Below the pieces are notes generated by a model that ran no database searches, was not told where the DNA came from, and saw only the letters and a program-made list of their open reading frames with translations. Source: an uncultured Opitutales bacterium (GTDB lineage Bacteria > Verrucomicrobiota > Verrucomicrobiia > Opitutales > UBA9783). Taken from it: a stretch of DNA of 6,085 bases. Location: NCBI GenBank assembly GCA_934700265.1, contig CAKUXH010000059.1, positions 1 through 6,085 of the forward strand, given 5' to 3'. A program made the translations under genes and the position numbers. Of the stretch, positions 1 through 6,085 are shown piece by piece. Every line of letters starts with the position of its first letter. The first letter of the stretch is position 1.

Positions 1-3000
1 AGCTTCTAATGTAACTTGAAATTCATCTTCATGGTTTAATACTATAATAGTACTTTCTTTTTCATTTTCTTTAGTTTCTGTTACTGCTGGTTGTTCTTCT
101 TTATTTTCACTTGCTTTTATATTTACTTTTAAACCATCTCTAAATTTATCACTTGCTTTTGAATTTGTTTTTCTAATATGTTCATATATAGAATTTGCTA
201 CTAAACCTGAATTAACTGTAATTCCAAGACTTTTAGCAATTTTTAGTGCTATTTCATTAGGTACTTGAATAATCTGAGCATCTGTAACTTTTTCAATCCA
301 CTTTCCAGCAGTTTTCTTTACTATCTCTTTATATTCTCCAGTTGGTACTTCTTTAACAAGATTTTGAAGTAAGTCTTTTCCTAAAACCCATCCTCTATTA
401 TCTGCTGTATTTACTTGAAATGCCATTTGTTCAAATACTTCTGGTTTTAATTCTCCTTTATTAAAAGCTTGAAAAACTTCATTAAAAGATGCATCTTGTC
501 TAAATTTTCCATTAGCATCAACCAAATTTTTCGGAAATACTTTATCTGTAAAATTTTTAATTCCACTTACAGTTGAATCTCCAAAACCACTTTTGTCAAA
601 GAATACTGCCCCAAGACTGTTATCTTGTCCTAATGTTGTAGAAACAGGATTTTTAGCTCCACCATATACTGATCTATACATTGTAACTGCTTTACCATCA
701 TTAGCTTTAAAAATATCTTGTGCTGTTAAATTATCTGGTAATCGTTTCTCCATAATTGGTTCTTTTGTTACAACTTCTTTTCCAGGTTCCCATACTCTTT
801 CAACTTTTCCTGGTATTTTCTTTGTCACCATAATATTCTCACTTATCCATTTTTCAAGTTTTGGACCTAGATAAGTTGTAAATGCTGCTTGTGCTATTCC
901 TTTTACTACTGTAACTCCTGTTGTAATTGCTTCTTTACTAGCAATATCATGTTGTTTTTCTGTAACTGCATCTGTTTGAACTGAATCAGTTGCTCCACTA
1001 TTCTCTAATATTTGAGCTTCTTTAACTGTTTCTTGTAAAAGTTGTTTTTTTGCTTCTAATGCCTGTTTAGCTTGTTCTATATTAGGTGCTTTAGGATTTG
1101 TTTTTATAGCATTATCTAACTGCAGAATTTGATTCAATAATTCTTCAGCATTAGATTGTGCATTATTCATTTTTGCTCTATTTTCTTCAATTCTACTAGT
1201 ATTATCTTTTAATCTTTTTGCACCTTCTTCTAAGATTTCTTCATTTCCTTTTGATGCTTTAAAAACAGCATTAAACCTTGAAGAAAAATAATTTTTTATT
1301 GGATGATTTTCTTGATTTTCTTTATCATTTTGAGATGCTACCCTTTCAAAATGTTCCCTTCTTGCAACATATCTATGATACCAATTATTTCTATAAGGTG
1401 ATGCTTCATCTTTATAAACAGCTTTATGTATAGGAGCTACAATTTTTTTACCAATAAAGCCATATACTGGCGCAAACACATTATTTCTTACAGCTAATGC
1501 TGCATTAGCTACTGCTCTTATTGGAAGTGGTAATCCTCCTTTTGGAATATATGGAACCTTTTCACCATATTTTCCTAGTGTAACTAAATTATTTTGATCA
1601 ACTTCATGTTCATTAAATGTATAATTATTTGTTCTAATATATTCTTCATCTCTTTGAAGCATTTCTTCTAATTCATCTAAATTTGCCCCTTGATATACAC
1701 TTGTATCTCCAGCTCTATACCTAGTACTTCTTTCTAGTGCTTTTTGGTATCCATCTAAAAGTAAAAATTGTTCATCTTCTGCCTTTTCTGGGTAATCCCT
1801 AATTGTCTTATATTCAATATTTCTTTTCTCATCTTTTACTGTTACAATATTAGCCTTAAATCTTGCTTTTCTTTCTAAAAATTCAGCGTCTCTTTCTTTG
1901 TCTCCGTAAAATTTAGCTCTCATGTCATCTATGGCCTTTTGAGTTTTTGCTTCTACCTCTTTTTCATCTACTTTACCATCATTATTTGGATCATCTGGTA
2001 TTTCTATTTTTTCTCCTCCATTTGGATTTGGCCATGTATCAATTATAACAGTATCTGGTCCATCTGGTTCTTTGTCTGGTTCGTCTTTATCCTTCTCTGG
2101 ATTTTTTAATTTATCTATTTCTTCCACCAAATAAGTATATCTTGAATTTTCTTCTGCATATGCTTGCATATTTCCATCTCTTTTTGCATCTGACATTCTT
2201 TTTGCACATTCTCTTAGTCTTCTTTCAAGATCTGATATTTTGTCTGCATTATCATTTCCAGGAGATTCTTGTTCTTTTTTTGGATTTTTTAATTTATCTA
2301 TTTCTTCTACCAAATAAGTATATCTTGAATTTTCTTCTGCATATGCTTGATCATTTCCATCTCTTTTTGCATCTGACATTCTTTTAGCACATTCTCTTAA
2401 TCTTCTTTCAAGATCTGATATTTTGTCTGCATTATCATTTACTGGTGTTTCTTGTTCTTTTTTAGGATTTTTTAATTTATCTATTTCTTCTACCAAATAA
2501 GTGTATCTTGAATTTTCCTCTGCATATGCTTGGTCATTTCCATCTCTTTTTGCATCTGACATTCTTTTAGCACATTCTTTTAATCTTCTTTCAAGATCTG
2601 ATATTTTGTCTGCATTATCATTTCCAGGAGCTTCTTGTTCTTTTTTTGGATTTTTTAATTTATCTATTTCTTCTACCAAATAAGTATATCTTGAATTTTC
2701 TTCTACGTATGCTTGCATATTTCCATCTCTTCTTGCATCTGACATTCTTTTTGCACATTCTCTTAGTCTTCTTTCAAGATCTGATATTTTGTCTGCATTA
2801 TTATTTACTGGTGTGTCTTGTTCCTTATCTGAAATTTGTTTTTCAGTAGAATCTTCTTCTGGCTCCTCTGGCTGTACTTCTGCATCTTCTGTTACAAGTT
2901 CTTTATGCTTAATCTTTAATCTTTTATCTAAATATTTTAGCTTTTCATCAGCATCTTTTAAGAATCCATTAAACTTAGTAACTCTATTTTCAATTTTTCT

Positions 3001-3198
3001 AATATCTTTTTTCTTTATATATCCATTAGCTAAATCACTTTTCATTTTATCAACTAATTCTTGAATAGCTCTTTCTAATTGTTGTACTTTTTTTCGAACT
3101 TCTCTTAATTGATCATCATTTTGAGCACCTTTAATCTCTTCATCTAATTCTTTTAAATTCTTTTTAAATTCTGTTTCATAAGATTTATATTCTGCCAT
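1..3198 (-). CDS. Gene C: large repeat-containing coiled-coil protein, unknown function (3' end beyond window)
   Basis: I translated this frame through all 1066 codons and found no stop; it runs off the left edge, so the C-terminus is missing. ATG at 3198 is chosen because AAAAGGAG sits 8 nt upstream. Layout by residue: 1-100 charged coiled coil; 105-133 acidic linker rich in Pro and Glu; 134-367 four 61-residue repeats; 368-400 Pro/Asp/Gly-rich linker; 403-414 EF-hand-type loop; about 415-547 charged, mostly helical; 548-617 Pro-, aromatic- and Arg-rich stretch; 650-736 second coiled coil; 757-779 weakly hydrophobic stretch interrupted by Lys; 789-820 Pro/Gly/Val-rich; about 823-1020 more globular (FDKSGFGDS, GWVLGKDLLQ); then another acidic linker. 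There is no signal peptide, so it is probably cytoplasmic. The repeats match those of gene A upstream, which links the two genes. I recognise no family. The coding call is firm; the function is unknown. Confidence 0.93.
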   Translation of the reverse strand, partial: MAEYKSYETEFKKNLKELDEEIKGAQNDDQLREVRKKVQQLERAIQELVDKMKSDLANGYIKKKDIRKIENRVTKFNGFLKDADEKLKYLDKRLKIKHKELVTEDAEVQPEEPEEDSTEKQISDKEQDTPVNNNADKISDLERRLRECAKRMSDARRDGNMQAYVEENSRYTYLVEEIDKLKNPKKEQEAPGNDNADKISDLERRLKECAKRMSDAKRDGNDQAYAEENSRYTYLVEEIDKLKNPKKEQETPVNDNADKISDLERRLRECAKRMSDAKRDGNDQAYAEENSRYTYLVEEIDKLKNPKKEQESPGNDNADKISDLERRLRECAKRMSDAKRDGNMQAYAEENSRYTYLVEEIDKLKNPEKDKDEPDKEPDGPDTVIIDTWPNPNGGEKIEIPDDPNNDGKVDEKEVEAKTQKAIDDMRAKFYGDKERDAEFLERKARFKANIVTVKDEKRNIEYKTIRDYPEKAEDEQFLLLDGYQKALERSTRYRAGDTSVYQGANLDELEEMLQRDEEYIRTNNYTFNEHEVDQNNLVTLGKYGEKVPYIPKGGLPLPIRAVANAALAVRNNVFAPVYGFIGKKIVAPIHKAVYKDEASPYRNNWYHRYVARREHFERVASQNDKENQENHPIKNYFSSRFNAVFKASKGNEEILEEGAKRLKDNTSRIEENRAKMNNAQSNAEELLNQILQLDNAIKTNPKAPNIEQAKQALEAKKQLLQETVKEAQILENSGATDSVQTDAVTEKQHDIASKEAITTGVTVVKGIAQAAFTTYLGPKLEKWISENIMVTKKIPGKVERVWEPGKEVVTKEPIMEKRLPDNLTAQDIFKANDGKAVTMYRSVYGGAKNPVSTTLGQDNSLGAVFFDKSGFGDSTVSGIKNFTDKVFPKNLVDANGKFRQDASFNEVFQAFNKGELKPEVFEQMAFQVNTADNRGWVLGKDLLQNLVKEVPTGEYKEIVKKTAGKWIEKVTDAQIIQVPNEIALKIAKSLGITVNSGLVANSIYEHIRKTNSKASDKFRDGLKVNIKASENKEEQPAVTETKENEKESTIIVLNHEDEFQVTLEA
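1957..1992 (-). other. EF-hand-type calcium-binding loop in gene C
   Basis: Residues 403-414 read DPNNDGKVDEKE. This fits the 12-residue EF-hand loop: acidic or Asn ligands at positions 1, 3, 5 and 9, Gly at 6, a branched aliphatic at 8, and Glu at 12. A helix plausibly follows (VEAKTQKAIDDM), but the preceding segment is rich in Pro and Gly and is unlikely to be helical. That makes it dockerin-like or an isolated loop rather than a full paired EF-hand. Calcium binding is inferred from the pattern alone. Confidence 0.6.
2098..2799 (-). repeat. Four tandem 183-bp (61-aa) repeats inside gene C
   Basis: Units begin at 2799, 2616, 2433 and 2250, exactly 183 bp apart, so the frame is kept. The fourth is conserved for about 51 residues and then diverges after KNP. 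Each unit reads NADKISDLERRL, (R/K)ECAKRMSDA, (K/R)RDGN, then QAY.EENSRYTYLVEEIDKL and KNPKKEQE, followed by a short linker with TPVN, APGN or SPGN. This predicts two amphipathic helices joined at the DGN turn, separated by a Pro-containing linker. The middle two units differ at only about five bases over the conserved part, which points to recent duplication or gene conversion. Confidence 0.95.
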
Positions 3199-3206
3199 AT
3201 TCTTAT

Positions 3207-3214
3207 CTCCTTTT
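3207..3214 (-). promoter_or_regulatory. Shine-Dalgarno site of gene C
   Basis: The minus strand reads AAAAGGAG, 8 nt before the ATG at 3198. This is close to ideal and fixes the start of gene C. Confidence 0.9.
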
Positions 3215-3243
3215 ATTACTTCTTATATAAAATATACTTATCT

Positions 3244-3263
3244 ATAATATAACATAATATAAC
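3244..3263. repeat. Perfect tandem 10-bp direct repeat upstream of gene C
   Basis: Two adjacent copies of ATAATATAAC (plus strand) occupy 3244-3253 and 3254-3263, about 45-65 bp before the gene C start. On the coding strand each copy reads GTTATATTAT, which includes a -10-like TATTAT. It could be part of a promoter, a protein-binding site or simple AT-rich sequence. Confidence 0.7.
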
Positions 3264-3274
3264 AAGAAATAACA

Positions 3275-3357
3275 TTACAGAATTATTATTTTTTTATTAC
3301 AAAAATATTACATTATAAGTTACATAATTATTTTAACATTTTTTGTGCAATTTTACA
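3275..3357 (-). promoter_or_regulatory. Five TTACA/TGTAA motifs upstream of gene C, spaced near multiples of 11 bp
   Basis: TTACA (plus strand; TGTAA on the coding strand) begins at 3275, 3297, 3308, 3320 and 3353. The intervals are 22, 11, 12 and 33 bp, so all five face roughly the same side of the helix. All share one orientation, and I saw no other copy in the gap between genes B and C. A phased operator array is possible, but a five-base motif in AT-rich DNA can recur by chance. Confidence 0.3.
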
Positions 3358-3358
3358 A
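3330..3358 (-). promoter_or_regulatory. Candidate promoter for gene C
   Basis: On the minus strand a -35-like TTGTAA (3358-3353) is followed after 17 bp by TAAAAT (3335-3330), matching the sigma-A consensus at 4/6 and 5/6 positions. A perfect TATAAT also lies at 3317-3312 but has no good -35 at the usual distance. Given the A+T content the exact promoter is uncertain. The 130-nt distance to the start codon implies a long 5' leader. Confidence 0.35.
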
Positions 3359-3359
3359 A

Positions 3360-3385
3360 TTAATAATTATTATATATATTATTAA
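3360..3385. repeat. AT-only inverted repeat downstream of gene B
   Basis: TTAATAAT (3360-3367) and ATTATTAA (3378-3385) form 8-bp perfect arms around a 10-nt AT spacer. The stem has no G-C pairs, so it would be a weak RNA hairpin and is not convincing as a terminator. The rest of the gap between genes B and C (3215-3415) holds only AT-rich sequence with the boxes listed separately. Confidence 0.4.
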
Positions 3386-3415
3386 AATTTCTTATGGAAT
3401 TCAAACAAAAAAACA

Positions 3416-3616
3416 TTATCTTGATTCCTCATCTTGTTTTTCAGATTCATTTTCTTGTACTTGACTTGTTTGTGCAATTTCAGGACTTGAGCCTGTTTTC
3501 TCGTTATCATTGTACTCTAATTTTAATTCAAAATCTTCTTCTGGTGCACTTTCTTCTTTTTCTAAATCTTCTTTTACTTTTATGCTTTCTTTAAAATCAT
3601 TCTTTTTTACATCTTC
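3416..3616 (-). pseudogene. Out-of-frame C-terminal extension of gene B
   Basis: After the TGA at 3597 the neighbouring frame is open from 3616 to a TAA at 3416-3418 and has no ATG of its own. Entered near 3601 it would add 61 residues starting NDFKESIKVKEDL, continuing acidic (EESAPEEDFELKLEY) and ending in a polar tail (EIAQTSQVQENESEKQDEESR without a break). The strong purine bias of the coding strand seen in gene B continues right up to 3416 and then stops, which argues that this stretch is or was coding. Joining it needs a +1 shift (or loss of one A) around the A6 run at 3603-3608. It may be a decayed 3' end, a sequence error or a rarely translated extension. Confidence 0.55.
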
Positions 3617-4655
3617 CTAAAATTCTATCAAATATTGATGTTTTTGTTAAATCAATATTAATATCAATGTTATGTTTCCCTTTAAAATCATCACTATATC
3701 CAAATGCTGAATTTAATCTATCAATAATTGTAAAGGCTTCTTTATTTTTCTCAGTATCTTTCTTTAATAATGCCTTAAAAATATTTAATTGCATATTTGA
3801 AAAATTCTCTAAATCATTTTTTATAAATTCTAATTCTAATTTCTTCTTTTCACTTAAATCTTTATACCATTTATTATTAGCTTCTACATCTTGAAGCACT
3901 CCATCTACTGTTAATCCTGCAGCACTTAGTTCTACTTTAATTTTTTCTTCTTCTTGCTCTTCTTTTTTCTCTTCTTTACCTTCTCCATTTTTTGAACTAT
4001 CAGTTGTTGGTGTAGGTTCTGTAGAAGTTTTTGGAGCTTTTACTCCATAATTTTCTAATGCCATTCCATATTCTGGATCACCTGGTTCTAATCCTTCTGC
4101 TACTAATTCATCTTTTTGTTCTTGTGTTAATTTTGAACTTAAATCTTCCTCTTTTTTTGTTTCTTGTTCTTTTGGATTTTTTTCTAATTTTATTCCATAA
4201 TTTTCTAATGCTGCATTATATTCTGGATCACCTGGTTCTATTCCATTTGCAATTAATTCGTCTTTTTGTTCTTGTGTCAATCTTGAATCATATTCATCTG
4301 ATTTTTTATCATCTTTCTTCTCATCTTTTTGATCTTTGTCATTTTTATCTTTTTCTTTTTTCTTAATTCCAAAAATTTCTCTAATCTTAGATGTTTCTAA
4401 ATCTTTAAACTTCAATCCCATAATTCTTTTTATCTTTTCAAGAATTTCATCATTCTTTTTTATTTGCTCTTCAATTCTTTCCTTAGTTTTTTCATGATCT
4501 TTATATTGTTCTAAATACATTTGAAGCTTTTTATTATTTTTTTCTAATTTTTCTTTCTCTTTTTCTAATCTTTCTTGAATTTCTTTATCAACATCAGAAG
4601 TATCAACTTCTTTTCCAGCTAACTTTTTCTCTAATTTTTTCTTTTCTTCTTTATG
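3597..4655 (-). CDS. Gene B, main part: acidic coiled-coil protein with tandem EPGDPEY motif, unknown function
   Basis: This frame ends with TGA at 3597 and codes for 352 residues from 4655. An ATG at 4520 would give 307 aa, but no Shine-Dalgarno precedes it (only AAAAAGCTTCAA). Upstream of it, 45 coding-like codons continue in frame (HKEEKKKLEKKLAGKEVDTS, then DVDKEIQERLEKEKEKLEKN), so 4520 is unlikely to be the true start. The best reading is the continuation of the ORF at 4909 through a -1 shift at the A7 run, giving about 437 aa. Layout: long coiled coil; a Lys/Asp-rich run (KKKEKDKNDKDQKDEKKDDK); two copies of a 33-residue motif; a Thr/Pro/Glu linker; an acidic run; then a region with GLTVDGVLQDVEANNKWYKDL and AFTIIDRLNSAFGYSDDFKG that looks more folded. 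No signal peptide, membrane helix or recognised family. A function cannot be assigned. Confidence 0.8.
   Translation of the reverse strand, partial: HKEEKKKLEKKLAGKEVDTSDVDKEIQERLEKEKEKLEKNNKKLQMYLEQYKDHEKTKERIEEQIKKNDEILEKIKRIMGLKFKDLETSKIREIFGIKKKEKDKNDKDQKDEKKDDKKSDEYDSRLTQEQKDELIANGIEPGDPEYNAALENYGIKLEKNPKEQETKKEEDLSSKLTQEQKDELVAEGLEPGDPEYGMALENYGVKAPKTSTEPTPTTDSSKNGEGKEEKKEEQEEEKIKVELSAAGLTVDGVLQDVEANNKWYKDLSEKKKLELEFIKNDLENFSNMQLNIFKALLKKDTEKNKEAFTIIDRLNSAFGYSDDFKGKHNIDINIDLTKTSIFDRILGRCKKE
4038..4286 (-). repeat. Two-copy 33-residue motif in gene B (LTQEQKDEL...EPGDPEY...ALENYG)
   Basis: Copies lie at 4286-4188 and 4136-4038, a period of 150 bp (50 residues) with a Lys/Glu/Pro linker between them. 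Both read S(R/K)LTQEQKDEL(I/V)A, then (N/E)G(I/L)EPGDPEY and two variable residues, then ALENYG(I/V)K. They are identical at 26 of 33 positions. The pattern suggests a short helix, a Gly-Pro-Gly turn and a second helix. The substitutions are mostly conservative, as expected under selection. This motif is unrelated to the hairpin repeat of genes A and C. Confidence 0.9.
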
Positions 4656-4909
4656 TTTTTTTCTAATTCTGAAATTGCTTGCTTTTTTACACCATTTAAT
4701 CTTATTAATTCTGTTGAATCTACAGAACCTGCCATTATTTCATATTGATGTTCAAGTTCTTGTAATTCTTGTTTACTTATTCTTTCTTGTTTTTCAAGTT
4801 GTTTTTTCAAATATTTTTCTTCATTTTCATCTAATTTTTGTACTGTTTCTTCTTTGTTTTCTCTTTTTTCTAATAATTCTTCTAATTCTTCTTCAAAATT
4901 TTTTTCCAT
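4631..4909 (-). CDS. Gene B, N-terminal ORF: acidic coiled-coil, frame interrupted
   Basis: ATG at 4909 follows AAGGGAG by 7 nt, so this is a well-supported translation start. It encodes 92 residues ending with TAG at 4631. The sequence is almost entirely heptad-like coiled coil rich in Glu, Lys and Leu (FEEELEELLEKRENKEE, YLKKQLEKQERISKQ), with a short break at MAGSVDSTELIRLNG. The last eight residues (NIKKKRKN) come after an A7 run. Sliding back one base there gives the coiled-coil sequence of the next ORF instead. I therefore read it as the start of gene B rather than a separate small gene. A standalone 92-aa product remains possible if no frameshifting occurs. Confidence 0.8.
   Translation of the reverse strand: MEKNFEEELEELLEKRENKEETVQKLDENEEKYLKKQLEKQERISKQELQELEHQYEIMAGSVDSTELIRLNGVKKQAISELEKNIKKKRKN
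4653..4663 (-). other. Candidate frameshift site in gene B (A_AAA_AAC heptamer in an A7 run)
   Basis: The coding strand reads GAA AAA AAC, then AT. The heptamer A_AAA_AAC (4661-4655) is in exactly the phase needed for simultaneous -1 slippage. After slipping, the next codon is CAT (4655-4653), in the frame that stays open to 3597. Before the run the upstream frame looks coding (KKQAISELEK) while the other gives unlikely sequence (RFCRFN, KWCKKASNF); after the run the situation reverses. No Shine-Dalgarno lies just upstream. The only perfect hairpin seen downstream (AGAAGT/ACTTCT) is about 43 nt away, too far for a usual stimulator. Transcriptional slippage, phase variation, mutation or a missing A in the assembly fit equally well. 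Confidence 0.6.
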
Positions 4910-4916
4910 ATATACA

Positions 4917-4923
4917 CTCCCTT
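4917..4923 (-). promoter_or_regulatory. Shine-Dalgarno site of gene B
   Basis: The minus strand reads AAGGGAG, 7 nt before the ATG at 4909. It supports 4909 as the single initiation point for the whole split gene B. Confidence 0.88.
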
Positions 4924-4959
4924 AAAAAATTGACATATACTTATATTATATATGTCAAT
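4924..4959 (-). terminator. 11-bp inverted repeat plus T run between genes A and B: weak terminator or operator
   Basis: ATTGACATATA (4929-4939) and TATATGTCAAT (4949-4959) are perfect inverted copies separated by 9 nt. On the minus strand the hairpin is followed directly by TTTTTT, the layout of an intrinsic terminator for gene A, whose stop is only 9 bp upstream. The stem has just two G-C pairs, so termination would be weak and some read-through into gene B is expected. Each arm also contains TTGACA, a perfect -35 hexamer, though I see no -10 at a good distance. An operator role is an alternative. Confidence 0.45.
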
Positions 4960-4968
4960 AATTCAAAT

Positions 4969-5820
4969 TTATTTTTCTAATCCATCATTTTTATCTAATG
5001 GTTTTATAATTGCATCAGCTGCAATATCTATGCTTCTCATACTTGTTTTACTATTTTCTTTTGTTTTTAATGCTTCTTTAAATTCTATTGTCTTTTTGTC
5101 AATTGTAGATTTTTCTTCATTTTCTTTTACTTCTTCTAATTTTTCTTTCTTGCTAAATACACTTATTACTTTTTCTTTTATTTTTCCTATAAATTTATTT
5201 ATTTTTTCTCCAATTTTCTTTATAAATCCTCTTACTTTTTCTATATTTGATACATTTTTTTCTTCTTCTTTGGCTTCTTCTGAACTAATTGATAAAGAAA
5301 AATTTTCTTCAACTCCAGCTTCTCTAAGTTTTTCAACTAAATATACATATCTAGAATTTTCTTGAGCTTCTCCTTCTATATTTCCATCATTTTTAAATTC
5401 TTTCATTCTTTTTGAACATTCTGATAATTGTCTCTTTAAATCATCTATATCCTCTACTTTTTCTTCTTTTTTTACATCTTCTTCATCAATTTCTTTATTT
5501 TCTGATAAATCATTTATTTTTTGTGTTAACTCTGCAAATCTAGAATTTTCTTGGGCTTCTCCTTCTATGTATCCCTCTTCTTTAAATATTTTTCTTCTTT
5601 CTGCACAATCTTTTAATTCTTTTTCTAATTCTGCTATTTTAACTTTTCTTTCAATTTCTCTTTTTTCTTCTTCTCTTAATTTTGATATTTCCTCTGTTAT
5701 TTCTGCAAATCTAGAAGCTTCTTTTGCTTCTCCTTCTGTATAACCTTCTTCTTTAAATACTTTTCTTCTTTTTGCACTTTCTTTTAATTGTTTCTCTAAT
5801 TCATTAATTTTATCTTCCAT
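4969..5820 (-). CDS. Gene A: 283-aa triple helical-hairpin repeat protein with cationic amphipathic segment, unknown function
   Basis: ATG at 5820 follows GAAAGGA by 10 nt; the ORF ends with TAA at 4969. Residues 4-48, 61-105 and 124-168 are three diverged copies of a hairpin repeat: (I/L)..LE..L with (C/S)(A/S).R, a Gly turn, EGEA.E.SR(F/Y), then L...I or a similar pair. The repeat Cys is present in copies 2 and 3 (Cys71, Cys135) and is Ser15 in copy 1. Residues 175-194 are an acidic linker. Residues 195-228 (KVRGFIKKIGEKINKFIGKI and onward) are strongly basic and amphipathic, and could lie on a membrane or bind an acidic partner. The C-terminus ends in SIDIAADAIIKPL. There is no signal peptide or transmembrane helix. 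It is the first gene after tuf and has its own promoter. The repeat is the same type as in gene C. I recognise no family. Confidence 0.9.
   Translation of the reverse strand: MEDKINELEKQLKESAKRRKVFKEEGYTEGEAKEASRFAEITEEISKLREEEKREIERKVKIAELEKELKDCAERRKIFKEEGYIEGEAQENSRFAELTQKINDLSENKEIDEEDVKKEEKVEDIDDLKRQLSECSKRMKEFKNDGNIEGEAQENSRYVYLVEKLREAGVEENFSLSISSEEAKEEEKNVSNIEKVRGFIKKIGEKINKFIGKIKEKVISVFSKKEKLEEVKENEEKSTIDKKTIEFKEALKTKENSKTSMRSIDIAADAIIKPLDKNDGLEK
5317..5811 (-). repeat. Three diverged helical-hairpin repeats in gene A, homologous to those of gene C
   Basis: Copies lie at about 5811-5677, 5640-5506 and 5451-5317. Conserved features are LE.(Q/E)L or LKRQL; the (C/S)(A/S)(K/E)R core; F(K)..G at the turn; EGEA; E(N/A)SR(F/Y) in the second helix. 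Copy 3 (LSECSKRM, NDGN, ENSRYVYLVEKL) is closest to the gene C units (RECAKRM, RDGN, ENSRYTYLVEEI). Unlike gene C, the copies have diverged strongly and their spacing is not constant (57 then about 63 residues), so this array looks older. Confidence 0.85.
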
Positions 5821-5830
5821 ATATCTAATA

Positions 5831-5837
5831 TCCTTTC
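5831..5837 (-). promoter_or_regulatory. Shine-Dalgarno site of gene A
   Basis: The minus strand reads GAAAGGA, 10 nt before the ATG at 5820. The spacing is slightly long but acceptable, and no other ATG competes. Confidence 0.75.
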
Positions 5838-5860
5838 AAAAAATAATACTTACATCTTTC

Positions 5861-5889
5861 ATTATACCTCATTTATGTCAATTTGCCAA
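5861..5889 (-). promoter_or_regulatory. Sigma-A-type promoter of gene A
   Basis: On the minus strand TTGGCA (5889-5884, 5/6 match) is followed by a 17-bp spacer and a perfect TATAAT (5866-5861). Transcription would start near 5854, leaving a leader of about 35 nt. A TTGACA also occurs in the spacer, but only 9 bp from the -10, so it is not the -35 for this box. This is the strongest promoter in the window and makes gene A independent of tuf. Confidence 0.8.
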
Positions 5890-5963
5890 ATTATGTAAAG
5901 TTTTTTGCCTTAATTTTCCATTAATAATTACAATGTGTATCATTAGTATTACTTATAAAAGAT

Positions 5964-6000
5964 AAAAAAACAAGAACTACTCTTAGTAATTCTTGTTTTT
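5964..6000 (-). terminator. Rho-independent terminator of tuf
   Basis: On the minus strand AAAAACAAGAATTACT (6000-5985) pairs with AGTAGTTCTTGTTTTT (5981-5966) as a 16-bp stem with one G-U wobble and a 3-nt loop (AAG), and runs into a stretch of T. It starts 15 bp after the tuf stop codon. It separates tuf from gene A. Confidence 0.92.
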
Positions 6001-6015
6001 GGTATTCAAATATTA

Positions 6016-6085
6016 TTATTCGATTATATCAGCAACAACACCTGAACCAACTGTTCTACCACCTTCACGAATAGCGAATCTTAAT
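6016..6085 (-). CDS. tuf: Elongation factor Tu, C-terminal 22 residues (5' part beyond window)
   Basis: The minus strand from the right edge reads LRFAIREGGRTVGSGVV then ADIIE and a TAA stop at 6016-6018. This is the end of EF-Tu domain III, the GTPase that brings aminoacyl-tRNA to the ribosome. The motif FAIREGGRTVG is nearly invariant in bacterial EF-Tu, so identification is secure despite the short stretch. The GSGVV and IIE ending fits Firmicutes. It is followed closely by its own strong terminator. The four codons here using CGT, GGT and GCT reflect the usual translation-optimised usage of tuf and contrast with the AGA/GAA/AAA-heavy genes downstream. Confidence 0.96.
   Translation of the reverse strand, partial: LRFAIREGGRTVGSGVVADIIE

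Follow-up and report, generated by a model that had tools for sequence, protein, structure and literature searches.

A predicted helical-hairpin repeat in two neighbouring genes beside tuf and its occurrence in modular protein relatives

The locus and its genes

The window analyzed here is the whole stretch of 6,085 nucleotides, and all genes in it are on the minus strand, as are the coordinates given below. Read along this strand, it opens with the 3' end of tuf (6016..6085), comprising the last 22 codons and the stop, with the translation LRFAIREGGRTVGSGVVADIIE. We take this reading frame to be EF-Tu from its sequence; in the relative L037, a 400-aa EF-Tu-like ORF has an identical C-terminal string up to GSGVV. 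A terminator-like stem lies 3' of tuf (5966..6000), one of 3 such sites in a pattern scan against 0.9 expected, and gene A is preceded by a promoter-like site with 11 of 12 consensus bases and a spacing of 17 (5861..5889). The latter was the top scorer among 25 sites; however, shuffled sequences gave 31.4 sites on average, and it is therefore weak evidence for a promoter.

Gene A (4969..5820) codes for 283 aa, which form three hairpin units followed by a lysine-rich tail. The units correspond to approximately residues 3–51 (5668..5814), 61–109 (5494..5640) and 123–171 (5308..5454). A helix was predicted at low confidence for residues 182–232 of the tail, and an amphipathic stretch at residues 193–217 (5170..5244; hydrophobic moment 0.69) is a candidate for contact with the membrane surface. 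This moment is not distinctive, as a unit helix of gene A reaches 0.62.

Gene B (3418..4909) is broken in the contig into the pieces 4909-4631 and 4520-3597 and a further open stretch. Most of its matches (8 of 10) are 415–503 aa long, and the longest of this range, P0078 (503 aa), spans both breaks. Two 35-residue copies of a repeat (repeat 2) were found in gene B, at 4182..4286 (76.9 bits; 46.8 bits with a profile made from relatives only) and at 4032..4136 (75.4 and 42.0 bits, respectively).

Gene C (1..3198) is open at the window edge and codes for at least 1066 aa. Its front module, designated N3 (residues 1–110; 2869..3198), is a predicted three-helix bundle. A comparison with spectrin-type and other three-helix bundles concerns this module and not the repeat unit, since a spectrin repeat has three helices, whereas two are predicted for the unit. 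Four hairpin units follow, at residues 136–184 (2647..2793), 197–245 (2464..2610), 258–306 (2281..2427) and 319–367 (2098..2244), and the alpha back module extends from residue 400 (1..2001), modeled as helical in 412–787 and beta-rich in 790–980. No strong transmembrane segment was detected in gene C (best hydropathy 1.28), and none in gene A.

The repeat unit of genes A and C

The original prediction, that one repeat is common to gene A (three copies) and gene C (four copies), was borne out by profile tests, which define a 49-residue unit. An HMM built from the three A units scored the four C units at 54.4–61.3 bits, compared with 21.4 for the best of 24,000 shuffles (plain, or preserving heptad positions or the hydrophobic pattern; 23,702 yielded a score). 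In the opposite direction, the C profile scored the A units at 55.5 (A3), 35.3 and 28.8 bits, the best of 18,000 shuffles reaching 27.8. The similarity thus exceeds that of composition-matched sequences both ways, although A2 does so by only one bit with the C profile. An HMM of 12 units from five other genomes also recovered the seven window units, at 38.5–52.6 bits; the best of 14,000 shuffles scored 29.6 and the best of 117 control proteins, which were mostly ORFs from the relatives' loci, 5.3. Independently, Tandem Repeats Finder reported a 183-bp period with 4.0 copies at 2098-2823, which are the gene C units. These sequence comparisons identify all seven copies as homologous versions of a single 49-residue unit.

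The only invariant residue among 28 distinct units is Gly24 (28/28). Leu10, Ala14, Glu32 and Tyr/Phe36 are present in 26 units each, Ile3 in 25, and Leu6, Arg16 and Ala30 in 24 each. The Cys-Ala-x-Arg and Asn-Ser-Arg motifs, which had been proposed as the conserved signature, proved to be local: the Cys of the window units is mostly Ser in other units, and Asn-Ser-Arg is replaced by ASK, HEN or HQE in relatives.

AlphaFold2 predicted a two-helix hairpin for each unit of both genes, least surely for A unit 3 (pLDDT 69–82, compared with about 85–92 for A units 1 and 2 and mostly 82–93 for the C units). In the models, the antiparallel hairpins would be stacked via a continuous helix in gene A and carried on flexible linkers in gene C, where the pLDDT of the linkers is under 50. 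Together with the shuffles and controls, these predictions favor a specific helical hairpin over a generic coiled coil, as had been anticipated.

It had also been stated that no named domain matches the unit. This remains correct in that no curated domain describes the whole unit, but gene C does pass the cut-off of PF04508 (Pox_A_type_inc; 42.3 bits vs 21.4). Gene A (16.9 bits) and the relatives P0002 (21.3, just short) and P0006 (15.3) are below this value, and the relatives P0001 and P0003 bear the PF04508 label. The 23-residue PF04508 repeat was not matched as a whole: the best stretch covers its positions 8–21 (14 of 23) in gene C and 10–20 in gene A. PF04508 resembles gene C in having tandem, coiled-coil-like repeats; however, the match spans part of helix 1, whereas the A/C unit has 49 residues and two helices. 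No Pfam model of tetratricopeptide-type repeats was found for the units or the whole genes at E up to 10, although HMMER itself discards most matches weaker than about 0.1.

A phage or defense origin was considered and appears unlikely. Neither A nor C had a relative in viral contigs, as searched with a few peptide patterns. In PHROGs, gene A was unmatched and gene C matched unknown-function families only, the best being phrog_6170 (E 1e-6 over 25 residues within a unit), and PADLOC returned nothing for A or C and weak matches, at E about 0.01, for P0006 and P0074. A literature search at the level of abstracts found no publication naming these proteins; part of one article describes pTERF, a DNA-binding tandem-repeat protein from a ruminant-gut Clostridia genome (PMC11417379).

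Related proteins and their neighborhoods

Gene B had been regarded as unrelated to its two neighbors. This view had to be abandoned, because its repeat 2 follows the A/C unit within single proteins of three relatives (G001, G002 and G462). The N3 front with its units precedes an alpha tail in one protein, a beta tail in seven and a gamma tail in one, and both gamma and alpha tails are also found behind other fronts. The tails comprise about 530–670 residues and are conserved within each type, and hhalign with shallow alignments detected no relation among alpha, beta and gamma, the only signal being between beta and delta (E 9e-4, probability 23). The unit is absent from 28 of the 36 gene C matches and is therefore dispensable for the back module.

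The number of detected units varies from 2 to 4 across the nine N3-front proteins, and 35 of 37 gene A proteins have 3 units (one has 2, and one fragment has none). Units of one protein resemble each other (identity 0.96 in gene C, 0.78 in G130, 0.77 in G001 and 0.69 in G462) more than units of unlike proteins do (0.22–0.45 outside the G001/G002/G462 group), as expected from local amplification. Judged by these identities, the units were amplified in tandem inside each gene.

The distribution is narrow. Within one order, the gene A profile matched 5 of 385 genomes. The unit profile matched a single genome among 368 from the phylum, itself one of these five, and two among 292 from the G001 family. 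A further scan gave two of 53, and the genome samples overlap. Searches with the gene A profile in one order and two families, and with the unit profile in one genus, revealed no close relative, the best gene A match having an E of 2e-20. The designation Clostridia is based on two distant loci, L001 and L002.

The expectation that relatives would cluster in tuf-linked loci was correct in part. Unit-bearing relatives are indeed found near translation genes; in four of the five genomes, however, the neighbor is trmFO, with rpsL on the other side in two of these, and not tuf as in the window. The genes are beside trmFO or rpsL in most examined relatives having these genes nearby. The unit protein of G130 is located away from both, and none of these genes is seen near 6 of 14 alpha-family stretches.

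Possible role and alternative explanations

We give an even chance to the predicted hairpin unit being an extendable arm for spacing and docking that connects interchangeable front and back modules, in a family many of whose other members lie next to the str operon in uncultured Clostridia. The unit array would then join the exchangeable modules, and the arm would set reach or valency. Genes A, B and C may together provide one membrane-associated scaffold, in which A would contact the membrane surface via its lysine-rich amphipathic stretch. A broader proposal appears unlikely to us, namely that one order of Clostridia has an undescribed combinatorial scaffold in str-flanking islands, with fronts, tandem hairpin arms of adjustable number and unrelated backs reassorted among genes and species, and with A, B and C as the parts of one membrane-associated assembly whose back is swapped between strains. 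If tails are indeed exchanged, the family would offer a natural constant arm with exchangeable heads and a handle on many uncharacterized large proteins of uncultured Clostridia; otherwise, the repeat would still be of use in annotation as a clean, new family. The analysis defines a narrowly distributed helical-hairpin repeat whose full length no curated model covers, and it links three functionally uncharacterized neighboring genes to a modular family located next to highly conserved bacterial genes.

It is possible, if doubtful, that the three tails are not exchanged at one site and instead belong to separate paralogues that lie side by side in one genome and arose by duplication of the front half. 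None of our data place all three tails at a single genomic site, alpha mostly exists without the unit (see above), two alpha proteins of G155 are on different contigs, and the window ends within gene C, with the downstream region outside view; all of this would suit such paralogues. However, contigs of the same size (P0004 and P0045, 65,310 bases; P0011 and P0082, 4,724 bases) suggest that beta-type proteins are near gene A/B, an indirect observation that fits both readings.

Movement of repeats between genes had been suggested at the outset. A recent transfer of units between A and C, through either recombination or gene conversion, could account for the presence of the unit in both genes of one locus and for A3 being the most C-like A unit by score. 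However, the A units are no closer to C (identity 0.42) than to another genome (0.43 for G130), and such an exchange is thus unsupported. Moreover, the DNA identity between A and C units is only 0.61–0.65, and A3 does not group with C in the tree. We consider this explanation very unlikely.

The preferred reading, of an extendable arm, also has to be weighed against a diverged known hairpin that docks a chaperone or nuclease partner, to which we assign little probability. The ClpB middle domain consists of coiled-coil hairpins, two on one long helix, and a superposable arrangement was predicted in A units 1 and 2. In contrast, the gene C hairpins were predicted to be separate, and no ClpB was found up to E 10 in a profile search of solved-structure sequences. 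The UVR motif is a short helical hairpin with conserved Ala and Arg; its model (PF02151) matched one unit of 11 at E 1.7 and was absent from the whole-gene match lists, and the loop of the A/C unit is presumably longer. VIA-align superpositions gave scores within the range usual for helical models. In Foldseek searches of the PDB with the gene A and gene C models, no match reached an E of 0.001, the gene C tail being included only as part of a longer model, which barely tested its beta-rich part. The top neighbors of both models were repeated two-helix proteins of the de novo designed type (DHR71, tcTRP9, DHR81), which are artificial, did not reach E ≤ 0.001 and had whole-chain rmsd mostly >20. 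Among solved structures, searches by sequence returned no credible match (best E 1.1 in one search and 0.035, Prp6, in another).

A similarly slim chance is left for the arms being part of surface or injected polymorphic proteins. Their constant front with units and varying tails would be consistent with this idea, as would the transmembrane-like segment of G306 (hydropathy 1.68). However, reading of the sequences revealed no apparent export signal in A or C, the large tails are conserved within type, and no convincing toxin, defense or phage family match was obtained, with no toxin family among the Pfam matches of the tails examined.

Finally, a purely composition-driven coiled-coil similarity, for which one could cite PF04508 and some weak SMC and other coiled-coil matches (E no better than 0.001; set aside as generic), is hardly tenable given the shuffles, the control proteins and the invariant Gly24, and the unit profile left 290 of 292 genomes of the G001 family and 367 of 368 genomes of the phylum unmatched.

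The repeat unit shared by genes A and C

Every gene in the window is encoded on the minus strand: tuf, of which only the last 22 codons are present (6085-6016, from translation), gene A (5820-4969), a fragmented gene B (4909 to about 3418), and gene C, which extends from 3198 to the edge. The window is apparently an entire contig, as the contig listed for its own protein is 6085 long. A terminator-like stem was found 3' of tuf, and gene A is preceded by the top-scoring promoter-like site of the window; these sites are hints only, because promoter-like sites were not enriched over shuffles (25 observed versus 31.4 expected).

A 49-residue unit occurs three times in gene A and four times in gene C, inside the span in which the original prediction had placed seven copies of a hairpin of about 45 residues. 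A profile built from the gene A units only scored the gene C units at 54-61 bits (top of 24,000 shuffles, 21.4). In the reverse direction, the gene A units scored 55.5, 35.3 and 28.8 bits, and since the top of 18,000 shuffles was 27.8, one of them (A2) exceeds it by one bit only. A window-free profile, based on 12 units from five other genomes, gave all seven window units 38.5-52.6 bits, the highest scores among 14,000 shuffles and 117 control proteins being 29.6 and 5.3, respectively. As these scores lie beyond shuffles and controls, the unit is a real homologous element. The original observation is confirmed, with three points corrected, and its interpretation is in part supported. The Cys and Asn-Ser-Arg residues, proposed as a packing signature, are a local feature; across 28 distinct units the core consists of Gly24 (28/28), Leu10, Ala14, Glu32 and an aromatic residue at position 36 (26 each), Ile3 (25), and Leu6, Arg16 and Ala30 (24 each).

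The expected helical hairpin was also predicted by AlphaFold2, with two helices and a turn near the glycine in every copy, although less surely in gene A unit 3 (pLDDT 69-82). In the gene A model (16 sequences, mean pLDDT 68, pTM 0.34), units 1 and 2 are joined through one continuous helix (residues 28-82, pLDDT about 85-92), which is helix 2 of the former and helix 1 of the latter. The gene C model (34 sequences, mean pLDDT 72.5, pTM 0.43) begins with a three-helix bundle, followed by four hairpins (mostly pLDDT 82-93) separated by linkers below 50, as beads on a string, and then by helical (412-787) and beta-rich (790-980) parts. A solved-structure search with both models gave no match at E 0.001; the nearest geometric analogue of gene A units 1 and 2 was the ClpB middle domain, at a score often reached by unrelated helical models.

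Gene B and the module combinations

Gene B had been regarded as unrelated, but it contains a 35-residue repeat (repeat 2, LTxEQxxELxxxGxxPGDxEYxxxLxxxGI) in two copies. In G001, G002 and G462, three of the other genomes with the unit, repeat 2 stands behind the A/C unit within one and the same protein. A repeat-2 profile from these three genomes only scored the gene B copies at 46.8 and 42.0 bits (top of 10,000 shuffles, 25.5). Thus, repeats located in separate window genes share one gene elsewhere, and gene B, judged from sequence, appears to belong to the same set as A and C. Compared with its relatives, it is broken at two places (3597-4909, minus strand), by either a real change or an assembly error. 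Eight of its ten matches have 415-503 residues, and one (P0078) covers both break places; repeat 2 was detected twice in three matches, once in four and not in the other three. At the second frame break, some tens of residues are absent relative to P0074 and P0078, and a short base string is readable in both frames. A similar acidic C-terminal tail with FELKL occurs in gene B (about 3418-3560, minus strand) and in the beta-type gene C relatives P0001-P0005 and P0007.

The N3 front module occurs in nine proteins (gene C, P0001-P0007 and P0011). Each has 2-4 detected units behind it, and the tail beyond them is of one of three types: alpha in gene C, beta in seven proteins and gamma in P0006. 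An N2 front is followed in G462 by three units, two repeat-2 copies and a gamma tail, and in G002 by one unit, three repeat-2 copies and a delta tail; in many other matches, which lack the unit, the alpha tail stands behind an N1 or N2b front. When shallow alignments were compared as profiles, no relation was detected among alpha, beta and gamma, the sole link between tails being a weak one of beta with delta. The sequence switches between tail types ~20-45 residues past the last unit. We infer that the three tail types are alternatives for a single site, the sole basis being, for beta only, that the contigs of two beta proteins equal in length those of partner proteins (P0004/P0045; P0011/P0082).

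Gene C seemingly lacks most of a divergent first unit found in P0001 and other N3-front proteins, the beginning of this unit joining directly to the linker behind (2780-2840, minus strand). In the unit-free relatives P0018, P0022 and L016 (874-aa ORF), the place behind the front module that the unit holds elsewhere is taken by other tandem, probably helical repeats (e.g., REAMIAGR... in the first two), as though arms differed by lineage.

The most economical reading is a modular protein set in which the hairpins, stacked in A and flexibly linked in C, would form an extendable arm and so fix the spacing or valency between a front module and a back module that could be exchanged; all of this that goes past the sequence and the predicted fold is what we infer. 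A lysine-rich amphipathic stretch of A and hydrophobic segments in some tails suggest membrane contact, weakly for the window's own proteins because the hydrophobic moment of the stretch (0.69) barely exceeds that of A's own hairpins (0.62) and the best hydropathy of C is 1.28 (clearer in G306, 1.68, and P0006, 1.98). The main interest would come if tail swapping and joint assembly were proven.

History, distribution and genomic position

The original prediction also raised repeat movement between genes. Recent movement between A and C is not favored: A-to-C unit identity (0.42) is not above A-to-G130 (0.43), the DNA identity is 0.61-0.65, and A3 did not group with C in a tree of 31 units, which was poorly resolved (good support on 6 of 25 inner branches). 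Mean identity within proteins was 0.96 in C, 0.78 in G130, 0.77 in G001, 0.69 in G462, 0.50 in A and 0.47 in G306. Units appear to have been amplified separately inside each gene, and A and C have apparently had the unit in common for a long time.

Gene A had 36 other matches (71-100% identity, one with 36% coverage only) and gene C had 36, of which 8 have the unit and 28 lack it. Among named genome contigs, relatives occurred at two loci, both of uncultured Clostridia. In scans without the window's own genome, whose counts are not to be summed because the samples overlap, the unit profile matched 2/292 genomes of the G001 family, 2/53 of the G130 genus and 1/368 of the phylum (G001 itself), and the gene A profile matched 2/292 of the G001 family, 3/195 of the G462 family and 5/385 of the order, in which the window's genome is presumed to fall. 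The unit is a new, narrowly distributed repeat within a modular family. The gene A proteins P0070 and P0072 are otherwise nearly alike, but one has three units and the other two, a difference of a whole unit that fits with gain or loss of units.

Clustering in tuf-linked loci held in part. One alpha-family stretch (G161) lies downstream of fusA-tuf, as in the window, and a single ORF separates the two. In four of the five unit-bearing genomes (G001, G002, G306 and G462) the unit gene directly adjoins trmFO, and in G130 it lies away from trmFO and rpsL. In G002 and G462, rpsL is farther along on the side away from trmFO; the G001 contig stops within the unit gene. Of the 18 genomes matched in an alpha-family survey, 13 supplied the 14 stretches that were inspected: besides that of G161, trmFO and rpsL flank six, one adjoins rpsL at a contig end and six have none of these genes inside the stretch. 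We take the names trmFO, rpsL, rpsG, fusA and SNF2 helicase from reading the translated proteins. In relatives, the trmFO-rpsL interval (L037, L038, L040, L042, L043, L020) holds further large uncharacterised ORFs besides alpha proteins and therefore looks like a variable island; those of L038 (455 aa), L042 (442 aa) and L040 (452 aa) have in common a string like YEDAREDVTxRK, and L043 has a 1057-aa ORF.
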